Source: Agromyces ramosus (GTDB lineage Bacteria > Actinomycetota > Actinomycetes > Actinomycetales > Microbacteriaceae). Taken from it: a stretch of DNA of 64,000 nucleotides. Under the pieces are notes generated by a model. The model worked only from the letters and a program-made list of their open reading frames with translations, was not told where the DNA came from and did no database searches. This document shows positions 1 through 64,000 of the stretch, in pieces (the first letter of the stretch is position 1; each line of letters begins with the position of its first letter). The position numbers were made by a program, and so were the translations under genes. The DNA is taken from contig NZ_JAUSYY010000001.1 of assembly GCF_030817175.1 (NCBI RefSeq), forward strand, positions 2,480,001-2,544,000, given 5' to 3'.

Positions 1-1174
1 TGCGCGCGGTCCAGTTGCGGCAGACGGTGGTGCCCTCGACGGCGCCCAGCGCATCGGAGGGGAACCGCACGCGATCGTTCTCGTAGGCCTTGATGATCGT
101 GCCGGACTCGTGCACCTTCATGAAGTGCACCGGGATGTCGAGGCGCGCGGTCGCGAGGTTCGTGAAGCGGTGCGCTGCCGTCTCGTATGACACCGCGAAG
201 TGGTCGCGGAGCTCTTCCATCGAGATGCGACGCAGGTTCTTCGCCTCGGTGAGGTAGCGCACCGCGGCCCGCTCGGGCAACAGGATCGCGGCGGTGAGGT
301 AGTTCGTCTCGATGCGCTGACGCAGGAAGTCGCCGTAGTTGCGCGGCTCGTCGTGGTCGAGCAGGTGGCTCGCGAGCGCCTGCAGGATGGGCGACCGCGA
401 GTCGCGCGACGGCGACTGCTGCGTCGGCAGGTAGATGCGCCCGTGCCGCTTGTCGGTGACCGAGCGGGTCGAGTGCGGCAGGTCGCCGACGTAGTGCAGC
501 GAGTAGCCGAGGTGCGAGGCCATGTCGGCGACGAGCTGGTGGGAGACCGGTCCGCCGGCGTGCCCGACCGCTTCGAGGAGCTCTGCGGCCTTCGCCTCGA
601 GCTCGGGATAGAAGTTGTCGCGGGCTCGCATCTCGGCGCGGAGCTCGGCGTTGGCGCGTCGCGCCTCCTCGGGCGTCGCGGCCCGCTCGCGGTGCAGCCG
701 GTCGATCTCGTGGTGCAACGTGAGGATCGTCTGCAACGTCTGGTCGGTGAGGCCCTTGCCGACGCGGAACGGCGGCAGTCCGAGGGCGGCGAAGACGGGC
801 CCGCGCTGGGCGCGCTCGACGGCGATCTCGAGGGCGGCACGTTCGCTCGGGGCATCCGTTCGGAGCAGTTCGTCGACGGATGTCCCGAGTGCGAGTGCGA
901 TCGTGCGCAGCATCGAGAGCCGGGGCTCGCGCTTGCCGTTCTCGATCGCCGACACCTGCGACGGCGCCCGATCGATCGCGGCGGCGAGCTCGCCGAGGGT
1001 CATGCCGCGAGCAGTGCGCCGCTCGCGGATGCGACGGCCGAGTGTGAGTGCGTCGACCTCATCGGCGGCCGGTTCGGCGATGCCGGCCGCGCCGGCCGCG
1101 CCGGCCGCGCCGGCGGCTGGCGCGGGGCGGGTGACGGCGAGTGCCGTCGAACCGGAGCGATCCGCAGTGACCAT
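1..1174 (-). CDS. ramB: RamB-family transcriptional regulator (XRE HTH + ImmA/IrrE-like), C-terminus beyond the window edge
   Basis: Reading from the ATG at 1174, 391 residues are visible before the edge. Residues 1-35 are an Ala/Gly/Pro-rich leader containing a four-fold 9-bp repeat (1082-1117, GAA tripeptides). A helix-turn-helix of the XRE type follows (RTARGMTLGELAAAID... SQVSAIENGKREPRLSML), then a long helical segment and the start of an IrrE-like domain (ETNYLTAAILLPERAA). This is the layout of RamB, the actinobacterial repressor of acetate and glyoxylate-cycle genes that also represses itself in Corynebacterium. The glyoxylate genes aceA-aceB lie 9 kb away, which fits. A paired GTTTGC motif lies 31-67 bp upstream of the start. 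An alternative is a related MccB/PrpC-type acyl-CoA regulator, since the ligand-binding C-terminus is missing here. Confidence 0.85.
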   Translation of the reverse strand, partial: MVTADRSGSTALAVTRPAPAAGAAGAAGAAGIAEPAADEVDALTLGRRIRERRTARGMTLGELAAAIDRAPSQVSAIENGKREPRLSMLRTIALALGTSVDELLRTDAPSERAALEIAVERAQRGPVFAALGLPPFRVGKGLTDQTLQTILTLHHEIDRLHRERAATPEEARRANAELRAEMRARDNFYPELEAKAAELLEAVGHAGGPVSHQLVADMASHLGYSLHYVGDLPHSTRSVTDKRHGRIYLPTQQSPSRDSRSPILQALASHLLDHDEPRNYGDFLRQRIETNYLTAAILLPERAAVRYLTEAKNLRRISMEELRDHFAVSYETAAHRFTNLATARLDIPVHFMKVHESGTIIKAYENDRVRFPSDALGAVEGTTVCRNWTAR

Positions 1175-1204
1175 GATTCGATGCTCACATGCGCGAGCGG
1201 ATGC

Positions 1205-1241
1205 CGCAAACGGAAGAATCGCGATTGTTCTGTCGTTTGCG
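1205..1241. promoter_or_regulatory. Candidate RamB operator pair upstream of ramB
   Basis: CGCAAAC (1205-1211) and GTTTGCG (1235-1241) form a perfect inverted pair of 7-bp arms with centres 30 bp apart, about three helical turns. GTTTGC is the core of the corynebacterial RamB motif, and ramB is known to be autorepressed there. Assignment is by motif resemblance only. Confidence 0.45.
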
Positions 1242-1310
1242 CCGATTCGCCGCGGAACGACCATGTTGGGTGGCATCCGAGCAGCGAAGAAGCGCCGTTC
1301 TGCACGAGGT

Positions 1311-2264
1311 TCACGCCGTCAACTGCGGCTTGAGCTCGTTCGAGAAGAACTCCATGAAGCCGTCGGGGTCGGGGCCGTTGTTCGCGAGCACCACGTGGTC
1401 GTAGCCCGCCTGCTCGTAGCTGCGGATCGCCTCGAGGTGCTTCGCGGCATCGGGTCCGCACGGCATCTGCTTCGCGACGTCCTCTTCACGAACGAAGCGA
1501 GCGGATGCCTCGAAGTTCGCGGGGTTCGGCAGCTCGCTCATGACCTTCCAGCCGGTGAAGGACCAGCGGCTCGACTCGAAGGCCGCCTTCACCGCCGACG
1601 CCTCGTCTTCAGCCCACGCGAGCCCCACCTCGCCATAGGTCGGCCCGCTGCCTCCGGCGTCACGGAATGCCTGCAGCAGCTTCGGCTTCGGCTCGGTGCC
1701 GAACATGCCGTCGCCGAGCTCGGCGGCGAGCGCCGCAGCCTGCGGGCCGCCCGCAGCCACGGCGATCACCGGCAGTTCGTCGGGCAGGTCGAACACTCGG
1801 GCATCCTCGAGGTCGAGGTATTCGCCGCGGTAGGACTGGTAGCCGCCCTCCCACAGCAGCCGGATGATCTCGAGTGCCTCGCGCAGCATCGCCTGCCGCT
1901 CGGCGACCGCCGGGAACCCGCGGCCCACGACGTGTTCGTTGAGGCGCTCGCCGGAGCCCACGCCGAGGGTGAACCGTCCATCGGAGACGAGGCTCATGGT
2001 GGCGGCGGCCTGCGCGATGATCGCCGGGTGGTACCGCACCGTCGGACAGGTGACGCCGGTCGCGAGCCCGAGCGACGTCGTCTTCGCGGCGATCGCGCCG
2101 AGCACCGTCCACGCGAACGGGGAGTGACCCTGCGAGTCGAGCCAGGGATGGAAGTGGTCGCTGATCTCGACGAAGTCGAATCCGGATGCCTCGGCGAGCT
2201 CGGCCTGGCGCACGAGCTCCTGTGGGCCGAAGCCCTCGGCGGAGAGCTTGTAACCGTAGCGCAT
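1311..2264 (-). CDS. F420-dependent LLM-class oxidoreductase (TIGR03557, G6PDH-like family)
   Basis: 317 aa, full length for the family. It is a luciferase-like TIM barrel with the N-terminal FDFVEISDHFHPW segment, the TSLGLATGVTCPTVRYHPAIIAQAAAT region typical of F420-binding LLM proteins, and LGVGSGERLNEHV, as in F420-dependent glucose-6-phosphate dehydrogenase and its TIGR03557 relatives. The enzyme would transfer hydride to or from cofactor F420 in the cytoplasm; its physiological substrate cannot be read from sequence. The ATG at 2264 is preceded by AAGGGGA at good spacing. It is a single gene, divergent from the 2535 cluster and upstream of ramB on the same strand, with a 136-bp gap that should hold the ramB promoter. 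Confidence 0.85.
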   Translation of the reverse strand: MRYGYKLSAEGFGPQELVRQAELAEASGFDFVEISDHFHPWLDSQGHSPFAWTVLGAIAAKTTSLGLATGVTCPTVRYHPAIIAQAAATMSLVSDGRFTLGVGSGERLNEHVVGRGFPAVAERQAMLREALEIIRLLWEGGYQSYRGEYLDLEDARVFDLPDELPVIAVAAGGPQAAALAAELGDGMFGTEPKPKLLQAFRDAGGSGPTYGEVGLAWAEDEASAVKAAFESSRWSFTGWKVMSELPNPANFEASARFVREEDVAKQMPCGPDAAKHLEAIRSYEQAGYDHVVLANNGPDPDGFMEFFSNELKPQLTA

Positions 2265-2482
2265 GGTGTTTCCCCTTCGACACCGGCGAGGTTACGCAGT
2301 CGGCAGCCGCCGCGGAAGGCGGTTGCGCCGCGCATGGCGGCTGGTGAGAATGCGTGGCGGCACCGCGTCCGGCGCGTCCCGCGCGCGGGCGCGTGGCGCA
2401 CGCAGCCGTGCGGTTATACGCCTCCCTTCCCGTCGGGGCAAGTCCCTGTTCACGTGAGAACCGGCGACCTAACGTGGCGCTA

Positions 2483-2501
2483 CCGGACCGCCTCGGTCCG
2501 G
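2483..2501. promoter_or_regulatory. Perfect 8-bp inverted repeat in the 5' region of the membrane-stress cluster
   Basis: CCGGACCG-cct-CGGTCCGG lies 33 bp upstream of the ATG at 2535, just before the GGAGGAG ribosome-binding site. It could be an operator or a leader hairpin. The rest of the 270-bp divergent intergenic region (2265-2534) shows no gene. Confidence 0.35.
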
Positions 2502-2534
2502 ACCACCCGTGGACGACCAGGAGGAGAGTCGACG

Positions 2535-3329
2535 ATGACGAACCACACCTCATCGGATGTGCCCGGCACCACCGTGCCCGACACGCAGTCCGGCATCCAG
2601 ACCGGAACGCCGGTCGGCACGCAGACCGGCACGCCGGTCGGCGGCAAGCCGCCGCTCAAGGACGAAGCGGCGACCGTCGCTGCGGACGCCGGTGACGCGG
2701 GCCGTCGCGTGATGGATGTCGCGAAGGACGAGACCAAGGGCGTCGCCGAGGAGACCCGCCACCAGGTTCGCCGTCTCACCGACGAAGTCGGCAGCGAGCT
2801 GCGTCAGCAGGCGGCCACGCAGCAGGTGCGCGTCGCCCAGGGACTTCGCTCGGCCGGCTCGGAGTTCTCGCAGATGGCCCAGGGATCGACGAACTCCGGG
2901 TACGCGACCGAGCTCGTGCGAGCGGCAGGCAACAAGGCCGATTCCGTCGCGCAGTGGCTCGACGCACGTGATCCCGGCTCCCTCCTGCAGGAGGTCAAGG
3001 GCTTCGCGCGCCGTCGGCCCGGCGTCTTCATCGCCATCGCCGTCGGGGCGGGCATCGTCGCCGGCCGTCTCACCCGTGCGCTCACGGCGCCCGAGGACAC
3101 GTCGGGCACGGCGGCATCCGGAACCGGCTCCCGACCGGTGGGACTGACCACCTCAGGCCTTGGCGCGAGCGGTTCCACGGTGCCGACCGGTGACACCTGG
3201 GTGCCGGCAAGCCCCGGCGTCGCGGGTGACCGGTACACCGAGACGCCGAGCGTCGAGGCGAGCGAGTACCCCGACGCGAACGAGTATCCCGAGACGACCG
3301 AGTTTCCCGAGGGAGGCGGACGGCGATGA
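2535..3329 (+). CDS. Membrane-anchored coiled-coil protein with low-complexity ends
   Basis: 264 aa, no recognised family. Residues 1-40 are Thr/Gly/Pro-rich with a short repeat (TGTPVG twice). Residues 45-155 are charged and helical, resembling the amphipathic repeats of stress or apolipoprotein-like proteins. One membrane segment (about 161-180) follows FARRRP. The C-terminal tail is disordered and ends in three EYP/EFP-type repeats. A good GGAGGAG site precedes the ATG at 2535; the open frame continues upstream but without a better start. It overlaps the next gene by ATGA and belongs to a three-gene unit (this protein, Holin-X, DUF3618) that recurs in Actinobacteria. A role in envelope stress is inferred from neighbours only. 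Confidence 0.75.
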   Translation: MTNHTSSDVPGTTVPDTQSGIQTGTPVGTQTGTPVGGKPPLKDEAATVAADAGDAGRRVMDVAKDETKGVAEETRHQVRRLTDEVGSELRQQAATQQVRVAQGLRSAGSEFSQMAQGSTNSGYATELVRAAGNKADSVAQWLDARDPGSLLQEVKGFARRRPGVFIAIAVGAGIVAGRLTRALTAPEDTSGTAASGTGSRPVGLTTSGLGASGSTVPTGDTWVPASPGVAGDRYTETPSVEASEYPDANEYPETTEFPEGGGRR

Positions 3330-3790
3330 CCGATGTTCCCCGTCACGGCATGCCCGCGTCCACGCACGCGCAGCCGGCCGACGTGCCGACGCCGTCCGAA
3401 CAGCAGGCTGCGACCACGTCGCTCGGCGGCCTTCTCGCCGAGGTGAGCCGTGACATCTCGACGCTCATGCGACAGGAGGTCGAGCTCGCGAAGGCGGAGC
3501 TCAAGCAGACCGCCAAGCAGACGGGCAAGGGCGCAGGGTTCTACGGCGGTGCCGGCGTGGCCGGCATCTTCACCCTGCTGTTCCTGTCGATCGCCCTCTG
3601 GTGGGCGCTCGGCTACCTGATGGGCAACGCCTGGTCCGCCGTGATCGTCGCGGTGCTGTGGGGCATCGTCGCCGCGGTGCTCTACTTCACCGGCAAGAAG
3701 GAGTTCGACGAGGTCGAGGGCATGCCCCAGACCGTGGACTCGGTCAAGCAGATCCCCGACGCGCTGAAGAGGAATGAGGAGAACCGATGA
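3326..3790 (+). CDS. Phage-holin-family membrane protein (Actinobacterial Holin-X, PF07332)
   Basis: 154 aa. Residues 1-35 are polar, followed by an amphipathic helix (LLAEVSRDISTLMRQEVELAKAELKQ) and two hydrophobic segments (about 72-95 and 98-117) separated by a short loop. This is the usual arrangement of Holin-X/DUF1469 proteins. Despite the family name, these are chromosomal housekeeping membrane proteins of unknown function rather than lysis genes. The start overlaps the upstream stop (ATGA) and the downstream DUF3618 gene overlaps in the same way, so the three are translationally coupled. Confidence 0.85.
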   Translation: MTDVPRHGMPASTHAQPADVPTPSEQQAATTSLGGLLAEVSRDISTLMRQEVELAKAELKQTAKQTGKGAGFYGGAGVAGIFTLLFLSIALWWALGYLMGNAWSAVIVAVLWGIVAAVLYFTGKKEFDEVEGMPQTVDSVKQIPDALKRNEENR

Positions 3791-4380
3791 GCAACCCGGA
3801 TGTCGTCCGTTCGGACGACCCTGATGTGATCCGCTCGGACATCGAGCGCACCCGACGTGAGCTCGGACAGGATGTCGACGCGCTCGCCGACAAGGTGAAC
3901 CCGGGCAAGGCGGCCCAGCGCCAGACCGAGAAGGTTCGTCGCGCTGCGACCCGCCTGAAGGACCGGGTCATGGGCACCGCCTCCGATGTCGTGGACTCGA
4001 CCCAGGACGCGGTCGGCCACGCCGGTGAGGCCGTCGCCGACGCACCGCGCAAGGTGGCCTCGGCCACGCAGGGCAACCCGGTCGCCGTGGGCCTCATCGC
4101 CTTCGGCGTCGGTTGGCTCCTGTCGTCGCTCGTTCCGGCGTCGAAGCCCGAGCGCGACATGGCGGACAAGCTGGAATCGGCCGCCGCCCCGCTCGTCGAC
4201 GAGGTGCGCGACCTGGCGAAGGAGTCCGCCGACCACCTGCGGGAGCCCGCCCGCGAGGCGGTCGATGCCGTGAAGGGACGTGCCGCCGAGGCCGTGGACA
4301 CCGTCAAGGCCGAGGGCGCCGATGCGGCGACCGAGGTGCAGGCGGAGGCCAAGCATGCGGCCGAGCGCCAGATGGAATGA
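3787..4380 (+). CDS. DUF3618 domain-containing protein
   Basis: 197 aa. The N-terminus (DVIRSDIERTRRELGQDVDALADKVNPGKAAQRQ) is the DUF3618 signature. A single membrane segment lies near residues 99-117 (PVAVGLIAFGVGWLLSSLV), and the C-terminal 70 residues are an Ala/Glu/Lys-rich helix with heptad-like spacing (AVDAVKGRAAEAVDTVKAEGADAA). It is the last gene of the cluster, coupled to Holin-X by a 4-bp overlap and closed by a strong hairpin 26 bp downstream. Function is unknown. Confidence 0.85.
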   Translation: MSNPDVVRSDDPDVIRSDIERTRRELGQDVDALADKVNPGKAAQRQTEKVRRAATRLKDRVMGTASDVVDSTQDAVGHAGEAVADAPRKVASATQGNPVAVGLIAFGVGWLLSSLVPASKPERDMADKLESAAAPLVDEVRDLAKESADHLREPAREAVDAVKGRAAEAVDTVKAEGADAATEVQAEAKHAAERQME

Positions 4381-4405
4381 CTCGAACGTCGAGCTGACGC
4401 GATTC

Positions 4406-4433
4406 GGCGCCTCACCCGGACGGGTGAGGCGCC
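4406..4433. terminator. Bidirectional hairpin terminator
   Basis: Perfect 12-bp stem GGCGCCTCACCC / GGGTGAGGCGCC with a GGAC loop, lying between the convergent DUF3618 (+) and amidohydrolase (-) genes. There is no long T-run, as is common in high-GC actinobacteria. Confidence 0.75.
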
Positions 4434-4443
4434 GGACGTTCGT

Positions 4444-6099
4444 TCAGGCGTCGGATGCCGCGTACACTCGCTGGCCCTCGACGAAGGTCTGCGACACCCG
4501 CGTCGCACCGATCTCGGCGGCCGGCCCTGCGAATGGGTCGCGATCGAGCACGACGAGGTCGGCGAGCTTGCCCACCTCGATGGTGCCGGTGTCGTCGAGG
4601 TGGTTCACGAACGCCGACCCGGCCGTATACGCGGTCAGCGACGTCGTGAGGTCGATCGCCTGCTCGGGGAGGAACGCCTCGAACTCACCCTCCTCGTGAC
4701 CCGGCGCGGCCTTCCGATTCACCGCGACGTGGATCGCCGCGAGCGGATCGGGGGTCGACACCGACCAGTCGCTGCCCGCCGCGAGCACCGCTCCCGACCG
4801 CAGCAGGTCGCCGAACGGGTATTGCCACGCGTCGCGCGGGGATCCGAGGAACGGCAGCGTGAGCTCCACCATCTGCGGCTCGAGCGCCGCCCACAGCGAC
4901 TGCATGTTCGCGACCACGCCGAGCTCACGGAAGCGTGGCACGTCTTCTGGGTGAACGACCTGGATGTGCGCGATGTGGTGGCGGTGGTCGTTGCGTCCGT
5001 TCCGCTCGATCGCGTGGGACACCGCATCGAGGCACTCGCGCACCGCTCGGTCGCCGATCGCGTGGAAATGCAGCTGGAACCCCAGCGCGTCGAGCTGCGG
5101 CGCAGCCTCGTTCAGGAGCTCGGGCGGAACGAACGAGATGCCCGAATTGTCGGTGGCGTGCCCGTGCCCGTCGTGGTACGGCTCGAGCATCGCCGCGGTG
5201 AAGTTCTCGGCGACCCCGTCTTGCATGATCTTGATGCTCGTCGCCGCGAAGCGCCCGCCCCGATACGTCGAACGTTTCTCGATGAGCTCGGGGATCTGCT
5301 CGAGCCCCCGTGTGCGGTCCCACCAGAGCGCGCCGACGACGCGCCCGGTGAGCGCGCCGGATGCCGCAGCGGCGACGTAGGCCGGACCGGGATCGCCCGC
5401 GTCGCCGTAGCTGCCGACGATGGCGTCCTGCCACGCGGTGACCCCGTAGGAGTGCAGGTATCGCTGCCCGAGGAGGAGCGCCTCGGTGAGCTGCTCGACC
5501 GTGGTCTCGGGGAAGAGCCGGTTCACGAGCGACATCGCGCCCTCGTGCAGCGTGCCGGTGGGCTCGCCGGATGCATCGCGCTCGATGCGGCCGTCGGCGG
5601 GGTCGGGCGTCTGCCGGTCGATGCCGGCGAGCCGGAGCGCGACCGAGTTCACCCACGCCCCGTGCCCGTCGCGGTTCGGCAGGAAGGCCGGCCGGTCGGG
5701 CACGACGGTGTCGAGTGCCGCCGCCGTCGGCGTGCCGCCCGGGAACGCCGACATCGACCAGCCGCCGCCGAGCAGCCACTCCTCATCGGGGTGCGCGGCG
5801 GCGTACGCGGCGATGCGGTCGAGGTACTCGTGCTCGGTGGCGAACTCCGACAGGTCGCAGCGCATAAGGTCGAGGCCGCCCCACACCGGATGCACGTGCG
5901 CGTCCTGGAAGCCCGGCAGGAGCAGGCGACCGGCCAGGTCGACGACCTCGGTGGCGGGGCCGATGAGATTGCGCACGTCGTCGGCGGCACCGACCGCGAC
6001 GATGCGTCCGCCACGGACCGCGACGGCGCTGGCCCGGGAACGCACGGTGTTCGCGGTGAAGACGGGTCCGCCCGTGAAGACGAGGTCGGCGTCGGTCAT
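4444..6099 (-). CDS. Amidohydrolase, YtcJ-like (Amidohydro_3)
   Basis: 551 aa. The N-terminal beta-sandwich (RGGRIVAVG) leads to the metal site LLPGFQDAHVHPVWGG (H-x-H). The TIM barrel carries LHFHAIGDRAVRECLDA and HRHHIAHIQVVHPEDV, then the AAGSDWSVSTPDPL Asp motif. The C-terminal sandwich reads [17 protein letters not shown]. This is a complete family member. Such enzymes hydrolyse amide or N-formyl bonds in small molecules in the cytosol, but the specific substrate is unknown. It starts 10 bp after the permease gene and is the last gene of the ABC-importer operon, so it probably acts on whatever that transporter brings in. Confidence 0.85.
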   Translation of the reverse strand: MTDADLVFTGGPVFTANTVRSRASAVAVRGGRIVAVGAADDVRNLIGPATEVVDLAGRLLLPGFQDAHVHPVWGGLDLMRCDLSEFATEHEYLDRIAAYAAAHPDEEWLLGGGWSMSAFPGGTPTAAALDTVVPDRPAFLPNRDGHGAWVNSVALRLAGIDRQTPDPADGRIERDASGEPTGTLHEGAMSLVNRLFPETTVEQLTEALLLGQRYLHSYGVTAWQDAIVGSYGDAGDPGPAYVAAAASGALTGRVVGALWWDRTRGLEQIPELIEKRSTYRGGRFAATSIKIMQDGVAENFTAAMLEPYHDGHGHATDNSGISFVPPELLNEAAPQLDALGFQLHFHAIGDRAVRECLDAVSHAIERNGRNDHRHHIAHIQVVHPEDVPRFRELGVVANMQSLWAALEPQMVELTLPFLGSPRDAWQYPFGDLLRSGAVLAAGSDWSVSTPDPLAAIHVAVNRKAAPGHEEGEFEAFLPEQAIDLTTSLTAYTAGSAFVNHLDDTGTIEVGKLADLVVLDRDPFAGPAAEIGATRVSQTFVEGQRVYAASDA

Positions 6100-6109
6100 C
6101 TGGGTCCTC

Positions 6110-6949
6110 TCAATTGCCGGTCATCGTGCGGGCGATCTGCGTCGCCGAGTCGCCGGCGCGCCGCAGCACCAACGCGACGAGCCCGAGTGAGAGCAGCGTG
6201 AGCACGAGCATGATCGTCGACACCGACGCGATCTCGGGACGCAGTCCGCTGCGCAGCGCACTCAGCACGTAGACAGGCCACGGTGTCGTGCCCGAGACCT
6301 GCACGAAGGCGGCGATGACGGTGTTGTCGAGGCTCAGCGTGAAGGACAGCAGGAAGCCGGCGAGCACCGCCGGCATCGCCAGGGGCAGGGTCACGCGGCG
6401 GAACGTGGTGAGCGGCTTCGCGTAGAGGTCGGCCGACGCTTCCTCGAGCTGTGCGTCGAGCCCGACGAGCCGTGCGCGCACGATGTAGGACACGACGGCG
6501 ATGGCGAACAGCGAGTGCCCGACGACGAGGCGCACGACTCCGTCGTTGAAGAGGCCGAGGCCCAGGTCCTGACCGAGGAACACGAGCCACGGCAGTAGCG
6601 CGACCGCGTCGACGATCTCGGGCGTGACCGAGACCAGGAGCAGCAGCCCGATGAACCAGAACACCCACTTGCCGGGATGCCTCGCCATCGCGATGCCCGC
6701 GAGCGTGCCGAGCAGCGTGGCGACCACTGCGGCGATCGCGCCCGTCTGGACGGACACCCAGACGGCATCGCGGATCGCGGGCTTCTCGAGCAGCGTGAGG
6801 AATCCGTCGAATCCGAACCCGTCCCACGCGACGAGGAGGCGCCCCGTGTTGAACGACGAGACGATGATGACGATGATCGGGGCGAACAGGAAGATGAAGA
6901 CGAGCACGCCCCAGACGCCGAGTGCGACATCCGACCACGAACGCTTCAT
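6110..6949 (-). CDS. Polyamine/opine-type ABC transporter permease (PotC-like)
   Basis: 279 aa with about six membrane segments beginning at VLVFIFLFAPIIVIIVSSF. The cytoplasmic EAA-type loop is LEEASADLYAKPLTTFRRVTLPLAMPAVLAG, which docks on the ATPase. It matches the PotC/YdcV class of binding-protein-dependent permeases. It overlaps the upstream PotB-like gene by ATGA (6946-6949) and is followed 10 bp later by the amidohydrolase. A larger open frame over the same stretch is only a shadow; the hydrophobic profile fixes the ATG at 6949. Confidence 0.88.
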   Translation of the reverse strand: MKRSWSDVALGVWGVLVFIFLFAPIIVIIVSSFNTGRLLVAWDGFGFDGFLTLLEKPAIRDAVWVSVQTGAIAAVVATLLGTLAGIAMARHPGKWVFWFIGLLLLVSVTPEIVDAVALLPWLVFLGQDLGLGLFNDGVVRLVVGHSLFAIAVVSYIVRARLVGLDAQLEEASADLYAKPLTTFRRVTLPLAMPAVLAGFLLSFTLSLDNTVIAAFVQVSGTTPWPVYVLSALRSGLRPEIASVSTIMLVLTLLSLGLVALVLRRAGDSATQIARTMTGN

Positions 6950-7914
6950 GAGGCGACCTCCTCTGGCACGCGATCGGCGGCGGGCGGCGGCGCGGGCGCG
7001 GCATCCGTGCGGGCGGTCGTCATCGCACCATCGCCGATCACGAGGCGGTTGCGAGTACGGAACGGCAGCGTCACGAGCCAGACGAGGAGCGCACCCAGCG
7101 CGACCGTGACCATGATCACGAGGATGAGCATCACCGCCATCGCCGAACCGAGCGCCCAGTTCTGCGCCGTCTGGAACTGGCTCGCGACGAGCTGGCCGAC
7201 CATGTTGCCCTTCGCGCCACCGAGCACCGTCGCCGTGATGTAGTCGCCCATGAGGGGGATGAAGACGAGGAGGAGGCCGGCGATGAGGCCGGGCCGGGCG
7301 AGTGGCAGGGTGATCCTCGTGAACGTACGCCACTTGTCTGCCCCGAGGTCTTTCGACGCTTCGCGGAGCGGCATGCCGACCCGGTCGAACGCGACGTAGA
7401 GCGGCAGGATCATGAGTGGCAGGTAGTTGTACACCACACCGATGAGCACGGCCGTGCGCGTGTAGAGGATGTCGATCGGGCTCGCGATGAGTCCGGCGTC
7501 CTGCAAGAGCGTGGAGAGCCAGCCCTCGGGAGCGAGGATGACCTGCCAGCCGATCGTGCGGACGAGGAAGTTCGTCCAGAACGGCACCATGACGAGCGCG
7601 ATGAGCAGGCCGCGGCGCGACGGCGGCGCCTTCACCGCCATCCAATACGCGACCGGGAGCCCGATCACGAGGCAGAGTGCGGTGCCCGCGAGGCCGATCC
7701 ACAGCGTATTCAGGAACGTCGTGAAGAACGTCGGCGACAGGGCCTCGACGTATCGGTCGAACGAGAGGATGTCGTTCGCATGCGTACCGAAGATTCCGGG
7801 CTTGTAGCCGAAGCTGAACCACACGACCATCGCGACCGGCGCGACGAAGAACACGAGGAGCCACGCCCACGCGGGCAGCGCGAGCGCGAAGCGCGGCATC
7901 CGGAAGTTACGCAC
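6946..7914 (-). CDS. Polyamine/opine-type ABC transporter permease (PotB-like)
   Basis: About 322 aa from the GTG at 7914, with six predicted membrane segments starting at LPAWAWLLVFFVAPVAMVVWFSF. The EAA loop is LREASKDLGADKWRTFTRITLPLARPGLIAG. It is a PotB/YdcU-class permease pairing with the PotC-like protein. Start choice is uncertain: the open frame reaches 7968, which would overlap the binding-protein gene by 62 bp; GTG 7914 overlaps by 8 bp; ATG 7899 is also possible. I chose 7914 for the short, coupled overlap. Confidence 0.85.
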   Translation of the reverse strand: MRNFRMPRFALALPAWAWLLVFFVAPVAMVVWFSFGYKPGIFGTHANDILSFDRYVEALSPTFFTTFLNTLWIGLAGTALCLVIGLPVAYWMAVKAPPSRRGLLIALVMVPFWTNFLVRTIGWQVILAPEGWLSTLLQDAGLIASPIDILYTRTAVLIGVVYNYLPLMILPLYVAFDRVGMPLREASKDLGADKWRTFTRITLPLARPGLIAGLLLVFIPLMGDYITATVLGGAKGNMVGQLVASQFQTAQNWALGSAMAVMLILVIMVTVALGALLVWLVTLPFRTRNRLVIGDGAMTTARTDAAPAPPPAADRVPEEVAS

Positions 7915-9092
7915 CAGCGGCCGCCTTCGTCTTGTTCCAGATGTCGACGCGACGCTGCTGTGCATCATTCACCTCGCCCTCGCGCATGGTGTCGATCTGC
8001 TCGGGCGTGAAGAACACCAGGTCGAGCATGGGCAGCCCGGCGTCGGCCGCGGCCTGCTCGATGCCCGTCGCGCCCGTGTGGTAGCCGATGTAGTCGAGCT
8101 CGGCGAGCGAGTTCTCGGGCTCGAGCACGTAGTTGATGAACGCGTGCGCGGCCTCGGGATTCGGTGCGCCGGCCGCGATCGCCCAGTTGTCCATCCAGAT
8201 CTCGCTCTCGGGGCCGGGGAACACCCACTGCCAGCGGTCGGGGTCGGGGCTCTCGAGGATGCCGAGGCGTGCGTCGCCGTTCCACGACTGCATGAGCACG
8301 TGCGTGCCCTGCGGGATGGCCGAGCCGCCCGGATAGGAGTCGAACGCCGCGATGTTCGGGGCCAGCGTGTTCACGAGGAAGTCCTCGGCCGCGGCCAACT
8401 CGGCCTCGTCGGTGGTGTTCCAGTCGATGCCGTTGGCCCAGAAGTACGCACCCGTGAGGTCGCCCGGATCGTCGAGCACCGACGTCCGGCTGCTCGCCTC
8501 GTTCTGCGCCGCATCGAGGAAGTCGGCCCAGGTCGTGAGGTCGCGGGTGATGACGGTCTTGTCGTAGACGTAGCCCGTCGTGCCCCACGCCTTGCAGATC
8601 GAGTACGCGTTCTCGGGATCCCAGGCGCGGGCGAGGAAGGCGGGGTCCATGTACTCGAGGTTCGGGATGAGATCGAGGTTGAGCTCGCTCAGCAGGCCGT
8701 TCTCGATCATCTGGGGGATGAAGACGCCGGTCGGCACCACGATGTCGTAGCCCGACGTGCCCTTCGCGGCGACGAGCTTCGAGATGAGCTCCTCATTGGA
8801 GCCGAACGAGTCGAGCGTGATCGTCGGGCCGAGCTGATCGGTGAACGCGGCGAGCACGTCGGGGGCGTCGTAGTCGCCCCAGGTGTAGATCGACAGCTCG
8901 TTCTCGAGCTCGCCACCCGTGGCTCGGGGCGCGTTCGCGGTGCCGCCACCGGGGGTGCACGCGGCGAGCAGCCCGGTGGCGCCGGCTGCGGCGGCGAAGG
9001 ACAGGAAACCGGCGTCGGTTCAGCTCGGCGCTGATCGCCTTCGCCGCGCTCGAGTGCGCCAGGATACGGACGGGGGTGCGGTGCTCGCTCAT
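7907..9092 (-). CDS. ABC transporter substrate-binding lipoprotein (PotD/YdcS-like), apparently frameshifted in its Tat signal
   Basis: The mature domain (7907 to about 8960) reads as an intact spermidine/putrescine-type binding protein: ELSIYTWGDYDAPDVLAAF, YDIVVPTGVFIPQMI, WDPENAYSICKAWGTTGY and PEAAHAFINYVLEPENS. Its frame includes a lipobox (GLLAAC, Cys at 8957-8959) but meets a stop at 9020-9022 with no start codon between. The upstream frame starts at ATG 9092 (MSEHRTPVRIL...) and runs into NRRRF, the beginning of a twin-arginine motif. Deleting one A from the AAA at 9006-9008 joins the frames as NRRRFLSFAAAAGATGLLAAC, a textbook Tat lipoprotein signal. It is therefore either a real frameshift or a one-base sequence error. 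Gene order (ATPase, binding protein, two permeases) is standard. Confidence 0.8.
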
Positions 9093-9140
9093 CTCGATCT
9101 CCATCGGGTTCGGTGCTGCAGGGTGCCGGATGCTTCGTGG

Positions 9141-10322
9141 TCAGTCGGTCGGCGGGGCGACGTAGCCGCCCGCGCTCGCCGCGTCGTCGGCCGGGAACAG
9201 CAGCACGCGCTCGGCGCTCCAGCTCGCGACCACCGGGTCGCCGACCGCGAGCTGCGGAGCGTCGGGCGTGGGTCTGCGGACGATGAGGCTCTGCTCCTCG
9301 CCGAGCCGCACGAGGTATTGCATGGTCTCGCCGAGATGGGCGACGCCGATGAGCGTGCCCCGAGCCGTGTTCACCGGGCCGGCGGCGTCGGCGCGGGCCT
9401 CCGAGGCGTCGGGCGCGATGCTCACGAACTCGGGACGCACCGCTGCCTGGCCCTGGAGTCCGTCAGCGAGCTCGGCACGGATGCCGCGCACGAGCGCGTG
9501 CGGCGAATCGACCGCTGTGCCGCCTTCGACCACGGGGCCGCGGAAGAAGTTCTGCTGCCCCACGAACGCCGCGACGTACGCGGAGACGGGGCGCGCGTAG
9601 ATCGTGTCGGCGTCGGCGAGCTGCTCGATGCGGCCGTCGCGCATGATCGCGACGCGGTCGCTCATCGACAGCGCCTCGCCCTGGTCGTGGGTGACGAACA
9701 CGAACGTGATGCCGAGCCGCGACTGGAGCAGCTTCAGCTCGAGCTGCATCTCTTCACGCAGCTGCCGGTCGAGGGCGCCGAGCGGCTCATCGAGCAGGAG
9801 CACCGCGGGCCGGTTTACGAGTGCACGCGCGAGGGCGACGCGCTGCTGCTGCCCGCCCGACAGCTGCGTCGGCTTGCGGTCGGCGAAGCGGCGCATCTGC
9901 ACGAGATCGAGCGCCTCGACGACCTGTTCGCGGATCGCGGCCTTGGATGCCCGATGCTGCTGCAGTCCGTACGCGACGTTCTCGGCGACCGACATGTGCG
10001 GGAAGAGCGCATACGCCTGAAACACGGTGTTGACGTCGCGCCGATACGGCGGCACGCCGAGGACGGATCGTCCGGACACCCGGATGTCACCGGCATCGGG
10101 GTGCTCGAAGCCGGCGATCATGCGCAGCGTCGTGGTCTTGCCGCAGCCCGACGGGCCGAGCAGCGAGATGAACTCGCCGGGTTGGACGGTCAGCGACATC
10201 CGGTCGACCGCAGTCGCCTGGCCGTAGCGCTTCGTCACGCCGTCGAGCAGCACCGTACCCGCCGCCTCGGGGATCGCGGCCCGGGCGCCCGCCGTGGCCT
10301 CGGTCGTCGCTGCCGATGTCAC
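9141..10322 (-). CDS. Polyamine/opine-type ABC transporter ATP-binding protein (PotA-like)
   Basis: 393 aa from GTG 10322. Walker A is [13 protein letters not shown], the signature [15 protein letters not shown], Walker [14 protein letters not shown] and the switch histidine [16 protein letters not shown]-terminal TOBE region (about 280-393) follows, as in PotA/CysA-type importer ATPases. It energises the two permeases encoded downstream. A frame-compatible ATG exists at 10355, but GGAGGTG sits 8 bp upstream of GTG 10322, so the GTG is preferred. It is the first gene of the five-gene minus-strand operon. Confidence 0.9.
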
Positions 10323-10660
10323 CAGTGGCACCTCCAGTTCGCGTCGGCGCGGCATTGCGCTTCACGTCATTCAATCCAGCCCCGCTCATCTGCGCAATGA
10401 AGCAGGCGACCTTGCGACAAACCATCGCACGATCGCGTGCTGTCCGACAGATCGTCCGGCGCGGTGTCACCGAGACGAAACATGCGCCGTCGTCCCAGTT
10501 GTTCTGCAGCGCGGAAGATCCGCGAAAGTTCACCCCCCGATCCGCGGGGGTGCCCGGCGCGGGCGGGCTCAGGGTGGAAGCACAGCCCCGCGACGGCGTC
10601 GAAGCCGACGCCGGACGGCCGCACCGAAGCATCCGCACCGCACACCGAAGGAGCACCACG
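10323..10660. other. Divergent promoter region of aceA and the importer operon (338 bp)
   Basis: There is no gene here. Apart from the CATTGCGC pair I see no convincing GTTTGC RamB box; TTGCGACAAAC near 10411-10421 is a weak candidate. AAGGAG at 10648-10653 is the aceA ribosome-binding site. The aceA promoter could not be pinned down. Confidence 0.4.
10353..10399. promoter_or_regulatory. Inverted CATTGCGC pair upstream of the importer operon
   Basis: CATTGCGC (10353-10360) and GCGCAATG (10392-10399) are perfect 8-bp arms spaced about 39 bp centre to centre, immediately upstream of the ATPase gene. A dimeric repressor site is plausible, but no regulator gene is adjacent. Confidence 0.3.
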
Positions 10661-11992
10661 ATGAGCACGAACCGACCCGGCGACCAGACCCAGACCGCTG
10701 CCGAGCTGCAGCTCGAGTGGGACGCGAACCCCCGCTGGGACGGTGTCGGCCGCGACTACACCGCCGAGGATGTCATCGCCCTTCGCGGCCCGGTGCGCGA
10801 GGAGCGCACGCTCGCCCGGCGCGGCGCCGAGAAGCTCTGGCAGGAGCTCCGGCAGAACACCGGCACGGCGTTCGCGCCGCAGGAGGACCCGCAGTGGGCC
10901 GCCGCCCTCGGCGCCCTCACCGGCAACCAGGCCGTGCAGCAGGTGCGCGCCGGACTGAAGGCGATCTACCTGAGCGGCTGGCAGGTCGCAGCCGACGCGA
11001 ACCTCTCGGGCCAGACCTACCCCGACCAGTCGCTCTACCCGGCCAACTCGGTGCCCGCGGTCGTGCGCCGCATCAACAACGCGCTGCTGCGCGCCGGCCA
11101 GATCGAGGCATCCGACGGCAACGACGACCGAGACTGGATGGCCCCCATCGTCGCCGACGCCGAGGCGGGCTTCGGCGGTCCGCTCAACGCCTACGAGCTC
11201 ATGCACCAGATGATCGAGGCCGGCGCGGCCGGCGTGCACTGGGAGGACCAGCTCGCGAGCGAGAAGAAGTGCGGCCACATGGGCGGGAAGGTGCTGATTC
11301 CCACGTCGCAGCACATCCGCACGATCAACGCGGCGCGGCTGGCGGCGGATGTCGCCGGCGTGCCGTCGATCATCATCGCGCGCACCGACGCGCTCGCCGC
11401 GACCCTGCTCACGAGTGACCACGACGAGCGCGACCGCCCCTTCGTGACCGGGGAGCGCACCGCCGAGGGCTTCTACGAGGTGCGGAACGGCATCGAGCCG
11501 GTGATCGCCCGCGGCCTCGCCTACGCCGAGTACGCCGACCTGCTCTGGGTCGAGTCCGCCGAGCCCGATCTCGACCTCGCACGGCGTTTCGCCGAGGCGG
11601 TGCACGCGAAGTTCCCCGGCAAGCGACTCAGCTACAACTGCTCGCCGTCGTTCAACTGGAAGCGCCACCTCGACGACGCCCAGATCGCCACCTTCCAGCG
11701 CGAGCTCGCGGCGATGGGCTACGCGTTCCAGTTCATCACCCTCGCGGGCTTCCACGCCCTCAACCACTCCATGTACACGCTCGCGAAGGACTACCACGAG
11801 CGGCACATGAGCGCCTACGTCGAGCTCCAGGAGGCGGAATTCGCCTCGGAGGCTTCGGGATACACGGCCACGCGCCACCAGCGCGAGGTCGGCACCGGCT
11901 ACTTCGACCGCATCGCCACGGCGCTGAACCCCACCAGCGCAACGCTCGCCCTCGTCGGATCGACCGAGGAAGAACAGTTCACGTCGCACTGA
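10661..11992 (+). CDS. aceA: Isocitrate lyase
   Basis: 443 aa. It cleaves isocitrate to glyoxylate and succinate, the first step of the glyoxylate shunt. The catalytic loop [21 protein letters not shown] carries the family Cys. Further landmarks are [15 protein letters not shown] (metal-binding Asp), [21 protein letters not shown] and the C-terminal [11 protein letters not shown] plus [13 protein letters not shown]. Length matches actinobacterial enzymes. ATG 10661 has AAGGAG 8 nt upstream. The aceB gene begins 29 bp after the stop, so the two form an operon, probably repressed by the nearby RamB on non-acetate carbon sources. Confidence 0.97.
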
Positions 11993-12021
11993 GACGCACG
12001 CCTCACGAAGGAGACACGACC

Positions 12022-13713
12022 ATGAACACGACGCCCAACATGACCATCGAGCGCACGGATGCCGCGGCATCCGCCACCCGCTTCGAATCCCGCCCCGCCA
12101 CCGGCAGCTTCCAGACCGTGGAACCTCGCATCGAGGTGACCGCACCGCTCGGAGAGCGGTACGACGAGTTCCTCACGCCCGAGGCGCTCGCCTTCCTCGC
12201 GCAGCTGCACGATCGCTTCGCCGGCACCCGGCACGAGCTGCTCGCGGCACGGCTGCAGACCCGCGTCGACGCGGCGAACGGGCGCGACCCGCGGTTCCTG
12301 CCCGAGACCGAGTCGGTCCGCCGCGACCCGTCATGGCGGGTCGCGGGCGCCGGCCCCGGCCTCGAGGACCGCCGAGTCGAGATCACCGGGCCGACCGACC
12401 GCAAGATGGCGATCAACGCGCTGAACTCGGGCGCGAAGGTGTGGCTCGCCGACCAGGAGGACGCGACGAGCCCCACGTGGCGCAACGTCGTCGAAGGGCA
12501 GCTGTCGCTGCTCGACGCGCTGCGCGGGCGGCTCGAGTACACGACCCCCGAGGGCAAGCAGTACCGCGTCACGGCGGAGGAGACGCCGACGATCGTGATG
12601 CGGCCGCGCGGCTGGCACCTCACCGAGAAGCACCTGCGCTTCCACGACCGGGCGGGGCGCGCCATGCACGCCTCGGGCTCGCTCGTCGACTTCGGGCTGT
12701 ACTTCTTCCACAACGCGCACGCGCTCATCGCCGCCGGACGCGGGCCGTACTTCTACCTGCCGAAGCTCGAGTCGCACCGCGAGGCGAAGCTCTGGAACGA
12801 CATCTTCGTCTTCGGGCAGGACGCGCTCGGCATCCCGCAGGGCACCGTGCGCGCAACCGTGCTCATCGAGACCATCCAGGCCGCGTTCGAGATGGAGGAG
12901 ATCCTCTTCGAGCTGCGCGAGCACTGCGCCGGGCTCAACGCGGGCCGCTGGGATTACATCTTCTCGATCGTGAAGACGTTCCGTTCGCGCGGCCGCCGCT
13001 GGGTCACGCCCGACCGCAAGTCGATCACGATGACCGTGCCGTTCATGCGGGCATACACCGAGCTGCTCGTCGCGACCTGCCACAAGCGGGGCGCGCACGC
13101 CATCGGCGGCATGAGCGCGTTCATCCCGAACCGCCGCGACCCCGAGGTCACCGAGCGCGCGCTCGCCGCCGTGACGGCCGACAAGCGCCGCGAGGCATCC
13201 GACGGCTTCGACGGCACCTGGGTCGCGCACCCCGATCTCATCCCGACGGCGCGTGCGGAGTTCGACGCGGTGCTCGGCGACCGGCCGAACCAGGTCGACC
13301 GCCTGCGCGACGACGTCGAGGTGACGGCGGCGCAACTGCTCGACATCCCCTCCATCGGCGGGCAGGTCACCGAGGCGGGGGTGCGCGACAACGTGTCGAT
13401 CGGCATCCGCTACATCGAGTCGTGGCTCCGGGGGACCGGTGCCGCGGCGATCGACAACCTCATGGAGGATGCCGCGACCGCCGAGATCTCGCGCTCGCAG
13501 CTCTGGCAGTGGCTGCACGACAACACCGTCACGGCCGAGGGCACCCGCATCGACCACCCGTGGATCGAGGGCGTCGTGACCTCCGTCATCGCCGGCCTGC
13601 CGCGCTTCGACGGCGACCGCTTCGACGACGCGATCGAGGTGTTCCGGCACGTCGCGCTCGAGCCCGAGTTCCCGACGTTCCTCACGGTGGGGGCGTACGC
13701 GCGCTTCCTCTGA
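12022..13713 (+). CDS. aceB: Malate synthase, AceB (A) type
   Basis: 563 aa. It condenses glyoxylate with acetyl-CoA to malate, completing the shunt with aceA. The malate synthase signature is REHCAGLNAGRWDYIF. Other conserved blocks are VWLADQEDATSPTW, TIVMRPRGWHLTEKH, VLIETIQAAFEMEEIL (metal Glu) and GMSAFIPNRRD, with catalytic-Asp-region NLMEDAATAEISRSQLWQWLH near the C-terminus. The size and order fit the ~530-560-aa A isoform, not the ~720-aa G isoform common in other actinobacteria. The N-terminal ~30 residues are variable; an 18-bp perfect palindrome (12056-12073) falls in this stretch. AAGGAG precedes the ATG. Confidence 0.96.
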   Translation: MNTTPNMTIERTDAAASATRFESRPATGSFQTVEPRIEVTAPLGERYDEFLTPEALAFLAQLHDRFAGTRHELLAARLQTRVDAANGRDPRFLPETESVRRDPSWRVAGAGPGLEDRRVEITGPTDRKMAINALNSGAKVWLADQEDATSPTWRNVVEGQLSLLDALRGRLEYTTPEGKQYRVTAEETPTIVMRPRGWHLTEKHLRFHDRAGRAMHASGSLVDFGLYFFHNAHALIAAGRGPYFYLPKLESHREAKLWNDIFVFGQDALGIPQGTVRATVLIETIQAAFEMEEILFELREHCAGLNAGRWDYIFSIVKTFRSRGRRWVTPDRKSITMTVPFMRAYTELLVATCHKRGAHAIGGMSAFIPNRRDPEVTERALAAVTADKRREASDGFDGTWVAHPDLIPTARAEFDAVLGDRPNQVDRLRDDVEVTAAQLLDIPSIGGQVTEAGVRDNVSIGIRYIESWLRGTGAAAIDNLMEDAATAEISRSQLWQWLHDNTVTAEGTRIDHPWIEGVVTSVIAGLPRFDGDRFDDAIEVFRHVALEPEFPTFLTVGAYARFL

Positions 13714-13729
13714 CGGATGCCACGTCGAC

Positions 13730-13759
13730 GCCGCCGCCCGGACGTCACCGGGCGGCGGC
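13730..13759 (+). terminator. Terminator of aceA-aceB
   Basis: Perfect 12-bp GC stem GCCGCCGCCCGG / CCGGGCGGCGGC with a 6-nt loop, 17 bp after the aceB stop. Confidence 0.7.
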
Positions 13760-13773
13760 GCCTTCCGCCCAGA

Positions 13774-13814
13774 GACTCCGCCACTGATGCGATTTCAGCA
13801 TCAGTGGCGGAGTC
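13774..13814. repeat. 41-bp palindromic intergenic repeat, copy 1
   Basis: Perfect 17-bp arms GACTCCGCCACTGATGC and its complement around a 7-nt loop GATTTCA. A second copy with identical arms lies at 21932-21972 with the loop in the opposite orientation (TGAAATG, one mismatch). Here it sits between convergent aceB and the HerA-like gene, as an actinobacterial REP-like element would. Confidence 0.8.
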
Positions 13815-13840
13815 GTGAGAGGAGAACGTACCAGTGGGGC

Positions 13841-15247
13841 TCAGCGCAGGGGCACGACCACGTCGCTGCCGCCCTCGGGCGTGAGGCGCGCGTTCACCTT
13901 CACGAGCGACGGAGTCGGCACGAAGCCGCCTGCGAACAGTGCCTCGCCCTGGCGGAACCACGGCGATCGGGCGATGAGCTCGTGGGGCGCGTAGCCGAAG
14001 TACGTCGCGAGGCCATCGAGATCGACGGGTGAGCTCATCTTCATGAGCGCAAGGTTGTCGCACTGGGAGATGATGCCCGGATGCACCTTCGAGGGCCGCT
14101 GCGTCGAGAGCAGCAGCCACAGCCCGAACTTGCGACCCTCGGCGGCGATCTGGATGAGGCGCTCGCGCACTGCGACGGCGACCGCCGATTCGAGGTTCGG
14201 CGAGGCCAGGTTGTGCGCCTCGTCGATGACGAGGAGCACCGGCCGCCGCTCCTCGCGACGCGCCCAGAGGTCGTCGAGCACCGAGAGGGCGACGACGAGG
14301 TGCTGCTCGGGCGTCGAGAAGCCCCCGAGGTCGAGCACCGTGACATCCGGTCGCTCGGCGATGACCTCGGTCGCGGCGGTCAGGTCGCCCGCCCACACCT
14401 CCCAGTCGAGCACGCCGAGGTTCTCGAGCCGGAGCAGGAGTCGCGCGTGCGCGGGATCATCCGACGCGTGCAGGGTCGGGAGGACCTTGTCGAGCTCGTG
14501 CACCTCGAGGACCTCGCGCAGGTGCAGGAGCGTGTTGAACTCCTCGCGATCGGCCATGGGGTCGAGCCGCAGCACCGCGGCCTTCGAGGCGAGTGGCATG
14601 TTCAGGAAGCGGGCGCGCAGTGGTTCGGCCCCCTCGACGTTCGGTCGCAGCACCCGGATGTCGCGCTGCGCGAGCGCCTCGGCCGTGGGGCCGCTCGCAT
14701 CGGGGTTCCGTTCGCCGAGGCGCACGAAGTCGGAGTTCGGGTCGAAGATCACGACCGGCAGCGCGGTGTGGGCGATGAGCTGCTCGAGCACGACGCCGAG
14801 CGCGTAGGTCTTGCCCGATCCGCTCTGGCCGCACCAGAACGTGTGCCGGTTGAACCGGTGGGGCAGCAGGCGCGCCGGGACGCCGGGTGACGTGAGGTTG
14901 ACGCCGACCTCGAGGCGCGCACCGGTGGTGCGATGCAGCGCCTCGATGGTTGCGGCGTCAGCCGGGTCGACCTGGCCGTGCTCGAAGGCGTGGCTCGTGC
15001 GCGCGTCGACGGCGTCACCGTCGAGCTCGCCGATGAGGCGCCCGCGCAGCACGGTCGGCGTGGTCTCCGAACGCTCCTCGACGAGGGCGAGCTGGCGGCC
15101 GAGAACCGTCTTCACGATGACGAGTGAGCCCGCCACGAAGGTCGAACCCGCGGCATCTGCGACCACGAACGCCCGGCCATCGTCTGAGCGCGCCGAGATC
15201 GGCCGGGTCGGCGGCGTGGCCGACGTGGGGTCCGCGGTGGAGTGCAT
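13841..15247 (-). CDS. HerA-like ATP-binding protein (DUF87/HerA helicase superfamily)
   Basis: 468 aa. An N-terminal beta-rich HAS-barrel-like region (1-120) is followed by a FtsK/HerA ATPase core: Walker A GQSGSGKT at 140-147, Walker B PVLLVIDEAHN near 336-346, and a sensor/arginine region LLSTQRPSKVHPGI near 378-391. Bacterial HerA-like proteins are hexameric DNA translocases, often paired with a NurA nuclease or acting alone; no NurA gene is visible here. The ATG at 15247 faces the divergent GNAT gene 48 bp away. A DNA-pumping role is inferred from the family. Confidence 0.85.
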   Translation of the reverse strand: MHSTADPTSATPPTRPISARSDDGRAFVVADAAGSTFVAGSLVIVKTVLGRQLALVEERSETTPTVLRGRLIGELDGDAVDARTSHAFEHGQVDPADAATIEALHRTTGARLEVGVNLTSPGVPARLLPHRFNRHTFWCGQSGSGKTYALGVVLEQLIAHTALPVVIFDPNSDFVRLGERNPDASGPTAEALAQRDIRVLRPNVEGAEPLRARFLNMPLASKAAVLRLDPMADREEFNTLLHLREVLEVHELDKVLPTLHASDDPAHARLLLRLENLGVLDWEVWAGDLTAATEVIAERPDVTVLDLGGFSTPEQHLVVALSVLDDLWARREERRPVLLVIDEAHNLASPNLESAVAVAVRERLIQIAAEGRKFGLWLLLSTQRPSKVHPGIISQCDNLALMKMSSPVDLDGLATYFGYAPHELIARSPWFRQGEALFAGGFVPTPSLVKVNARLTPEGGSDVVVPLR

Positions 15248-15294
15248 GCGTCATCATCCCATTCGGCGTGCCCGGTCTGGAAGAATCGGTGATC

Positions 15295-15831
15295 GTGTCT
15301 GAGATCACCATCCGGTCCGCCGGCGCAGCGGATGCCGCGGCGCTCGCCGAGCTGGCCGCCGAGACCTTCCCGCTCGCGTGCCCGCCGCATACGACGGCCG
15401 CGTCGATCGCCGCGTTCATCGCCGAGCACTTCACCGTCGCCCGCTTCGACGGGTATCTCACCGACCCGGGCCGCACGATCCACGTCGCCCTCGACGGCGA
15501 CCGGCTCGTCGGCTACACGATGCTCATCGCGGGGGAGCCGGGCGATGCGGATGCCGCGGCCGCCGTCACGCGTCGGCCGACGGTCGAGCTGAGCAAGTTC
15601 TACACCCGAGCGGTCGCGCACGGCACCGGCGTGGCCGCGCCGTTGATGTCGGCGACGCTCGACGCCGCCGCGACGACGGGCGCGGCATCCATGTGGCTCG
15701 GGGTCAACGAGGAGAACGCGCGGGCCATCCGCTTCTACGAGAAGCACGGCTTCGCGAAGGTGGGGCGCAAGCACTTCACCGTCGGCGGACGCGTCGAAGA
15801 CGACTGGGTGCTCGAACGTCCGTTCGGCTGA
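15295..15831 (+). CDS. GNAT family N-acetyltransferase
   Basis: 178 aa. The acetyl-CoA-binding A motif is VELSKFYTRAVAHGTGVAAPLMSATLD, preceded by the ALDGDRLVGYTMLIAG strand and followed by MWLGVNEENARAIRFYEKHGFAKVG, all typical of GNATs. The substrate is unknown; the fold is closest to RimI/PaiA-type small-molecule acetylators. GTG 15295 was chosen because homologous N-termini begin at the EITIRSA strand; GTG 15289 is an in-frame alternative. The gene is divergent from the HerA-like gene with an intergenic region of only 47 bp. Confidence 0.82.
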   Translation: MSEITIRSAGAADAAALAELAAETFPLACPPHTTAASIAAFIAEHFTVARFDGYLTDPGRTIHVALDGDRLVGYTMLIAGEPGDADAAAAVTRRPTVELSKFYTRAVAHGTGVAAPLMSATLDAAATTGAASMWLGVNEENARAIRFYEKHGFAKVGRKHFTVGGRVEDDWVLERPFG

Positions 15832-15881
15832 CGGCACTCGCGGCAGTCATTCCTGCCGTCGCCCTCGAGCCCGGCCGGCCG

Positions 15882-17261
15882 CTAGCCGTGAGCGCCCGCA
15901 GTCTGCTCGCTCGCGGCCCGCCGCGCGATCAGCCACGTGCCGAGGCCGGAGAGCAGGAACACGCCGGCGAGGATCGCCCACCCGCCGAACCCGAGCGTGA
16001 GCGCGGTCGACGTGACGAAGAGCGGCGCGACCATCGCTCCGAGCGAGTAGCCCATCGAGAACACGCCCTGGTAGGTTCCGGCGCGCACCGGGTCGGCGAG
16101 CTCGAAGCTGAGCCCCCAGCCGCCGGCCTGCGAGAGCACCTCGGCGAAGGCGTGCGCGAGGGCGGCCAGCACGATCACCGCGATCGCGAAGCCGGCCGGC
16201 AGCCCCGCGGCTGCGGCGTAGACGAGGCACGCGGCGGCCATCAGCCACGCCGCGATCGCCGAGACCCGGCCGGCCCTGCGCAGGTCGTGGGTGCCGCGCG
16301 AGAGCGGCACCTGGAAGAGCACCACGATGACCGTGTTGAGGACGAGCACGGCGGCCACGAGCACCTCGGGCGCCTCGGTGTGGTTCGCGATCCACAGCGG
16401 AACGCCGATCTCACCGACCCCGAACTGCATGCCGAACACGGCACTCAGGGCGGTGAGTGCGAGGTAGCGGGGGTTCCGCCATGGCGAGTGGCGTCGCAGC
16501 GCACGGCGCTCGGCGGCAGCGGATGCCGCGACATCCGTCGATCCCGTCTCGGTCATGACCGGCAGGGCGGCGCGTGGCGCCGGCGCGTCGACCGAGGCGG
16601 GCAGGCGCACGAGCTGGGTCACGCCGAGGAGGTACATCACGCCCGCACCCACGATGATCCAGCGATAGGCGTCGCCGGTGCCGGCGAGCAGGGCGAGCGC
16701 GCCGATGCCCGACCCGGCGGCGATCGCGAGGTTGGTGACGGTGCGGAGCACCGCGCGGGCGTGCACCCGCCCCTCGCCGTCGAACGCGCGGGCGATGATC
16801 GCCATGCGCGTGGCGTTGGCGGCCTGCTCGATCGCCCCGACGAGCACCGCGACGACGAGCGCCGTCACGAAGTCCTGCGCGAAGACGTAGCAGATGAGCC
16901 CGATGCCGTCGAGTGCCGAGAGCACCACGAGCAGGCGCCTGGCGCTGACCCGGTCGGCGAGCCAGCCGCCGGCCAGTGACGAGAGCACGCCGGCGGCGCT
17001 CGCCGCGGCGAGCACGATCGCGACCTCGTGCGGGGCGAGTCCCACGATGAGCGTGAAGTAGAGCACCGTGACGGTGAGGAACACGCCGCGGCCGACGCGG
17101 CTGATGAGGGTGGCGATGACGAGGATGCGGAGCACCGGGTCGGCGACGGATGCCGCGAGCCGACGCGCGAGGCCCGGCCGGGTCGTGGATGCCGCGGCGG
17201 CCTGGAGTTCGGGTTCGATGACGGGGAGGGTGTCGGTGTCGGGGGAGGGGGCGGTGCTCAC
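15882..17261 (-). CDS. MFS transporter
   Basis: 459 aa with about 12 membrane segments and a central charged loop (about 225-255: TGSTDVAASAAAERRALRRHSPWRN). The loop 2-3 motif is GGWLADRVSARRLLVVLSALDGIG, the usual MFS A-motif position. It resembles MDR-type exporters. It is divergent from an ArsR-type regulator with 55 bp between starts; together they look like a regulator/efflux pair. The transported compound is not deducible. Confidence 0.88.
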   Translation of the reverse strand: MSTAPSPDTDTLPVIEPELQAAAASTTRPGLARRLAASVADPVLRILVIATLISRVGRGVFLTVTVLYFTLIVGLAPHEVAIVLAAASAAGVLSSLAGGWLADRVSARRLLVVLSALDGIGLICYVFAQDFVTALVVAVLVGAIEQAANATRMAIIARAFDGEGRVHARAVLRTVTNLAIAAGSGIGALALLAGTGDAYRWIIVGAGVMYLLGVTQLVRLPASVDAPAPRAALPVMTETGSTDVAASAAAERRALRRHSPWRNPRYLALTALSAVFGMQFGVGEIGVPLWIANHTEAPEVLVAAVLVLNTVIVVLFQVPLSRGTHDLRRAGRVSAIAAWLMAAACLVYAAAAGLPAGFAIAVIVLAALAHAFAEVLSQAGGWGLSFELADPVRAGTYQGVFSMGYSLGAMVAPLFVTSTALTLGFGGWAILAGVFLLSGLGTWLIARRAASEQTAGAHG

Positions 17262-17299
17262 ATCACAGTTCTTCCAGAGCCGTGGCCGGGACGAAACCG

Positions 17300-17318
17300 A
17301 TGTAGCGTAGTGCTACAT
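17300..17318. promoter_or_regulatory. Palindromic operator overlapping the start of the ArsR-type regulator
   Basis: ATGTAGC-GTAGT-GCTACAT: 7-bp perfect arms around a 5-nt centre. The right arm includes the ATG of the regulator gene (17317), so binding would block both its own expression and the divergent MFS promoter. Confidence 0.55.
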
Positions 17319-18276
17319 GTTGCGCTACCTGCTCACCGAGGACGACGTCGGCAGCGTGCGCTTCGGCATCTCCCCGCTCTGCGAGCTCGGGCTCTCACTC
17401 AGGGCCATCCGCGAGCCGGCTCGGTTCCCGCTGCAGCTCGGCTGGCTGCGGCGCACCGAGGAGGCCCGTGCCCGCCTCGACATGACGACGCTCGACGGCC
17501 TCATCGACGAGCGCATGTGGACGCCCGACTTCCTGAACCCTCGCCCCAGCTCGCCGCTGACCCGGCTCGACGACGAGTTCGCCGCGCTGCTCGCGACGCC
17601 GCCCGAGGTGTTCCGAGCCGACCTCATCGCCGTGCACGGACACGTGCCCGAGATCTTCGCCGGGTCGACGAGCGCCGCGCTTCGGCGCATCGTGCGGGCG
17701 CTCCGCCAGCTGGCGGAAACGTGCTTCGAGCCGTACTGGCCGCGCATGCGCGCAGTGCTCGAGGCCGACGTCGTCCACCGCGGACGCCAGATCGCACAGG
17801 CCGGCGTCGCGGCGATGCTGAACGGGCTCTCGTCCCGCATCGACTACGACCACGGCGTCGTCTCGGTGCGACTCGCGACCGCCGGCGACCGCGAGCAGGC
17901 GATCGACGGCAACGGGCTCACGCTCGTGCCCACGATGTTCACGCGCCGTGCGTCCGCCCCGATCGGCGACGGCCCGCCGATGATCCTCTACTCGGCACGC
18001 GGACAGGGCGCGCTCTGGGAGAACGAGCCGGTCGCGAACCCCGCCGCCCTCGCCGCCGTGCTCGGCGACACCCGCGCGGGCCTGTTGTCGGCCCTCGGCG
18101 CGCCCGCGTCGTCGACCGAGCTCGGCGTGCGGTTCGGGGTCACCGCGTCAGCGGTCAACCAGCACCTGCGAGCGCTCCGCGACGCCGGCCTGCTCGTCTC
18201 GACACGGTACGGCCACAGCGTGCTCTACCTCCGCAGCGAGCTCGGCACCGCCCTGCTCGAGGCGCGTACCGGGTGA
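17317..18276 (+). CDS. ArsR-family winged-helix regulator (DUF5937 type)
   Basis: 319 aa. An N-terminal ~240-residue DUF5937-like region (LRYLLTEDDVGSVRFGISPLCELGLSLRAI...) is joined to a C-terminal winged helix with recognition helix (STELGVRFGVTASAVNQHLRALRDAGLLVSTRYGHSVLYLRSELG). This architecture is common in actinobacterial regulators encoded beside MFS pumps, as here. The ATG at 17317 has no Shine-Dalgarno site and lies inside a palindrome, so a leaderless, autoregulated message is likely. Confidence 0.85.
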   Translation: MLRYLLTEDDVGSVRFGISPLCELGLSLRAIREPARFPLQLGWLRRTEEARARLDMTTLDGLIDERMWTPDFLNPRPSSPLTRLDDEFAALLATPPEVFRADLIAVHGHVPEIFAGSTSAALRRIVRALRQLAETCFEPYWPRMRAVLEADVVHRGRQIAQAGVAAMLNGLSSRIDYDHGVVSVRLATAGDREQAIDGNGLTLVPTMFTRRASAPIGDGPPMILYSARGQGALWENEPVANPAALAAVLGDTRAGLLSALGAPASSTELGVRFGVTASAVNQHLRALRDAGLLVSTRYGHSVLYLRSELGTALLEARTG

Positions 18277-18294
18277 CGGATGCCGCGGCATCCG
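18277..18294. terminator. Perfect 18-bp palindrome CGGATGCCGCGGCATCCG after the regulator gene
   Basis: It starts at the base after the stop codon, between convergent genes. Two copies of the over-represented heptamer GGATGCC meet head to head. As RNA it would form a short loopless stem, so its terminator role is tentative. Confidence 0.45.
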
Positions 18295-18308
18295 CTCCCC
18301 GCAGGCGG

Positions 18309-19286
18309 TCACGCCGGATCGGGCCCGACGCGCAGCACCACCTTGCCGCGGATGTGGCCGTCTTCGAGCAGCCGGTGCGCCTCGGCGCCCTCGGCGAGCG
18401 GCAGTTCGCGGTCGACGTGCACGCGCACCGCACCGTCGTCGATGAGCCGGGTGATCACCGAGAGCGTGCGTGCGTCGGGCGCGACGGAATAGCCGGTGGC
18501 GCGCATGCCCCGAGCCGCCGCCTCCTCGGCCATGGTCGGCCACGATCCCGTGGGCACGGTCACGATGAGCCCGCCGGGGCGGAGTGCCTCGAGGCTGCGC
18601 GTGCCGGTCTGGTCGTGCACGTTGCCGATGAGGTCGATGACGACGTCTTGACCGGTCGCGACCTCCTCGAACCGCTCAGCCGTGTAGTCGATGACGCGGT
18701 TCGCCCCGAGTCCGCGTACGAACTCGACGTTGCGCGCCGAGCAGGTCGCGGTGACGACGGCACCGAAGTAGCTCGCGAACTGCACGGCGAAGTGGCCGAC
18801 CCCGCCGGCGCCGGCGTGGATGAGCACCCGCTGACCGTCGTGCACGCGTGCGGTGTCGACGATGGCGCCCCACGCCGTGAGCGCCGCGATCGGCACGCCG
18901 GCTGCGTGCGCGAAGTCGAGCGAGGCCGGCATGCGCGTGACGCTCAGTGATGAGACCGCGATGACCTCGGCGTAGCTGCCGGCGACGCGCGGGACCCGGC
19001 CCATGCCGTAGACGCGGTCGCCGGGCTGCAACGGATGCGCCGAGTAGGGCACCGTCTCGACGACACCGGCGAAGTCGCCGCCGAGCACGGCGGGGTACCG
19101 TTCGATCGCCCGCGAGACGCCGCGCCCGGCGCGGGTCTTCGCGTCGATCGGGTTCACGCCGGCGGCGACGACGCGCACGAGCAGCTCGTCACTGACCCTG
19201 GTGGGCACCGGTACCTCGGCGAGGTGCAGCTCGTCGGGACCGCCCGTGCGATCGATCACCAGTGCCCGCATCATCGTCTCGGCCAT
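18309..19286 (-). CDS. Zinc-independent NADPH:quinone reductase / MDR-family alcohol dehydrogenase-like
   Basis: 325 aa. N-terminal GroES-like domain (MRALVIDRTGGPDELHLAEVPVP... VVAAGVNPIDAKTRAG) and Rossmann domain with VLIHAGAGGVGHFAVQFASYFGAVVTATCS, the QOR nucleotide-binding motif. No zinc-ligand Cys cluster is present, so it fits the QOR (zeta-crystallin-like) branch. ATG 19286 has GGGGAG just upstream; the longer open frame to 19418 lacks similarity and a ribosome site. Substrates are probably quinones or enones, inferred from the family. Confidence 0.88.
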   Translation of the reverse strand: MAETMMRALVIDRTGGPDELHLAEVPVPTRVSDELLVRVVAAGVNPIDAKTRAGRGVSRAIERYPAVLGGDFAGVVETVPYSAHPLQPGDRVYGMGRVPRVAGSYAEVIAVSSLSVTRMPASLDFAHAAGVPIAALTAWGAIVDTARVHDGQRVLIHAGAGGVGHFAVQFASYFGAVVTATCSARNVEFVRGLGANRVIDYTAERFEEVATGQDVVIDLIGNVHDQTGTRSLEALRPGGLIVTVPTGSWPTMAEEAAARGMRATGYSVAPDARTLSVITRLIDDGAVRVHVDRELPLAEGAEAHRLLEDGHIRGKVVLRVGPDPA

Positions 19287-19390
19287 CTGCTCCCCGTCTC
19301 CCCTCGCTCCACGAGACCCGTCTCGCTCCCGCGTTCCATTCTTCCCCACCGTGGTACGGCCTCGGAATCGGCGCGGGATCGGTCGACCGG

Positions 19391-20182
19391 TCAGCTCTGC
19401 AGCCAGCGGGCCAGACATTCGCGCAGCCTCGCCGTCTGCACGGCCTGCCCGTCGTCGCGAGCGGGCAGCACCTCGAGGGGCGCGGCGAGCGCGCCGGCCC
19501 AGCGTTCGGCGAGGGCGAGGGGATGCACCGGGTCGCGCGGCGCTCCGATGACGAGTGAGCGGATGCCTCGGCTCGCGAGCCCGGCGAGCTCGGCCTCGGA
19601 CGCGAACGCGCGGTTGCGCGGGATCTCGACGAGCCGCATCGCGCGCCGCGCGGCATCCGGAGCCGTGAACTGGGCGAGCAGGCCGCGTGCCCCCGCCGGC
19701 GAGACCGCGGCGACCTGCTTGAAGATGGCGCGCTCGCGGAACTCGCCGACGCCGCTCGCACCCGCGTCGGCCAGGATCTGCCCGATGACCGGGAACGCAC
19801 GCAGGTGCGCCGGCAGCGGCTCGTCGGAGAACGAGGGACGCACGAACACCGCCCGGGCGATCGGCAGTTGCTCGTCGAGCGCGAGCCGCAGCGCGAGCGC
19901 CGCGCCCATCGAGATTCCGATCACGGTGAGCGGTGCGGCAGCGTCGGCGCGCTCGTCGCCCGCTTCGGCCTGCGCCAGCCGCACCGCATCGGCGACCTCT
20001 GCGGTGAGCCGGTCGATCTCGAAGTCGGTCGGTTCGCCGACCGTGAGGTACCCGCCGTGGGCTCGCACGTCGGGTGCGACGACGAGTTCGCCCGGCCCGC
20101 CGACGGCGTTCACGACCGGGGTGAAGAGCTCGAGCGGTTGCCGCCGGTCGGCGCCGAGCCCGTGCAGGAGGACGGTCGTCAT
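19391..20182 (-). CDS. Alpha/beta hydrolase
   Basis: 263 aa. Oxyanion region LLHGLGADRR, nucleophile elbow VIGISMG (Ser91) and a late RSLVIGAPRDPVHPLALAERW segment that may supply the acid and histidine. Short N-terminus, no signal peptide, cytoplasmic. Substrate unknown. ATG 20182 lies 11 bp after the YqaJ-like gene on the same strand, so the two are probably co-transcribed. The longer open frame reading to 20683 overlaps that gene and is not real. Confidence 0.82.
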   Translation of the reverse strand: MTTVLLHGLGADRRQPLELFTPVVNAVGGPGELVVAPDVRAHGGYLTVGEPTDFEIDRLTAEVADAVRLAQAEAGDERADAAAPLTVIGISMGAALALRLALDEQLPIARAVFVRPSFSDEPLPAHLRAFPVIGQILADAGASGVGEFRERAIFKQVAAVSPAGARGLLAQFTAPDAARRAMRLVEIPRNRAFASEAELAGLASRGIRSLVIGAPRDPVHPLALAERWAGALAAPLEVLPARDDGQAVQTARLRECLARWLQS

Positions 20183-20192
20183 CGTCCGCCCG

Positions 20193-20801
20193 TCACACCC
20201 GTGACCCGCTGAGCTCGGCGATGAGCTCGTCGGCGAGCCTGACGAGGATCGCGATCTGGTCGTCGTCGCGGTCGACCCACCGGCAGCGCGGCTCGGCGGC
20301 CACGGGCACGAAGTCGTCGTGCTGCTCCCAGACCACGAGCGTGCGCTCGGCGCCCAGCACGTACTGCTGCCACCAGACCTGCCGGAGATAGCCGCGGGGG
20401 ATGCCACGCCACGATCGTGACGTGGTCTTGATCTCGCACAGTTCGAGCGCGCCGGTGTGGGTGACGACCAGGCCGTCGGGGGTCGCGAGGTGCCGGCGAT
20501 CGCCCTCGGCATGGAAGAGCAGGCTCGACGGCTCGATGCCGTGGGTGCGGCGCACCCAGTCGGCGATGACGGGTTCGCGGGCCTTGCCGTGATCGGTGTA
20601 CCGGCTGCCGCCGAAGGAGGTTCCGTGACGCTTCTCCCATGCCGCGGATCGCACCGACGCGCGTGAGGCGAGCTTCGCCGCATCGGTCGCGGTGATGCCG
20701 CGTGAGCGGGCCCTGAGCCATGCCACCCGGTCGCTCGCGTCGGCGACGATGCGCGACTCGTAGGGGTGCTTCGGGCGGGGCGGCGGCGCCGGGGCGGTCA
20801 T
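20193..20801 (-). CDS. YqaJ-like viral recombinase / lambda-exonuclease family nuclease
   Basis: 202 aa from ATG 20801. PD-(D/E)XK fold landmarks: ITATDAAKL at the N-terminus (35-43), Glu in KAREPVIADWV (E76), D109 in LATPDGLV, and E123-x-K125 in LELCEIKTT. These match the YqaJ/RecE-lambda-exo family, which chews 5' strands for single-strand annealing. There are no phage genes around it, so it is probably a domesticated copy. The frame is open to 20888 with other start options; GAGGGTG before ATG 20801 favours that one. Confidence 0.8.
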   Translation of the reverse strand: MTAPAPPPRPKHPYESRIVADASDRVAWLRARSRGITATDAAKLASRASVRSAAWEKRHGTSFGGSRYTDHGKAREPVIADWVRRTHGIEPSSLLFHAEGDRRHLATPDGLVVTHTGALELCEIKTTSRSWRGIPRGYLRQVWWQQYVLGAERTLVVWEQHDDFVPVAAEPRCRWVDRDDDQIAILVRLADELIAELSGSRV

Positions 20802-20909
20802 CGTCGCACCCTCGAGGTCGAAGAGGGCGAACGGGGTATCCAGCACGAGTCGAGCGTACCCGCACGCACCGGCACCGAACCGGCGCACACGCGGTGCGAA
20901 CGCCTGGGC

Positions 20910-21629
20910 TCAGTCGGTGATGCTCCAGTAGTACGCGATGCCGCCGGGGTGCAGCTCGGTGATGGCATAGTCGACCGAGCGGTCCCACGTGGGATCGGTG
21001 TGGCCGGCGTAGAGGATGCGGGTCGTGCCGTCGTCGTCCGTCTCGATCGAGGTGACGACGCCGGTGTGGTCGCGGTCGCCCGAGTCGTCCCAGTCGAACT
21101 GCACGACGTCGCCGACCTTCACCTGGTCGCGCTGGTCGTCGGTGAGCGCAGTCGCCCGCTCGGGGTGCTGCTCGAGGTACTCCATGAACGCGGTGGAGCT
21201 GATCCAGGCGGTCGCGTGCGACCACGGGTCGCCTGACTCGTCGAACCACCACTCGTCGTCTTCGACCCAGCCCCGCGCGAGCAGCGTCTGGCTCGCGAAG
21301 TTCACGCAGTCGTTCTCCGGGAGGTAGCCGTACTGCTCGCTCTCGGTGGCCTGCCAGTGCTCGCGGGCGTACGTGAGCTGGGCGGCGACGGTGGCGGGAA
21401 GGCTCGAGAAGTCGGCGACTGCCGCCGGGGCCGGAGTGGTCGTCGGCTCGGGGCGATCGGGGCCGGTCGTGGTGTCGGCGTTCGCGATGTCTGTGGCGGA
21501 GGTCTCGTCGCCGGCGGCTCGCGTGACCGCCCAGACGCCGACGCCCCCGGCGGCCAGAACGGCGACGAGCCCGAGTGCGACCAAGCGCCGCCGACGGAAG
21601 ATGGACTGCTGACGGAGGGGGGAAGGCAT
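20910..21629 (-). CDS. Secreted or membrane-anchored Amidase_6 (NlpC-like) protein
   Basis: 239 aa. N-terminal positively charged segment and one hydrophobic stretch (16-37: VALGLVAVLAAGGVGVWAV) act as a signal or anchor. A Thr/Pro linker (about 45-70) precedes an Amidase_6-type domain with Cys in LPENDCVNFASQTLLARGW (C108) and His in DRDHTGVVTSI (H188), the probable catalytic pair. It likely acts on cell-wall peptides or glycopeptides outside the membrane. The start is uncertain: ATG 21629, or GTG 21638 nine bases earlier. Confidence 0.82.
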   Translation of the reverse strand: MPSPLRQQSIFRRRRLVALGLVAVLAAGGVGVWAVTRAAGDETSATDIANADTTTGPDRPEPTTTPAPAAVADFSSLPATVAAQLTYAREHWQATESEQYGYLPENDCVNFASQTLLARGWVEDDEWWFDESGDPWSHATAWISSTAFMEYLEQHPERATALTDDQRDQVKVGDVVQFDWDDSGDRDHTGVVTSIETDDDGTTRILYAGHTDPTWDRSVDYAITELHPGGIAYYWSITD

Positions 21630-21739
21630 CGCAACCACCGTAGGAAGCGAAGCTGGGCGAAGCCTCCGTGCGACCGGTCAGTTGGCGTTGCACTGCGAAC
21701 CGCGTGGCCGACTGGTCGCCCGTGCCGGGCCTCCGTTCG

Positions 21740-22071
21740 ACCAGTGTCGACATGCCGCCGGTCGGTCCGTGAATCGCGACGAGCTGGCCCGCGCCGATCG
21801 TGAGGCTCACGTCGCGCACTGCGGTGACGGCACGCTTCGAACCGGTATAGCCCTTCGACACGTTCTCGAGGGTGTTGATGACGGATGCCTCGGCGTCGGG
21901 CGACGGAACCGAGGCATCCGTCGTCCGGGGCGACTCCGCCACTGATGCTGAAATGGCATCAGTGGCGGAGTCGGGGGCGGGTGCGGTCGACTGGGCGACC
22001 GACCCAGGGCGAGGTGCTCGCTCGCCGAGCACCGCGAGCCAGATCGCGATGGCGGACACGCCCATCGTCAC
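21740..22071 (-). pseudogene. Decayed ABC-transporter ATPase fragment (LolD/MacB-like) with inserted palindromic repeat
   Basis: A short frame encodes ENVSKGYTGSKRAVTAVRDVSLT followed by IGAGQLVAIHGPTGG, the beginning of a LolD/MacB-type ATPase. The Walker A then breaks (GPTGGMSTL instead of GPTGGGKSTL) and no later ATPase motif appears. Upstream in the same frame are the 41-bp palindrome (21932-21972) and a hydrophobic stretch (SAIAIWLAVLGERAP) that may be the end of a permease. This is best read as a relic of a deleted export system. It fills most of the 21630-22169 gap; nothing else is seen there. Confidence 0.65.
21932..21972. repeat. 41-bp palindromic intergenic repeat, copy 2
   Basis: Same 17-bp arms as 13774-13814, with loop TGAAATG. 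The loop is the reverse complement of copy 1 apart from one base, so the elements are oppositely oriented. Confidence 0.8.
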
Positions 22072-22169
22072 GGGGCGTTCAGCAGCACCTCGGTGACCCC
22101 GCCTGCAGCACGCGGCATCCGCTCATCGAAGCCATAGGAAACGCATAGGCCGACGCGGATACTGGAGGA

Positions 22170-22913
22170 ATGAGCAATGCCCCCAGCCCGCATCGTGCCC
22201 CCGCCATCGCGAAGGGCGACGGATCGATGGTGCGCGTGCTCGTGGTCGATGACGAGCACTCGCTGACCGAGCTGCTGAAGATGGCACTGCGCTACGAGGG
22301 CTGGGATGTGCGCACCGCCGGCGACGGGCACACCGCGGTGAAGGTCGCCCGCGAGTTCCGTCCCGACGCGATCGTGCTCGACATCATGCTGCCCGACATC
22401 GACGGGCTGGAGGTGCTGCAGCGCGTGCGTGCCGAAGGTACCGAGACGCCCGTGCTGTTCCTCACCGCGAAGGACTCCCTCGACGACCGCATCAACGGGC
22501 TCACCGCCGGCGGCGACGACTACGTGACGAAGCCGTTCAGCCTCGAGGAGGTCGTGGCGCGCCTGCGCGGACTCATCCGCCGCTCGACGCTGACCCTCGC
22601 CCAGGCGAAGGACCCGGTGCTCACCGTCGGCGACCTCACCCTCGACGAGGACTCGTACGAGGTGGCACGGGCCGGAACGCCCATCGAGCTCACGGCGACC
22701 GAGTTCGAGCTGCTGCGCTTCCTGATGCGCAACCCGCGGCGGGTGCTCTCGAAGGCGCAGATCCTCGACCGTGTCTGGTCGTACGACTTCGGCGGCAAGG
22801 AGTCGGTCGTCGAGCTCTACATCTCCTACCTGCGCAAGAAAGTCGACGCGGGCCGCGAGCCGATGATCCACACGGTGCGGGGCGCCGGGTACATGCTCAA
22901 GGCCGTCGGATGA
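22170..22913 (+). CDS. OmpR/PhoB-family response regulator
   Basis: 247 aa. Receiver domain with D27-D28 acidic pocket, phosphoacceptor D71 (AIVLDIMLPDIDG) and K121 (YVTKPF). Winged-helix effector from about 148: LTLDEDSYEVARAGTPIELTATEFELLRFLMRNPRRVLSKAQILDRVW, ending HTVRGAGYMLKAVG. It partners the kinase encoded next (ATGA overlap). It resembles PrrA/TcrA/MtrA-type regulators. The ATG at 22170 follows GATACT-6 nt-ATG, suggesting a leaderless message; M20 is an alternative start. Target genes are unknown; the secreted peptidase gene follows 125 bp after the kinase. Confidence 0.92.
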   Translation: MSNAPSPHRAPAIAKGDGSMVRVLVVDDEHSLTELLKMALRYEGWDVRTAGDGHTAVKVAREFRPDAIVLDIMLPDIDGLEVLQRVRAEGTETPVLFLTAKDSLDDRINGLTAGGDDYVTKPFSLEEVVARLRGLIRRSTLTLAQAKDPVLTVGDLTLDEDSYEVARAGTPIELTATEFELLRFLMRNPRRVLSKAQILDRVWSYDFGGKESVVELYISYLRKKVDAGREPMIHTVRGAGYMLKAVG

Positions 22914-24451
22914 CCCATCCCGGCGATCCCGGCTACGCCGCCGCAGCCCGGGCGAGCGTCACCACCTCGCGTCCTGCGATCGACCCGGTCGACCGGAGCG
23001 CGTCGACGGATGCCCCGTCGCGGCGTCATCCGTGGACCCTGCATCGGCGCCTCCTCGTCATCGTCGCCGCGCTTCTCGTCGCCGTGAGCGCCGCGATCGG
23101 CGTCGTGACCGTGCTCGTGTTCCACTCCTCCTCGGTCGAGCGACTCGACGCGAGCCTCCGCGCGACCGCGTCGCGGGCGACCGAGGTCGCGCCCCCGGGC
23201 TTCCCGACCGACCCGCGCGAGACCGTGCTCGAGTTCCTTCGCGTGCCGGGCCAGCCGGTGGGAACGCTCGGCGGGCTCGTCGCCGGGGACTCCGCGTTCG
23301 GCGCGTACATCTCGGAAACGGGCGAGCTGGTGGAGTCGAGCGCCGCAACGACCGAGGCACTCGCCTCGGTGTCACCCGACGGTGAGCCGCACACCATTGC
23401 CGCCGGCTCGCTCGGCGACTACCGAGCGCTCGCCGTCGAGACCCAGCCACAGGTGCGCACCGTGCTCGCGCTGCCGCTCGGCGACGTCAACGCGCAGACC
23501 GCGCAGCTCGCGCTCACCGCCGCGATCGTCGCCGCTGCAGGGCTCGTGCTCGCGCTCGCGATCGGCTCGGTCGTCGTGCGACGCGCGCTGAGTCCGCTCG
23601 CGGAGGTCACGGCAACGGCCCAGCGCGTCTCCGAGCTGCCGCTCGAACGTGGCGACGTGGCGCTCGCCGAGCGGGTCCCGGTCGACGACGAGCGCACCGA
23701 AGTGGGCCGCCTCGGCACGGCCTTCAACCGCATGCTCGGTCACGTGGCATCCGCGCTCTCGGCTCGTGAGCAGAGCGAGCAGAAGGTGCGCCGCTTCGTC
23801 GCCGACGCGAGCCACGAGCTGCGCACCCCGCTGGCGTCCATCCGCGGCTATGCCGAGCTCACGCGACTGCACGGCGGGGAGCTGCCGCCCGACGTGGTGC
23901 ACGCGATCGGCCGCATCGAGTCGGAGTCCGTGCGCATGACCGAGCTCGTCGAAGACTTGCTGCTGCTCGCGCGGCTCGACGAGGGACGCGAGCTTGCGAC
24001 CCTCCCCGTCGACCTCGGGCGCATCGTCGTCGAGGCCGTCGGCGACGCGCAGGCCGCCGGGCCCGGGCACGAGTGGGAGGTGCGGTTGCCGGATGCCCCG
24101 GTCACGGTCACGGGTGACGAGCCGCGCCTGCGCCAGGTCGTGACGAACCTCCTCGCGAACGCGCGGATCCACACGCCCGAGGGCACGTCGGTCGTGGCGT
24201 CGCTCGAGCACGACGGCGACGAGGTCGTGTTGGCGGTCGAGGACGACGGTCCCGGCATCTCGCCCGACCTCGTGGGCTCGCTCTTCGAGCGATTCGCTCG
24301 CGGTGACTCGTCGCGGTCGCGGCGGGCCGGCAGCACGGGACTCGGGCTCGCGATCGTGCGCGCCGTCGTCGAGGCGCACTCCGGATCGGTCGACGTGATG
24401 AGCCGGCCGGGCGCGACGCGGTTCAGCGTGCGACTGCCGGCAGCGGACTGA
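22910..24451 (+). CDS. Two-component sensor histidine kinase
   Basis: 513 aa. Cytosolic N-terminus, TM1 about 47-71, extracytoplasmic sensor about 72-199, TM2 about 200-223, then HAMP. HisKA has FVADASHELRTPLASIRGYAEL (phosphoacceptor H302). The HATPase has an N box (RQVVTNLLANARIHTPEG), G1 (VEDDGPGI), F box (FERFARGD) and G2 (STGLGLAIVRAVV). Signal unknown. It overlaps the response regulator by 4 bp, so the pair is translated together. Confidence 0.93.
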   Translation: MTHPGDPGYAAAARASVTTSRPAIDPVDRSASTDAPSRRHPWTLHRRLLVIVAALLVAVSAAIGVVTVLVFHSSSVERLDASLRATASRATEVAPPGFPTDPRETVLEFLRVPGQPVGTLGGLVAGDSAFGAYISETGELVESSAATTEALASVSPDGEPHTIAAGSLGDYRALAVETQPQVRTVLALPLGDVNAQTAQLALTAAIVAAAGLVLALAIGSVVVRRALSPLAEVTATAQRVSELPLERGDVALAERVPVDDERTEVGRLGTAFNRMLGHVASALSAREQSEQKVRRFVADASHELRTPLASIRGYAELTRLHGGELPPDVVHAIGRIESESVRMTELVEDLLLLARLDEGRELATLPVDLGRIVVEAVGDAQAAGPGHEWEVRLPDAPVTVTGDEPRLRQVVTNLLANARIHTPEGTSVVASLEHDGDEVVLAVEDDGPGISPDLVGSLFERFARGDSSRSRRAGSTGLGLAIVRAVVEAHSGSVDVMSRPGATRFSVRLPAAD

Positions 24452-24576
24452 CCCCGTCTGCGCGCGGCCCGAACGCCCGCGCCGACCCTGTGCATAGACT
24501 GGCGCCCACCGGGCGGTCGCCCTCGCCGGCGACCCCGGCGGGCGAGTGCCCTCGACGAGTACGAAGGAGCACTCAG

Positions 24577-26427
24577 ATGAGATCAGCGATCCCAGATGCC
24601 CGAGGCCGACGCTGGAGTCGTGCCACGGCCATCGCACTGGCCACCATGCTCGCGGGAGGCGTCGTCGCGACGGCGAGCCCGGCGCACGCTGCGCCGGAGC
24701 CCGCAGAACCGACCTTCGTCGACGGCCTGTCGCAGGCCGTCTTCACGCGGGTGGCGACCGAGTGGATCAACGAGGAGGCATGGGTCGAGAGCGAGGTGGA
24801 CTCCGACCGCGACGGTCGGCCCGACCTCGTGCACATCGATGTGACCCGGGTCCCCGAGACCGCCGGCGGCCTGAAGGTGCCGGTGCTCATGGAGATGAGC
24901 CCCTACTACGCGGGCGGCACACAGGTCACCAACTGGCCGGTCGACCACGAGATCGGCGACCCGCCCACCGAGAAGCCGGGGTGGCCGGCGTACACCCCGA
25001 CGAACCGCACCAGCCCGCGCATCTCGGGCTCGCTCGAGAACACCTGGGTTCCCCGCGGCTTCGCCGTCGTGCACGCGGAGGGCCTCGGCAGCGGATGGTC
25101 GGAAGGCTGCCCCACCTCCGGTGGTGAGAACGAGTCGCTCGCCGGCAAGGCCGTCGTCGACTGGCTGAACGGCCGCGCGACGGCGTACACCGCCCCAGAT
25201 CGCGCCACCACGGTGTCCGCGGACTGGACGACGGGCAACGTCGGCATGATCGGCACGTCGTACAACGGCACGCTGCCCATCGGCGTGGCCAGCACCGGCG
25301 TCGAGGGCCTCGAGGCGATCGTGCCCGTCTCGGCCATCTCGAGCTGGTACAACTACTACCGCGCGAACGGCGCGGTGCGGGCGCCCGGCGGATACCAGGG
25401 CGAAGACCTCGACGTGCTCGCCGACTACGTCTACACCCGGTTCGACCAGGAGATCTGCCAGCCGGTCATCGACGAGCTCCGGGCGAACCAGGATCGCGTG
25501 ACCGGCGACGCCAGCCCGTTCTGGGAGGAGCGCAACTACCTCGCGAATGCCGACAGCATCGAGGCCGCGACGCTCGTCGCACACGGCCTGAACGACTGGA
25601 ACGTCATGACGAAGAACGCGTCCGACCTGTACGAGGCGCTCAAGGCGCGCGACGTGCCGCACCAGATCTACCTGCACCAGGGCGGCCACGGCGGCAACCC
25701 GAACGACACGCTGCTCAACCGTTGGTTCACGCGCTACCTCTACGAGGTGGAGAACGGGGTGGAGGAGCGGCCCAAGGCGTACGTCGTCCGCGAGGACCGC
25801 ACGCTCACCGAGTACGCCGAGTGGCCCGACCCGGCCGTGGAGCAGGTCAAGCTCAAGTTCGCACCGGCGGCGACGCCCGACGGCGTGGGTGCCCTCGCGG
25901 TCTCCCGCGACGGCTCACGTGCGACCGAGAACCTCATCGACGACGCGAGCCAGCGGGCATCCGTGCTCGCCGCGGCGGAGTCCTCGCCGAACCGCCTCGC
26001 GTACCGCACGGCCGTGCTCGGCGCGCCGCTGCGGCTCTCGGGCACGCCCTCGGTGTCGCTCGAGGTCTCGGTCGACCGCGCGAAGGCCAACCTGACGGCG
26101 CTCCTCGTCGAGTACCCCGCGACGGGGTCGCCGAAGATCATCACCCGCGGCTGGACGGACGTCGAGAACCGTGGTTCGGCATTCGTCACCGAGCCCGTCG
26201 TGCCAGGCGAGTCGTACGCCTTCGACTTCGAGTTCGAGCCGAAGGACTACGTGTTCGCCGCCGGCTCGCGCATCGGCGTGGTCGTCATGTCGTCCGACTT
26301 CGAGTACACCGTGCGTCCGGCTCCCGGCACCGAGCTGACGCTCCGCCCGTCGGCGTCGACCGTGCACCTCCCGCTCGTGGGCGGCATGGAGGCACTGCAG
26401 CAGTCGCTCAAGGCAGCGAAGAAGTGA
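24577..26427 (+). CDS. Secreted Xaa-Pro dipeptidyl-peptidase-like serine hydrolase (CocE/NonD, S15)
   Basis: 616 aa. Signal peptide 1-38 (basic start, hydrophobic core TAIALATMLAGGVVATA, cleavage near AHA-AP). The S15 alpha/beta hydrolase core has nucleophile Ser228 in GMIGTSYNG, acid Asp340 in AHGLNDWNV and His371 in LHQGGHGG. The C-terminal PepX-C beta domain follows from about 405. It would cut Xaa-Pro dipeptides from peptides outside the cell or hydrolyse related esters. ATG 24577 has AAGGAG 9 nt upstream; the open frame extends to 24490 without a signal peptide. Confidence 0.9.
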   Translation: MRSAIPDARGRRWSRATAIALATMLAGGVVATASPAHAAPEPAEPTFVDGLSQAVFTRVATEWINEEAWVESEVDSDRDGRPDLVHIDVTRVPETAGGLKVPVLMEMSPYYAGGTQVTNWPVDHEIGDPPTEKPGWPAYTPTNRTSPRISGSLENTWVPRGFAVVHAEGLGSGWSEGCPTSGGENESLAGKAVVDWLNGRATAYTAPDRATTVSADWTTGNVGMIGTSYNGTLPIGVASTGVEGLEAIVPVSAISSWYNYYRANGAVRAPGGYQGEDLDVLADYVYTRFDQEICQPVIDELRANQDRVTGDASPFWEERNYLANADSIEAATLVAHGLNDWNVMTKNASDLYEALKARDVPHQIYLHQGGHGGNPNDTLLNRWFTRYLYEVENGVEERPKAYVVREDRTLTEYAEWPDPAVEQVKLKFAPAATPDGVGALAVSRDGSRATENLIDDASQRASVLAAAESSPNRLAYRTAVLGAPLRLSGTPSVSLEVSVDRAKANLTALLVEYPATGSPKIITRGWTDVENRGSAFVTEPVVPGESYAFDFEFEPKDYVFAAGSRIGVVVMSSDFEYTVRPAPGTELTLRPSASTVHLPLVGGMEALQQSLKAAKK

Positions 26428-26463
26428 GCACTCCGCCCTCGAACACCGCCGAGTGAGCACAGC

Positions 26464-26501
26464 ATGACGGCGGGGCCCGGTCGATCGGGTCCCGCCGTCA
26501 T
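26464..26501. terminator. Bidirectional terminator between pepX-like and marR genes
   Basis: ATGACGGCGGG...CCCGCCGTCAT with an inner CCCG/CGGG extension: a long, near-perfect GC stem between convergent genes. Confidence 0.75.
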
Positions 26502-26514
26502 CGCGTTCGTCGGG

Positions 26515-27009
26515 TCAGCTCGTGGGATCGCCGGCCGTGCCCGGCGCCACGACCTCGGTGGTGAGGCGTTCGAGGAGCGCTGCGAGCTGTTCGACGTCGT
26601 CGCCGGGCCACTGGCGCAGCTGCGAATAGAGCTGCTGGTGCATCCGTGAGCCCTTCTCCTCGATGCTCTCGACCGCGACGGGCGTCGCGACGACGAATCG
26701 AGCGCGCCCGTCGTCGGGGTCGACGACGCTCTCGGCCAGACCGAGGGCCTCGAGGTGCTTCACGGTGCGGCTGACGACACTCTTGTCCAACTCGAGGAGC
26801 TCGGCGAGGGCGCCCGCGTGCATGCGGCCGCGCCGCACGACGGCCGAGAGGATCTTGTAGCCGACGGGCTGCAGCTCGGGATGCACGGCCGCCGCAGCCT
26901 CCTTCCACACCGCCCGCACCCGGACGAAGAGCATCCGGAGCTGCTCCTCGACCGAGGCGATCTCCTCGTCGGAGGCGGTGCGCGTGATGGTCGCTGCGGC
27001 GGCGGTCAT
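26515..27009 (-). CDS. MarR-family transcriptional regulator
   Basis: 164 aa. Winged helix: LQPVGYKILSAVVRRGRMHAGALAELLELDKSVVSRTVKHLEALGLAESVVDPDDGRARFVVAT. Long helices at both ends form the dimer interface. It begins 9 bp after the MFS pump gene on the same strand, so the repressor is made from the message it controls. A palindromic site lies at the head of that operon. Its ligand is unknown, probably a toxic compound exported by the pump. Confidence 0.92.
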   Translation of the reverse strand: MTAAAATITRTASDEEIASVEEQLRMLFVRVRAVWKEAAAAVHPELQPVGYKILSAVVRRGRMHAGALAELLELDKSVVSRTVKHLEALGLAESVVDPDDGRARFVVATPVAVESIEEKGSRMHQQLYSQLRQWPGDDVEQLAALLERLTTEVVAPGTAGDPTS

Positions 27010-27018
27010 GCGGGCATC

Positions 27019-28842
27019 CTATTCGGCGCGCGACCCGGCGCCGCGATTCGCGGACGAGCCATCGTCGCCGGAGCCGTCGGGGTGCACGAGACCGACCGGC
27101 GAGAGTCCCACGGATGCCGCCGCCGCATCGATCGCGGCGTCCTCGGCGTCTTCGACCTCGCGCTGGGTGCGCGCCGCATCGCCGGTCGCATCGCCGGCGC
27201 GTTCGCCCGCGACATCCGTTGCCGGGCCCTCTGCGCGAGCCCGCTGGATGGCGTTCTGGGTGCCGAGGCCGATGTTCGGCAGGAAGATCACCGCGATGAG
27301 CGTGACGATCGCGAGCGGAACCGCGGCGAGGAAGACGGTGCCGACGCCCGTGCCGTACGCCGACTCGACGATGACGCGGAGGAAGTCGGGCAGCTGGCCG
27401 ATCTGCGGGATGGCGCCGCCACCAAGCGTCTTCGCCGCCTCGAGCTGCTGCTCGGGTGGGAGGCCGCTGACGCCGCTCTTGATGTCTTCGGCGACGACCG
27501 TGCCGAGGATCGAGCCCATCACCGCGACGCCGATCGTGCCGCCGAGACTGCGGAAGAACGTGACGGCGCTCGTGGCGACGCCCAGGTTCTTCACCTCGGT
27601 CGTGTTCTGCACGACGAGCACGAGGTTCTGCATGAGCATGCCGACCCCCGCGCCGAGCACGAACATCGAGACGCCGACGTACCAGAAATCGGTGTCGTAG
27701 TGGAGGCGTGACAGGAGGACGCTGCCGATGATCAGGAGCACGCCGCCGGTCACCATGAAGCCCTTCCACTTGCCGCGACGGCTCACGAGCGCGCCGATGA
27801 CGGTGGAGGAGATGAGCACGCCGGCCATCATCGGGATGGTGAGCAGGCCCGACTCGGTGGGGGTCGCCCCGCGCGCCAGCTGCATGTACTGGCTGAGGAA
27901 GACCGCGGTGCCGAACATGGCCACGCCGACCGAGATCGAGGCGATCACCGAGAGGGTGAACGTGCGGTTCTTGAAGAGGCCGAGCGGGATGACCGGCTCC
28001 TGCACCCTGAGCTCGACGACGACGGCGATGATGAGGAGGAGTGCCGCGGAACTGACCATGATGAGGCTCGTTGCGGAGATCCACTCGAAGTCGTTGCCCG
28101 CGAAGGTGACCCACAGCAGGAGCAGCGAGACTCCGACCGAGATGAGCACGATGCCGAGGTAGTCGATCGAGACCTTCGTCTTCGGGCGCTTGGGCAGGTG
28201 CAGGGTGCGCTGGAGGAGCACGAGCGCGACGATCGCGATCGGCAGGCCGACGAAGAAGTTCCAGCGCCAGCCGAGGGTGTCGGTGATCACGCCGCCGAGG
28301 AGGGGGCCGCCGACGGTCGCGACGGCCATGACGGCGCCGAACAGGCCGGCGTACCTGCCGCGCTCGCGGGGGCTGATGATGTCGGCCATGACGATCTGGC
28401 TGAGGGCGGCGAGGCCGCCGGCGCCGAGGCCCTGGAACACGCGCATCGTGATGAGGGTGCCCGCGTCCTGCGAGAACCCGGCGATCGCGGAGGCGACCAC
28501 GAAGATGACGAGCGCGACCTGCAGCAGCAGCTTGCGGTTGAAGAGGTCGGCGAGCTTGCCCCAGATCGGGGTCGACACGGTGGTCGCGAGCAGCGTCGCC
28601 GTGACGACCCAGGTGAAGGCCGACTGGTCGCCGCCGAGGTCGGAGATGATGACGGGCAGCGAGCTGCCGACGACGGTCGATGCGAGCATCGACACGAACA
28701 TGCCGAGCAGCAGGCCGGAGAGCGCAGTGAGCACCGCGCGGTGGGTCATGCCGTTGTCGGAGAGCGCGGGGGATGCCCCGGCGGGTGGTGCCCCGGCGGG
28801 GGACTTCTTCTTCGGGGCGCGAGTGCGCTGGTCGACAGCCAT
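27019..28842 (-). CDS. DHA2/EmrB-QacA-type multidrug MFS transporter
   Basis: 607 aa with about 14 membrane segments from residue 36. Signature motifs: ASTVVGSSLPVIISDLGG near the start (motif D1-like), WGKLADLFNRKLLLQ (motif A) and GPLLGGVITDTLGWRWNFFVGLPIAI (motif C/antiporter). A C-terminal acidic, Ala-rich cytoplasmic tail of about 80 residues is longer than usual. It exports drugs in exchange for protons, by family. First gene of a two-gene operon with marR; the promoter carries the putative MarR operator. Confidence 0.92.
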   Translation of the reverse strand: MAVDQRTRAPKKKSPAGAPPAGASPALSDNGMTHRAVLTALSGLLLGMFVSMLASTVVGSSLPVIISDLGGDQSAFTWVVTATLLATTVSTPIWGKLADLFNRKLLLQVALVIFVVASAIAGFSQDAGTLITMRVFQGLGAGGLAALSQIVMADIISPRERGRYAGLFGAVMAVATVGGPLLGGVITDTLGWRWNFFVGLPIAIVALVLLQRTLHLPKRPKTKVSIDYLGIVLISVGVSLLLLWVTFAGNDFEWISATSLIMVSSAALLLIIAVVVELRVQEPVIPLGLFKNRTFTLSVIASISVGVAMFGTAVFLSQYMQLARGATPTESGLLTIPMMAGVLISSTVIGALVSRRGKWKGFMVTGGVLLIIGSVLLSRLHYDTDFWYVGVSMFVLGAGVGMLMQNLVLVVQNTTEVKNLGVATSAVTFFRSLGGTIGVAVMGSILGTVVAEDIKSGVSGLPPEQQLEAAKTLGGGAIPQIGQLPDFLRVIVESAYGTGVGTVFLAAVPLAIVTLIAVIFLPNIGLGTQNAIQRARAEGPATDVAGERAGDATGDAARTQREVEDAEDAAIDAAAASVGLSPVGLVHPDGSGDDGSSANRGAGSRAE

Positions 28843-28863
28843 GTGACTCCTGTTATTGATTGA

Positions 28864-28905
28864 CGAGAGTCAACTATATGGCAGTAGTGGACATTCGTCA
28901 ACTAA
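28864..28905 (-). promoter_or_regulatory. Promoter with MarR-type operator for the MFS-marR operon
   Basis: On the minus strand: -35 TTGACG (28905-28900), 17-bp spacer, -10 TATAGT (28882-28877). Directly downstream is the palindrome TTGAC-TCTC-GTCAA (28864-28877), sharing the TAGTTGAC word that also covers the -35. A repressor bound here would occlude the -10 and start site. Confidence 0.65.
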
Positions 28906-28915
28906 AGGCCCGGAG

Positions 28916-29305
28916 TCATTCGATGGCGGCGATCGCCTCGATCTCGACGAGGGCTTCCGGTCGCCCCAGGTCGGCGACCTTGAGCACCGTGATGGCGGTG
29001 GGGTGCGGCCCCCAGACCCGGCCGGATGCCGCGTACCCCTCGTCGACCGACTCGCCCTCGACCATGTAGATGGCGAGTCGCACCACGTTCGACTGGTCGG
29101 CCCCCGCCTCGGCGAGCACGGCGAGCACATTGGCGAGCGCCTGCTCGGTCTGGGCGCCGAAGCCGCCGGGGACGATCTCGCCCGAGGCATCCACCCCGTT
29201 CTGACCGCCGACGTACAACATGCTGCCCGGGCCGCGAACGAGGACGCCCTGGCTGAAGGCAGGGCTCGAGAACAGGCTGCTGGGATTGAGGTGTGTGATC
29301 TCCAT
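28916..29305 (-). CDS. RidA family protein
   Basis: 129 aa, standard length. YjgF/RidA fold with FSQGVLVRGPGSMLYVGGQNGVDASGEIVPG, TEQALANVLAVLAEAGADQSNVVRLAIYMVEG and the final LVEIEAIAAIE strand. Archetypal RidA deaminates reactive enamine/imine intermediates of PLP enzymes. The usual catalytic Arg of the RidA C-terminus (IEAxAV neighbourhood) is not clearly present, so this may be a RidA-like subgroup (Rid2-7). The 85 bp upstream of the ATG are tandem repeats. Confidence 0.85.
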   Translation of the reverse strand: MEITHLNPSSLFSSPAFSQGVLVRGPGSMLYVGGQNGVDASGEIVPGGFGAQTEQALANVLAVLAEAGADQSNVVRLAIYMVEGESVDEGYAASGRVWGPHPTAITVLKVADLGRPEALVEIEAIAAIE

Positions 29306-29390
29306 GCCTTCGGTCTACCGTGCGCCACGCCTTCGGTCTACCGTGCGCCACCGACGTGCGCCACCGACGTGCGCCACCGACGTGCGCCAC
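29306..29390. repeat. Compound tandem repeat upstream of ridA-like gene
   Basis: Two perfect 23-bp units (29306-29328, 29329-29351) followed by three perfect 13-bp units CGACGTGCGCCAC (29352-29390). All five share GTGCGCCAC. The array abuts the ATG at 29305 and lies between two divergent promoters. Confidence 0.85.
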
Positions 29391-29397
29391 CGACGAT

Positions 29398-29426
29398 TTG
29401 GCGGTCGCCGGAGCATCCGTTACTCT
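29398..29426 (+). promoter_or_regulatory. Promoter of rplJ-rplL
   Basis: -35 TTGGCG (29398-29403), 17-bp spacer, -10 TACTCT (29421-29426), placing the transcript start just before the L10 leader. Confidence 0.6.
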
Positions 29427-29432
29427 TGACGG

Positions 29433-29585
29433 AGCCGAAGACCGCTGGTTGTCGTGCGCGCACTGTGTTCACTCACTGGGCAAGCCGACCGAAGTCTTGC
29501 GAAAGCAAGGGCCCGCGCAGGTGTGACGAAGACTTCCGGAAGAATCCGGCCGAGCTCCGCGCAACTGCGCCGGAGCTTTTTCTTT
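29433..29585 (+). promoter_or_regulatory. Ribosomal protein L10 leader with intrinsic attenuator
   Basis: A structured 5' leader precedes rplJ. It has GCCGAAGACCGCTGG near its 5' end, a mid-region with the GCGAAAGC apical hairpin and GGGCCCGCGCAGGTGTGACGAAG context typical of actinobacterial L10 leaders, and ends in a hairpin (AGCTCCGCGC-aact-GCGCCGGAGCT, one bulge) followed by TTTTTCTTT (29553-29585). L10(L12)4 binding to such leaders promotes termination, balancing rplJL expression. Confidence 0.75.
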
Positions 29586-29657
29586 CTCTCTGAGTTTCCA
29601 GCGGCTCCAGGCCGTGCATCGCTTCCGCGGTGCACGTTGAAGACACAAGGAGTGGCC

Positions 29658-30173
29658 ATGGCGAACAAGGAAGCCTCGGTTGCCGAACTCACGAACCTGT
29701 TCGAGAGCTCGACCGCCGTTCTGCTGACCGAATACCGCGGCCTCACTGTTGCCCAGCTCAAGACGCTGCGCAAGTCCATCAGTGAGGACGCGAGCTACGC
29801 CGTGGTGAAGAACACGCTGACCAAGATCGCAGCGAACAAGGCCGGAATCTCGTCGTTCGACGACGAGCTCGCCGGTCCTTCCGCGATCGCATTCGTGCAC
29901 GGCGACCCGGTCGCCGTCGCGAAGGCCCTGCGTGACTTCGCCAAGGCGAACCCCCTCCTCGTGGTCAAGGGCGGCTATTTCGATGGCAAGCCCCTGACCG
30001 CTGAAGAGGTAGGCAAGCTCGCCGACCTCGAGTCCCGCGAAGTGCTGCTGGCGAAGCTCGCCGGCGCATTCAAGGCCTCGCTGTTCGGAGCCGCATATCT
30101 GTTCAACGCACCGCTGTCGAAGGCCGTTCGCACGGTCGACGCGCTGCGTGAGAAGCAGGAGTCCGCTGCGTAG
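29658..30173 (+). CDS. rplJ: 50S ribosomal protein L10
   Basis: 171 aa. N-terminal RNA-binding domain: [40 protein letters not shown]...[17 protein letters not shown]; the C-terminal helix anchors the L7/L12 dimers. It forms the base of the ribosomal stalk. ATG 29658 follows AAGGAG; the frame upstream lies inside the leader and is not coding. rplL follows after 50 bp. rplK-rplA are not adjacent. Confidence 0.97.
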
Positions 30174-30223
30174 GCGAGAGCCTCTCAAGCGGTGAGTAAC
30201 CACAGAATCTAAGGAGAATAATC

Positions 30224-30610
30224 ATGGCGAAGCTGTCAACTGAAGAGCTGCTCGAGCAGTTCAAGGGCCTGACCCTCATCGAGCTCTCGGAGTTCGTCAA
30301 GGCGTTCGAGGAGACCTTCGAGGTCACCGCGGCCGCTCCGGTCGCCGTTGCCGGCCCGGCTGCTGCCGGCGGCGCTGCTGCTGAAGAGGTCGAAGAGCAG
30401 ACGGCGTTCGACGTCGTGCTCGAGGCCGCTGGCGAGAAGAAGATCCAGGTCATCAAGGTCGTCCGCGAGCTCACCTCGCTCGGCCTCGGCGAGGCCAAGG
30501 CCGTCGTCGACGGTGCACCCAAGGCCGTGCTCGAGGGCGCGACCAAGGAAGCCGCTGACAAGGCGAAGGCTGCTCTCGAAGAAGCCGGCGCGACCGTCAC
30601 CCTCAAGTAA
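30224..30610 (+). CDS. rplL: 50S ribosomal protein L7/L12
   Basis: 128 aa. N-terminal dimerisation domain ([33 protein letters not shown]), Ala-rich hinge (about 36-55), and C-terminal factor-binding domain ([48 protein letters not shown]...[12 protein letters not shown]). It recruits translation GTPases to the ribosome. AAGGAG ribosome site; closed by a 17-bp hairpin. Confidence 0.98.
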
Positions 30611-30665
30611 TCCGCTCCCTCGCGAGAGGGAACGCAGCTTGAGGTGACCTGCGTCACCTGAACAC

Positions 30666-30703
30666 ACGGATGCCCCGTGGCTCACGAGCCACGGGGCATC
30701 CGT
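30666..30703. terminator. Terminator of rplJ-rplL, also facing the DUF5005-like gene
   Basis: Perfect 17-bp stem ACGGATGCCCCGTGGCT with a CACG loop and matching right arm. The outer arms carry GGATGCC/GGCATCC. Smaller hairpins precede it (CCCTC-GCGA-GAGGG; AGGTGAC-CTGC-GTCACCT). Confidence 0.85.
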
Positions 30704-30718
30704 CGTCTCATCGACCGG

Positions 30719-31852
30719 TCAGGAGCACCGGCCGTTCGCGACCTTCACGTCGACGTCGACGTACCGCGGCCGGTAGTTGTCGACCTCCACGTAGAGGTCG
30801 TTCGTGTCGAAGCTGTTCACGTTGTACGTCACGAGCAGCGTGTGCCCGTCGCCGAGTTCGGGGTGCGCCTTCGCGTTGTACGTGAACACGTTGCCCGATG
30901 TCTCGGGCGTGCGGTAGAGCTCGGTCTTACCGGTGAAGGGCCCCTCGAGGCTGTCGCTGCGGTACATGACGACCGCGGAACTCAGGATCTCGGTGGCATC
31001 GCCGGTGACGAGGGTGTACCTGCCTTGGAAGTGGCTCACGCTGAACTCGTTCGACACGCCCTCGAGGATGCGCTTCGAGGCCGTCGGGTCGGTCGACCAT
31101 CCGCTCTCGCCGAGGTACTCCCAGGTGCCGCCGGCGAGGTCGCCGCCCGCCACGCGTGCGAGATGCGCGAACTTCTGCGACTGGAGGTCCTCGACGCCGT
31201 AGACGTAGGTGTAGCCGGCCTCCGCGTCTTCGTAGATGGCGGAACCCCAGTTGACGCCGTCGGTGGCGAGGTCGACGACCGATCGCAACTCGAGCGTGGC
31301 GGCGTCGAACGTGGCGACGCCGTTGCCGGCGAATGCGAAGTCCCACATGGTGTCGCCCGTCTTCACGAACTCCACGAGCATCACCTGCAGCTCATCGCCG
31401 TGCACGGTGGCGTCACCGAACCAGTACCAGTCGCGGGCCTCGTCGGCGCCGGCCACCTTGACGAGCGATTCGGGAGCCTCGGCGGTGCCGCCCGTGTGGG
31501 TCGTCAGCTCGCCGGCGTCGTCGACGATGATCGAGTTGTGCACGAAGGGCGAGTCGAGCGGCCGCCCATGGTTCGCGTCGACCTCGCCGAGGAACGTGTC
31601 GGAGTAGATCCACGCGATGCTGCCGTCGGGCAGCGGCACGCTGTAGGCCGAGTCGGCGCCGGTCCAGCGGCCGGCGGTGTCGCCGTACGTGCCGAAGCGA
31701 TCGCGCAACTCCTCGTTGACGGATGCCGCCACTCGTGCGCAGCCCGCGGCCGCCGTCGCGGTGAGCGGCGCCGCGCTCGCGGCGAGGGCGATCGCGCCGG
31801 CCGCGGCGATGAGCCCCAACCTCCGCCGTCGGGGGATGGTTCGTCGAAGCAT
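30719..31852 (-). CDS. Secreted DUF5005/DUF4185-like beta-propeller protein
   Basis: 377 aa. Signal peptide about 1-36 (RRRR start, LGLIAAAGAIALAASAAPLTATAAA). The mature part opens with LRDRFGTYGDTAGRWTGADSAYSVPLPDGSIAWIYSDTFLG, the DUF5005-type start, followed by repeated W-rich strands like a five-bladed glycosidase-type propeller. No catalytic residues can be named. It probably binds or trims extracellular glycan. It is divergent from the LacI gene and carries a LacI-type operator in its promoter, so it belongs to the downstream glycan locus. GGGAGG precedes ATG 31852. Confidence 0.75.
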   Translation of the reverse strand: MLRRTIPRRRRLGLIAAAGAIALAASAAPLTATAAAGCARVAASVNEELRDRFGTYGDTAGRWTGADSAYSVPLPDGSIAWIYSDTFLGEVDANHGRPLDSPFVHNSIIVDDAGELTTHTGGTAEAPESLVKVAGADEARDWYWFGDATVHGDELQVMLVEFVKTGDTMWDFAFAGNGVATFDAATLELRSVVDLATDGVNWGSAIYEDAEAGYTYVYGVEDLQSQKFAHLARVAGGDLAGGTWEYLGESGWSTDPTASKRILEGVSNEFSVSHFQGRYTLVTGDATEILSSAVVMYRSDSLEGPFTGKTELYRTPETSGNVFTYNAKAHPELGDGHTLLVTYNVNSFDTNDLYVEVDNYRPRYVDVDVKVANGRCS

Positions 31853-31913
31853 GTCTGGCTCCCTCCCGGCAAGTCGCCGGATCGGAGGGCTCGGCTGCGG
31901 TTGCGCCGAATCC

Positions 31914-31932
31914 CTGTTAACGTTACCAACAG
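31914..31932. promoter_or_regulatory. LacI-1 operator at the DUF5005-like / lacI intergenic region
   Basis: CTGTTAACGTTACCAACAG. The core TGTTAACGTTACCA differs by one base from the perfect palindrome TGGTAACGTTACCA at 33160-33173. Confidence 0.7.
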
Positions 31933-32059
31933 CGGAGCGTAGCAGCGCGGAGTCCGCGACGACAAGCGTTCGATGCGCGCCGCGGTGCGGCACGTGGGCG
32001 GCGCGGTAGTAGCGTGAGAGCGGCCGGACGGGCGGCCGTGTGCAGGAGGGTCGAGCCAG

Positions 32060-33094
32060 ATGTCCGAGGTGAGCCAGGGCGGCCGGCAGCCGACGATCAG
32101 GGAGGTCGCCGCGCATGCCGGGGTGAGCCCCATGACGGTCTCCCGCACGCTCGCGGGCGGCGTGAACGTCCGCCCCGACGTGCAGCAGCGGGTGCTCGCC
32201 GCGGTGCGCGAGCTCGGCTATCACCGCAACGAGAACGCGCGTAGCCTCCGCCCCGGCCAGGCGAGCGGCCTGATCGGCGTGGCCATCACGAACCTCGGCA
32301 ACCCCTACTACGGCAACTTCGCCCTGGGGGTCGAGGAGGTCGCCGCCGAGTACGGGCGGCGAATCGTGCTCGGCAACACCGGCGAGGACCCGGCGCGGGA
32401 GCGCCAGCTCATCGCGGACTTCATCGGGCGCCAGGTCGAGGGCCTCGTGCTCGTGCCGTCGGGCGGGGCATCCGATCACCTCCAGCCCGAGCGCCTGGGC
32501 GACATCCCGATCGTGCTGGCGTCGCGGCGGGTCTACGGCCTCGACGTCGATGCGGTGCTGCTCGACGATGTGGGCGGCGCCTATCGGGGCACGCGGGCCC
32601 TCCTCGACGCGGGCCACACCCGCATCGGCTTCCTCGGAAACGTGCGCTCGGTCTTCACCGGCCAGCGGCGGTACGAGGGCTTCGCGCGAGCACTCGCCGA
32701 GCGCGGCATCGAGCCCGACCCCGACCTCGTGCAGCGTGAGCAGCAGGATGTCGAGTCCGCGCGAGACGCGATGCGGCGGCTGCTCGACCTCGACGACGCG
32801 CCCACCGCGGTCTTCAGCTCCAACAACCGCAACACGGTCGGCGCACTGAAGGAGATCGGGCGTCGCCTCAAGGCGGGGGCGGATGTCTCGGAGCTGCCGG
32901 CGATCGTCAGCTTCGACAACTTCGAGCTCGCCGAGCTGATGCCGGTGCCCGTCGCGGTCATCGACCACGACGCGCGCCAGCTCGGACGTGAGGCTGCGCG
33001 CCTGCTGCTCTCGCGGCTCGGCGGCGTCGATCGGCGCGGACCCGCGCGGCTCGTCGAGATGCCGGTGACGCTCGCCCCCTCGTCGACCGACTGA
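32060..33094 (+). CDS. LacI-family transcriptional regulator of the glycan locus
   Basis: 344 aa. HTH: TIREVAAHAGVSPMTVSRTLAGGVNVRPDVQQRVLAAVRELGYHRNENARSLRPG; periplasmic-binding-like effector domain with IGVAITNLGNPYYGNFALGV, GQVEGLVLVPSGG-type segments and FSSNNRNTVGALKEIG. It should bind TGGTAACGTTACCA-type sites at 31915, 33160 and 36087. ATG 32060 has a weak upstream AGGAGGGT. It stands alone between the DUF5005-like gene (divergent) and the ROK operon, with a possible 6-bp-stem terminator at 33103. Confidence 0.93.
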   Translation: MSEVSQGGRQPTIREVAAHAGVSPMTVSRTLAGGVNVRPDVQQRVLAAVRELGYHRNENARSLRPGQASGLIGVAITNLGNPYYGNFALGVEEVAAEYGRRIVLGNTGEDPARERQLIADFIGRQVEGLVLVPSGGASDHLQPERLGDIPIVLASRRVYGLDVDAVLLDDVGGAYRGTRALLDAGHTRIGFLGNVRSVFTGQRRYEGFARALAERGIEPDPDLVQREQQDVESARDAMRRLLDLDDAPTAVFSSNNRNTVGALKEIGRRLKAGADVSELPAIVSFDNFELAELMPVPVAVIDHDARQLGREAARLLLSRLGGVDRRGPARLVEMPVTLAPSSTD

Positions 33095-33102
33095 CAGGTC
33101 AG

Positions 33103-33120
33103 ACCGGCGCCAGGGCCGGT
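33103..33120 (+). terminator. Short hairpin after lacI
   Basis: ACCGGC-gccagg-GCCGGT, 6-bp stem, 8 bp past the stop. Weak on its own. Confidence 0.35.
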
Positions 33121-33159
33121 GATTCCGACGGATTTGCCCCGGCCGAGCCTGCTTCGCTA

Positions 33160-33173
33160 TGGTAACGTTACCA
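33160..33173. promoter_or_regulatory. LacI-1 operator upstream of the ROK kinase gene
   Basis: TGGTAACGTTACCA, a perfect 14-bp palindrome 31 bp before the GTG/ATG region of the ROK gene; CTATGGT/TCATAG around it would overlap the promoter -10. Confidence 0.8.
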
Positions 33174-33204
33174 ATCATAGACGAGCCGCGAAGAGGAGGA
33201 TCCC

Positions 33205-34161
33205 ATGGTCGAACTCGCGATCGATCTGGGCGGCACTGCCGTCAAGATCGGCGTCTTCGCGTCCGACCGCGGCGTCGAGACGGCGGAGTTCCCCGTCGAC
33301 GGCGGTTTCCACCTCGACCGGGTCGCCGAGGCAGCTGACGCGCTGCTCGCCGGGCGACGTCCGCAGGGGGTCGCGATCGCGGTGCCCGGCATCGTCGACC
33401 GCGCCGGCCGGGGCCTCCTCGCCGCGCACGGCAAGTACGCAGCGCTGCGCGACGTCGACCTGTCCGAGTGGTCGCACTCCACGTTCGGCGTCGGGGCGGC
33501 CGTCGAGAACGACGCCCGCGCCGCGCTGCTGGGCGAGCTCGCGTCGGGCAGCGCCACGGGTGAGCGCGACGCCGTGCTCATCACGCTCGGCACCGGCATC
33601 GGCACCGCCGCCGTCATCGACGGCCACGTGCTCCGAGGAGCGCACGGCCACGCCGGCGTGCTGTCGGGGCACGTCACGGTCGACCTCGACGGCTCGCGGT
33701 GCCCGTGCGGCAACCTCGGCTGCGCCGAGGCGCTCGCGAGCACCTGGGCACTCGATCGCGACCTGCGCGGCGACGGCAGCGACGGCCACCGCGTGGCCGT
33801 CGGCCCCGAGTTGCAGCGACGGGTCGCCACGGCGAGCCCACTCGGCATCCGCGACCTCATCGAGACCCGGCAGGAGCCGGAGTCGGCGGCGATGCTCGAT
33901 CGCTACCTCCGCATCTGGGGCGCCGTGATCGTCACCCAGTGCCACGCGTTCGACCCGTCGGTGGTCGTCGTCACCGGTGGGGTCCTGCGTGCACGCGACG
34001 TCGTGCTGCCGGCGCTGGCCGAGTACGTGCACGAGCACCTCTGGTCCTCCTCCTTCCGGCCACGATTCGTGACGCCCGACGAGCCCGAGCTCTCAGTGCT
34101 CCGCGGCCTCGCGGCCATCGCCCTCGACCCCGAAACGACAAGGGATGCCAATGACGCATGA
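33205..34161 (+). CDS. ROK-family sugar kinase
   Basis: 318 aa. Phosphate-1 motif AIDLGGTAVKIGVF, catalytic region GVGAAVENDARAALLGEL (Asn-Asp), ATP motif ITLGTGIGTAAVIDG, and the ROK zinc motif GHAGVLSGHVTVDLDG...CPCGNLGCAEAL. It phosphorylates a hexose in the cytosol. With a mannose-6-phosphate isomerase next door, manno- or fructokinase activity is the best guess. AGGAGGA precedes the ATG. The stop overlaps the start region of the isomerase gene (34151), so they are coupled. Confidence 0.9.
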   Translation: MVELAIDLGGTAVKIGVFASDRGVETAEFPVDGGFHLDRVAEAADALLAGRRPQGVAIAVPGIVDRAGRGLLAAHGKYAALRDVDLSEWSHSTFGVGAAVENDARAALLGELASGSATGERDAVLITLGTGIGTAAVIDGHVLRGAHGHAGVLSGHVTVDLDGSRCPCGNLGCAEALASTWALDRDLRGDGSDGHRVAVGPELQRRVATASPLGIRDLIETRQEPESAAMLDRYLRIWGAVIVTQCHAFDPSVVVVTGGVLRARDVVLPALAEYVHEHLWSSSFRPRFVTPDEPELSVLRGLAAIALDPETTRDANDA

Positions 34162-35977
34162 CGACCACCCCGCCGACCTCAGCCTCGAGGAGTACATGGC
34201 GGGCGGCCGCAGCAGCTACGTGAAGCTGCCGACGATCGCGCTGCCCGACGGCGCCGAGGTCATCGTCGGCGACGCCGCGTGGCACCGTGCGCTCGAGCTG
34301 GCCGAGGCGCGATCCGGCGAACGCCCGCTGCTCGTCGCCGTCGACGTGTACCCGGGCGGCGACGTGGCGGCGATCGTCCGTCGCATCGGCGATGCGCTCC
34401 CGGGCGTCGACGTGATCGACCTCGAAGACGCCGCCGCGCTGCCGACGGCCCAGCTCGACGCGCTCATCGGGCGCAACCTCACCGACGACCGGGTCTTCGG
34501 CGTCATGAGCCACTTCACGGTCGACGAGTTCTACGACCCCGAGCTCGTCGCGGCCCTCCGCGGCCGGCTCGCCGTGCGCACGACCCCGACCATCGTCGTC
34601 GGCTGGGGCGCGGATGCCGCGGTCGAACGCGGCGCCGACGCGCTCGTGCTCGTCGACCTCGCGCGCTGGGAGATCCAGCAGCGCCAGCGCGCCGGCGCCA
34701 CGAACTGGCGTGCCGACAATGGCGGCGAAGACGCGCTGCGCAAGTACAAGCGCGGGTTCTTCGTCGAGTGGCGTGCCGCCGACCGCCACAAGCGCACGCT
34801 CTTCGACCGGGTCGACCTGCTCGTCGACGGCAACGCTTCGCTCGGGAGCGCCGGGGCGGTCGAGGGCGACGCGTTCCGCGGTGCGCTCGCCGCGGCATCC
34901 GCTGCGCCCTTCCGGGTCGTGCCGTTCTTCGACCCCGGCGTCTGGGGCGGCCAGTGGATGAAGAGCACGCTCGACCTCGACCCCTCGGCGAGCAACTACG
35001 CGTGGTGCTTCGACTGCGTGCCCGAAGAGAACTCGCTGCTGCTCGAGGCCGGCGGGCGGGTCGTGGAGATCCCCGCGCTCGACCTCGTGCTCATGCACCC
35101 GCGGGCGCTGCTCGGCGAGAAGACGTTCGCACGCTTCGGCGCCGAGTTCCCCATCCGCTTCGACTTCCTCGACACGATGGGCGGCGGCAACCTCTCGCTG
35201 CAGGTGCATCCGCTCACCGACTACATCCACGACACCTTCGGCATGTCCTACACGCAGGACGAGAGCTACTACCTGCTGGATGCCGCCGATGACGCGGTCG
35301 TGTACCTCGGCGTGAAGACCGGGGTCGATCCCGACGAGATGGTCGGGGCGCTCCGTGCGGCGACCGACGGGGAGCACCCGTTCGACGCCGAGCGCTACGT
35401 CAACGTCTTCCCGGCGAAGAAGCACGACCACTTCGCGATCCCCGCGGGCACCGTGCACTGCTCGGGCGCCGACTCGATGGTCCTCGAGATCTCGGCGACG
35501 CCGTTCATCTTCACCTTCAAGCTCTGGGACTGGGGCCGGGTCGGCCTCGACGGCGTCCCGCGACCGGTGCACCTCGACCACGGCGAGCGCAACATCCAGT
35601 GGGAGCGCGACACCGAGTGGGTCGAGCGGAACCTCGTGGGCCAGGTCGAGGAGCTCCGGCGCGAGCCGGGCCTCGTCGAGGAGCGCACCGGGCTGCACGA
35701 GCTCGAGTTCATCGAGGTACGCCGGCACTGGTTCCACGACGAGGCCGCCCACGACACCGACGGCACGGTCAACGTGCTGAACCTCGTGGAAGGCGACGAG
35801 GTCGAGGTCGTCAGCCCGACCGGCGCCTTCGAGCCGTACCTCGTGCACTATGCCGAGACCTTCATCGTTCCGGCCGCGGTCGGGCCGTACGTGGTCCGGC
35901 GCACCGCGCGCTCACGCAGTGAACGCTTCGGCACCGTCAAGGCGTACGTGCGCGGGACCGGCACGACCGACAACTGA
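34151..35977 (+). CDS. Class I mannose-6-phosphate isomerase-like protein with N-terminal kinase-like domain
   Basis: 608 aa. The C-terminal half is cupin-type PMI: MGGGNLSLQVHPLTDYIHDTFG (metal His, substrate Gln), FPAKKHDHFAIPAGTVHCSGA and WDWGRVGLDG. The N-terminal ~270 residues look like a uridine-kinase-type P-loop fold without a Walker A (PLLVAVDVYPGGDVAAIVRRI; RKYKRGFFVEWRAADRHK). It interconverts mannose-6-P and fructose-6-P. ATG 34151 is preferred over 34145 because AAGGG is well spaced. A perfect 8-bp tandem repeat follows the stop. Confidence 0.85.
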   Translation: MTHDDHPADLSLEEYMAGGRSSYVKLPTIALPDGAEVIVGDAAWHRALELAEARSGERPLLVAVDVYPGGDVAAIVRRIGDALPGVDVIDLEDAAALPTAQLDALIGRNLTDDRVFGVMSHFTVDEFYDPELVAALRGRLAVRTTPTIVVGWGADAAVERGADALVLVDLARWEIQQRQRAGATNWRADNGGEDALRKYKRGFFVEWRAADRHKRTLFDRVDLLVDGNASLGSAGAVEGDAFRGALAAASAAPFRVVPFFDPGVWGGQWMKSTLDLDPSASNYAWCFDCVPEENSLLLEAGGRVVEIPALDLVLMHPRALLGEKTFARFGAEFPIRFDFLDTMGGGNLSLQVHPLTDYIHDTFGMSYTQDESYYLLDAADDAVVYLGVKTGVDPDEMVGALRAATDGEHPFDAERYVNVFPAKKHDHFAIPAGTVHCSGADSMVLEISATPFIFTFKLWDWGRVGLDGVPRPVHLDHGERNIQWERDTEWVERNLVGQVEELRREPGLVEERTGLHELEFIEVRRHWFHDEAAHDTDGTVNVLNLVEGDEVEVVSPTGAFEPYLVHYAETFIVPAAVGPYVVRRTARSRSERFGTVKAYVRGTGTTDN

Positions 35978-35989
35978 ACACGCACCATC

Positions 35990-36035
35990 CAGCACCACAG
36001 CACCACAGCACCACAGCACCACAGCACCACAGCAC
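35990..36035. repeat. 8-bp tandem repeat CAGCACCA, 5.75 copies
   Basis: Uninterrupted 8-mer array 12 bp after the isomerase stop and 24 bp before the first LacI site of the importer operon. It is out of character with the flanking sequence and likely length-variable. Confidence 0.85.
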
Positions 36036-36058
36036 GAACCGTTGCCTTGCGGCGACTG

Positions 36059-36102
36059 GGTATCGTTGATACCTTGGCGGACGCGGTTGGTAACGATACC
36101 AA
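36059..36102. promoter_or_regulatory. Tandem LacI-1 operators upstream of the sugar importer
   Basis: GGTATC-gtt-GATACC (36059-36073) and TTGGTAACGATACCAA (36087-36102); the second is the locus palindrome with one off-centre change. Centres are about 29 bp apart. Confidence 0.7.
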
Positions 36103-36124
36103 AACCAAGGACAAGGGAGTTCCA

Positions 36125-37399
36125 GTGAATTCACGACGCACGAAGATCGGGGCCGGAGTCGCCGCGCTGGCCGCATCCGCGCTGCTGCTCACGGCTTGCA
36201 CGGGCGGCGGCGCCGCCGACAACACGGGCGAGACGACCGGCACGCTCGACTTCTACACCGACAAGGCCGCGTGGGAGCCCGACTTCGACGAGCTCAACAC
36301 CGCGAGCGAAGAGCAGGCCGAGATCACGCTCAACACGACGGGCTACTCCGACGCGAACCAGTACGACGCCTTCATCAAGCAGTCGTTCCGCACCGCGAAG
36401 AGCCCCGGGCTGTTCACCTGGCACACCGGCAGCTCGCTCACCGAACTCGTCGAAGAAGACCTGATCGCCGAGACGACCGACATCTGGACCAAGGCCGTCG
36501 ACGAGGGCTGGGCCACCGAAGACCTCCGCGAGACCTACACCGTCGACGGCAAGCAGTACTGCGTGCCGATGAACATCGCCTACTGGGTCATGTACTACAA
36601 CAAGAAGATCTTCGCCGAGCAGGGCATCGACGTGCCCACGACGTGGGAAGACCTCGACGCCGCGGCGACGAAGCTGAAGTCGGCCGGCATCACGCCGTAC
36701 TACCAGACGAGCACGCTCTTCACCTTCCAGTGGTTCCAGCAGCTCGTCGCGGGCACCGACCCCGAGCTGTACGAAGGCCTCTCGACCGGTGAGGTGAAGT
36801 ACACCGATCCCGAGATCGTCGACATCATGAACCTCTGGCTCGAGGAGCACGAGGCCGGCTGGTTCAGCGACGCCGGCAGCACGGTCGACCCGGCGGTCGG
36901 CCTGAAGCAGGGCGACTACGCCATGATCAATTTCGGCTCCTTCTTCAACGGCTCGCTCGACGGCGCAGGCATGGTCTCCGGTGAGGACTACGACATGTTC
37001 GTGATCCCCGCCACCAACCCCGACCTCGAGCAGACGCCCGTCGCGGTGGAGTCCGGCCCGCTCTGCGTCGCCGAGAGCTCCTCCCAGAAGGCGCTGGGCC
37101 TGGCGTACTCCGAGTGGTGGATGTCGGCGGATGCGCAGTCCGCGTGGAACGACGCGCGAGGCGACGTGGCCTTCAACCCGAAGGCGACCGTGTCCGACCC
37201 GATGCTCGCCGACCTCGGCACGACCGTGGCCGACGGTGAGCACCTGCTGTTCACGCGCTACTTCGAGGCGACGCCCACGCCGATCCTCACCGTCGCGCTC
37301 GAGCAGTTCGGTGCCTTCAACGCCAACCCGGGCGACCCGCTGCCGTTCCTCGAGGCCATCCAGGCCGAGGCCGACAAGTACTGGGCCGACCAGGAGTAA
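36125..37399 (+). CDS. Carbohydrate ABC transporter substrate-binding lipoprotein
   Basis: 424 aa. Lipoprotein signal with lipobox LLTAC (Cys about 25). Family 1 solute-binding fold: TLDFYTDKAAWEPDFDELN, YDAFIKQSFRTAKSPGLFTWH, YCVPMNIAYWVMYYNKKIFAEQGI, QGDYAMINFGSFFNGSL. It captures an oligosaccharide outside the membrane for the two permeases that follow. GTG 36125 has AAGGGAG upstream; longer reading to 36047 lies in operator DNA. Confidence 0.92.
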   Translation: MNSRRTKIGAGVAALAASALLLTACTGGGAADNTGETTGTLDFYTDKAAWEPDFDELNTASEEQAEITLNTTGYSDANQYDAFIKQSFRTAKSPGLFTWHTGSSLTELVEEDLIAETTDIWTKAVDEGWATEDLRETYTVDGKQYCVPMNIAYWVMYYNKKIFAEQGIDVPTTWEDLDAAATKLKSAGITPYYQTSTLFTFQWFQQLVAGTDPELYEGLSTGEVKYTDPEIVDIMNLWLEEHEAGWFSDAGSTVDPAVGLKQGDYAMINFGSFFNGSLDGAGMVSGEDYDMFVIPATNPDLEQTPVAVESGPLCVAESSSQKALGLAYSEWWMSADAQSAWNDARGDVAFNPKATVSDPMLADLGTTVADGEHLLFTRYFEATPTPILTVALEQFGAFNANPGDPLPFLEAIQAEADKYWADQE

Positions 37400-37406
37400 C
37401 GACGAT

Positions 37407-38282
37407 ATGGCGACCCGCACGGCGCCGTACCAGTGGTCCGCCCGGGGCTTCATCGCCCCGGGCGTGATCCTGGTCGCCGTCCTCCTCTACCTCCCCCTGC
37501 TCTGGACGACGTTCCTCAGCCTCACCGAGTACAACGGCCTCGGCGACCCCGACCTGATCGGGTTCGAGAACTACGTCGAGATGTTCGAGGACCCCGAGTT
37601 CGTCGGGTCGCTGCTGAACACCCTGCTCTGGGTCGTCGGCACCCTGCTCATCCCGGTCGGCATCGGGCTCGCGCTCGCGCTGCTCACCTGGAACCTCCCG
37701 GGCGGAGTGTGGCTCCGACTGCCGTTCCTCATCCCGTACGCGCTCTCGGGCATCGGCGTCGGCCTGATCTGGTCGTTCATCCTCTCGAGCAACGGCGCGC
37801 TCGACCAGGCCCTCGCGGCGTTCGGCATCACCGACCCGCCGCGTTGGCTGGTGGATGCCCCGCTCAACACGGTCGTCATGATCATCGCCGCGGCGTGGCA
37901 GGGGGTCGGCGTCAACGCGCTGCTCTTCACGATCGGCCTGAACTCGATCCCGAAGGAACCGCTCGAGGCAGCGCGGGTCGACGGGGCGACGGGCGGGCGC
38001 CTCTTCACGAGCATCCTCTGGCCGATGCTGCGCCCGCTCACCGCGGTCGTCGTCGGCCTGTCGATCGTGGCGAGCCTGAAGACGTTCGACATCGTGCTGA
38101 GCATGACGAAGGGCGGGCCGGGTCGCGCGTCCGAGACCCTCGCCCTGACGATGTACAAGGAGACCTTCGTGAACAGCGACTACGGTCTCGGCTCGGCGAT
38201 CGCCGTGTTCCTCACGATCGTCACCATGATCGCCGCCATCCTGTACCTGCGCGAGCAGCTCTCGAAGAAACACGAGTTCTAG
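37407..38282 (+). CDS. Sugar ABC transporter permease (MalF/LplB-like)
   Basis: 291 aa, six predicted membrane segments from FIAPGVILVAVLLYLPLLW. EAA loop: PLEAARVDGATGGRLFTSILWPMLRPLTAVVV. Typical first permease of CUT1 systems. It starts 8 bp after the binding-protein stop. No ATPase gene is present in the locus, so a shared MsiK/UgpC-type ATPase elsewhere is expected. Confidence 0.93.
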   Translation: MATRTAPYQWSARGFIAPGVILVAVLLYLPLLWTTFLSLTEYNGLGDPDLIGFENYVEMFEDPEFVGSLLNTLLWVVGTLLIPVGIGLALALLTWNLPGGVWLRLPFLIPYALSGIGVGLIWSFILSSNGALDQALAAFGITDPPRWLVDAPLNTVVMIIAAAWQGVGVNALLFTIGLNSIPKEPLEAARVDGATGGRLFTSILWPMLRPLTAVVVGLSIVASLKTFDIVLSMTKGGPGRASETLALTMYKETFVNSDYGLGSAIAVFLTIVTMIAAILYLREQLSKKHEF

Positions 38283-38284
38283 CC

Positions 38285-39097
38285 ATGTCGAGAATCCTCC
38301 GCACCTCCGTGCTCGTCGTCTTCGGCGTCATCTGGCTGCTGCCGGTGTACCTGCTGCTCATCAACGCCGCGAAGTCGCCCCTCACGTTCACGTCGACGAC
38401 GTCGTGGGTGCCGACCGACTTCGCGCTGTTCTCGAACATCGCCGACGCGCTGCAGCTCTCGGGCCTCGGCGACAGCGTGTGGAGCACCCTGCTCTATGCC
38501 CTCGTCTCGCCGGCGATCGCCGTGCTCGTGGGCGCGGCGGCCGGATTCGCGATCGTCGCGCTGCGACTCAAGCACGGCTTCGCGTGGTTCGTCGTGATCT
38601 TCGGCGGCACGGTGTTCCCGTTGCAGATGGTGCTGCTGCCGCTCTTCGACGGTTACTCGCGGGTCGGCCTGTTCGACACGCAGCTCGGCATGATCATCAT
38701 CTACACGGCGATCTCGATCCCGTTCTCGGCGTTCGTGATGCGCAACTTCTTCACGGGGGTCGCGCACAACGTGTTCGAGGCGGCGGTGCTCGACGGCGCG
38801 ACGACGTGGCGCATCTTCACGCGGCTGTACCTGCCGATGGCGTCGAGCGCACTCGTGGCGATCTTCATCCTGCAGGCCACCTTCGTGTGGAACGACCTGC
38901 TGCTCGGCCTCACGCTCAGCCAGTCCGACGACGTGCGCCCGATCGTCACGACACTCGCCGGCATGCAGAGCACCTATGGCGGCGCGCAGCTGTCGACGGT
39001 GCTCGCGGCCGGCGTGCTGGTCTCGCTGCCGACGGTCGTGCTCTTCCTCTTCACCCAGAAGTTCTTCGCCCGCGGCCTCGCGCTCGGGCAGTACTAG
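38285..39097 (+). CDS. Sugar ABC transporter permease (MalG-like)
   Basis: 270 aa with six membrane segments. EAA loop NVFEAAVLDGATTWRIFTRLYLPMASSALVAIF; C-terminal FTQKFFARGLALGQY is typical of MalG-type CUT1 permeases. It begins 2 bp after the first permease stop and is followed 8 bp later by the glycosidase gene. Confidence 0.93.
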   Translation: MSRILRTSVLVVFGVIWLLPVYLLLINAAKSPLTFTSTTSWVPTDFALFSNIADALQLSGLGDSVWSTLLYALVSPAIAVLVGAAAGFAIVALRLKHGFAWFVVIFGGTVFPLQMVLLPLFDGYSRVGLFDTQLGMIIIYTAISIPFSAFVMRNFFTGVAHNVFEAAVLDGATTWRIFTRLYLPMASSALVAIFILQATFVWNDLLLGLTLSQSDDVRPIVTTLAGMQSTYGGAQLSTVLAAGVLVSLPTVVLFLFTQKFFARGLALGQY

Positions 39098-39105
39098 GAG
39101 ACCGG

Positions 39106-41232
39106 ATGTCCCACATCCCCACCGTCGTCGACCTCGCGGCCGATGCCGTGACGCACCACTACGACGACATGATCGCCCCCTCCGGCCTGACGAACTTCCT
39201 CGGCACGGTGCGCGTCGACCACGACCTGACGGCGATCAGCGCGACGACGTTCCCGCCGGTGTCGCAGGGGCTCGCGAAGACCGCGGTGCTCTTCGTCGAC
39301 GGGCGCATCTTCGAGTCGTACGGCTCGCCGATCACGCACGAGTGGCGTGCCGACCGGGTGGTGCGGCGGGCGAGCCTGCCGGGCCTCGAGCTCGAGACGA
39401 CCACCGTCTGCGTGCCCGGCCGAACGGCGGTGGCGGTCGACGTGCGCGTCACGAACACGGGCGCAGAGCCCCGCACCGTGCCGTTGATGCTGTCGCTCGC
39501 CGCGCGGGTGACCCGTTCCACCGAGGCGTGGCTCGACGCCGAGATGCCGAGCGAGCGCAACACGGTCGAGACGGATGCCTCGCGGCTGGTGTTCGCCGAC
39601 GCATCGGGTGACGCGTGGAGCGTGCAGGGCGTCGACGCCGAGGCATCCGTTCGCCTCAGCGGCGTCGCCGAGTCGCCCGACGAGTACGAGGTCGGCATCG
39701 GCGGCACCGGCCGCGGCGGCGACGTCACGGTCACGCTCGAACTCGCACCGGGGGAGACCGGCCGGTTCGGGTACGTGCACGCGATCGCCACGACCCGTGC
39801 TGCCGCGCTCGCCGAGTTCGACGGCGTGGCGGCCGACGTGCCCGCTGCAGTCGCGGCATCCGAGCGATTCTGGAACGCCCAGCTCGAGGCGGCGTTCACG
39901 CCAGGCAACAGCGAGTTCTCCGGACACCTGCCGGTGCTCGAGACCTCGTCCGACGCGCTGCGCAAGCTGTACTGGTGGGGCGTGCTCGGCGTCATCTGGT
40001 TCCGCCGCGACTTCGCGGGCAACGTGCTCGGCCGCAGTTACGACACCCTCATGCCGAACTACTGGGCGACGACGACGTTCATCTGGGACTACAGCCTGAG
40101 CTCGATCACGCACGCGCTGCTCGACCCCGCGCCGATGAAACGGCAGCTGAGCCACTGGATCACGAGCGACACCCACTCGCACTTCGGCACCTCGTCGCTC
40201 ACGGGCGGGCCGGTCGGCCGCTGGTACTCCGTCAACGACTACGCGATGACCCGGCTCGTGAACGACTACGTGCGGTACACCGGCGATGCCGGTTACCTCG
40301 ACGAGGCACCCGGCGCGGGGCGCCCGGTGGCCGACCACCTCAGATACTGGTCGCTCGCCTGGCATGAGCTGCGCGGCGACTCGCCGCTCGCCGACTACGG
40401 CGAGATCGACAACCTGCTCGAGTGCGTGAGCTCGTACACCCACGAGGTCGCGAGCTTCAACGCCGCGAACGTGTGGAACCTGCGCACGACCGCGGCGCTG
40501 CTCGAAGCGCGCGGCGATGGCACCGGGGCGGCCGAGCTGCTCGCCGAGGCCGAGGCGCTCGTGGCATCCGTCGTCGATCTCTACCTGCCGGGGCAGGGCT
40601 TCTTCGCGGCGCAGCAGCCCGACGGCTCGCGGCTGCCGGTGCGGCACTGCTACGACTTCAACATCGTCGGCACGACGATCGCGGGCGACCTCGACGAGAC
40701 GACCCGTCGCGAGATGGTCTCGTTCTTCACGCGCGAGCTGCAGACGCCGGCGTGGTTGCGCTCGCTCTCGCCGTGGGATCCCGACGCGAGCTACAGCGTG
40801 CGGCCTGATCACCAGTGGAACGGCGCGTACCCGGCCTGGCCGGCGGATGCCGCGCGCGCCCTCGTCGCCCTGGGCGAACCGCGGCGCGCCCTCGACTGGC
40901 TCCCGGGGCTCGCCCGCACCGCGAACCAGGGCCCGCCCGGCCAGGGGCACTTCCAGGAAGAGGCGATGCCGCCGATCAACGGCGGCGCGCGCAAGGCTCC
41001 GCCGCAGCTGCCGTACATCATCGACTGGGCGTGCTCCTCGGCCGGGGCGTACGTCGGGCTCGTGATCGAGTCGCTGTTCGGCGTGGACCCATCGGTCGAC
41101 GGGCTCGGCACGGTGAACGGATGCGTCGGGGCGCTCGACCCCGACGCGGTGCTCCGCGGGCTCCGGGTCGGCGACCGGCTCGTCGACGTGCATGCGAACG
41201 GCGAGGTGACCGAGGTGACCGAGGCGCGATGA
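39106..41232 (+). CDS. Six-hairpin (alpha/alpha)6 glycosidase-like protein
   Basis: 708 aa, no signal peptide, so cytosolic. The N-terminal beta-sandwich (1-270) is followed by an (alpha/alpha)6-barrel: WDYSLSSITHALLDPAPMKRQL, GRWYSVNDYAMTRLVNDYVRYTGDAGYLDE, YGEIDNLLECVSSYTHEVASFNAANVWNLRTTAALLEARGD, RPDHQWNGAYPAWPADAARALVALG. These acidic and aromatic blocks resemble GH63/GH37/GH95-type barrels, but I cannot assign a family. It probably cleaves the imported oligosaccharide. It overlaps the SGNH gene by ATGA. Confidence 0.72.
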   Translation: MSHIPTVVDLAADAVTHHYDDMIAPSGLTNFLGTVRVDHDLTAISATTFPPVSQGLAKTAVLFVDGRIFESYGSPITHEWRADRVVRRASLPGLELETTTVCVPGRTAVAVDVRVTNTGAEPRTVPLMLSLAARVTRSTEAWLDAEMPSERNTVETDASRLVFADASGDAWSVQGVDAEASVRLSGVAESPDEYEVGIGGTGRGGDVTVTLELAPGETGRFGYVHAIATTRAAALAEFDGVAADVPAAVAASERFWNAQLEAAFTPGNSEFSGHLPVLETSSDALRKLYWWGVLGVIWFRRDFAGNVLGRSYDTLMPNYWATTTFIWDYSLSSITHALLDPAPMKRQLSHWITSDTHSHFGTSSLTGGPVGRWYSVNDYAMTRLVNDYVRYTGDAGYLDEAPGAGRPVADHLRYWSLAWHELRGDSPLADYGEIDNLLECVSSYTHEVASFNAANVWNLRTTAALLEARGDGTGAAELLAEAEALVASVVDLYLPGQGFFAAQQPDGSRLPVRHCYDFNIVGTTIAGDLDETTRREMVSFFTRELQTPAWLRSLSPWDPDASYSVRPDHQWNGAYPAWPADAARALVALGEPRRALDWLPGLARTANQGPPGQGHFQEEAMPPINGGARKAPPQLPYIIDWACSSAGAYVGLVIESLFGVDPSVDGLGTVNGCVGALDPDAVLRGLRVGDRLVDVHANGEVTEVTEAR

Positions 41233-42404
41233 GCACGGCCTCGCTGCAGGCCGTCGCGCTCGACGACGTCGACGTGCGCGGCGCCATCACCGTCGACCGC
41301 ACCGAGCAGGGTCTCCTGCCGCGGCGACTCCCGGCGTGGGCGCGCGCGCAGATCCCCGACCGGTTCATGGTGCAGACGGCGGCGGAGAGCGCGGGCGTCC
41401 GCCTCGCGTTCCGTACCGCGGCATCCGTGCTCGAGCTCGACGTGCACGCGACCCGCATGGCCGCCGACGAGACCGTCGCGCTGCCGCCGAGTCACTACGA
41501 CGTGACGGCCGGGGGCGTGCGCGTCGCGCAGGCAGCTGCGGTCGCGGGCTCGCGCTACGTGTTCTCGTTCGAGCGACCGCTCGGGTACGTCGTGCGCGGC
41601 CGGGCGTCGACCGTGCGCTTCGAGGCGATCCCAGGCGCCGGCGTCGAGCGCGATCTCGAGCTCTGGCTGCCGTACACCGACGAGGTGGAACTGCTCGGGC
41701 TGCGAGCAGATGCCCCGGTTTCCCGCTCACCAGACGCCGGCGCGATTCGCTGGCTGCACCACGGCAGCTCGATCAGTCACGGCTATCGCGCGGACTCCGT
41801 GACGGGAACCTGGCCGGTCGTTGCCGCTCTGCGCGCCGGCGCCGGCCTGACGAGCGTCGCGTTCTCAGGCAATGCGATGCTCGACCCGTTCACGGCGCGC
41901 ACCATGCGGGACACCCCGGCCGACCTGATCAGCCTGAAGATCGGCATCAACCTCGTGAACGGCGACGTGATGCGCATGCGGGCATTCCGACCGGCGGTGC
42001 ACGGGTTCCTCGACACGCTTCGCGACGGGCACCCCGAGACGCCGATCGTCGTGGTCTCGCCGATCTGGTGCGAGCCGGTCGAGCACGCAGCCGGCCCGAC
42101 CGTACAGGACCCGGCGAAGCCCGTCGAGTGGTCGATCGCGGGCGGCACGCGCGAGGAGGTCGCGCAGGGCAAGCTCTCGCTCACCGCGATCCGAGCCGAG
42201 CTCCGCGACATCGTGGAACGCCGGAGCGCCGACGACCCGAACCTCCGGTACCTCGACGGGCTCGAGCTCTACGGTGAGGCCGACGCCGAGCGGATGCCCC
42301 TGCCCGACAATCTCCACCCCGGGCCCGACGCGCAGCAGCACATCGGCGAGCGCTTCGCCGAACTCGTGCTGGCTCCGTTCACCCAGCAGTTCGCGGCGAG
42401 CTGA
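41229..42404 (+). CDS. SGNH/GDSL-family esterase
   Basis: 391 aa. N-terminal beta domain (about 1-165) and SGNH hydrolase: nucleophile block LHHGSSISHGYRAD (Ser near 180, replacing GDS), SVAFSGNAMLDPF (Gly), ISLKIGINLVNGD (Asn), and the C-terminal PLPDNLHPGPDAQQHIG with Asp-x-x-His. The two-domain layout is seen in carbohydrate esterases (CE2/CE3-like). Removal of acyl groups from the imported glycan would explain its coupling to the glycosidase. No signal peptide. Confidence 0.82.
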   Translation: MSTASLQAVALDDVDVRGAITVDRTEQGLLPRRLPAWARAQIPDRFMVQTAAESAGVRLAFRTAASVLELDVHATRMAADETVALPPSHYDVTAGGVRVAQAAAVAGSRYVFSFERPLGYVVRGRASTVRFEAIPGAGVERDLELWLPYTDEVELLGLRADAPVSRSPDAGAIRWLHHGSSISHGYRADSVTGTWPVVAALRAGAGLTSVAFSGNAMLDPFTARTMRDTPADLISLKIGINLVNGDVMRMRAFRPAVHGFLDTLRDGHPETPIVVVSPIWCEPVEHAAGPTVQDPAKPVEWSIAGGTREEVAQGKLSLTAIRAELRDIVERRSADDPNLRYLDGLELYGEADAERMPLPDNLHPGPDAQQHIGERFAELVLAPFTQQFAAS

Positions 42405-42413
42405 CCGGACTCG

Positions 42414-43550
42414 TCAGCCGCCGGTCGCCCAGTGGGCGCCGAGCTCGGCGAACGTGCGCCCCTCGGCGATGACGCGTTCGCTCCACGCCTGGAGGTCGTC
42501 GACGACGAGGTGCTCGCCCTCGGCGTCGTGGAGGCGCGTGACGAATCGGTCGTCGATTCGCGTCGGCGCGGGCCCAGTGCGCACGGCCTCGAGCACGCGC
42601 ATGAAGGCGCCGGTCGCCGCCGCGGGAACCAGGAGCGGTGCCCCGTCGGCGACGTGGTCGACGAGGTTCGCCAGCAGCCCCTCGCGCGGATACGTCGTCG
42701 TCGTGGGGATCGAAGCGCCGGGAACCACGAGCTGCACGACGTCGAGCGTGTACCAGAGCACGAGGCGGCCGGCCGTGCCCTCGACGATCACGCATGGCTC
42801 GCTCGGGCGCACCGCCGTGAGGCTGAGCGCGCACGCGAGCTGCCCGCCGCGGGCCAGGTCGATCACGAGCGACGAGGTGTCGTCGGCCTCGATGTCGTTG
42901 GCCCGGTATAGGTCGAGGCGCACGTTCGCGACATCCGACTCCCCGGTCGCGCCGGCGACGGCGAGCGCGGTCGCGACCGCGTGCGCGAGCGGATTCGTCA
43001 CGGCGCCGTCGACGACGGGCACGCCGTCGAGGGTTCGCCGCCCCGCCCATGGCGTTCGGCGCCAGTAGTCGACCGAGCGGATCCACGTGCCGAGGGCGCC
43101 GAACCGCACGGGGTCGCCGATCACCCCATCAGCGATGAGTTCGCGCATCGCGGGGACGGCGGCCGAGCCGAGGCTCTGGAACCCGAGCTGCACGGCCCGC
43201 CCCGCGGCATCCGCTGCCGCCAGGAGCCGGTGGAACTCGTCGAGCGTCGGCGTCGGCGGCTTCTCGAGCAGCACGTGGGCCCCCGCCTCGAGCGCCGCGA
43301 GCGCGAGCGGCAGGTGCGTGTGCATCGGCGTCGAGAGCACCACGATGTCGAGCTGGGCCTCGGCGATCATGTCGTAGGCGCCGGTGTAGGTGGCGACGCC
43401 GTCGTGCTCGGAGCGGGGCGAGCGCCGGTCGGCGAGGGCGGCGAGGCGCGCGCGTCCCTCTCGCTCGAGCTCGAGGGCGGCGTGCACGTGGCTCGCGCCG
43501 TGCCCGCGCACGCCGGCGATCCCGATGCGTGGGGGAGTGGCGGCAGACAC
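42414..43550 (-). CDS. Gfo/Idh/MocA-family oxidoreductase
   Basis: 378 aa. Rossmann start RIGIAGVRGHGASHVHAAL, the family motif LLEKPPTPTLDEF (EKP) near residue 97, and the C-terminal alpha/beta domain with VVDGAVTNPLAHAVATAL (catalytic His region). It oxidises or reduces sugars or inositols with NAD(P). GTG start 43550 with GAGG upstream. It lies 6 bp after LacI-2, forming a two-gene unit, and converges on the SGNH gene with a 9-bp gap. Confidence 0.9.
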   Translation of the reverse strand: MSAATPPRIGIAGVRGHGASHVHAALELEREGRARLAALADRRSPRSEHDGVATYTGAYDMIAEAQLDIVVLSTPMHTHLPLALAALEAGAHVLLEKPPTPTLDEFHRLLAAADAAGRAVQLGFQSLGSAAVPAMRELIADGVIGDPVRFGALGTWIRSVDYWRRTPWAGRRTLDGVPVVDGAVTNPLAHAVATALAVAGATGESDVANVRLDLYRANDIEADDTSSLVIDLARGGQLACALSLTAVRPSEPCVIVEGTAGRLVLWYTLDVVQLVVPGASIPTTTTYPREGLLANLVDHVADGAPLLVPAAATGAFMRVLEAVRTGPAPTRIDDRFVTRLHDAEGEHLVVDDLQAWSERVIAEGRTFAELGAHWATGG

Positions 43551-43556
43551 GGGGCC

Positions 43557-44582
43557 TCAGCGAGCGGCGGTCGTGGTGCTCGAGCGCACGACGAGTCGCA
43601 TCGGGAGCGGGGTCGACGAGTCGAGCGCACCTTCGGCGGCGCCGGTCTCGCCGAGCAGGCGCATCACGAGCTCGACCGCGACGCGACCCTGCTCGCCGGG
43701 ATACTGCTCGACCGTCGTCAGTCCGAACATCTCGGCGTACTCGTGACCGTCGATGCCCACGATCGACAGGTCGCCGGGCACCGCGATGCCGAGCCGCTCA
43801 GCGGCGAGCATGGCACCGAGGGCCACCTCATCGGATGCCGCGAAGAGCGCCGACGGGCGATGGGCCGGGTGCCCGAGCAACTGCAGGGCCGCGGCATAGC
43901 CGCCGGGGAGCGTCATCTCGGTCTCCCGCACGGTCGCACCCGCGATCGGGTCGAGCCCGGCGTCCGCCATGGCGCTGCGGAACCCGCGAAGCCGTCGACC
44001 CTGGACGCTCTCGACGCTGCGATCGGCCTCGCGTCCGGCGAGGTGGGCGATGCGCGTATGCCCCAGGTGGAGGAGGTGCTCGGTGGCGAGCACCGCGGCG
44101 CCGGCGTCGTCGATGGCGAGCCGGGGCGAGCGCGGCGCGCTGCCGCCCAGCGAGACGACGGGCTTGCCGCGGCCCTCCAGGCCGGCGAGCTCGGTCTCGA
44201 CGAGGTCGACACCCACGGCGATGACCGCATCGACCCGCTTGCGGGCGAGGAAGAAGTCGAACACCCGCTCGCGTTCGGGTCCGCGGTCGGCGAGGTTGTA
44301 GAGCGTGAGATCGTAGCCGGCCGTGAGGAGCGCGCGTTCGATGCCCTCGAGCACCTCGCCGAAGAACCACCGGTTCACGAACGGGATGATCACGCCGACG
44401 TTCTTCGTGCGCCCCGTCACGAGGCTCGCGGCGTCGGGGGAGGCGATGAAGCCGATGGAGGCGGCGGCGGCCTCGACGCGCCTTCGCGTCTCGACGGCGA
44501 CCGACCCACGGCCGCTGAGGGCGCGCGATGCGGTGGCCTTGGACACTCCCGCGAGGCGGGCGACGTCGCCGATGGCGGCCAT
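43557..44582 (-). CDS. LacI-family transcriptional regulator (LacI-2)
   Basis: 341 aa. HTH: AAIGDVARLAGVSKATASRALSGRGSVAVETRRRVEAAAASIGFIAS; effector domain with NVGVIIPFVNRWFFGEVLEGIERALL, GAAVLATEHLLHLGHTRIAHLAG and ALFAASDEVALGAMLA. GGGAGG lies 5 nt before ATG 44582; a longer frame to 44639 has no ribosome site. Two near-identical GGAACCGGTTCC-type palindromes in the divergent intergenic region are its likely operators, controlling both itself and the importer at 44848. Confidence 0.93.
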   Translation of the reverse strand: MAAIGDVARLAGVSKATASRALSGRGSVAVETRRRVEAAAASIGFIASPDAASLVTGRTKNVGVIIPFVNRWFFGEVLEGIERALLTAGYDLTLYNLADRGPERERVFDFFLARKRVDAVIAVGVDLVETELAGLEGRGKPVVSLGGSAPRSPRLAIDDAGAAVLATEHLLHLGHTRIAHLAGREADRSVESVQGRRLRGFRSAMADAGLDPIAGATVRETEMTLPGGYAAALQLLGHPAHRPSALFAASDEVALGAMLAAERLGIAVPGDLSIVGIDGHEYAEMFGLTTVEQYPGEQGRVAVELVMRLLGETGAAEGALDSSTPLPMRLVVRSSTTTAAR

Positions 44583-44642
44583 GCGCGCCTCCCTCCGTCG
44601 GGCTGCTCCGCCTGCGAGTGTAGTGCGAACCGGGTGCATTGT

Positions 44643-44654
44643 GGAACCGTTTCC
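44643..44654. promoter_or_regulatory. LacI-2 operator (proximal to lacI-2)
   Basis: GGAACCGTTTCC, one mismatch from the perfect palindrome at 44800-44811. A further palindromic word TGAGCGCTCTCA lies at 44699-44710. No gene occurs in 44583-44847. Confidence 0.6.
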
Positions 44655-44799
44655 CGCCGGGTGGAACTGTTCGGCGCCGAGACGTCCGGAATCAGATGTG
44701 AGCGCTCTCAGCCAGTGTTTGCGCGAAACGTCCAGCGGTAGCCGAACCGTGACCTTCGATCACTTGTGAGGAGCGGCCGGTTGTCCTACCGTTGAGGCT

Positions 44800-44811
44800 G
44801 GAACCGGTTCC
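44800..44811. promoter_or_regulatory. LacI-2 operator (proximal to the importer operon)
   Basis: GGAACCGGTTCC, a perfect 12-bp palindrome 36 bp before ATG 44848, in the range where a repressor would block transcription. Confidence 0.7.
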
Positions 44812-44847
44812 CGGCTTCGCCTGCACCACACTCAACGAGGAGATGAC

Positions 44848-46200
44848 ATGAGACTCACACGGCATCGCCGTTGGATGGCCCCAGTGGTGGGCGCCGCGGC
44901 AGTGGCCCTCGCGCTCACGGCGTGTACCGGCGACATCGCTGAAGAAGACGCAGCCGACGTCGACTGCGGCCCCTACGAGGACTACGGCACGTTCGACGGC
45001 GCCGAGGTCACGGTCGGCGGCACCATCCTCGACCTCGAGGCCGACCGGCTGAACGAATCGTGGGCCGACTTCGAGACCTGCACCGGCATCAGCGTCGAAT
45101 ACCAGGGTTCGAGCGAGTTCGAGGCCCAGATCGCGGTGCTCGCCGAAGGCGGCAACGCGCCCGACGTCGGCATCGTGCCGCAGCCCGGACTGCTCGCGCG
45201 ACTCGCCACGGGCGGCTGGCTCATCCCGGCATCCGAAGCGGTCGAGGCCAACGTCGACGAGTGGTGGTCCGAAGACTGGAAGCAGTACGGCACCCACGAG
45301 GGCACCTTCTACGCCGCCCCGCTCATGGCGAGCATCAAGGGCTACGTCTGGTACTCGCCCACGGAGTTCGAGGAGGCCGGCTATGAGATCCCCGAGACGC
45401 TCGACGACCTGACGGCGCTCTCCGAGGAGATCGCTGCCGATCACCAGCCCTGGTGCGTCGGCCTCGAGTCGGGTGACGCGACCGGATGGCCCGGCACCGA
45501 CTGGGTCGAAGATTTCGTGCTCCGCCTGCACGGCCCCGAGGTCTACGACCAGTGGGTGACGCACGAGATCCCGTTCAATGACCCGCGCATCGCCGAGGCA
45601 TTCGATGCCGTCGGTGCGTACCTCAAGAACCCCGAGATGGTCAACGGCGGCATCGGCGACGTGTCGACGCAGATCGCCCAGTCGTTCCAGGAGGCCGGCC
45701 TGCCGATCCTCGACGGAACGTGCTCGCTGCACCACCAGGCTTCGTTCTACGAGACGTTCTGGAACCCCGAGGGCGGTGACGAGGTGGAGGTCGCCTCCGA
45801 CGGCGACATCTTCGCCTTCCTCCTTCCGCCCGTCGAGGCCGGTGGCGGTCTCAACGTCACGGGCGGCGGCGAGTTCCCGGTCGCGTTCCGCGACGCGGAA
45901 GAGGTCGAGGCGTTCCGTGCGTACCTGTCGAGCGACACGTGGGCGAACGAGCGAGTGGGCCTGGGCGGCGTGATCAGCGCGAACAAGGGGCTCGACCCCG
46001 AGATCGCGTCGAGCGAGCTGCTCGTGCAGTCGATCGAGATCCTCCAGAATCCCGAGACGACGTTCCGCTTCGACGGATCCGACCTGATGCCCGGCGCCGT
46101 CGGTGCCGACTCCTTCTGGAAGGGCATCGTGGCCTGGGTCGGCGGTGAGAGCACAGACCAGGTGCTCAATACCATCGAATCCAGCTGGCCGGCGGGGTAG
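44848..46200 (+). CDS. Alpha-glucoside-type ABC transporter substrate-binding lipoprotein
   Basis: 450 aa. Lipobox ALALTAC near residue 26. Family 1 binding protein: VGGTILDLEADRLNESWADFETCTGISVEYQGS, FEAQIAVLAEGGNAPDVGIVPQPGLL, YAAPLMASIKGYVWYSP, WPGTDWVEDFVLRLHGPEVYDQW. This WPG...D(W/F)xE block is typical of AglE/ThuE-like alpha-glucoside binders. It is the first gene of an importer with AglF/AglG-like permeases and no ATPase. AAGGAG-like GAGGAG precedes the ATG. Confidence 0.92.
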   Translation: MRLTRHRRWMAPVVGAAAVALALTACTGDIAEEDAADVDCGPYEDYGTFDGAEVTVGGTILDLEADRLNESWADFETCTGISVEYQGSSEFEAQIAVLAEGGNAPDVGIVPQPGLLARLATGGWLIPASEAVEANVDEWWSEDWKQYGTHEGTFYAAPLMASIKGYVWYSPTEFEEAGYEIPETLDDLTALSEEIAADHQPWCVGLESGDATGWPGTDWVEDFVLRLHGPEVYDQWVTHEIPFNDPRIAEAFDAVGAYLKNPEMVNGGIGDVSTQIAQSFQEAGLPILDGTCSLHHQASFYETFWNPEGGDEVEVASDGDIFAFLLPPVEAGGGLNVTGGGEFPVAFRDAEEVEAFRAYLSSDTWANERVGLGGVISANKGLDPEIASSELLVQSIEILQNPETTFRFDGSDLMPGAVGADSFWKGIVAWVGGESTDQVLNTIESSWPAG

Positions 46201-46234
46201 TAGCGCGCACGGCGCCGAACGCGGGATGATCGAA

Positions 46235-46257
46235 GGGCGGGGCTGAACACCCCGCCC
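46235..46257 (+). terminator. Intercistronic hairpin between binding protein and permeases
   Basis: GGGCGGGG-ctgaaca-CCCCGCCC, 35 bp after the binding-protein stop. Such partial terminators let binding protein exceed permease levels. Confidence 0.65.
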
Positions 46258-46316
46258 CTCGTTCACCCGACTTCAACGACGACTCCGATTTTCAATGAAG
46301 AACAGTGGGAGGCACG

Positions 46317-47282
46317 ATGACCACGGCTGATCTGCTCGGCAAGCTGCTCCAGGTGGTGATGGGGCTCGCCGTCTTCGCCGCCGTGGTCGGACTCCTCGTC
46401 TTCTTCATCGACAAGGCGCCCAAGAAGGGGCGCGACTATTGGCAGCTCGCGGGCTTCCTCCTCCCGGCGATGCTCTTCATCGTCATCGGGCTCATCTACC
46501 CGGCGATCCGCACGAGCCTGCTCGCATTCCAGGATCCGAACGGCGCCTGGACCCTCGACAACTTCATCTGGACCTTCACCCAGCCGGCGGCCATCCGCTC
46601 ACTGATCAACACCATCATCTGGGTGCTGCTCGTGCCGACGATCGCCACGGCGGTCGGGCTCGCCTACGCCGTGTTCATCGACAAGTCCCGCGGTGAGAAG
46701 TACTACAAGGTCGTGCTGTTCATGCCGATCGCCATCTCGTTCGTCGGGGCGGGCGTCATCTGGGGCTTCGTGTACGACTACAACGGCGTCGGCGATCAGA
46801 TCGGCCTGCTGAACGCGATCGTGGTCGCGTTCGGCGGCGAACCCGTGCAGTGGCTGCAGACCGACCCGATCAACACCATCCTGCTCATCGTCGTCATGAT
46901 CTGGATCCAGACCGGTTTCGCGATGGTGCTGCTCAGCGCCGCCATCAAGGGCGTGCCGACCGAGCAGATCGAGGCGGCCCAGCTCGACGGCACGAACGGG
47001 TGGCAGCGCTTCGTGAACGTGACGGTGCCCGGCATCCGTGGTGCGCTCGTGGTCGTGCTCACGACGATCTCGATAGCCACGCTGAAGGTCTTCGACATCG
47101 TGCGCACGATGACCGCCGGAAACTTCAACACGAGCGTCATCGCGAACGAGATGTACACGCAGGCATTCCGTGCCAGCGAGGTCGGACGCGGTTCGGCCCT
47201 CGCGCTGATCCTGTTCGTGCTCGTGCTCCCGATCGTCATCTACAACGTCAACGTGCTTCGCAAGCAGAGGGAGATCCGATGA
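46317..47282 (+). CDS. Alpha-glucoside-type ABC transporter permease (AglF-like)
   Basis: 321 aa. An extra N-terminal membrane helix (LLQVVMGLAVFAAVVGLLVFFID) precedes the core from YWQLAGFLLPAMLFIVIGLIYP. EAA loop PTEQIEAAQLDGTNGWQRFVNVTVPGIRGALVVV. The extra helix is typical of AglF/ThuF. GGGAGG ribosome site before ATG 46317. ATGA overlap with the next permease gene. Confidence 0.93.
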   Translation: MTTADLLGKLLQVVMGLAVFAAVVGLLVFFIDKAPKKGRDYWQLAGFLLPAMLFIVIGLIYPAIRTSLLAFQDPNGAWTLDNFIWTFTQPAAIRSLINTIIWVLLVPTIATAVGLAYAVFIDKSRGEKYYKVVLFMPIAISFVGAGVIWGFVYDYNGVGDQIGLLNAIVVAFGGEPVQWLQTDPINTILLIVVMIWIQTGFAMVLLSAAIKGVPTEQIEAAQLDGTNGWQRFVNVTVPGIRGALVVVLTTISIATLKVFDIVRTMTAGNFNTSVIANEMYTQAFRASEVGRGSALALILFVLVLPIVIYNVNVLRKQREIR

Positions 47283-48268
47283 GCAGCGTCGCCCCAGTCG
47301 ACCTCCCGGTCGGCAAAGACCTCGGCTCGCTCGAGGCGACCGAGCGCGCCGAGTACGGCACGAAGAGCGCACGCGTCAAGAAGCGCCTCACGTCGCGCAC
47401 CGCGACGATCGCGTCGCTCGTCATCGCCGTGCTCTGGACGATCCCGACGTTCGGGCTCCTGATCTCGTCCTTCCGGCCGGCAGAGCTCATCCGCACCACC
47501 GGCTGGTGGACCATCTTCGAGAACTGGGGGTTCACGCTCGACAACTACCGCGACGTGCTGCTCTCGACCTCGTCGTCGTCGCCGCAGCTCGGTGCGTACA
47601 TCGTGAACTCGATCGCCATCGCCGTACTGGCCACGCTGATTCCGCTCACGTTCGCGTCGATGGCGGCCTATGCCTTCGCGTGGATCAGGTTCAAGTGGGT
47701 GAACTGGCTGTTCATCCTCGTGTTCGCACTGCAGATCATCCCCCTGCAGATGGCGCTCGTGCCGCTCCTGCAGATCTTCTCCACCTGGCTGCGACCCATG
47801 CAGGCCTGGCTGCACGACGTGATCCCGATCATCCCCGAGCAGAACTACCTGCCGCTGTGGCTCGCGCACTCGATGTTCGCGCTCCCGCTCGCGATCTTCC
47901 TGCTGCACAACTTCATCGCCGAGATTCCCGGCGATGTCATCGAGGCGGCACGGGTCGACGGCGCGACGCACGGTCAGATCTTCTTCCGCATCGTGCTGCC
48001 GCTCGCCACGCCGGCGCTCGCCTCGTTCGCGATCTTCCAGTTCATCTGGGTGTGGAACGACCTGCTCGTCGCCCTCATCTTCTCGGGCGGCACGCAAGAC
48101 GTCGCGCCACTCACCCAGCGATTGGCCGAGATGGTCGGCACGCGAGGTCAGGACTGGCAGCGACTCACCGCCGCGGCGTTCATCTCGATCGTGATCCCAC
48201 TCGCCGTGTTCTTCGGCCTGCAGCGCTACTTCGTGCGCGGACTCCTGGCAGGCGCGACGAAGGGGTAG
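47279..48268 (+). CDS. Alpha-glucoside-type ABC transporter permease (AglG-like)
   Basis: 329 aa. A 40-residue charged cytosolic leader precedes TM1 (TIASLVIAVLWTIPTFGLLISSF). The EAA loop is PGDVIEAARVDGATHGQIFFRIVLPLATPALASF, ending FGLQRYFVRGLLAGATKG. Second permease of the LacI-2 importer, coupled by a 4-bp overlap. Confidence 0.93.
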   Translation: MSSVAPVDLPVGKDLGSLEATERAEYGTKSARVKKRLTSRTATIASLVIAVLWTIPTFGLLISSFRPAELIRTTGWWTIFENWGFTLDNYRDVLLSTSSSSPQLGAYIVNSIAIAVLATLIPLTFASMAAYAFAWIRFKWVNWLFILVFALQIIPLQMALVPLLQIFSTWLRPMQAWLHDVIPIIPEQNYLPLWLAHSMFALPLAIFLLHNFIAEIPGDVIEAARVDGATHGQIFFRIVLPLATPALASFAIFQFIWVWNDLLVALIFSGGTQDVAPLTQRLAEMVGTRGQDWQRLTAAAFISIVIPLAVFFGLQRYFVRGLLAGATKG

Positions 48269-48294
48269 GCCCGCTCCAGAACCGGCAAGGCCGA

Positions 48295-48326
48295 CGGATG
48301 CCGCGCGCGGGGGCTCGCGGCATCCG
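48295..48326 (+). terminator. Terminator of the LacI-2 importer operon
   Basis: CGGATGCCGCG / CGCGGCATCCG, an 11-bp perfect stem around a 10-nt loop, 26 bp after the stop. The stem is again built from the GGATGCC heptamer. Confidence 0.65.
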
Positions 48327-48474
48327 CCATGCGCCGTCCTGAATTGCCAGCGGGGCGTGGGGACGGTGGCAGGGAGAGGTAGGCGGCCGCGCCCGCGCCA
48401 CGCGCTGAGCGAACGAGCCCGCTGGAGGGGCCCATCTCGGCCGCAGCCGCCGCAGCCCGGCATAGGGTGAATCC

Positions 48475-50421
48475 ATGAGCATGGGCGGCGTTCACGGCGG
48501 GGGCGGCGGCACGGGCGGTGCACGCCGCGGGGGCACCGCCGGCGCCGGAGCAACTGCGGCACCGCGCCGGGGCTTCTCGGTCGATGAGCAGGCGCAGCGT
48601 GCCGCGAACGCGGAGGCGCCGAAGATCCCGCACCTGCTGCGCCGCATCTCCGAGCTGTTCGCGCCGCACAAGCCGGCGCTCATCACGACCGTCGTGCTCG
48701 TGCTCATCGGCGCGGCGCTCAGCGTCATCCCGCCACTGCTCACCCAGCGGGCCTTCGACGACGGCCTGTTCCCCACCGACGGCAGCGGTCCGAACCTCAC
48801 GGTGCTCTCGTGGATCGTGCTCGCGATGATCGCCGTCTTCATCGTCTCGGCGCTGCTCGGCGTGTGGCAGACGTGGCTCACCGCCACGATCGGCAACAAG
48901 GTCATGGGGGCACTGCGCGTGCGCCTCTTCACCCACCTGCAGTCGATGGAGCTCAGCTTCTTCACGCGCACCAAGACCGGCATCATCCAGTCGCGGCTCC
49001 AGAACGACGTCGGCGGTGTCGCCGGGGTGCTCACGAACACGGTGTCGAGCGTGCTCGGCAACACCGTCACGGTGATCTCGGCGTTCATCGCGATGCTGAT
49101 CCTCAACTGGCAGCTGACGATCATCGCGCTCGTCCTGATGCCGTTCATGGTCATCGCCCAGCGCCGGGTGGGACAGGTGCGCGCGCGCATCGCGGGCAAG
49201 ACGCAGGAGTCGCTCTCGGAGATGACGGCGATCACGCAGGAGACGCTGAGCGTCTCGGGCATCCTGCTCTCGAAGAGCTTCACGCGCCAACGCAGCGAGA
49301 TCGAGCGCTACGCCGACGAGAACCAGAACCAGATCCGGCTGCAGGTCAGCCAGCAGATGACGGGCCAGTGGTTCTTCGCCATGGTGAACATCTTCATGTC
49401 GTCGATCCCGGCCATCGTCTACCTCGTCGCGGGCTGGCTGATCGCGGGCGGGGTGGCGGATGTCACGGCCGGCACGATCGTCGCGTTCACGACCGTGCAG
49501 GCGCGGTTGCTGTTCCCGCTGATGGGGCTCATGCGGGTCGCCCTCGACCTGCAGACCTCGAGCGCGCTCTTCGCCCGGATCTTCGAGTACCTCGACCTGA
49601 AGCCCGCGATCACGGATGCCCCCGACGCCCGCGACGTGCCGTCGGGCCCCGCGCTCGGCCGCGTCGAGTTCGCGGAGGTGAGTTTCCGCTATCCCGATGC
49701 CGACGACGATTCGCGGCCGACGCTCGACGGGGTGAGCTTCTCGATCGAGCCGGGGCAGTTCGCCGCGTTCGTGGGTCCGTCGGGTGCGGGCAAGACGACG
49801 GTGTCGTACCTCGTGCCGCGGCTGTACGAGGCATCCGATGGCGCTGTTCGCTTCGCCGGGGTCGACGTTCGCGAGCTCAGCCAGGAGTCGCTCATCTCGC
49901 ACATCGGCATCGTGAGCCAGGAGACCTACCTCTTCCATGCCACGATCGCCGAGAACCTGCGCTACGCGAGGCCGGATGCCTCCGACGCCGAGCTCGAGGC
50001 GGCGGCCCGGGCCGCGAACATCCATGAGACCATCGCCTCGTTCCCCGAGGGCTACGACACGGTCGTCGGCGAGCGCGGCTACCGCCTCTCGGGCGGTGAG
50101 AAGCAGCGCATCGCCATCGCGCGGGTGCTGCTGAAGGACCCCGCGGTGCTCGTGCTCGACGAGGCCACCAGTGCGCTCGATACGATCTCGGAGCGGGTGG
50201 TGCAGCAGGCGCTCGACGATGCGGCCCGCGGCCGCACGACGATCGCGATCGCGCACCGCCTCTCGACGGTCGTGGCCGCCGACGTCATCTTCGTCGTGGT
50301 GGCCGGACGCATCGTCGAGCGCGGCACGCACGCCGAGCTGGTGAGCGCCGAGGGCGTGTACGCGTCGCTCTACCGCCAGCAGGAGGAACGGCCGGTGCTC
50401 GAGCTTCCAGCGGTCGAGTAG
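48475..50421 (+). CDS. ABC exporter, fused membrane and ATPase domains (multidrug/lipid type)
   Basis: 648 aa. Gly-rich N-terminus (1-45), six-helix membrane domain (about 60-350) and ATPase with Walker A GPSGAGKTT, Q-loop SQETYLFHATIAENLRY, signature LSGGEKQRIAIARVLL, Walker B AVLVLDEATSALD and H-loop IAHRLSTV. A half-size exporter that works as a homo- or heterodimer; no partner is adjacent, so a homodimer is likely. Substrate unknown. It converges on DUF305 with an 18-bp gap. Confidence 0.92.
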   Translation: MSMGGVHGGGGGTGGARRGGTAGAGATAAPRRGFSVDEQAQRAANAEAPKIPHLLRRISELFAPHKPALITTVVLVLIGAALSVIPPLLTQRAFDDGLFPTDGSGPNLTVLSWIVLAMIAVFIVSALLGVWQTWLTATIGNKVMGALRVRLFTHLQSMELSFFTRTKTGIIQSRLQNDVGGVAGVLTNTVSSVLGNTVTVISAFIAMLILNWQLTIIALVLMPFMVIAQRRVGQVRARIAGKTQESLSEMTAITQETLSVSGILLSKSFTRQRSEIERYADENQNQIRLQVSQQMTGQWFFAMVNIFMSSIPAIVYLVAGWLIAGGVADVTAGTIVAFTTVQARLLFPLMGLMRVALDLQTSSALFARIFEYLDLKPAITDAPDARDVPSGPALGRVEFAEVSFRYPDADDDSRPTLDGVSFSIEPGQFAAFVGPSGAGKTTVSYLVPRLYEASDGAVRFAGVDVRELSQESLISHIGIVSQETYLFHATIAENLRYARPDASDAELEAAARAANIHETIASFPEGYDTVVGERGYRLSGGEKQRIAIARVLLKDPAVLVLDEATSALDTISERVVQQALDDAARGRTTIAIAHRLSTVVAADVIFVVVAGRIVERGTHAELVSAEGVYASLYRQQEERPVLELPAVE

Positions 50422-50439
50422 CGCGCGAGGCTCGAGTGT

Positions 50440-51204
50440 TCAGCTGCGCTCGGCGAGCAGCCGCTCCATCAGGGCGATCTCAGCGGCCTGGCTCTGGGAG
50501 ACGGCGCGAGCGAAGCTCACGACGATGTGGTTCGAGGCCCGCTCGAGTGCGGCATCCGCCATCTCGACGGCGCCCCGGTGGTGCGCGATCATCAGCTCGA
50601 GGAACAGGCGATCGGCCTCGATCCCCCTGAGGGAGCGCAACTGCTCGATCTGGGCTCGCGTCGCGAGTCCGGGCATCGGCCCGCCGGGCTCATGGCCCGC
50701 GTGCGAGTCATGCACCGAGCCGTCGAGGGCGGGCCGCGTCATCCAGGTCATGGATGGCTCGCTGCCCGCTTGCGACAGGTCCCACGCGCTCAGCCAGCCG
50801 TAGAGCTGACCCGCCTGCTGCGACTGGGTCGTCGCGATGTCGTAGGCGAGCGTTCGCACCTCGGGGTCGTCGGACACCTCGCGCACGATCATCGCGAGCT
50901 CGGTGCCCTGCAGGTGGTGCACCTGCATGTCGCGGGCGAACCCGGCCTCGGCGCTCGTGTCGGCGGGCGTGGCGTCGGGTGTCGGCGCGGCGAGCGTCGA
51001 GATGCGGCCGAACGAGAACGCGGCGATCGCGACGACCAGGAGGGCGACGGATGCCGCAACGATCACGGCCGCGCGCCCGGCACCGCTTCCCGCGCGGCGG
51101 CCCGGGCTCAGCTCGTCGCGGACGTCGCCCGCGTCGCGCACGTCGCCCTCGTCGCGCACCTCGCGCACGTCGTGCGCGGAGGGGTCGGTGGCGTCGCCGC
51201 TCAC
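50440..51204 (-). CDS. DUF305 domain-containing membrane-anchored protein
   Basis: 254 aa. An acidic, repetitive N-terminus (VREVRDEGDVRDAGDVRDE) precedes one membrane anchor (about 47-68: VIVAASVALLVVAIAAFSFG). The ferritin-like DUF305 helical bundle has His-rich motifs MQVHHLQGTELAMIV and LMIAHHRGAVEMADAAL. DUF305 proteins often occur with metal, especially copper, handling genes; the His pairs suggest metal binding outside the membrane. GTG 51204 overlaps the DUF3105 stop (GTGA), so the pair is translationally coupled. Confidence 0.88.
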   Translation of the reverse strand: MSGDATDPSAHDVREVRDEGDVRDAGDVRDELSPGRRAGSGAGRAAVIVAASVALLVVAIAAFSFGRISTLAAPTPDATPADTSAEAGFARDMQVHHLQGTELAMIVREVSDDPEVRTLAYDIATTQSQQAGQLYGWLSAWDLSQAGSEPSMTWMTRPALDGSVHDSHAGHEPGGPMPGLATRAQIEQLRSLRGIEADRLFLELMIAHHRGAVEMADAALERASNHIVVSFARAVSQSQAAEIALMERLLAERS

Positions 51205-51884
51205 GACACCTTGCCGGGGGCGTCGAGCCCGCCGGTGCACAGCGCGCCGGGCTCGGGCACGTGCTGGCTCTTCCAGTACTCCTCGAAGAACTCCGCGATG
51301 CGCGGGTCGTCGGCGTCCTCGATCTGGAGCTGGGTGTTCCAGCCGCTCAGCACGATGGGGGAAGGGAGTCCGTCGAACGGCGAGAGCACCACGTAGGTCG
51401 AGGGCAGCTTGGCGCGCAGTGCCTCGAGCTGACCGTCGCCGAGCGCGGGGTCGTACGTGACCCACAGGGCGCCGTGCTCCAGCGAGTGCGCGGCGTTCTC
51501 GTTCGGCACCGGCTGGTCGTAGACGCCGCAGTTCAGCCACACCTGGCTGTGCTCGCCGCCGGCGGGCGGGGTCTGCGGGTAGTCGACCGTGCCCTCGACG
51601 TGGAGCGACTCGTTGTCGAAGGTCTCGACGCCGTCGATCTCGACACCCTCGCCGCCGGCACTGTACGCCACGGGTTGCGGCGTCAGCACGATCGCGGTCA
51701 CGAGCAGGGCGACCACCGCGACGCCGCCCGCCACGGACGACCAGATGGCGATGCGGCGATTGCGCTTGGCACGCGCCTCGCGCTTGCGGAACTCCTCGAG
51801 CTTGCGTTCGCGCTCGGCGGCCCGCTTCTCCTTCACGGACTGGGCCTTCTTCACGGCGGGGGGAACGGGCGGGGTCGCGCTCAC
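51201..51884 (-). CDS. DUF3105 domain-containing membrane protein
   Basis: 227 aa. A strongly basic coiled N-terminus (VKEKRAAERERKLEEFRKREARAKRNRR) is followed by a membrane anchor (about 47-69) and an outside DUF3105 domain with NCGVYDQPVPNENAAHSLEHGALWVTYDP and GALCTGG. The conserved Cys pair and His residues are typical. Function unknown; DUF3105 and DUF305 genes commonly sit together in actinobacteria, as here. The start is GTG 51884 with GAGAGAGG upstream. Confidence 0.88.
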   Translation of the reverse strand: MSATPPVPPAVKKAQSVKEKRAAERERKLEEFRKREARAKRNRRIAIWSSVAGGVAVVALLVTAIVLTPQPVAYSAGGEGVEIDGVETFDNESLHVEGTVDYPQTPPAGGEHSQVWLNCGVYDQPVPNENAAHSLEHGALWVTYDPALGDGQLEALRAKLPSTYVVLSPFDGLPSPIVLSGWNTQLQIEDADDPRIAEFFEEYWKSQHVPEPGALCTGGLDAPGKVS

Positions 51885-52137
51885 GCGGGTGGCCTCTCTC
51901 GAACGGGACGTCAGGGCAATACGAACGCATGCAGCTGGGAGATTACCGGGTCGGGGCATCCGCTCGCCCGTCTCCATCTCATCGACCGGCTCGGCGAGCA
52001 CGGAAACGGATAGAGTTGGCGACGTGATCCTCTCGCTGTGTTGTCGTTGACGCCGACGTCGACCGACCCCCACACCTGATCGTTCGCCGCTCGCCACCCG
52101 CCCACGAAGCGGCCGAGCAGACAAGCAAGGACACCGC

Positions 52138-53505
52138 ATGAAGTACGCAGAGACGATCGTCGACCTCGTCGGCGACACCCCGCTCGTGAAGCTCCAGCGC
52201 GTCACCGAGGGGGTGACCGATGCCACGGTGCTCGTGAAGCTCGAATACTTCAACCCGGGCGGCTCCTCGAAAGACCGCATCGCCGAGCGCATCATCGACG
52301 CCGCCGAGCGCGAGGGCAAGCTCAAGCCGGGCGGCACCATCGTCGAGCCCACGTCGGGCAACACCGGGGTCGGGCTGGCGCTCATCGCGCAGCAGCGCGG
52401 CTACCGCTGCGTGTTCGTGTGCCCCGACAAGGTCGGCGAAGACAAGCGCAACGTGCTCACCGCCTACGGCGCCGAGGTCGTCGTGACCCCCACGGCGGTC
52501 GCGCCCGACAGCCCCGAGTCGTACTACGGCGTCTCCGACCGGCTCGCCCGCGAGATCCCGGGCGCGTTCAAGCCCGACCAGTACTCCAACCCCAACGGGC
52601 CCCGCTCGCACTACCAGACCACCGGCCCCGAGATCTGGCGCGACACCGACGGCAAGATCACGCACTTCGTCGCCGGCGTCGGCACGGGCGGCACGATCAC
52701 CGGCACCGGGCGCTACCTGCGTGAGGTGTCCGACGACCGGGTGCGCATCATCGGCGCCGACCCCGAGGGATCCGTGTACTCCGGCGGCACCGGCCGCCCC
52801 TACCTCGTCGAGGGCGTCGGCGAAGACTTCTGGCCGACGGCGTACGACCCCGCGGTGCCGCACGAGATCATCGCCGTCAGCGACGCCGAGTCGTTCGACA
52901 TGACGCGCCGCCTCGCACGCGAGGAGGGCATCCTCGTCGGCGGGTCGAGCGGCATGGCCGTGGTCGCGGCGCTCAAGGCCGCGGCATCCGCCGGCCCCGA
53001 CGACGTGTTCGTCGTGCTCCTGCCCGACGGCGGCCGCGGCTACCTCGGCAAGATCTTCAACGACAAGTGGATGCGCGCCTACGGGTTCTCGAACGCGCCC
53101 GCCGGTCACACGATCGCCGAGCTCCTCGCCGCGAAGGCCGACCGCATCGAGCCTCTCGTGTACGTGCACCCGAACGACACGGTGCGCGAGGCGATCGACC
53201 GCATGACCGAGACGGGCGTCTCGCAGCTGCTCGTGCTCTCGGCCGAGCCGCCCGTCGTGCTCGGCGAGGTCACGGGCGCCCTGCACGAGGCCGAGCTCCT
53301 CGACCTCGTCTTCTCCGGGCAGGCGAAGCTCACCGACAAGGTGACGAGCGTCGTGGGCGAGCCGCTGCCGCTCATCGGGGTCAATGAGCCCGTGGCATCC
53401 GCCCGCTCCGCGTTCTCGACGGCGCCCGCGATGCTCGTGACCGACGGCGGCAAGGCGCTCGGGGTCATCACCCGCACCGACCTGCTCTCCTACCTCTCGG
53501 CCTGA
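52138..53505 (+). CDS. cbs: Cystathionine beta-synthase
   Basis: 455 aa. PLP lysine K45 in EYFNPGGSSKDRIAERI; substrate loops PTSGNTGVGLALIAQQRGY and GVGTGGTITGTGRYL (phosphate-binding Gly loop); SSGMAVVAAL. The C-terminal ~115 residues form a Bateman module (two CBS domains: VHPNDTVREAIDRMTETGVSQLLVL and AMLVTDGGKALGVITRTDLLSYL). It condenses serine and homocysteine to cystathionine. The next gene, cystathionine gamma-synthase/lyase, follows after 34 bp. No haem-binding N-terminus. The 253-bp upstream gap shows no clear riboswitch. Confidence 0.94.
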   Translation: MKYAETIVDLVGDTPLVKLQRVTEGVTDATVLVKLEYFNPGGSSKDRIAERIIDAAEREGKLKPGGTIVEPTSGNTGVGLALIAQQRGYRCVFVCPDKVGEDKRNVLTAYGAEVVVTPTAVAPDSPESYYGVSDRLAREIPGAFKPDQYSNPNGPRSHYQTTGPEIWRDTDGKITHFVAGVGTGGTITGTGRYLREVSDDRVRIIGADPEGSVYSGGTGRPYLVEGVGEDFWPTAYDPAVPHEIIAVSDAESFDMTRRLAREEGILVGGSSGMAVVAALKAAASAGPDDVFVVLLPDGGRGYLGKIFNDKWMRAYGFSNAPAGHTIAELLAAKADRIEPLVYVHPNDTVREAIDRMTETGVSQLLVLSAEPPVVLGEVTGALHEAELLDLVFSGQAKLTDKVTSVVGEPLPLIGVNEPVASARSAFSTAPAMLVTDGGKALGVITRTDLLSYLSA

Positions 53506-53539
53506 CCGGCCGAACGGACCACCCGGAAGGCACCGCACC

Positions 53540-54706
53540 ATGCTGCACGACGACGCACGCTTCGACACCCGCGCCATCCACGCCGGCCAGGGGTTCGACC
53601 CCACCACCGGCGCGGTGATCCCGCCCGTGTACCTCACCTCCACGTACGTGCAAGACGGCATCGGCGGCCTTCGCGGCGGCTACGAGTACTCGCGCGGCGG
53701 CAACCCCACGCGAACGGCGCTCGAGACGCAGCTCGCGGCGCTCGAGGGCGGCATCCGCGGCCTCTCGTTCGCGTCGGGCCTCGCCGCTGAAGACGCGCTG
53801 CTGCGCACCGTGCTCGCGCCCGGCGACCACGTCGTCATCGGCAACGACGTGTACGGCGGCACGCACCGGCTCGTCCGCAAGATCTTCGGTGCCTGGGGCA
53901 TCCGGCACACGACCGTCGACACGAGCGATCTCGATGCCGTGCGCGAAGCGATCGAGCTCGGCACCACGAAGGTGCTCTGGGTCGAGACGCCGTCGAACCC
54001 GCTCATGAAGATCTCGGATGTCGCGGCGCTCGCCGAGCTCGGCGATGAGGCCGGCGTGCTCGTCGTCGTCGACAACACCTTCGCGTCGCCCGCGCTGCAG
54101 CAGCCGATCGCGCTCGGCGGGCACGTGGTCGTGCACTCGACCACGAAGTACCTCGGCGGTCACTCCGACATCGTCGGCGGCGGGCTGGTGTTCGCCGCAG
54201 GGCAGGAAGAACTCGCCGAGCGCGTGACCTTCACGCAGTTCGCCGCCGGCGCGGTCTCGAGTCCGTTCGACGCCTTCCTCACCTCGCGCGGCATCAAGAC
54301 CCTCGGAATCCGCATGCAGCGGCACAGCCAGAACGCCCTCGCCATCGCTCGGCGACTCGAGGAGCACGCCGGCATCGAGCACGTCTACTACCCCGGACTC
54401 GAGTCGCACCCGGGGCACGGACTCGCGGCCCGTCAGATGTCGGGCGGTTTCGGCGGCATGATCTCGATCTCGCTCGCCGGGGGACCCGGGGCGGCGCGGC
54501 GCTTCGCGGAGTCGACGTCGCTGTTCCAGCTCGCCGAGTCGCTCGGCGGCGTCGAATCGCTCGTGAACTACCCCTCCGAGATGACGCACGCATCGGTGAA
54601 GGGCACCGAGGCCGAGGTGCCCGAGTCCGTCGTGCGCCTCTCGGTCGGCATCGAGGACGTCGACGACCTGCTCGACGACATCGACGGGGCGCTCGCGCAG
54701 CTATAG
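53540..54706 (+). CDS. metB: Cystathionine gamma-synthase / gamma-lyase
   Basis: 388 aa, full-length Cys/Met-metabolism PLP enzyme. PLP lysine K203 in VVHSTTKYLGGHSDIVGG; YEYSRGGNPTRTALETQLAALEGG and SFASGLAAEDALL are the tyrosine and phosphate-binding blocks; late LGGVESLVNYPSEMTHAS. The operon with cbs suggests transsulfuration: gamma-synthase (metB) and gamma-lyase (cth) are not separable by sequence alone. AAGGCA is a weak ribosome site before ATG 53540. Confidence 0.92.
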   Translation: MLHDDARFDTRAIHAGQGFDPTTGAVIPPVYLTSTYVQDGIGGLRGGYEYSRGGNPTRTALETQLAALEGGIRGLSFASGLAAEDALLRTVLAPGDHVVIGNDVYGGTHRLVRKIFGAWGIRHTTVDTSDLDAVREAIELGTTKVLWVETPSNPLMKISDVAALAELGDEAGVLVVVDNTFASPALQQPIALGGHVVVHSTTKYLGGHSDIVGGGLVFAAGQEELAERVTFTQFAAGAVSSPFDAFLTSRGIKTLGIRMQRHSQNALAIARRLEEHAGIEHVYYPGLESHPGHGLAARQMSGGFGGMISISLAGGPGAARRFAESTSLFQLAESLGGVESLVNYPSEMTHASVKGTEAEVPESVVRLSVGIEDVDDLLDDIDGALAQL

Positions 54707-54802
54707 GGGCATCCGATCGCTCCCGGTCGCTCCAGGGCCCCTGAGTGGGAGAATGGAGGCAGCGGCGTGCGGCACGTCACCGGCGCCGAGGAGATGATCT
54801 CC

Positions 54803-55594
54803 ATGGTCTGGTTCTGGGTCACCCTCATCATCGTGGGCGTGCTCGTGATCGTGCTGTTCTTCATGTCGGTGCGCATCGTGAAGCAGTACGAACGCGGTGT
54901 CGTGCTGCGGTTCGGCCGCCTGCACAACGTGCGCGAGCCGGGCATCCGGTTCATCATCCCGATCGTCGACGTGATGACGAAGGTGTCGCTGCGCATCGTC
55001 ACGCTGCCGATCCAGTCGCAGGGCATCATCACGCAGGACAACGTGAGCGTCGGCGTCTCGGCGGTCGCCTATTTCCGCATCGTCGACCCCGTGAAGTCGG
55101 TGATCGCGATCGAGAACGTGCACTCGGCGATCGACCAGATCGCGCAGACGACGCTCCGCAAGGTGGTCGGCCAGCACCACCTCGACGAGACGCTCGCGGA
55201 GACCGCGAAGCTCAACGCGAACATCCGCGAGATCCTCGACGTGCTGACCGTCGACTGGGGCGCCGAGGTCACGCTCGTCGAGCTCAAGGACATCCTGCTG
55301 CCCGACTCGATGAAGCGCGCCATGGCGAAGCAGGCGGAGGCGGAGCGCGAGAAGCGCGCGAAGATCATCGCGGCAGAGGGCGAGGCACTCGCGGCGGCGC
55401 AGCTCGGCGTCGCGTCGGACACGATGATGGGGCATCCGCTCGCCCTGCAACTGCGAACGCTGCAGACGCTCGTCGAGGTCGGCGTCGACAAGAACACGCT
55501 CGTGCTGTTCCCCGCTCCGCTCCTGGCGTCGATCGGGGAGATCACGAACTTCCTCGATCGTGAGGCGGCGACGGCGCAGGTGCGCCGGGCGTGA
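54803..55594 (+). CDS. Slipin / stomatin-like SPFH protein
   Basis: 263 aa. N-terminal membrane segment (VWFWVTLIIVGVLVIVLFFM) then the SPFH domain: IVKQYERGVVLRFGRLHNVREPGIRFIIPIVD, SLRIVTLPIQSQGIITQDNVSVGVSAVAYFRIVDP and the coiled AEAEREKRAKIIAAEGEALAAAQ. This is the slipin branch of the SPFH family (membrane microdomain scaffold). No NfeD partner gene is adjacent. GAGGAG nine nt upstream favours ATG 54803 over 54767. Confidence 0.9.
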   Translation: MVWFWVTLIIVGVLVIVLFFMSVRIVKQYERGVVLRFGRLHNVREPGIRFIIPIVDVMTKVSLRIVTLPIQSQGIITQDNVSVGVSAVAYFRIVDPVKSVIAIENVHSAIDQIAQTTLRKVVGQHHLDETLAETAKLNANIREILDVLTVDWGAEVTLVELKDILLPDSMKRAMAKQAEAEREKRAKIIAAEGEALAAAQLGVASDTMMGHPLALQLRTLQTLVEVGVDKNTLVLFPAPLLASIGEITNFLDREAATAQVRRA

Positions 55595-55654
55595 CCGGCG
55601 GCGTGCGACCGGTGTGAACCGGGTGCGCTTCGGGCGTGACCGTCGACTTGACGG

Positions 55655-55689
55655 TGGCAGGATGTCGACGAACCCTGTCAATCCTGCCA
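55655..55689. promoter_or_regulatory. Inverted repeat upstream of the APC permease
   Basis: TGGCAGGAT (55655-55663) and ATCCTGCCA (55681-55689), perfect 9-bp arms, 17 bp apart. TTGACG (55648-55653) abuts the left arm, so a repressor site at a promoter is likely. Confidence 0.5.
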
Positions 55690-55725
55690 TCGCCGCATGT
55701 CGGCGGGATGCCCCAGAATGAGCGG

Positions 55726-57210
55726 GTGACTTCGAACAACACCGACGCGGCCGAGGGCCGGCAGCACCACGGGGGCAGCCTCGGCCTCGTGCAGGGCACG
55801 GCGCTCTACATCGCGAGCGTACTGGGCACCGGCATCCTCGTGCTGCCCGGTCTCGCGGCCGCTGCAGCGGGCCCTGCATCGATCGTCGCGGTGGCGGCCG
55901 TGCTCGTGCTCTCGATCCCGCTCGCCGGCACCTTCGCCGCGCTCGCTGCACGCTACCCCGACGCGGGCGGCGTGGCGAGCTTCGTGCGCCGGGCGCTCGG
56001 CGGCACCGCCGCCCGCATGACGGGCTACTGGTTCTTCTTCGGCGTGTGCGTGGGCGCGCCCGTGCTCGCGGTCCTCGGCGGCGAATACGTCGTCGCCGTG
56101 CTCGGGGTCGACCGGTCGGCCGTGCCGATCATCGGGTTCGCCGTCTTCGTGCCGCCGTTCATCGCCAACTGGTTCGGCGTGCGCGTGGCCGGGTGGGTGC
56201 AGTTCGTGCTCACGGGGCTGCTGCTCACGGTCGTGGTCGGCGTCGTCGCCATCACGTTCCCGGCGGTCGACGCCTCCAACTTCGAGCCGTTCCTGCCCAA
56301 CGGCTGGGCGGGCGTCGGCGTCGCGATCAGCCTGTTCGTGTGGGCGTTCGCCGGCTGGGAGGTCGGCACCCACATCGCCGGCGAGTTCAGGAATCCGCGG
56401 CGCACCATCCCGATCGCGACCGCGATCGCCGTGGTCGTCGTGGGCGCAGGCTACCTCGCCCTCCAGTTCGTGACGGTCGCCGTGCTCGGCGACCGCGCCG
56501 GTGAGGGCCAGGTGCCGCTGCTCGACCTCGTCGAGACCACCGCGCCCGGCGTCGGGCCGGTCATCATCGCGGCCGTCGCGGCGATCGTCACCTTCGGCGT
56601 CATGAACGCCTACCTGCCGGCCTTCGGCAAGCTCGGGGCCGCCCTCGGCCGCGACGGCGACCTGCCCCGGTTCTTCGCGAAGGGCGCCGCCGACGGCGAG
56701 GTGCCGCGTCGTGCGCTCGCGCTCACCGGCGTGCTCATCGTCATCTACTTCGGCCTCATGCTGCTCAACGACCTCGACCTCTCGGGGTTCATCCTCATCC
56801 ACACGAGCAACATGGTCGCCATCTACGCCGCGGGCATGCTCGCCGCGACGCTGCTGCTCGAGCGCTGGTCGTTCGGGTGGTGGCTCGCGGTGGTCGCGAC
56901 CATCATGACGGCCGGGCTGCTCGTGCTCGCATGGGCGAACCTCGTCGTGCCGCTCGTGCTCGCGGTCGCCGCGGTGACCGTGACGATCGTGCGCCGGGTG
57001 CGGTCGCGTCGCCGCGGGGCCGACGCGGTGGTCGCTCCCGGTTCCCCTGCGGCTCCCGAGCCGGCGCCCGCGCTTGCTCCCGTTTCGGCGACGTCACTCG
57101 ACGCCTCCGCCGACCTCGTCGGTGCGCACACGGCACCGGCGCGCGCTCCGCTCGCCGCCCGCCGCTCGACCCCGACGTCCGCCGCGACCAAGCCAGAGGA
57201 CACCGAATGA
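55726..57210 (+). CDS. APC-family amino acid permease
   Basis: 494 aa with about 12 membrane segments. TM1 signature LGLVQGTALYIASVLGTGILVLPGLAAAAAGPAS is the unwound helix of APC transporters. A Pro/Ala-rich cytosolic tail (about 430-494) is unusually long. GTG 55726 follows CAGAAT with a 6-nt gap, the pattern of a leaderless actinobacterial start; ATG 55708 is possible. The cyclase-family gene overlaps by ATGA, so substrate uptake and hydrolysis are coupled. Confidence 0.88.
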   Translation: MTSNNTDAAEGRQHHGGSLGLVQGTALYIASVLGTGILVLPGLAAAAAGPASIVAVAAVLVLSIPLAGTFAALAARYPDAGGVASFVRRALGGTAARMTGYWFFFGVCVGAPVLAVLGGEYVVAVLGVDRSAVPIIGFAVFVPPFIANWFGVRVAGWVQFVLTGLLLTVVVGVVAITFPAVDASNFEPFLPNGWAGVGVAISLFVWAFAGWEVGTHIAGEFRNPRRTIPIATAIAVVVVGAGYLALQFVTVAVLGDRAGEGQVPLLDLVETTAPGVGPVIIAAVAAIVTFGVMNAYLPAFGKLGAALGRDGDLPRFFAKGAADGEVPRRALALTGVLIVIYFGLMLLNDLDLSGFILIHTSNMVAIYAAGMLAATLLLERWSFGWWLAVVATIMTAGLLVLAWANLVVPLVLAVAAVTVTIVRRVRSRRRGADAVVAPGSPAAPEPAPALAPVSATSLDASADLVGAHTAPARAPLAARRSTPTSAATKPEDTE

Positions 57211-58145
57211 CCGAGTACCGCGCCCACTTCGACGCCCAGATCGACTTCGCCAACGGAGGCGGCCTGCGCGCCGAGGCCTTCCGGCTCGACCTGCCGTCGG
57301 CCGACCTCGGCGAGGCGCAGATCGGCGAGCTCCTCGTGCGCCACCTCGGGCTCACGCTCGTCGGCTCGGTCGCGCTCTCGAACCTCGAGATCGTCGAAGA
57401 GCCGCACCGCGGGTCGCGCGGCGTGGGCGATCCCGGCACCGGCGTGGCGGCGGCATCCGTCGGTCGGTCTGCGGAGCGCGGCGAGCTCATCGACCTCAGC
57501 CACACCATCAGCGCCGGGCTCGTGACCTACCCCGGCATCCCCGCGCCGACCATCACCCCGCACCTCACCCGAGAGGCCTCGCGCGAGCACTATGCGCCCG
57601 GCACCGAGTTCGAGATCGACGTCATCCACCTCGCGGGCAACACCGGCACATACCTCGACAGCCCGTTCCACCGCTACGCCGACGGCGGCGACCTCGCGAG
57701 CCTGCCGCTCGACACGCTCGTCGGCGTGCCGGCCGAGGTGTTCCGGTTGACGGATGCCTCGACGCGCGGCATTCCCGCCGAGGTGTTCTTCGACCGTGAG
57801 CTCGCCGGCTCCGCCGTGCTGCTGCACACCGGCTGGAGTCGCCACTTCGGTCGCCCCGAGTACGCGCACGGGTCGCCGTTCCTCACCGAGGCCGGCGCCC
57901 GGCACCTCGCCGACGCGGGGGTCGCCCTCGTCGGCATCGACGCGCTGAACATCGACGACACCGAGTCGGGCGGCGAACGCCCGGCGCACTCGATCCTGCT
58001 CGCCGCGGGCATCCACGTCGTCGAGCACCTCACGGCGCTCGAGCGCGTCCCCGTGCGCGGAGCGCGGTTCACGGCGGTGCCGCCGCGCGTCGACGGGTTC
58101 GGCACGTTCCCCGTGCGGGCGTTCGCCGAGGTGCCGGCCGGCTGA
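57207..58145 (+). CDS. Cyclase-family (kynurenine formamidase-like) hydrolase with N-terminal extension
   Basis: 312 aa. Cyclase core from about residue 96: ELIDLSHTISAGLVTYPGIPAPTITPHLTRE, metal site HLAGNTGTYLDSPFHRYADGGDLASL and LHTGWSRHFGRPEYAHGSPFLTEAGARHLADAGVALVGIDALNIDD. The first histidine of the usual GTHxDxPxH motif is Tyr (GTYLDSPFH). The first ~90 residues (YRAHFDAQIDFANGGGLRAEAFRLDLP...) are a separate small domain not usual in the family. Metal-dependent amidase of a small molecule, perhaps the APC substrate. Confidence 0.85.
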   Translation: MTEYRAHFDAQIDFANGGGLRAEAFRLDLPSADLGEAQIGELLVRHLGLTLVGSVALSNLEIVEEPHRGSRGVGDPGTGVAAASVGRSAERGELIDLSHTISAGLVTYPGIPAPTITPHLTREASREHYAPGTEFEIDVIHLAGNTGTYLDSPFHRYADGGDLASLPLDTLVGVPAEVFRLTDASTRGIPAEVFFDRELAGSAVLLHTGWSRHFGRPEYAHGSPFLTEAGARHLADAGVALVGIDALNIDDTESGGERPAHSILLAAGIHVVEHLTALERVPVRGARFTAVPPRVDGFGTFPVRAFAEVPAG

Positions 58146-58232
58146 GTGGCCGCCGCCGTGCGTCGGCTGTGCGTCTGACCGCGAGCGGCCGTTGCGGTGG
58201 CATCCGTCGCGCTCGTGCGTGAGGATGGAGCA

Positions 58233-59060
58233 ATGAGCGCACCCGCGTACTCCCTCCGCGACGGCAACTCCATCCCGGCGATCGGGCTCGGCACCTACGG
58301 CCTGAACGACCAGAAGGGCATCGAGGCCATCGTGTCGGGCATCGCCGACGGGTACCGGCTCATCGACACCGCCTACATCTACGGCAATGAAGACGTCGTC
58401 GGCGAGGCGGTTCGGCGCACCGACGTCGACCGCAGCGACCTCATCATCACCACGAAGCTGCCGGGCCGGCACCACGGGTTCGACGAGACGGTCGCGAGCT
58501 TCGAGGAGTCGCGGCGCCGCCTCGACCTCGACTGGGTCGACCTGTACCTCATCCACTGGCCGCTGCCGCGCATCGACAAGTACGTCGACAGCTGGCGGGC
58601 GATGATCTCACTTCGCGAGAAGGGCCTCGTGCGCTCGATCGGCGTCTCGAACTTCACGCCGGCGATGCTCACGCGACTCATCGACGAGACCGGCGTCGTG
58701 CCGGTCGTCAACCAGATCGAGCTGCACCCGTACTTTCCACAGCCCGAGCTACGTGCCTTCCACGACGAGCACGACATCCGCACCGAGAGCTACACCCCGC
58801 TCGGCAAGGGCACCGAACTGCTCAGCGAGCCGGCCATCACGGCGATCGCCGCCGAGCACGGCGTGACGCCGGCGCAGACGGTGCTCCGCTGGCATGTCGA
58901 GCTCGAGGCCGTGCCGATCCCGAAGTCGGCAGATTCCGCGCGTCGCCGTGAGAACCTCGACGTGTTCGGGTTCTCGCTCACGACCGAGGAGGTCGACGCG
59001 ATCTCAGCGCTCGCCCGCGGACGCATCGGTGGCGACCCCGAGTCCAGGGAGGAGCTCTGA
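58233..59060 (+). CDS. Aldo/keto reductase
   Basis: 275 aa TIM barrel. Tetrad: Asp and Tyr in YRLIDTAYIYGNED, Lys in LIITTKLPGRHHG, His in VDLYLIHWPLP. NADPH motif IPKSADSARRRENLDVFGF. It resembles 2,5-diketo-D-gluconate reductase-type AKR5 enzymes. Single gene; GGATGGAG lies before ATG 58233. Confidence 0.93.
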   Translation: MSAPAYSLRDGNSIPAIGLGTYGLNDQKGIEAIVSGIADGYRLIDTAYIYGNEDVVGEAVRRTDVDRSDLIITTKLPGRHHGFDETVASFEESRRRLDLDWVDLYLIHWPLPRIDKYVDSWRAMISLREKGLVRSIGVSNFTPAMLTRLIDETGVVPVVNQIELHPYFPQPELRAFHDEHDIRTESYTPLGKGTELLSEPAITAIAAEHGVTPAQTVLRWHVELEAVPIPKSADSARRRENLDVFGFSLTTEEVDAISALARGRIGGDPESREEL

Positions 59061-59078
59061 GCCGGGGCATCCATTCGT

Positions 59079-59109
59079 TTGACCTCAAGCCCGCTTGAGG
59101 TCATAGGCT
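59079..59109 (+). promoter_or_regulatory. SoxR-type promoter (soxbox in a 19-bp spacer)
   Basis: -35 TTGACC (59079-59084) and -10 TAGGCT (59104-59109) are separated by 19 bp. A perfect palindrome TGACCTCAAG-CCCG-CTTGAGGTCA (59080-59103) fills the spacer and matches the SoxR consensus CCTCAAG-N4-CTTGAGG. The overlong spacer is typical of MerR-family activation. Seven nt after the -10 is the GTG of the MFS gene, so the message is probably leaderless. Confidence 0.8.
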
Positions 59110-59116
59110 CGATCGA

Positions 59117-60529
59117 GTGAGCGAATCGACGACGGAACCCGGCCAGACGACCACCGAGCCTGAACGGCCGGCGGTACCGCGCGGCGGACCGCTCGCGCTG
59201 CCCTACCGCTGGCTCTCGATCGGCATGTTCTCGCTGATCTTCCTCGCGGCGTTCGAGGCGATGGCCGTCACCACCGTGATGCCGCTCGTCGCCCGTGACC
59301 TCGACGGGGTCGCCCTCTTCGCGCTCGCCTTCGCGGTTCCGCTCGCCGCGGGCATCATCGGCATGGTGCTCGCCGGCAACTGGACCGACCGATCGGGCCC
59401 GCTGCCGTCGCTGATCACGTCAGCCGTGCTCTTCGTGGTGGGCCTGCTCATCGCGGGCACCGCGGTGAACATGGAGGTGTTCATCATCGGCCGGTTCGTG
59501 CACGGCCTCAGCGGCGCCGCCGTCATCGTGCCGCTCTACGTCATCGTCGCGCGCGTCTATCCCGAGGCCATTCGTGCGCGGGTGTTCGCCGGGTTCGCCG
59601 CCGCATGGGTGATCCCGTCGATCATCGGGCCCGCCCTCGCCGGCCTCGTCGCCGAGAGCCTGAGCTGGCACTGGGTGTTCCTCGGCGTCATCGCCCTCGT
59701 CGTGCCGGCCGCCGCGATGATGGTGCCCCCCATCCTGCGGGTGCGCGACCAGGTGCGGGGCGACCCGACCGTGCCGTGGAGCCTGGGCCGGGTCGGATGG
59801 TCGGTGCTCACCGCCGCGGCCGCCCTCGCGCTCTCGCTCTCGAAGGAGCTCGACGAGCCGTGGCGCTGGGTGATCGCGGTCGTCGCGGTGGCGCTCGTCG
59901 TGGTGGCGGTGCGCCCGCTCATGCCGGCCGGCACCCTGCGCGCCGCCCGAGGGCTGCCCGCCACGGTGCTGCTCCGGCTCATCGTCGCCGGCGCGTTCTT
60001 CGGCAGTGAGATCTACCTGCCGTTCCTGTTCATCGAGCGCTACGAGTTCTCGCCGAGCCTTGCCGGGGCGGTGCTCACCGGCGCCGGCGTCTCGTGGGCC
60101 GCGGCGTCGTGGCTGCAGGGCCGCCTCGGCGACCGGGTGTCGAACACCCAGTCGGTGCAGATCGGAGCGGCGTTGCTGGCCCTCTCGCTCGTCGTCGTGC
60201 TGCTCGTCGCCGGGTTCACGCTCTCACCGGTGATCGCGTTCGTCGCCTGGACCTTCGCCGGCGGTGCGATGGGCTTCATGTACCCGCGGTTCTCGGTGGC
60301 GGTGCTGAGCCTCTCGCCGGTGTCGTCCCAGGGGTTCAACAGCGCCGCCCTGTCGATCGGCGAGTCGCTCGGAGCATCCGTGGCCCTCGCCTTGACGGCA
60401 CTCGTGGCGAGCGCGGTCGTGGGCGGCGCGTTCACCGCGGAGTTCGCGGTCAGCGTGGCCATCGCCGTCGTCGCGGTCGTGCTCGCGTCGCGCGTGCGGC
60501 CTCGCGACGAGGCATCCGCTCGCTCGTAG
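59117..60529 (+). CDS. MFS transporter under SoxR-type control
   Basis: 470 aa, about 14 membrane segments starting SIGMFSLIFLAAFEAMAVTTVMPLVARDL (EmrB-like TM1 motif). Motif A position: LAGNWTDRSGPLPSLITSAV; IIGRFVHGLSGAAVIVPLYVI follows. A drug:proton antiporter by family. Control by a soxbox suggests export of redox-cycling compounds such as phenazines or quinones, as with SoxR targets in Streptomyces. GTG 59117 lies 7 bp after the -10 with no ribosome site, so translation is leaderless. Confidence 0.9.
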   Translation: MSESTTEPGQTTTEPERPAVPRGGPLALPYRWLSIGMFSLIFLAAFEAMAVTTVMPLVARDLDGVALFALAFAVPLAAGIIGMVLAGNWTDRSGPLPSLITSAVLFVVGLLIAGTAVNMEVFIIGRFVHGLSGAAVIVPLYVIVARVYPEAIRARVFAGFAAAWVIPSIIGPALAGLVAESLSWHWVFLGVIALVVPAAAMMVPPILRVRDQVRGDPTVPWSLGRVGWSVLTAAAALALSLSKELDEPWRWVIAVVAVALVVVAVRPLMPAGTLRAARGLPATVLLRLIVAGAFFGSEIYLPFLFIERYEFSPSLAGAVLTGAGVSWAAASWLQGRLGDRVSNTQSVQIGAALLALSLVVVLLVAGFTLSPVIAFVAWTFAGGAMGFMYPRFSVAVLSLSPVSSQGFNSAALSIGESLGASVALALTALVASAVVGGAFTAEFAVSVAIAVVAVVLASRVRPRDEASARS

Positions 60530-60530
60530 C

Positions 60531-61133
60531 TCAGGCGCCGGGGCCGAGGCTGGGGCCGGAGTCGTCTGCGGGTCCGGCGGCCGGCGGTGCCGGTGCGCGT
60601 TCGCTGCGGCCGAGGAGGAACTCGAGCAGCGGCACCGCGTCGTCTTCGAGCAGGGGTCCGCGGCCGAATGCCCACCCGGCGTCGCGGGCACGCAGCGTGT
60701 GCCCCGAGATGACGGCGCGGATCGGCGTCGGCGCCTTCGCCGCGAGGTAGAGGGCCACGGCGCCGCTGGATCGCGGGGGCAGGTCGGCGACGGCGTCGAG
60801 CTCGCGCGCGAGCTCGAGGTAGGCGGCGACGGCGCGGGCGAGGACGCGCACCGAGGTCGTGCGGCCGGTTCGCGTCTCCTGGGCGAGTGCACGCATGCTC
60901 TCGGGGGAGCCGTCGAGCTGATCCGGCGCGGCGCGGAAGCGCCGGGAGCGCATCGCGCGTGCGAAGTCGGTGGCGAGGAACTCACGCGTCGCCTCGCCGA
61001 TGTCGGCCGTCTCGAGGAGCACGGCGGCGCGGCCGATGACATCGGCGGCGGCGTTGCGCCAGTCGGAGGTGACGTCCGATTCGTCGGGCTGATCGTGCCA
61101 CGAGAGCGGGAGGTCTCGCATGAAGTCGGCCAT
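60531..61133 (-). CDS. Uncharacterised helical protein
   Basis: 200 aa, not recognised. It is Ala/Arg-rich and predicted helical (AADVIGRAAVLLETADIGEATREFLATDFARAMRSRRFR; SVRVLARAVAAYLELARELDAVADL) with a Pro/Gly-rich tail. No signal peptide or membrane segment. GAGGAGG lies just upstream of ATG 61133, which is why the longer frame to 61250 is rejected. It converges on the MFS gene with 1 bp between stops. Confidence 0.7.
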   Translation of the reverse strand: MADFMRDLPLSWHDQPDESDVTSDWRNAAADVIGRAAVLLETADIGEATREFLATDFARAMRSRRFRAAPDQLDGSPESMRALAQETRTGRTTSVRVLARAVAAYLELARELDAVADLPPRSSGAVALYLAAKAPTPIRAVISGHTLRARDAGWAFGRGPLLEDDAVPLLEFLLGRSERAPAPPAAGPADDSGPSLGPGA

Positions 61134-61253
61134 CTGGCCCCTCCTCGACGTGTGGGTTCGTCCGCGAGTGCGGGTGTGCCAGCACGATACCGCGGTGAGC
61201 GTCGCCCCGCCGCGGGCGGGTGCCATTCGCGCTTCGGTGGGCTGCGGCATCCG

Positions 61254-61281
61254 ATGTGACCGTCACATGAGTGACAGTCAC
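61254..61281. promoter_or_regulatory. LacI-3 operators in the regulator's own promoter
   Basis: ATGTGACCGTCACAT (61254-61268, perfect) and GTGACAGTCAC (61271-61281, perfect) lie about 95 bp before the GTG of the regulator gene. CATAAT at 61300-61305 may be the -10. Confidence 0.65.
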
Positions 61282-61358
61282 ATTCCGCTGGACGACATGC
61301 ATAATAGATTCGCCGGTGTGTGTGACCGTGAACATGCCGAGAACGTGATCGAGGGTTC

Positions 61359-62378
61359 GTGTCAGAGGAGCCGCAGCGGGGCCGCGCCCCGAGCATCCGC
61401 GATGTGGCGCGCCTCGCGGGGGTCTCGCACCAGACCGTGTCGCGGGTGCTGAACCATCACCCCAGCATCCGGCCCGAGACGAAGCAGCGCGTGCTCGACA
61501 TCATGGCCGAGCTCCAGTACAAGCCGAACCGCGCCGCCCGCGCGCTCGTCACGAGTCGCTCGCGCACCATCGGCATCCTCTCGGCATCGAGCACGCAGTA
61601 CGGTCCCGCGTCGAGCATCGCCGCGATCGAGGCGGCCGCGCGCGCCTCCGGCTACTGGGTGAGCACCGCGAACATCGAATCGTCGGATGCCGCGACGATC
61701 GCCGACGCCCTCGCCCACCTGGCCGCGCAGGGCATCGAGGGACTCGTCGTCATCGCGCCGCAGGTGCGGGTCTTCGACACCCTCGCGTCGCTCTCGATCG
61801 ACGTGCCGTACGTGACGATGCAGTCGACCGGGCGCGACCCCGACCACGCCCTCTCGGTCGACCAGATCGCGGGCGCCCGCATCGCGACGCGGCACCTCAT
61901 CGACCTCGGCCACCGCGGCATCTACCACCTCGCCGGCCCGCAGGACTGGATCGAGGCCGAGGCGCGCATGCGCGGCTTCCTCGACGAGATGAGCGCTCAG
62001 GACGTGCCGACGACCGCGCCGATCCTCGGTGACTGGACCGCGGAGTTCGGCTACTACGCCGGCCGCGAGCTGCTCACCGTGCGCGACTTCACCGCGATCT
62101 TCTCGTCGAACGACCAGATGGCGCTCGGCCTCATGCACGCGATCCGCGACGCCGGGCTCGAGATCCCGCGCGACGTGTCGATCATCGGCTTCGACGACAT
62201 CCCCGAGGCGGCGCACTTCTGGCCGCCGCTCACGACCGTTCGCCAGGACTTCGCGGAGCTCGGGCGCCGCTGCGTGGCGCTGCTTCTCGGCGACCTCGAC
62301 CCCGCGGCGCCCGACTACCGCGGCACGATCGTGCCCGAACTCATCGTGCGCGCCTCCACGGGCGCCCCGGCGTTCTGA
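61359..62378 (+). CDS. LacI-family regulator of the arabinose operon (AraR-like)
   Basis: 339 aa. HTH: SIRDVARLAGVSHQTVSRVLNHHPSIRPETKQRVLDIMAELQYKPNRAARALVTSRSRTIG. Effector domain: AARASGYWVSTANIES, RIATRHLIDLGHRGIYHLAGPQDWIEAEARMRGFLDEM and IFSSNDQMALGLMHAI. It sits upstream of the ara genes, with TGTGAnCGnTCACA-type operators shared between its own and the araB promoters. GTG 61359 has no strong ribosome site. Confidence 0.92.
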   Translation: MSEEPQRGRAPSIRDVARLAGVSHQTVSRVLNHHPSIRPETKQRVLDIMAELQYKPNRAARALVTSRSRTIGILSASSTQYGPASSIAAIEAAARASGYWVSTANIESSDAATIADALAHLAAQGIEGLVVIAPQVRVFDTLASLSIDVPYVTMQSTGRDPDHALSVDQIAGARIATRHLIDLGHRGIYHLAGPQDWIEAEARMRGFLDEMSAQDVPTTAPILGDWTAEFGYYAGRELLTVRDFTAIFSSNDQMALGLMHAIRDAGLEIPRDVSIIGFDDIPEAAHFWPPLTTVRQDFAELGRRCVALLLGDLDPAAPDYRGTIVPELIVRASTGAPAF

Positions 62379-62523
62379 AACCGGCGGGCTCCCGCCCGGG
62401 CGACGCATGCCGCGCGCGACGCTGCCCGGGCCGCTCCACCGCCGGGGCGTCGGGGCCGGCGAGCGGCGAGCGGCGAACGGACGCGGCATCCGCCCGGCGT
62501 TATCGTTCCGTGACCTCACCGAG

Positions 62524-62593
62524 TTGACAGGTCGAACGTCGATGTGGCTAACATGAAACTCGCCATGTGAACGGTCACATCGAAGCGTCACAT
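62524..62593 (+). promoter_or_regulatory. Promoter and LacI-3 operators of the ara operon
   Basis: TTGACA (62524-62529) and TAACAT (62549-62554) form a candidate -35/-10 with 19-bp spacing. Immediately downstream is ATGTGA-ACGG-TCACAT (62565-62580) and a further half site GCGTCACAT (62585-62593), the same words as at 61254. The rest of 62379-62647 is noncoding. Confidence 0.65.
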
Positions 62594-62647
62594 TGCACGA
62601 AGACCGAAGCCTGCGACCTGAAACGCCCAGACGAAGGAGTCCACACC

Positions 62648-62776
62648 GTGAGTGTCACGCCCGCCGATGAGCACCTGAGCACCGAACGCGGTGCAGCGAA
62701 CGAGGTCGGCGAGCGGTACGTCATCGGTGTCGACTACGGCACCGAGCACGACGGCGCCGAGGCGGTGACCGCATGA
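62648..62776 (+). pseudogene. araB: araB (L-ribulokinase) remnant, in-frame internal deletion
   Basis: Only 42 residues. The first ~32 end in ERYVIGVDYGT, the N-terminal phosphate-binding motif of FGGY ribulokinases. Instead of continuing for the family's ~550 residues the frame reads [10 protein letters not shown] and stops. The GTG start with AAGGAG, the frame, and the ATGA overlap with araD (62773-62776) are all preserved. It cannot be a kinase. The neighbouring araA is truncated the same way. Confidence 0.8.
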
Positions 62777-63579
62777 GCAGCTACGGGCCCCAGGTCGAGG
62801 TGGCGATCGCGCGAGTGCGGGCAGACGTCGCGAAGCTGCATGCCGAGCTCACCCGGTACGGCCTCGTCGTCTGGACCGGCGGCAACGTCTCGGGCCGCGT
62901 TCCGGGCGCCGACTTGTTCGTGATCAAGCCTTCGGGCGTCTCGTACGACGAGTTGGCACCCGAGAACATGATCCTCTGCGACCTCGACGGCAACGTCATC
63001 GAGGGCACGCCGGGCAGCGACCGGTCGCCGTCGAGCGACACGGCGGCGCACGCCTACGTCTACCGGCACATGCCCGAGGTCGGCGGGGTCGTGCACACCC
63101 ACTCGACGTACGCGACCGCCTGGGCCGCCCGCGCCGAGGAGATCCCCTGCGTCATCACGGCGATGGCCGATGAGTTCGGCGGGCCGATCCCGGTCGGGCC
63201 GTTCGCGATCATCGGCGACGACTCGATCGGCCGCGGCATCGTCGAGACGCTCAACGGCCACCGCAGTCGCGCGGTGCTCATGCAGAACCACGGACCGTTC
63301 ACGATCGGCTCGAACGCGAAGGATGCCGTGAAGGCCGCGGTCATGGTCGAGGATGTCGCGCGCACCGTGCACCTCGCCCGCGAGGCCGGCGCGCTCATCC
63401 CCATCCCGCAGGAGTCGATCGACCGGCTCTACGACCGCTACCAGAACGTCTACGGGCAGGCGAGCGACGCGCGCCGGCCCGAGTCGGCGGAGCAGGCCGA
63501 GCCGGCGGAGCAGGCCGAGCCGGCCGAGCAGTCGGACCACCCCGAGCAAGCCGAGCAGAAGGAAGTCAGCGCACGATGA
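62773..63579 (+). CDS. araD: L-ribulose-5-phosphate 4-epimerase
   Basis: 268 aa. Class II aldolase/epimerase fold: [45 protein letters not shown]; zinc histidines in [14 protein letters not shown] and [21 protein letters not shown]. It converts L-ribulose-5-P to D-xylulose-5-P. A C-terminal low-complexity tail (about 236-268, EQAEPA repeats; two perfect 18-bp units at 63487-63522) is unusual. Both ends overlap the araB and araA stubs by ATGA, so it is the only intact ara enzyme here. Confidence 0.93.
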
Positions 63580-63707
63580 GCCGCACCCCTCTCCTCACGG
63601 CGAAGGTGGCCGAGCTGCTCGTCATCGACGAGCAGACCACCCTCCCAGACTTCCAGCGCGAAGTGCGCTGGAACCAGGCCTACTACCGCCTCGCGCAGGG
63701 CCTGTAA
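63576..63707 (+). pseudogene. araA: araA (L-arabinose isomerase) remnant, in-frame internal deletion
   Basis: 43 residues: MSRTPLLT, resembling the N-terminus of actinobacterial AraA, joined directly to [21 protein letters not shown] plus [11 protein letters not shown], the C-terminal ~35 residues of the ~500-residue enzyme (ELLVIDExTT...LRWNxxYY is its conserved end). The start overlaps the araD stop (ATGA) and the normal TAA is kept. All catalytic residues are missing. Confidence 0.8.
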
Positions 63708-63849
63708 CACCCACAACTCAACACGCTTGCGACCTCCGCATTACCCGAGCGGATGCCGCGGGGGAGCCGGCTTTCATGGACGAAGCCTGCTCCGACTGTC
63801 ACCAAGACAACGACGTCCAAGACGGACACACACAGTGAAAGGACACACC

Positions 63850-64000
63850 GTGAAGAACACGAAGAAGGTGCTTCTCGCAACGCTCGCGGCCGGTTCGATG
63901 CTCGCGCTCAGCGCGTGCGCGGGCGGCGCCGGCGGCGGAGGCGGCGAAGGCGGCGGCGACGGCGGCCTCATCGGCGTCGCGATGCCCACCAAGAGCTCGG
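63850..64000 (+). CDS. Sugar-binding lipoprotein, ChvE/XylF-like (cut by right edge)
   Basis: 50 residues visible. Lipoprotein signal with lipobox MLALSAC (Cys near 23), a Gly-rich linker, then LIGVAMPTKSS, the first strand of ChvE-type multiple-sugar binding proteins (family 2). GTG 63850 has AAAGGA upstream. Its position after araA suggests it supplies L-arabinose; the ATPase and permease genes would follow outside the window. Confidence 0.82.
   Translation, partial: MKNTKKVLLATLAAGSMLALSACAGGAGGGGGEGGGDGGLIGVAMPTKSS

Follow-up and report, generated by a model that had tools for sequence, protein, structure and literature searches.

The last part of the window (the window being the whole stretch of DNA analysed here, 64,000 nucleotides from Agromyces ramosus) holds a repressor gene, an intact araD gene placed between two short open reading frames and the beginning of a gene for a sugar-binding protein. 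The features of this region, all of which are on the forward strand, are listed below.

61359..62378, + strand: gene for an araR1-type LacI-family repressor of 339 aa, recognised by a profile match to NF007075; a homologue is found upstream of the operon in relatives.
62524..62554, + strand: putative promoter-like sequence TTGACA ... TAACAT, from a reading of the sequence and by-eye likeness in the upstream regions of relatives.
62565..62580, + strand: palindromic operator-like site ATGTGAACGGTCACAT, followed by a half-site GTCACAT at 62587-62593; 35 of the 37 relic loci described below have a TGTGA(A/C)CG(G/T)TCACA site upstream of the relic.
62630..62639, + strand: ribosome-binding site of the former araB, GACGAAGGAG, which matches the site of the full-length araB in the congener G036.
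62648..62776, + strand: araB relic of 42 codons, consisting of the AraB N-terminus to YVIGVDYGT and about the last six codons.
62773..62776, + strand: ATGA stop/start overlap of the araB relic and araD1, read from the sequence.
62773..63579, + strand: araD1, gene for L-ribulose-5-phosphate 4-epimerase (268 aa), by profile match; the compared motif residues are intact.
63576..63707, + strand: araA relic of 43 codons, consisting of about the first 8-10 and the last 31-34 codons.
63708..63849, + strand: spacer with predicted hairpins and the chvE ribosome site (fold of 63708-63860, z-score -3.1).
63850..64000, + strand: start of a chvE-type sugar-binding protein gene, which leaves the window; gguA and gguB come next.

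The assignment of araD1 is based on a match of 382 bits to NCBIfam NF005123 (cut-off 251) and that of the chvE-type gene on 533 bits to NF040907 (ChvE; cut-off 460), and the repressor scores 271 bits with the LacI-family subfamily model NF007075, which is below the cut-off of 340 bits. In the comparison with named genomes, the nearest relatives of this araD are from Agromyces species. The araB relic starts with GTG at 62648, has its own Shine-Dalgarno (SD) sequence (GACGAAGGAG), is open throughout and stops with the TGA at 62774-62776, and the start of the araA relic overlaps the stop of araD1, again by ATGA. When the two stubs were aligned with the complete araB-araD-araA operon of G036 (locus L120), a congener, their starts and last codons matched and their middles were absent; further, the last 31 residues of the araA relic are identical to those of the full-length AraA of the same genome, and at the nucleotide level the relic and the full araA are 98.9% identical over 91 bases. 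Since a Pfam search of both stubs gave no match, their identity rests on the congener alignment. A preliminary description of this DNA had recognised araB and araA as in-frame stubs around an intact araD, with an ATGA coupling on either side, and had proposed that their likeness to AraB/AraA termini be checked by alignment; the stubs are real by sequence and by the alignment with the full operon of G036, where this likeness was found, and both overlaps are present (at 62773-62776 and on the 63576-63579 side). In araBDA operons with chvE-gguAB, such as that of G036, the repressor, operator, gene order and transporter genes are the same as here, but in the present case araB and araA are stubs and the kinase and isomerase genes are found in a second operon. 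Only araD is of full length at this locus and the complete kinase/epimerase/isomerase set is absent from this operon, which, within the overall explanation developed below, is best explained as a partly dismantled araBDA-chvE-gguAB operon. Two minor features are also of note, viz. the tail of araD1 (63463-63576), which is a Glu/Gln/Ala/Pro-rich repeat that varies in length and sequence in other araD1 copies, and the spacer at 63708-63849, parts of which look alike in congeners.

The second operon was missed in the preliminary description, because the second araD, the kinase gene and the complete araA lie outside the window. The genome is a single contig of 4.01 Mb, and a 20-kb stretch of it (L002) carries, in this order, chvE, gguA, gguB, a second araD, an FGGY kinase gene, araA and a second LacI-type repressor gene; the second araD, the kinase gene and the full araA are located 4-8 kb past the window, or about 5-9 kb downstream of araD1. 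In this second operon (operon II), araA encodes a protein of 507 aa, which scores 796 bits with the L-arabinose isomerase model (cut-off 622). The FGGY kinase matches the ribulokinase and xylulokinase models weakly (xylulokinase 89 bits, cut-off 380), and its substrate is therefore surmised from the neighbouring genes. A canonical ribulokinase was also sought elsewhere in the genome, but the longest match to the AraB of G036 among five FGGY loci shows 28% identity, and the FGGY gene of operon II is therefore taken as the kinase. The search of the rest of the genome for full-length araA and araB, which had been proposed earlier, hence yields araA, and in place of a canonical ribulokinase this FGGY kinase. 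Because operon II has araA and a kinase gene, the pathway genes are present in the genome. The second araD (L002:8403-10730; G000:C1:2548403-2550730) has an apparent one-base frameshift relative to araD1 and reads into the kinase gene as a single frame of 775 aa; if this frameshift is real, no araD other than araD1 is intact, and the genome's third Aldolase_II match lies within a much longer frame. The frameshift aside, the identity of the two araD copies, which lie some 5.6 kb from each other, is 97.6% over 674 bases, and they share a long stretch free of differences, which suggests a recent gene conversion between them.

The survey of the reduced arrangement covered 34 stretches from 27 of the 36 congeners, 78 loci of named genomes (from the best 80 of 561 candidates) and 80 loci of the family, drawn from the better chvE matches (188 of 398 Microbacteriaceae genomes had a match). 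A locus was counted as reduced if araD lies directly upstream of chvE and no full araB or araA is present between the repressor (or the contig start) and chvE; after four duplicates were removed and three Cryobacterium loci added, 56 of the examined Microbacteriaceae loci show araD straight upstream of chvE-gguAB without full araB/araA. Locus L209, where araD-araA occur in another context, is outside all counts. An araA (PF02610) match is present in all 56 genomes with a reduced locus (the genome studied here, 37 of 37, and 18 of the 20 in a second batch, of which the other two, G035 and G036, match too; in G459, a draft genome, it is split into two pieces that lie at contig ends), and thus the reduction goes with redundancy. 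The tree of the transporter and repressor proteins requires at least 12 changes between the full and the reduced states, and the reduction has therefore probably recurred in the family, gains and losses being indistinguishable on this tree. Within the genus, the full operon of G036 branches among reduced ones in the FastTree tree, a placement that is compatible with several losses and with one regain alike. In L178 and L230 araB is lost and both araA and araD are kept, which suggests that araB can be the first gene to go.

If the araB relic serves to bring ribosomes to araD, then its reading frame has to lead into the start of araD whatever its length. In 37 of the 56 reduced loci, a short open frame begins after the former ribosome site of araB and continues in frame to araD, with which it overlaps by 4 bases (ATGA in 22, GTGA in 12 and TTGA in 3 loci; in L101 this overlap is seen after moving the mapped araD start by three bases). 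The lengths of these relics range from 9 to 55 codons with 22 distinct values. In the remaining 19 loci araD lies behind the araB site either directly or as a fusion, 14 of them being assigned by script and five, which are without the motif, being judged direct by eye; in the 14 scripted loci the site opens the frame of araD itself, in four cases with extra N-terminal residues. Three of these four (L049, L059 and L156) have AraB-like N-terminal residues joined in frame to AraD, which is another way in which the loss of araB can end. No out-of-register relic was found among the 56 reduced loci, and three more in-register relics were seen beyond this set (G035, L178 and L230). Two spacers of the same 37 loci served as controls: the distance from the operator to the relic start falls 15/13/7 into the three classes modulo 3 (two loci have no operator), and that from the araD stop to the chvE start 14/12/11. 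On the tree of transporter and repressor proteins the relic length has changed at least 23 times, and the chance that 21 changes would all be in register, at 1/3 each, is (1/3)^21 or ~1e-10, a figure to be taken as a guide and not as exact in view of shared ancestry, gene conversion and starts chosen by SD motif. The independent events are fewer than the loci because of shared ancestry, and gene conversion may spread relics. The relic starts were placed by an SD motif in 34 of the 37 loci and by hand in three; as the starts were picked in this manner, the presence of an SD sequence in the relics is so by construction. The three frames of the relic span contain stops in 0, 30 and 4 of the 37 spans, and as one of the alternative frames is thus open in 33 of 37 as well, openness by itself says little and it is the register that carries the argument. 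The araB relic and araD1 of the present locus have the make-up expected of a coupled pair, viz. a stop/start overlap and a first open frame that is uninterrupted and has its own ribosome site.

The anatomy of the locus, its redundancy, its recurrence in relatives and the conservation of register are direct observations, and on this comparative sequence evidence it appears likely that the araB relic has been kept as a natural leader cistron delivering ribosomes to araD in a partly dismantled operon. According to this proposal, araB and araA would have become redundant beside the second operon (araD-kinase-araA) and would then have been deleted; ribosomes would enter at the former araB site, translate the 42 codons, stop at the ATGA and restart at araD, and selection would favour a relic that is open and in register but would not act on its peptide. 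We infer that ribosomes truly couple here and that a loss of coupling would cost araD expression. As 28 of the 32 junctions between full-length araB and araD (three duplicate pairs included) show a 4-base overlap, araD was probably coupled to araB before araB was lost. The araD start is without an SD core of at least 4 bases in the usual place in 24 of the 37 relic loci; a weak SD is present at the other 13, which exceeds the background (464 of 4480) and counts against the coupling reading. After the loss of araB, good translation of araD would require that ribosomes from the araB site still end at the araD start. Three outcomes would keep araD supplied (a relic in register, an araD that follows the site directly, and a fusion), and the same three are seen. 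Selection for araD translation, one of the readings offered in the preliminary description, is thus retained as the best one, its araB side being backed by 37 of 37 relics in register.

It may be asked if the stubs are instead neutral fossils, i.e. products of one ancestral in-frame deletion that were inherited without having any role. The wide occurrence of the reduced operon in the genus would agree with this, as would the drift of the relic peptide and the fact that AraD itself has lost conserved residues in eight of the 37 loci with a relic. The drift was followed in pairs of relatives. In six non-overlapping pairs of equal relic length, taken from twelve pairs computed, differences at the three codon positions number 17/19/12 in the relic versus 19/14/212 in araD (215 codons), and synonymous/non-synonymous codons number 9/28 in the relic versus 208/20 in araD, so that in these pairs the relic peptide drifts and AraD is conserved. 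However, one inherited deletion does not account for 22 different lengths that are all in register when the flanking spacers are not (the ~1e-10 given above), nor for the 12 or more changes of state on the tree, and the stubs are unlikely to be fossils of this kind. Translation of the relic could also serve mainly to keep the RNA unfolded or to shield the transcript from termination or decay, and not for a restart at araD; the leader is GC-rich and strongly folding, and translation protects transcripts in some bacteria. However, relics of only 9-13 codons keep the exact 4-base overlap, which is needless for mere coverage, and we assign a low probability to this possibility as well.

A regulatory leader peptide or attenuator, in which stalling of ribosomes on the short open frame would sense a signal and set the output of araD and the transporter, is an explanation that we hold to be quite improbable. 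The short frame does follow a strong ribosome site, the operon does have a repressor, and the leader region folds better than its shuffles (z -3.0 for a single minimum-energy fold). However, the relics, 9-55 codons long, have no peptide or stall motif in common across the relic loci with the exception of L126/L136/L145, an Rfam search of 62380-64000 with E up to 1 gave no match, and 19 of the 56 loci are without such an open frame. In the three exceptional loci, the relics show 0-1 differences in 75 bases at 24-36 third-position differences in araD, a near-invariance that favours a leader peptide there and goes beyond what coupling alone accounts for. The only other match to this relic among the examined loci (duplicates aside) is a 29-base piece in L231. 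An artefact of assembly or sequencing that took out the middles of araB and araA, which had been raised earlier and for which the near identity of the two araD copies, separated by about 5.6 kb, could be responsible, is very improbable in a single-contig genome whose congeners have the same reduced order with different junctions and other relic lengths. It is also scarcely credible, although the local araB and araA are stubs, that the strain gave up isomerising and phosphorylating arabinose and that its AraD uses ribulose-5-phosphate from another route, as had been suggested, for the full araA and the kinase gene (its substrate deduced from its neighbours) are on the same chromosome.

Relics of araA were recognised in seven loci (the present one, L044, L072, L075, L077, L110 and L113), some of them by eye only, and on these seven rests the contrast between araA and araB. 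An inner stop is present in two of them and the natural stop is lost in one, and the araA relic is probably a fossil under no constraint. The earlier argument that two deletions, both in frame, are unlikely by chance consequently holds for araB and is weak for araA, because three of the seven recognisable araA relics are broken in these ways.

Termination-reinitiation at 4-base overlaps is established in other organisms (PMC6728339), and the present junctions share with the coupled pairs of PMC6728339 and PMC10666635 the co-directed ATGA/GTGA overlap and a weak or absent internal SD; however, the known upstream partner is a working gene, whereas here it is the remnant of a gene. Upstream open frames that serve only for ribosome delivery are discussed in a review (PMC12548453), and the short upstream open frames and MIRU insertions with -4 spacing treated there are similar in that the present relics, too, would do no more than bring ribosomes to the next gene; the present ones differ in that they come from a deleted enzyme gene, are recurrent and are free in length and peptide. 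The bicistronic design cassettes of synthetic biology (PMC5995908, PMC10367133) have the same succession of ribosome site, short leader cistron and target gene, but the present arrangement is natural and a product of gene decay. Judged by titles and abstract openings, literature searches on gene remnants, leader open frames or operon decay with coupling yielded no paper in which relics are retained for the sake of coupling. The finding is one of ordinary gene loss exposing a constraint that is rarely visible, and it represents a variant of translational coupling and not a new kind of system. As a natural experiment over many species, it bears on how far gene loss is held back by coupling (a gene may be lost, but its frame has to stay), it suggests a possible origin of tiny open frames at operon starts, and it provides dozens of natural leader cistrons of varied length and sequence that are directly testable as expression parts. 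For the family as a whole, we lean with some reserve towards the view that decaying operons repeatedly make, out of a first gene that has been lost, a leader cistron that is locked in frame, free in sequence and has ribosome hand-over as its sole function. If this is correct, then gene fossils would provide natural bicistronic cassettes, which may hide behind many small 'hypothetical' open frames at operon heads, and where araD decays too, the relay may pass on to chvE.

What happens to araD itself bears on this last point. In araD1 of the window every compared His, Asp and Tyr residue, the roles of which we take to be those in E. coli AraD, is intact. However, the AraD proteins of 18 of the 56 reduced loci are without at least one of these residues, including those of the eight relic loci noted above, where the register is kept and the need for the epimerase is doubtful owing to the loss of conserved AraD residues; such loci count against the epimerase itself always being what is protected. 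In 11 of these 18 loci the araD frame ends -10 to +20 bases from chvE, for which reason an onward relay to chvE is conceivable. A degraded or divergent araD ending near chvE is seen in L180, L196, L198, L202, L203 and L208 and in the loci of the genus g80; relic loci with an intact AraD differ in this regard. As a rule, a relay of register to chvE after the loss of araD is not borne out among the 29 loci without araD before chvE, several of which have araBDA behind the transporter. The old ribosome-site motif is found far upstream in 10 of these 29: in five of the ten a 14-codon open frame stops 127-128 bases short of chvE, another two lack a start, in two (one duplicating the other) the frame ends 5 bases before chvE, and in L181 it overlaps chvE by 4 bases. 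In four other araD-less loci, chvE itself is directly behind the motif. The genus g80 (L168, L172, L173, L177, L183 and L197) has divergent AraD paralogues of 42-58% identity in the reduced operon; the HTHS motif is present in five of the six, and the Asp of SSDT and the terminal RYQNVYG tyrosines are absent in all six. Being common to several species, these paralogues have perhaps acquired a new function.
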